Assembly (NCBI GenBank): GCA_040752395.1
Contig: JBFMHD010000200.1
Span: 1-5,113 of the forward strand
Direction: 5' to 3'
Length of the DNA: 5,113 nt
From: JBFMHD01 sp040752395 [NCBI: Candidatus Hydrogenedentota bacterium]
GTDB lineage: Bacteria; JBFMHD01
Part shown: piece by piece, positions 1-5,113 of the stretch
Position numbering within the stretch: the first letter of the stretch is position 1
Layout of the letters: every line of letters starts with the position of its first letter
Position numbers and translations under genes: made by a program
The notes under the pieces: generated by a model
Databases searched by the model: none
Seen by the model: only the letters and a program-made list of their open reading frames with translations
Told to the model about the DNA's origin: nothing

Positions 1-29
1 AATATATGAAAAACTAAAGATGATATGTT

Positions 30-92
30 GGCTTCAGGCTCCGGGCTTCGGGTTCCAGCCGGCTGTAGTCCGTAGCCCGTAGCCTGTAGCCC
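30..92. repeat. GC-rich heptamer array forming a long imperfect palindrome
   Basis: Two abutting arrays of 7-base units are visible. The left one (30-57) has four copies of roughly GGCTTCR and the right one (65-92) has four copies of roughly GTAGYCY, joined through the perfect palindrome AGCCGGCT at 57-64. The unit GTAGCCC read on the other strand is GGGCTAC, so the arrays are near-complements. Pairing 30-60 against 61-91 gives 25 Watson-Crick and 2 G-T pairs out of 31. The four mismatches (55/66, 48/73, 41/80, 34/87) fall exactly every seven bases. About 69% of bases are G or C, far above the surroundings. It lies directly upstream of the leader of the CBM48 gene and could extrude as a cruciform or fold in RNA. 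No U-tract follows, so it is not a standard terminator. Confidence 0.9.
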
Positions 93-94
93 GA

Positions 95-140
95 ATTATT
101 AGAGTTACAGCGTTTTTCAGAGGAGGAGATGAGCTATGTT
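95..140 (+). promoter_or_regulatory. Conserved leader/RBS element, copy 1 (CBM48 gene)
   Basis: ATTATTAGAGTTA (95-107), four variable bases, then GTTTTTCAGAGGAGG (112-126). The same 32-base stretch occurs on the minus strand before the amidohydrolase (3749-3780) with 29 of 32 bases identical. After a 4-base length difference, ATGAGCTATGTT (129-140) also matches the other copy at 11 of 12 bases. The element supplies the Shine-Dalgarno AGGAGG (121-126), nine bases before the ATG at 136. A second ATG at 129, in another frame, corresponds to the start codon used by the amidohydrolase. Whether a promoter lies inside ATTATTAGAGTTA is not clear. Confidence 0.8.
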
Positions 141-1536
141 AAAAAAATTATTAATAATTATCTTTATAGGAATTTTGTTTCCTGGTTTTATTTTTGCTCT
201 AACACTTCAATATAATAATCCTCAGGCAAAAAAAGTATATGTTGCAGGCGATTGGAATAACTGGAGTCCGGACGCTGATTTGATGACAAAAAATAGCCAG
301 GGGCTATGGGAGATAGATTTAGATTTAATGCCAGGAGAATACCAGTATAAATTTGTAGTTGATGGTGAATGGAAACAGGACCCGAGTAATCCTTTGAGTG
401 CAGATGATGGTTTTGGTGGCAAAAACTCTGTATTAAAAGTGGAGGGTAGTGATAGTAAAGAGAGTAGGTCTGCGGTTTCTACTTCAGGCACGACATTTAG
501 ATTTAAAGACGCCGAAGCCAAAACAGTTCATCTTGCAGGCGAGTTTAATAACTGGCTTGATAATGAACAGGGGAGAGTGAGGGGGAAGGAAGAATGGCTG
601 ATGAAGAAAGAGGGCGATGTATGGACAATAACAGTGGATTTAAGGCCTGGTACATATAAATACAAATATGTAATCAATGGTGGCGAGACGTGGAAGAAGG
701 ACCCGAATGCGCCTGATTCAGGTGACGATAATTCGCTTGTTACAGTTGGAGAGAAGAAAGGTACAATATCGACTCCACAAACAACAAAAAAGACTTTGTT
801 TGAAGTAAAAGCATCAAACGCAACAAAAGTAACATTAGCAGGTGAATTCAACAACTGGAATATGAATGAAATAGTAATGGAGAATGTTGAGGATGATGTA
901 TGGCGAAAAGAATTGGAGTTAAAACCCGGAACATATGAATATAAATTTATACAGGATGGTGATTGGGATATATTAAATAAAAGTAATAGAAAAATAACTG
1001 TAAAGCTTGAAACAGGAACCAGTGAAAAAACCGTATTTGAAGTCAAAGCACCTGGCGCTAAAAAGGTTACGCTCGCAGGTGAGTTCAATGACTGGAATAC
1101 TGATGAATTAGTGCTTGAGAATGTAGGTGGCGATATGTGGAGAATCGAGATTGAGCTGGAACCAGGGACATACAAATATAAGTTTTTACAGGATGGAGAC
1201 TGGGATATACTAAATAAAGATGATCGTAGAATTACTATTAGTGCTCAAACCCAAACCCAAACAAAAACTACTCCAGCCGCTAAAGGAATAACGATAACAT
1301 ATAATAACCCAATCGCAGATAAAGTATATATTGCGGGCGAGTTTAATAACTGGGACCCATTAAATGGTGAGATGACACAGGATGCTGATGGGAACTGGAG
1401 TATAGTTTTAGACCTGCCTCAGGGTAAATACCAGTATAAATTTGTAGTTGATGGTAAATGGATACAGGACCCGAAGTGCTCTGAGTCAGTTGATGATGGT
1501 TTTGGCGGCAAAAATTCAGTAATAATTATTGAGTAA
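136..1536 (+). CDS. Secreted protein of five tandem AMPK-beta/CBM48-type glycogen-binding modules
   Basis: The 466-residue product begins with a signal peptide: KK, then a hydrophobic core to about residue 20, with likely cleavage after A21 (motif FIFA). No lipobox or C-terminal anchor is seen, so export to the periplasm or medium is inferred. Five E-set modules follow at about 22-102, 118-206, 219-290, 298-369 and 385-466, each with the (D/E)(W/F)N(N/D)W and YKY/YKF...W signatures. In AMPK beta, W100, K126, W133 and N150 contact glycogen. Counterparts are W43/K72/W79/N97 in module 1, W140/K177/W186/N199 in module 2 and W406/K435/W442/N460 in module 5. Modules 3 and 4 keep the Trp and Lys residues but lack the DP...NS tail, so their binding is doubtful. 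Ser/Thr-rich linkers separate modules (TQTQTQTKTT near 371-379). No catalytic domain is present, so the likely role is binding alpha-glucan or acting as a scaffold. ATG 136 was chosen because it leads in frame into the signal peptide, nine bases after AGGAGG. Confidence 0.9.
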   Translation: MLKKLLIIIFIGILFPGFIFALTLQYNNPQAKKVYVAGDWNNWSPDADLMTKNSQGLWEIDLDLMPGEYQYKFVVDGEWKQDPSNPLSADDGFGGKNSVLKVEGSDSKESRSAVSTSGTTFRFKDAEAKTVHLAGEFNNWLDNEQGRVRGKEEWLMKKEGDVWTITVDLRPGTYKYKYVINGGETWKKDPNAPDSGDDNSLVTVGEKKGTISTPQTTKKTLFEVKASNATKVTLAGEFNNWNMNEIVMENVEDDVWRKELELKPGTYEYKFIQDGDWDILNKSNRKITVKLETGTSEKTVFEVKAPGAKKVTLAGEFNDWNTDELVLENVGGDMWRIEIELEPGTYKYKFLQDGDWDILNKDDRRITISAQTQTQTKTTPAAKGITITYNNPIADKVYIAGEFNNWDPLNGEMTQDADGNWSIVLDLPQGKYQYKFVVDGKWIQDPKCSESVDDGFGGKNSVIIIE

Positions 1537-1565
1537 ACCCACATACCTGTTGAAGTAGAGAAAAT

Positions 1566-1955
1566 ATGAAAAAAAAAGAGAAGGTCGATTATTGGGTAAA
1601 ATTAGCCGAAAATGATTGGACGGTTGCTCGTCATCTCTTTGAAAAGGAAGACTACCCATATGCTTTATTTTTTGGACACATGACAATTGAAAAAATATTA
1701 AAAGCGATATTTGTTAATAAATTCAATGAAGCACCGCCCCAGACTCATAGGTTAATTTACTTGGCAGAAAAGACAGGTTTAGAATTACAACCAGAAAGAT
1801 TAGAATTATTTGAGATTATTACTGATTTTAATATTGAAGCAAGATACCCTGACGAAAAATTTTTGTTCTATAAAAAGTGTACAAAGGAATTTACCCGGCA
1901 ATATATTGAAAAGATGGAGGAATTAAAGAGATGGCTGATGAAACAGATTCAATAA
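1566..1955 (+). CDS. HEPN domain protein, partner of adjacent MNT nucleotidyltransferase
   Basis: This 129-residue, mostly helical protein has the hallmarks of the HEPN family (PF05168-like). They are YWVKLAENDW near the N-terminus, the helix ALFFGHMTIEKILKAIF (33-49), PPQTHRLIYLAEKTGL (57-72) and FNIEARYPDEKF (88-99). Family members paired with MNT proteins act as toxins or RNA-binding partners; several are RNases that use an R-x4-6-H motif. I find no such motif: the histidines are H23, H38 and H61, and none sits 4-6 residues after an arginine. The RNase activity is therefore uncertain, and it may be a non-catalytic HEPN. The gene starts 29 bases after the CBM48 stop with only a weak purine-rich RBS (GTAGAG), so co-transcription or translational coupling with the upstream gene is possible. 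It overlaps the MNT gene by 25 bases. A role in toxin-antitoxin or defence is inferred from the pairing. Confidence 0.88.
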   Translation: MKKKEKVDYWVKLAENDWTVARHLFEKEDYPYALFFGHMTIEKILKAIFVNKFNEAPPQTHRLIYLAEKTGLELQPERLELFEIITDFNIEARYPDEKFLFYKKCTKEFTRQYIEKMEELKRWLMKQIQ

Positions 1956-2248
1956 TAGAGATAATAAAAAGATATATTGATGAACTAAATAAAAATAATA
2001 TAAAAATTGAAAAAGCAATAATATTTGGATCTTATGTTAAAGGAAATATAAAAGAGGAAAGTGATATCGATGTAGCTCTGATTTCATCTACATTTACAGG
2101 AGACAGATTTGAAGACAGGAGACTGATTGTCCCATTCAGAAGAAAGATAGATAGCAGAATCGAACCCATTCCATTTAAACCTGAGGAATTCTATAATGGT
2201 GGAATTCTTAGCGATGAAATAAGAAAGACCGGGAAAATAATTTTTTAA
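1931..2248 (+). CDS. Minimal nucleotidyltransferase (MNT), HEPN partner
   Basis: The 105-residue product carries the pol-beta-superfamily motif FGSYVKGNIKEESDIDVAL (32-50), which is GS-x10-DxD with G33, S34, D45 and D47. A likely third acidic residue is E78 in RIEPIPF. Length and motif match the minimal nucleotidyltransferases of HEPN/MNT modules. In characterised MntA-HepT systems the MNT protein neutralises the HEPN toxin by adding AMP; that activity is inferred here, not shown. The start is supported by GGAGGA at 1916-1921, nine bases before the ATG and inside the end of the HEPN gene. The 25-base overlap implies coupled translation. Gene order is HEPN first, MNT second. The gene ends 24 bases from the stop of the convergent amidohydrolase, with no obvious terminator hairpin between them. 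Confidence 0.9.
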   Translation: MADETDSIIEIIKRYIDELNKNNIKIEKAIIFGSYVKGNIKEESDIDVALISSTFTGDRFEDRRLIVPFRRKIDSRIEPIPFKPEEFYNGGILSDEIRKTGKIIF

Positions 2249-2272
2249 TATTTAATATAGTTTAAATCATAT

Positions 2273-3742
2273 CTATCTATGTGCGCCGGTACCACGAATC
2301 TCTTTTACAGTTTTTTTATAATTTATCATTAACTCTGATAATAATTGTACTTCTCGAAGTACAGCCTCTACATCAATTGTTTTAAATTGATAATTCTCTT
2401 TTAACACAATACCATTTGCTACAACATCTTTTATCTCATCGCCATTTGATGCAAAGATTAAGTTAGAGACAAAATTATCGATTCTACTCGGAGTAAGATT
2501 AGGTTTTGTTAAATCTATAATTATAAAATCAGCATCTTTCTCTTTCTCAAGTGAGCCAGAGTTAAGCCGCAAAAATTCTGCTGGAACAACAGTAATCATT
2601 TCCATCAGTTGTTGTGCAGGTAGAACTCTTGCATCTTTTAAGTATGCTTTTTGATAAGCTGAAGCCATTTTTGCAGCAATTAGAATGTTCTGGTTATCAG
2701 CTGAACCGGAGCCATCAGTTGATATGGCAACCGGGATACCCATAGCCATCATTTTAATAATAGGCGGCATACCCGAGCCAAGTATCGTATTAGCAAGCGG
2801 ATTATGTACAATTTTGGTTTTGGTCTTTAGCAGGATTTCGAGGTCATTATCTGTTGAATTGACCTGGTGGGCAAGAATGGTATTCTCATCAAGAAAACCG
2901 ATAGAATCAAAGTACTCCACAGGTGTCATTTTATATGTTTCAGTGAACCATTTTGTTGTATTCGGCTCTTCGCAAGAGTGACAGTGAATAAATGTTTTAT
3001 GTTTATCAGCCCATTTCTTCAGTAGTTTTAAGATTTTAGGACCATTTGAGAAATCCTGGTCAGGACCAGGCACAATCGAAAATCGTTTTTCAGCCCCAAA
3101 TTTTTCTAAATACTCATCAAGCCGTTTTACAGCTTGCTCTGGTTTATCAAGAACCCGTTTGTCATAGTTTCTATCCTGACTCCCAACAGCAACAATCATC
3201 GTTGTTCCCGCAATCTTATTAGCGTCAACTATCTCCTTAAGTCTATATTTGCTATAATTACAATGGTGGACAAGACTTGAGGTAATACCATAATATATAT
3301 CATCAACCCTGGCTTTTAAATACGTAATAAATTCAGGGCTTTTACCGAATATCTTGAAGAGCTCTTCTCTTTTTTCATTCATAAATCCTGTGAATACATT
3401 CACAGCATGGTCAAGCCATTCAGTAAGTGGTTCATTTTTTGCGAGACCGATAATCGGGCTTTCGTGGTCATGACCATGGGCTTTAACAAATCCAGGCATC
3501 AATACGCCATTATGCTTTACTAAATCATTGATAGAATATGATGATTTATAATTGATACCGATAATTTTCAGATTATGTGAATATTTTTTCAGTATTGTTT
3601 TACCGATATTTTCAGTATATTTACCAACCTCAATGATTGATCTCCCTTGTGATAAAACATAGCCATCTTCTATACATTTTGATAGCCCAAGTTTTTTACT
3701 TAATGGATATAAAAATTTAGCTCTTGCAAAAACATAACTCAT
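2273..3742 (-). CDS. Metal-dependent amidohydrolase, deaminase/chlorohydrolase (ATZ/TRZ-SsnA-like) type
   Basis: The 489-residue product is a TIM-barrel amidohydrolase with the expected elements in order. These are the strand-1 motif MPGFVKAHGHDH (82-93, metal ligands H89 and H91), the strand-5 motif FIHCHSCEE (251-259, H255 and E258 as HxxE), strand-6 H292 in AHQVN, and strand-8 D343 in AISTDGSGSADNQN. The C-terminal sandwich motif GSLEKEKDADFIIIDL is at 396-411. This ligand pattern (HxH, HxxE, H, D) is that of deaminases such as S-adenosylhomocysteine/methylthioadenosine deaminase, guanine deaminase and the SsnA group. A cytoplasmic hydrolase removing an amino group from an N-heterocycle or similar substrate is likely; the substrate cannot be read from the sequence. 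It is somewhat longer than the usual 430-450 residues. The start at 3742 lies six bases after AGGAGG (3749-3754) in the conserved leader. It appears monocistronic. Confidence 0.9.
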   Translation of the reverse strand: MSYVFARAKFLYPLSKKLGLSKCIEDGYVLSQGRSIIEVGKYTENIGKTILKKYSHNLKIIGINYKSSYSINDLVKHNGVLMPGFVKAHGHDHESPIIGLAKNEPLTEWLDHAVNVFTGFMNEKREELFKIFGKSPEFITYLKARVDDIYYGITSSLVHHCNYSKYRLKEIVDANKIAGTTMIVAVGSQDRNYDKRVLDKPEQAVKRLDEYLEKFGAEKRFSIVPGPDQDFSNGPKILKLLKKWADKHKTFIHCHSCEEPNTTKWFTETYKMTPVEYFDSIGFLDENTILAHQVNSTDNDLEILLKTKTKIVHNPLANTILGSGMPPIIKMMAMGIPVAISTDGSGSADNQNILIAAKMASAYQKAYLKDARVLPAQQLMEMITVVPAEFLRLNSGSLEKEKDADFIIIDLTKPNLTPSRIDNFVSNLIFASNGDEIKDVVANGIVLKENYQFKTIDVEAVLREVQLLSELMINYKKTVKEIRGTGAHR

Positions 3743-3780
3743 ACTAAACCTCCTCTGAAAAACATTCTAACTCTAATAAT
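3731..3780 (-). promoter_or_regulatory. Conserved leader/RBS element, copy 2 (amidohydrolase gene)
   Basis: Read on the minus strand, ATTATTAGAGTTA, then GAAT, then GTTTTTCAGAGGAGG spans 3780-3749. It differs from copy 1 only within the four-base variable patch (29 of 32 identical). After TTTAGT come the start codon and next codons ATGAGTTATGTT (3742-3731), which match copy 1 at 11 of 12 bases. Here the first ATG is the start, encoding MSYV. The identity reaches into the coding sequence and covers two unrelated genes, so common descent of the segment is more likely than convergence on an RBS. The orientation is opposite to copy 1. Confidence 0.8.
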
Positions 3781-3785
3781 ATCAA

Positions 3786-3820
3786 GTAGAAGCAAGAGAC
3801 AAGAGGCAAGAAGCAAGATA
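3786..3820. repeat. Purine-rich heptamer tandem array
   Basis: Five consecutive 7-base units follow CAAGARG: GTAGAAG (degenerate), CAAGAGA, CAAGAGG, CAAGAAG and CAAGATA. The array lies five bases outside leader copy 2, the same relative place as the GC-rich heptamers beside leader copy 1, although the two arrays share no unit sequence. It is not self-complementary. It resembles the short tandemly repeated (STRR-type) heptamers known from some bacterial genomes. Confidence 0.85.
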
Positions 3821-3860
3821 ACGCAATAACGCAATAACCCAAGAACCCAAGAACACAATA
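3821..3860. repeat. Octamer tandem array
   Basis: Five contiguous 8-base units: ACGCAATA, ACGCAATA, ACCCAAGA, ACCCAAGA, ACACAATA. It directly continues the heptamer array but with period eight. Units occur as identical neighbours, as expected from slippage or stepwise duplication. No coding role is apparent. Confidence 0.88.
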
Positions 3861-3906
3861 GTGTAAAGCGCAAAAAGCGTTCATTACAAATCCTATGTAA
3901 AAATTG

Positions 3907-3935
3907 AAAATATAATGATAATTAGGAAATAGCAA
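3907..3935 (-). promoter_or_regulatory. Possible weak sigma-70-like promoter for the amidohydrolase
   Basis: On the minus strand TTGCTA (3935-3930) is followed after 17 bases by TATTTT (3912-3907); TATATT overlaps it at 15-base spacing. If used, the transcript would carry both short repeat arrays in a 5' leader of roughly 160 bases. The match is poor and the DNA is AT-rich, so this is only a candidate. Confidence 0.2.
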
Positions 3936-3988
3936 GAAGATAATGTATAAAGTTTAGTGCAAATTGAATATTGAAAAGAAATAAAAAA

Positions 3989-4043
3989 GGGCATATTCTT
4001 CCTTAATTAAGTATAAAAACTCTTAAAAAGGAGGAACATACCC
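3989..4043 (+). promoter_or_regulatory. Stem-loop burying the RBS of the transposase-like remnant; probable IS end
   Basis: The arm GGGCATATTCTTCCTT (3989-4004) pairs with AAGGAGGAACATACCC (4028-4043): 13 Watson-Crick pairs, one G-T pair and two mismatches of 16, with a 23-base loop. The right arm contains the Shine-Dalgarno AGGAGG (4029-4034) of the reading frame starting at 4045. A transcript entering from outside would hide the RBS, while one starting inside the loop would not. This design is known from transposases such as those of IS10 and IS50, where it limits read-through expression. The GGG at 3989 may mark the element's left terminus. No matching right end is seen downstream. Confidence 0.6.
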
Positions 4044-4044
4044 T

Positions 4045-4158
4045 ATGAAAAGCATTAGTAAGCCGTTAACAGCCTTAACAGAATCAGACTTATGGAAAGA
4101 AGTCAAGGTCGAAGAAGGAGGATATCTGGAAAGTATCCCGGACATCGTATATTATTAA
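4045..4158 (+). pseudogene. 37-codon remnant, probably the N-terminus of an IS transposase
   Basis: The frame encodes MKSISKPLTALTESDLW followed by KEVKVEEGGYLESIPD and ends at TAA 4156-4158. It has an excellent RBS, AGGAGG ten bases before the ATG. The opening resembles the first residues of some mutator/IS256-like transposases (LTEXDLWKEV...EE), but this rests on pattern memory only. Full transposases are some ten times longer, and nothing downstream in any plus frame continues a catalytic domain, so it looks truncated within or just after residue 26. It could instead be a genuine small protein. The hairpin over its RBS favours an IS origin. Confidence 0.45.
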
Positions 4159-4281
4159 TATCTTTGCTCATTTTATTTGTTGTTTTTATCTATTATAGTT
4201 AGCATTACTTTAAAACTCTTTCGGATTCCACTGTGACTGATTACAAGCGAATTTAAATATTTTTTTAATTTATAATGTTAA

Positions 4282-4623
4282 CTATAGATTTAAATATATA
4301 ACTATATTAAAATCATGCATCGGAATGCTAATTTTAATTGCTGGCTCTATTCCTATTAAAAAAATTAATAGACAAAATGATAAAAAACTAACTATTATGA
4401 TAATATTAATTCTTAATTTTCTTTTTTTATTTACTAAAAGAATTATTATAAAGATAAAAGCTGTAATTATAAAAAAATAATGCATAAAAGGAGAGGGGCT
4501 TCTTACTATTCCATAATCCTGTCTAAAATAAAAGAAAGTTAAAAGGTCATATAATTCAAATAATAATAATACTGTGTTAGTAAGTATTAAAATATTTGAT
4601 AAAGCGATTTTATATTTTTTCAT
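4282..4623 (-). CDS. Small three-helix membrane protein, function unknown
   Basis: The 113-residue product is not recognised. Hydrophobic segments lie at about 8-32, 47-64 and 72-91. The basic loop NKKRKLR (65-71) and basic N-terminus (MKKYK) fit a cytoplasmic N-terminus by the positive-inside rule, with a short exported loop RQDYGIVRSPSP (34-45) and an exported tail. No clear Shine-Dalgarno site precedes the ATG; the nearest purine run is AGAAAAG. The DNA is very AT-rich, which by itself favours hydrophobic codons. The alternation of segments and loops nevertheless looks like a real membrane protein. It lies 87 bases downstream of another short minus-strand frame and could share its transcript. 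Confidence 0.5.
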   Translation of the reverse strand: MKKYKIALSNILILTNTVLLLFELYDLLTFFYFRQDYGIVRSPSPFMHYFFIITAFIFIIILLVNKKRKLRINIIIIVSFLSFCLLIFLIGIEPAIKISIPMHDFNIVIYLNL

Positions 4624-4710
4624 TTTTTCGCTTTTCTGCTATGCCTTTAAAGTGCTATAATTAAATTTCTATTACACAAATAAATATCTCGAACAACAGT
4701 CCACAAAAAA

Positions 4711-4869
4711 CTACTTAAATATACGGATAATAATTTTTTTCTTAATAAACCAGGACGATGGTTTTATATTAGGTCTATTTAATATTCCTGGCCATTCTAC
4801 TATACCATACGGCGTTTCATAATAAAAGGCTGCTATAATTGGGCCCGGAACTTTTGTTAATTCTTGCAT
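4711..4869 (-). CDS. Short unrecognised reading frame, possibly a C-terminal gene remnant
   Basis: The minus strand is open from 4950 down to the stop TAG at 4713-4711. The only ATG in that stretch is at 4869, giving 52 residues (MQELTKVPGPIIAAFYYETP, then GIVEWPGILNRPNIKPSSWF, then a basic tail). Composition is protein-like, rich in P, G, Y and W rather than the Lys/Asn/Ile/Phe expected from random AT-rich DNA. The open frame continues upstream of the ATG with plausible residues (LFDPTLKIYGS) before a TAA at 4953-4951. There is no RBS at the ATG. This suggests the 3' part of a longer, decayed gene rather than an intact small gene. Homology is unknown. Confidence 0.4.
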   Translation of the reverse strand: MQELTKVPGPIIAAFYYETPYGIVEWPGILNRPNIKPSSWFIKKKIIIRIFK

Positions 4870-4955
4870 TGACCCGTAAATTTTTAATGTTGGATCAAAA
4901 AGGGAGCTGATAGAAAAATTGTGTTTATTATAAAAGGTGAAAAAGATATATTATA

Positions 4956-4975
4956 TTTTACAAAATTTTACAAAA
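4956..4975. repeat. Perfect tandem duplication of TTTTACAAAA
   Basis: TTTTACAAAA occurs twice with no gap (4956-4965 and 4966-4975), a spacing of about one helical turn. It ends 22 bases before the ATG at 4998. It could be a tandem operator or just slippage in AT-rich DNA. Confidence 0.6.
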
Positions 4976-4997
4976 AATTTGAGGATGTAGGAAAACC

Positions 4998-5113
4998 ATG
5001 TCAAGAAAACCTAAAGACTGGGGAAGAGAAGTTTCTAGAACACTCAAAAATATAAGAGATATTCCAGATAGCCTCTCTTCACCTAAGCTTGTAAGCACTA
5101 TTATACACTATTG
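4998..5113 (+). CDS. N-terminal part of an unrecognised gene, cut by the window end
   Basis: Thirty-eight codons plus two bases are visible, beginning MSRKPKDWGREVSRTLKNIR and remaining open to the edge. The N-terminus is basic and hydrophilic, with no signal peptide or membrane segment. An in-frame TAG at 4988-4990 limits the start to this ATG or a later one. AGGA at 4989-4992 provides a modest RBS five bases upstream. No family is recognised from this fragment. It is divergent from the short minus-strand frame at 4711-4869, so 4870-4997 is the shared upstream region. Confidence 0.5.
   Translation, partial: MSRKPKDWGREVSRTLKNIRDIPDSLSSPKLVSTIIHY

What the first reader, a model, noticed from the sequence alone, without database searches (positions are those of the whole stretch)
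95..3780. Same leader/RBS cassette in front of two unrelated genes, in inverted orientation
The 32 bases ending in AGGAGG before the CBM48 gene (95-126) and before the amidohydrolase (3780-3749, minus strand) are identical at 29 positions, with all differences in one four-base patch. The match resumes across the start codons (ATGAGYTATGTT, 11 of 12). The two proteins are unrelated, so this is not gene duplication. Both copies are preceded by short tandem repeat arrays. Together this suggests a dispersed element that carries its own ribosome binding site and perhaps its own promoter. It would move, or be copied by recombination, into upstream regions as a ready-made expression leader.
Basis: partly seen in the sequence, partly recalled or inferred. 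Interest (0 to 1): 0.8.

Follow-up and report, generated by a model that had tools for sequence, protein, structure and literature searches.

The report
Reused ribosome-binding leader before two genes
Two unrelated genes in an uncultured bacterium begin with nearly the same 32-base stretch carrying the ribosome-binding site, most likely a small leader copied within the genome, but whether it moves could not be tested because the rest of that genome is not available.

Summary
Bases 95-126 (+) and 3780-3749 (-) match at 29 of 32 positions, all three differences lie in one 4-base patch, and no shuffle reached it. Five other possible starts in the window are at background (12-17 of 28). Two supports are weaker than stated. 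The start-codon match has p about 0.005, and 26 of 1,378 real start pairs reach it. The flanking heptamer arrays are ordinary: the closest relative found (amidohydrolase 66% identical) has 56 period-7 arrays in 576 kb sampled, some running up to the ribosome-binding site.

Mobility is untested. The window's genome is not held. The leader gave no exact match among 84,980 species genomes, and none with up to 3 mismatches in 149 genomes of that relative's phylum. Two of five relatives sampled hold low-copy leaders shared by unrelated genes, the clearer case being one genome.

Best reading: a low-copy, lineage-restricted leader reused by intragenomic copying, resembling 'putative mobile promoters'. 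A shared regulatory site remains a rival. New member of a known kind; interest modest.

The parts
20..94 (+). Heptamer array forming a long hairpin: GGCTTCG-type units followed by their near reverse complement, GTAGCCC units; last full unit ends 2 nt before the leader
   Evidence: I1; fold -38.5 kcal/mol, z -4.0; units read by eye
95..126 (+). Leader copy 1, ending in AGGAGG (121-126)
108..111 (+). Variable patch in copy 1 (CAGC)
   Evidence: sequence
129..140 (+). Start-region match ATGAGCTATGTT; the CBM48 gene starts at its second ATG (136)
   Evidence: weak significance
136..1536 (+). Gene for a 466-aa protein with a hydrophobic N-terminus (signal-peptide-like, by eye) and five CBM48/AMPK1_CBM modules
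2273..3742 (-). Gene for a 489-aa amidohydrolase of the chlorohydrolase/deaminase group
   Evidence: relatives 61-66% identical in 7 of 149 genomes
3731..3742 (-). Start-region match ATGAGTTATGTT; the amidohydrolase starts at its first ATG (3742)
3749..3780 (-). Leader copy 2, ending in AGGAGG (3754-3749)
3764..3767 (-). Variable patch in copy 2 (GAAT)
   Evidence: sequence
3788..3860 (-). Heptamer then octamer array upstream of copy 2, of another unit family than the left array; no stable fold
   Evidence: fold of 3781-3862, z 0.3

Best explanation
The 32-base match is a short 5' leader (13 fixed bases, a variable 4-base patch, then GTTTTTCAG and a strong AGGAGG) that was copied within the genome from in front of one gene to in front of another. 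The likely route is recombination or template switching between array-rich intergenic regions. It was kept because it supplies an efficient ribosome-binding site, possibly together with a promoter. It is one of the low-copy, lineage-restricted leaders shared by unrelated genes that also occur in relatives. Shown: the two near-identical copies, their position at two unrelated starts, their absence from the window's other possible starts, and comparable cases in relatives. Inferred: the direction and route of copying, and any effect on expression.
For: Match far beyond chance. The two proteins are unrelated. Five other possible starts in the window score 12-17 of 28 (random 60-mers: mean 12.7, maximum 18). 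In sampled relatives the 19 nt before the SD carry 0-0.6 bit per position, so a 28-base identity is not a general consensus. The amidohydrolase relatives, 7 of 7 genomes read by eye, have other leaders. Comparable cases: in G002 a ~41-nt leader with SD stands in front of three unrelated genes, and a fourth, shorter copy has no ATG within the 40 nt after it; it was found in 1 of 149 genomes. In G001 array plus AATTGARAGGAG stands before three unrelated genes. The window is array-rich like G001.
Against: Only two copies are visible and the genome is not held, so copy number, orthologous empty sites and direction are unknown. The four-base patch between perfectly conserved flanks (about 1.8% by chance) also fits selection on two half-sites. 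The G001 case is mostly shared array, with only 12 shared bases outside it, one of its three copies has a mismatch, and the backward control pattern also matched once in G001. G003 and G006 gave only one paralogue pair each, and G012 only two short matches of 16 to about 20 nt.
Confidence: 0.5

Rival explanations
1. The match is a conserved regulatory site: a regulator or small RNA recognises ATTATTAGAGTTA-n4-GTTTTTCAG at the leaders of a regulon to which both genes belong, and selection keeps the two flanks while the spacer drifts.
For: All three differences lie in one 4-base patch, flanked by 13 and 15 identical bases. The site ends exactly at the SD of both genes.
Against: Twenty-eight fixed bases are more than usual for one binding site (recalled). 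No Rfam family at gathering score. The leader does not fold better than shuffles (z 0.2 and -0.4). The two genes have no evident common role. Relatives of the amidohydrolase, 7 of 7, lack the site.
Confidence: 0.27
2. The two copies are the inverted ends of a 3.7-kb mobile or invertible segment (95-3780) that carries the CBM48, HEPN, nucleotidyltransferase and amidohydrolase genes.
For: The copies are inverted and flank the whole block.
Against: No transposase or recombinase among the four genes between them. No target-site duplication beyond one base next to the repeats (by eye). Both repeats end exactly at gene RBSs, which ends of a transposon have no reason to do.
Confidence: 0.1
3. Assembly or binning artefact, such as a chimeric contig joining two similar leaders.
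For: No whole genome is held for the window, which may be a metagenome record; repeats are common break points.
Against: The copies are 3.6 kb apart, differ at three bases and each leads into its own intact gene; an artefact would more likely give exact copies.
Confidence: 0.05
4. Chance similarity of two AT-rich leaders that share only the Shine-Dalgarno sequence.
For: The AGGAGG end and the start codons are expected to be alike.
Against: 0 of 200 shuffles and 0 of 60 shuffles; the best match to this leader among 465 SD-start contexts of five relatives is 19 of 28.
Confidence: 0.02

Closest known systems
Putative mobile promoters / promoter propagation and reuse (Matus-Garcia, Nijveen and van Passel 2012; van Passel, Nijveen and Wahl 2014)
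   Same: Near-identical upstream regions in front of unrelated genes in one genome, at low copy number
   Different: Here only two copies are seen, the shared part is short (32 nt) and ends in the SD, and no promoter was shown. The papers themselves are not held; I saw only citations and passages about them in PMC9208149, PMC8049555 and PMC4596501; the definition is recalled.
TAACTGA heptamer repeats of marine Beggiatoaceae (PMC4679880)
   Same: Heptamer direct repeats in intergenic regions close to start codons, without a pattern in gene function (passages read)
   Different: There the heptamers lie where the SD is expected (about 10% of repeat regions also hold an SD). Here the shared part is not an array and carries a strong SD; the unit families differ.
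Horizontal regulatory transfer (switching of upstream regions by recombination)
   Same: An upstream region changes without its gene
   Different: That is defined between strains at orthologous loci; here it is between unrelated genes of one genome and no strains are available. Term seen in a search listing only; otherwise recalled.
Invertible promoters and inverted-repeat phase-variation segments
   Same: Inverted copies around a gene block
   Different: No recombinase found among the window's four named genes and no evidence of inversion (family recalled)

Membership tests
Putative mobile promoter (reused upstream region) | Near-identical sequence upstream of two non-homologous genes | tested here: met
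Putative mobile promoter (reused upstream region) | Absent from the orthologous upstream region in relatives (gain by insertion or copying) | tested here: inconclusive
   0 of 7 amidohydrolase relatives carry it, but at 61-66% protein identity they are too distant to show an empty site
Putative mobile promoter (reused upstream region) | Contains an active promoter | tested here: inconclusive
   No sigma-70-like hit inside or just upstream of either leader; other promoter types are not covered and transcription was not measured
General consensus leader of the organism | Present before most genes | tested here: not met
   Within the window only: 2 of 7 possible starts carry it, 5 are at background (some of the five are unconfirmed ORFs); the genome is not held
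Transposon or MITE ends | Target-site duplication next to the inverted ends | tested here: not met
   No duplication beyond one base (by eye)
Transposon or MITE ends | Transposase in the element or elsewhere in the genome | tested here: inconclusive
   None among the four genes inside; the rest of the genome could not be searched
Structured RNA leader (riboswitch, attenuator) | Known family or stable fold | tested here: not met
   hits below cut-off near the arrays are miRNA or sRNA models far below their gathering scores
TAACTGA-type heptamer system | TAACTGA direct repeats next to the start codon | tested here: not met
   Units are GTAGCCC, AGAAGCA and ATAACCCA

The most novel reading that the evidence does not exclude
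In this lineage heptamer arrays and SD-bearing leaders form one dispersal system: arrays of differing unit families are exchanged at a fixed edge 2 nt upstream of a leader that is copied as a ready-made expression module, so that intergenic regions are assembled from interchangeable array blocks and leaders.
Probability: 0.12. Interest if true: 0.6.

Novelty: new member of a known kind. Interest (0 to 1): 0.3.

Why it matters
If leaders with ribosome-binding sites are copied between genes inside a genome, a newly acquired or silent gene can gain expression in one step. The case is modest, but the array-rich relatives (G001 above all) offer whole genomes in which such reuse and its link to heptamer arrays can be counted.

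Tried and rejected
Finding more copies: exact pattern scans of viral contigs and genome contigs (a 23-base form of the motif), a pattern search of G001 alone and of 149 genomes, and blastn of the whole window against plasmids and phages. The two hits of the looser viral pattern lie inside coding sequence and are taken as chance. Finding the organism by protein: the amidohydrolase gave one locus in genome contigs, neither protein any confirmed relative in viral contigs; within the 149 genomes the CBM48 protein has only domain-level matches, in 31 of them (best by E-value: 46% over 83 residues). So the window's genome or a close relative was not reached, and its phylum is not established.

Rejected: gene duplication (unrelated proteins); structured RNA; universal leader within the window. 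A heptamer-array pattern hit two viral contigs; the parts fetched have GC 0.50 and 0.58 and no leader within 9 mismatches, so no lead. Literature: searches returned no paper; some searches gave listings, from which passages of four papers were read; the key papers on mobile promoters are not held.

Limits of the counts: one search counts include the same gene entered twice through neighbouring ATGs (3 of 4 pairs in G001, 3 of 9 in G002, 2 of 3 in G003 at 26 of 32 or better) and paralogues; I disregarded those by eye, and one of the nine G002 pairs was not printed. Samples: G001 576 kb of about 5 Mb, G002 400 kb of 3 Mb, G003 400 kb of 2.3 Mb, G006 280 kb of 7.4 Mb, G012 120 kb of 5.6 Mb. Of the five G001 pairs, one looks like SD plus AT-rich chance; most of the rest look array-derived. 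G002 there also has a paralogue pair and one 16-base match before apparently unrelated genes. In G012 two neighbouring, apparently unrelated genes share about 20 nt of AT-rich repeat plus SD, and another pair 16 nt. One search lists arrays near starts (47 printed rows of 113 arrays, 17 inside frames) without a baseline, so no enrichment is claimed. In one search the backward control pattern matched once in G001, against three forward-pattern matches.

Full report
What was checked. The window (5113 bases, GC 33.5%) holds a CBM48-repeat protein gene (136-1536 +), a HEPN gene (1566-1955 +), an overlapping nucleotidyltransferase gene (1931-2248 +) and an amidohydrolase gene (2273-3742 -). The claimed pair is the second longest inverted repeat listed for the window, and the longest that is not a self-palindrome (I2), and the best inverted match in my own scan. 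Thirteen bases, a 4-base patch and 15 bases align without a gap; only the patch differs (CAGC against GAAT). No shuffle gave such a match within three mismatches (0 of 200), and none of 60 shuffles reached the score (26 against a maximum of 22).

What is weaker than stated. The further match at the start codons is real in letters, but needs a 4-base gap, has p about 0.005 under random sequence, and is reached by 26 of 1,378 pairs of real start contexts. The two genes use different ATGs of the matching stretch, so the protein starts are not shared. If the stretch is homologous, that argues for copying at DNA level; the statistics do not force it. The arrays next to both copies are of different unit families. 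The last full unit ends two bases before the leader on the left (GTAGCCC-GA-leader) and, reading the units by eye, also on the right (CTACTTG-AT-leader).

Is it a general leader? Five other possible starts in the window match the leader at 12-17 of 28 positions, as do random 60-mers (mean 12.7, maximum 18). In samples of five genomes of the phylum that holds the nearest amidohydrolase relatives found, 465 SD-start contexts (154, 81, 87, 99 and 44) have little information upstream of the SD (0-0.6 bit per position), and the best match to the leader is 19 of 28.

Where else does it occur? No whole genome is held for the window. Exact scans found no copy in viral contigs or genome contigs; a looser viral scan found two hits inside coding sequence. 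The nearest relative of the amidohydrolase found (66%) is in a MAG labelled 'Bacillota bacterium isolate UR.bin48', here G001; seven of 149 genomes of its phylum have an orthologue at 61-66%. None of these seven carries the leader upstream, and none of the 149 genomes holds it with up to 3 mismatches. These relatives are too distant to serve as empty sites.

What do relatives show? In sampled stretches, G001 has 56 period-7 arrays in 576 kb (9.7 per 100 kb), G012 4.2 per 100 kb, and G002, G003 and G006 0, 0.25 and 0. In G001 some arrays run up to the SD. So arrays beside a gene's leader are normal there and do not mark a special element. Shared leaders do occur. Three G001 genes, which I read by eye as panB, an aminoacyl-tRNA synthetase and a TPR-type protein, share array plus AATTGARAGGAG; this is the weaker case, as most of the sharing is array and the backward control pattern also matched once. 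In G002 three unrelated genes share about 41 nt up to the start codon, with a fourth, shorter copy elsewhere that has no ATG in the 40 nt after it; none of the other 148 genomes has it. In one search, G003 and G006 gave one paralogue pair each, and G012 two short matches, one of about 20 nt between two neighbouring genes.

Mechanism. The most economical account is that a short leader with a strong SD was copied within this genome and kept. It rests on the near identity, the unrelated genes, the absence of a general consensus and the comparable low-copy cases in relatives. The main rival is a shared regulatory site; the clustering of differences in one patch favours it somewhat (about 1.8% under random placement, by hand). 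The inverted arrangement alone does not make the copies ends of a transposon: no transposase gene lies between them, no duplication beyond one base flanks them, and both end at ribosome-binding sites. A promoter inside was not found with a sigma-70 scan, which does not exclude other types.

Comparison. It resembles what has been called putative mobile promoters or promoter reuse; that literature was seen only through citing passages, as the papers are not held. Membership in the strict sense is open, because gain relative to an empty orthologous site could not be tested. The Beggiatoaceae TAACTGA repeats (PMC4679880, passages) are the nearest described heptamer system near start codons that I met, but differ in unit and in lying where the SD is expected.

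Verdict. A real and statistically solid repeat, probably one small instance of leader reuse; the mobile-element reading is not shown. Interest 0.3.

Noticed in passing
window 20-94: Heptamer array that turns into its near reverse complement, giving a hairpin of mostly 6-bp helices with a mismatch at every seventh base (-38.5 kcal/mol, z -4.0).
   Followed up: partly
window 3986-4158: A hairpin of about 60 nt (fold of 3985-4050, z -4.8) that pairs the SD of a 37-codon ORF (4045-4158); the ORF has no NCBIfam match and no relative in 149 genomes at E 0.01. It may be an IS remnant or a leader peptide.
   Followed up: partly
window 1566-2248: HEPN and MNT-type nucleotidyltransferase pair, overlapping by 25 bases; a toxin-antitoxin-like module, but the MntA model is matched below its cut-off (33.3 of 60 bits).
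   Followed up: no
L114 and L115 (hit at 1501, read on the - strand) and L116 (739, + strand), all G002: Shared leader before three unrelated genes (one HsdS-like and one AAA-ATPase-like by eye). Two overlapping, mutually exclusive hairpins of nearly equal energy (-10.3 and -10.0 kcal/mol in different copies), one of which pairs the SD: a possible translational switch.
   Followed up: partly
G001 sampled contigs, e.g. L052 18330-18530 and L069 7150-7450: Intergenic regions built of blocks of several heptamer families (GTGAGAC, ATCACGC, CTCAACC, TTTATAG, AGCTGAT), rare or absent in the G002, G003 and G006 samples.
   Followed up: partly
window 136-1536: Protein with five CBM48/AMPK1_CBM modules behind a signal-peptide-like N-terminus and no catalytic domain found by Pfam.
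   Followed up: no
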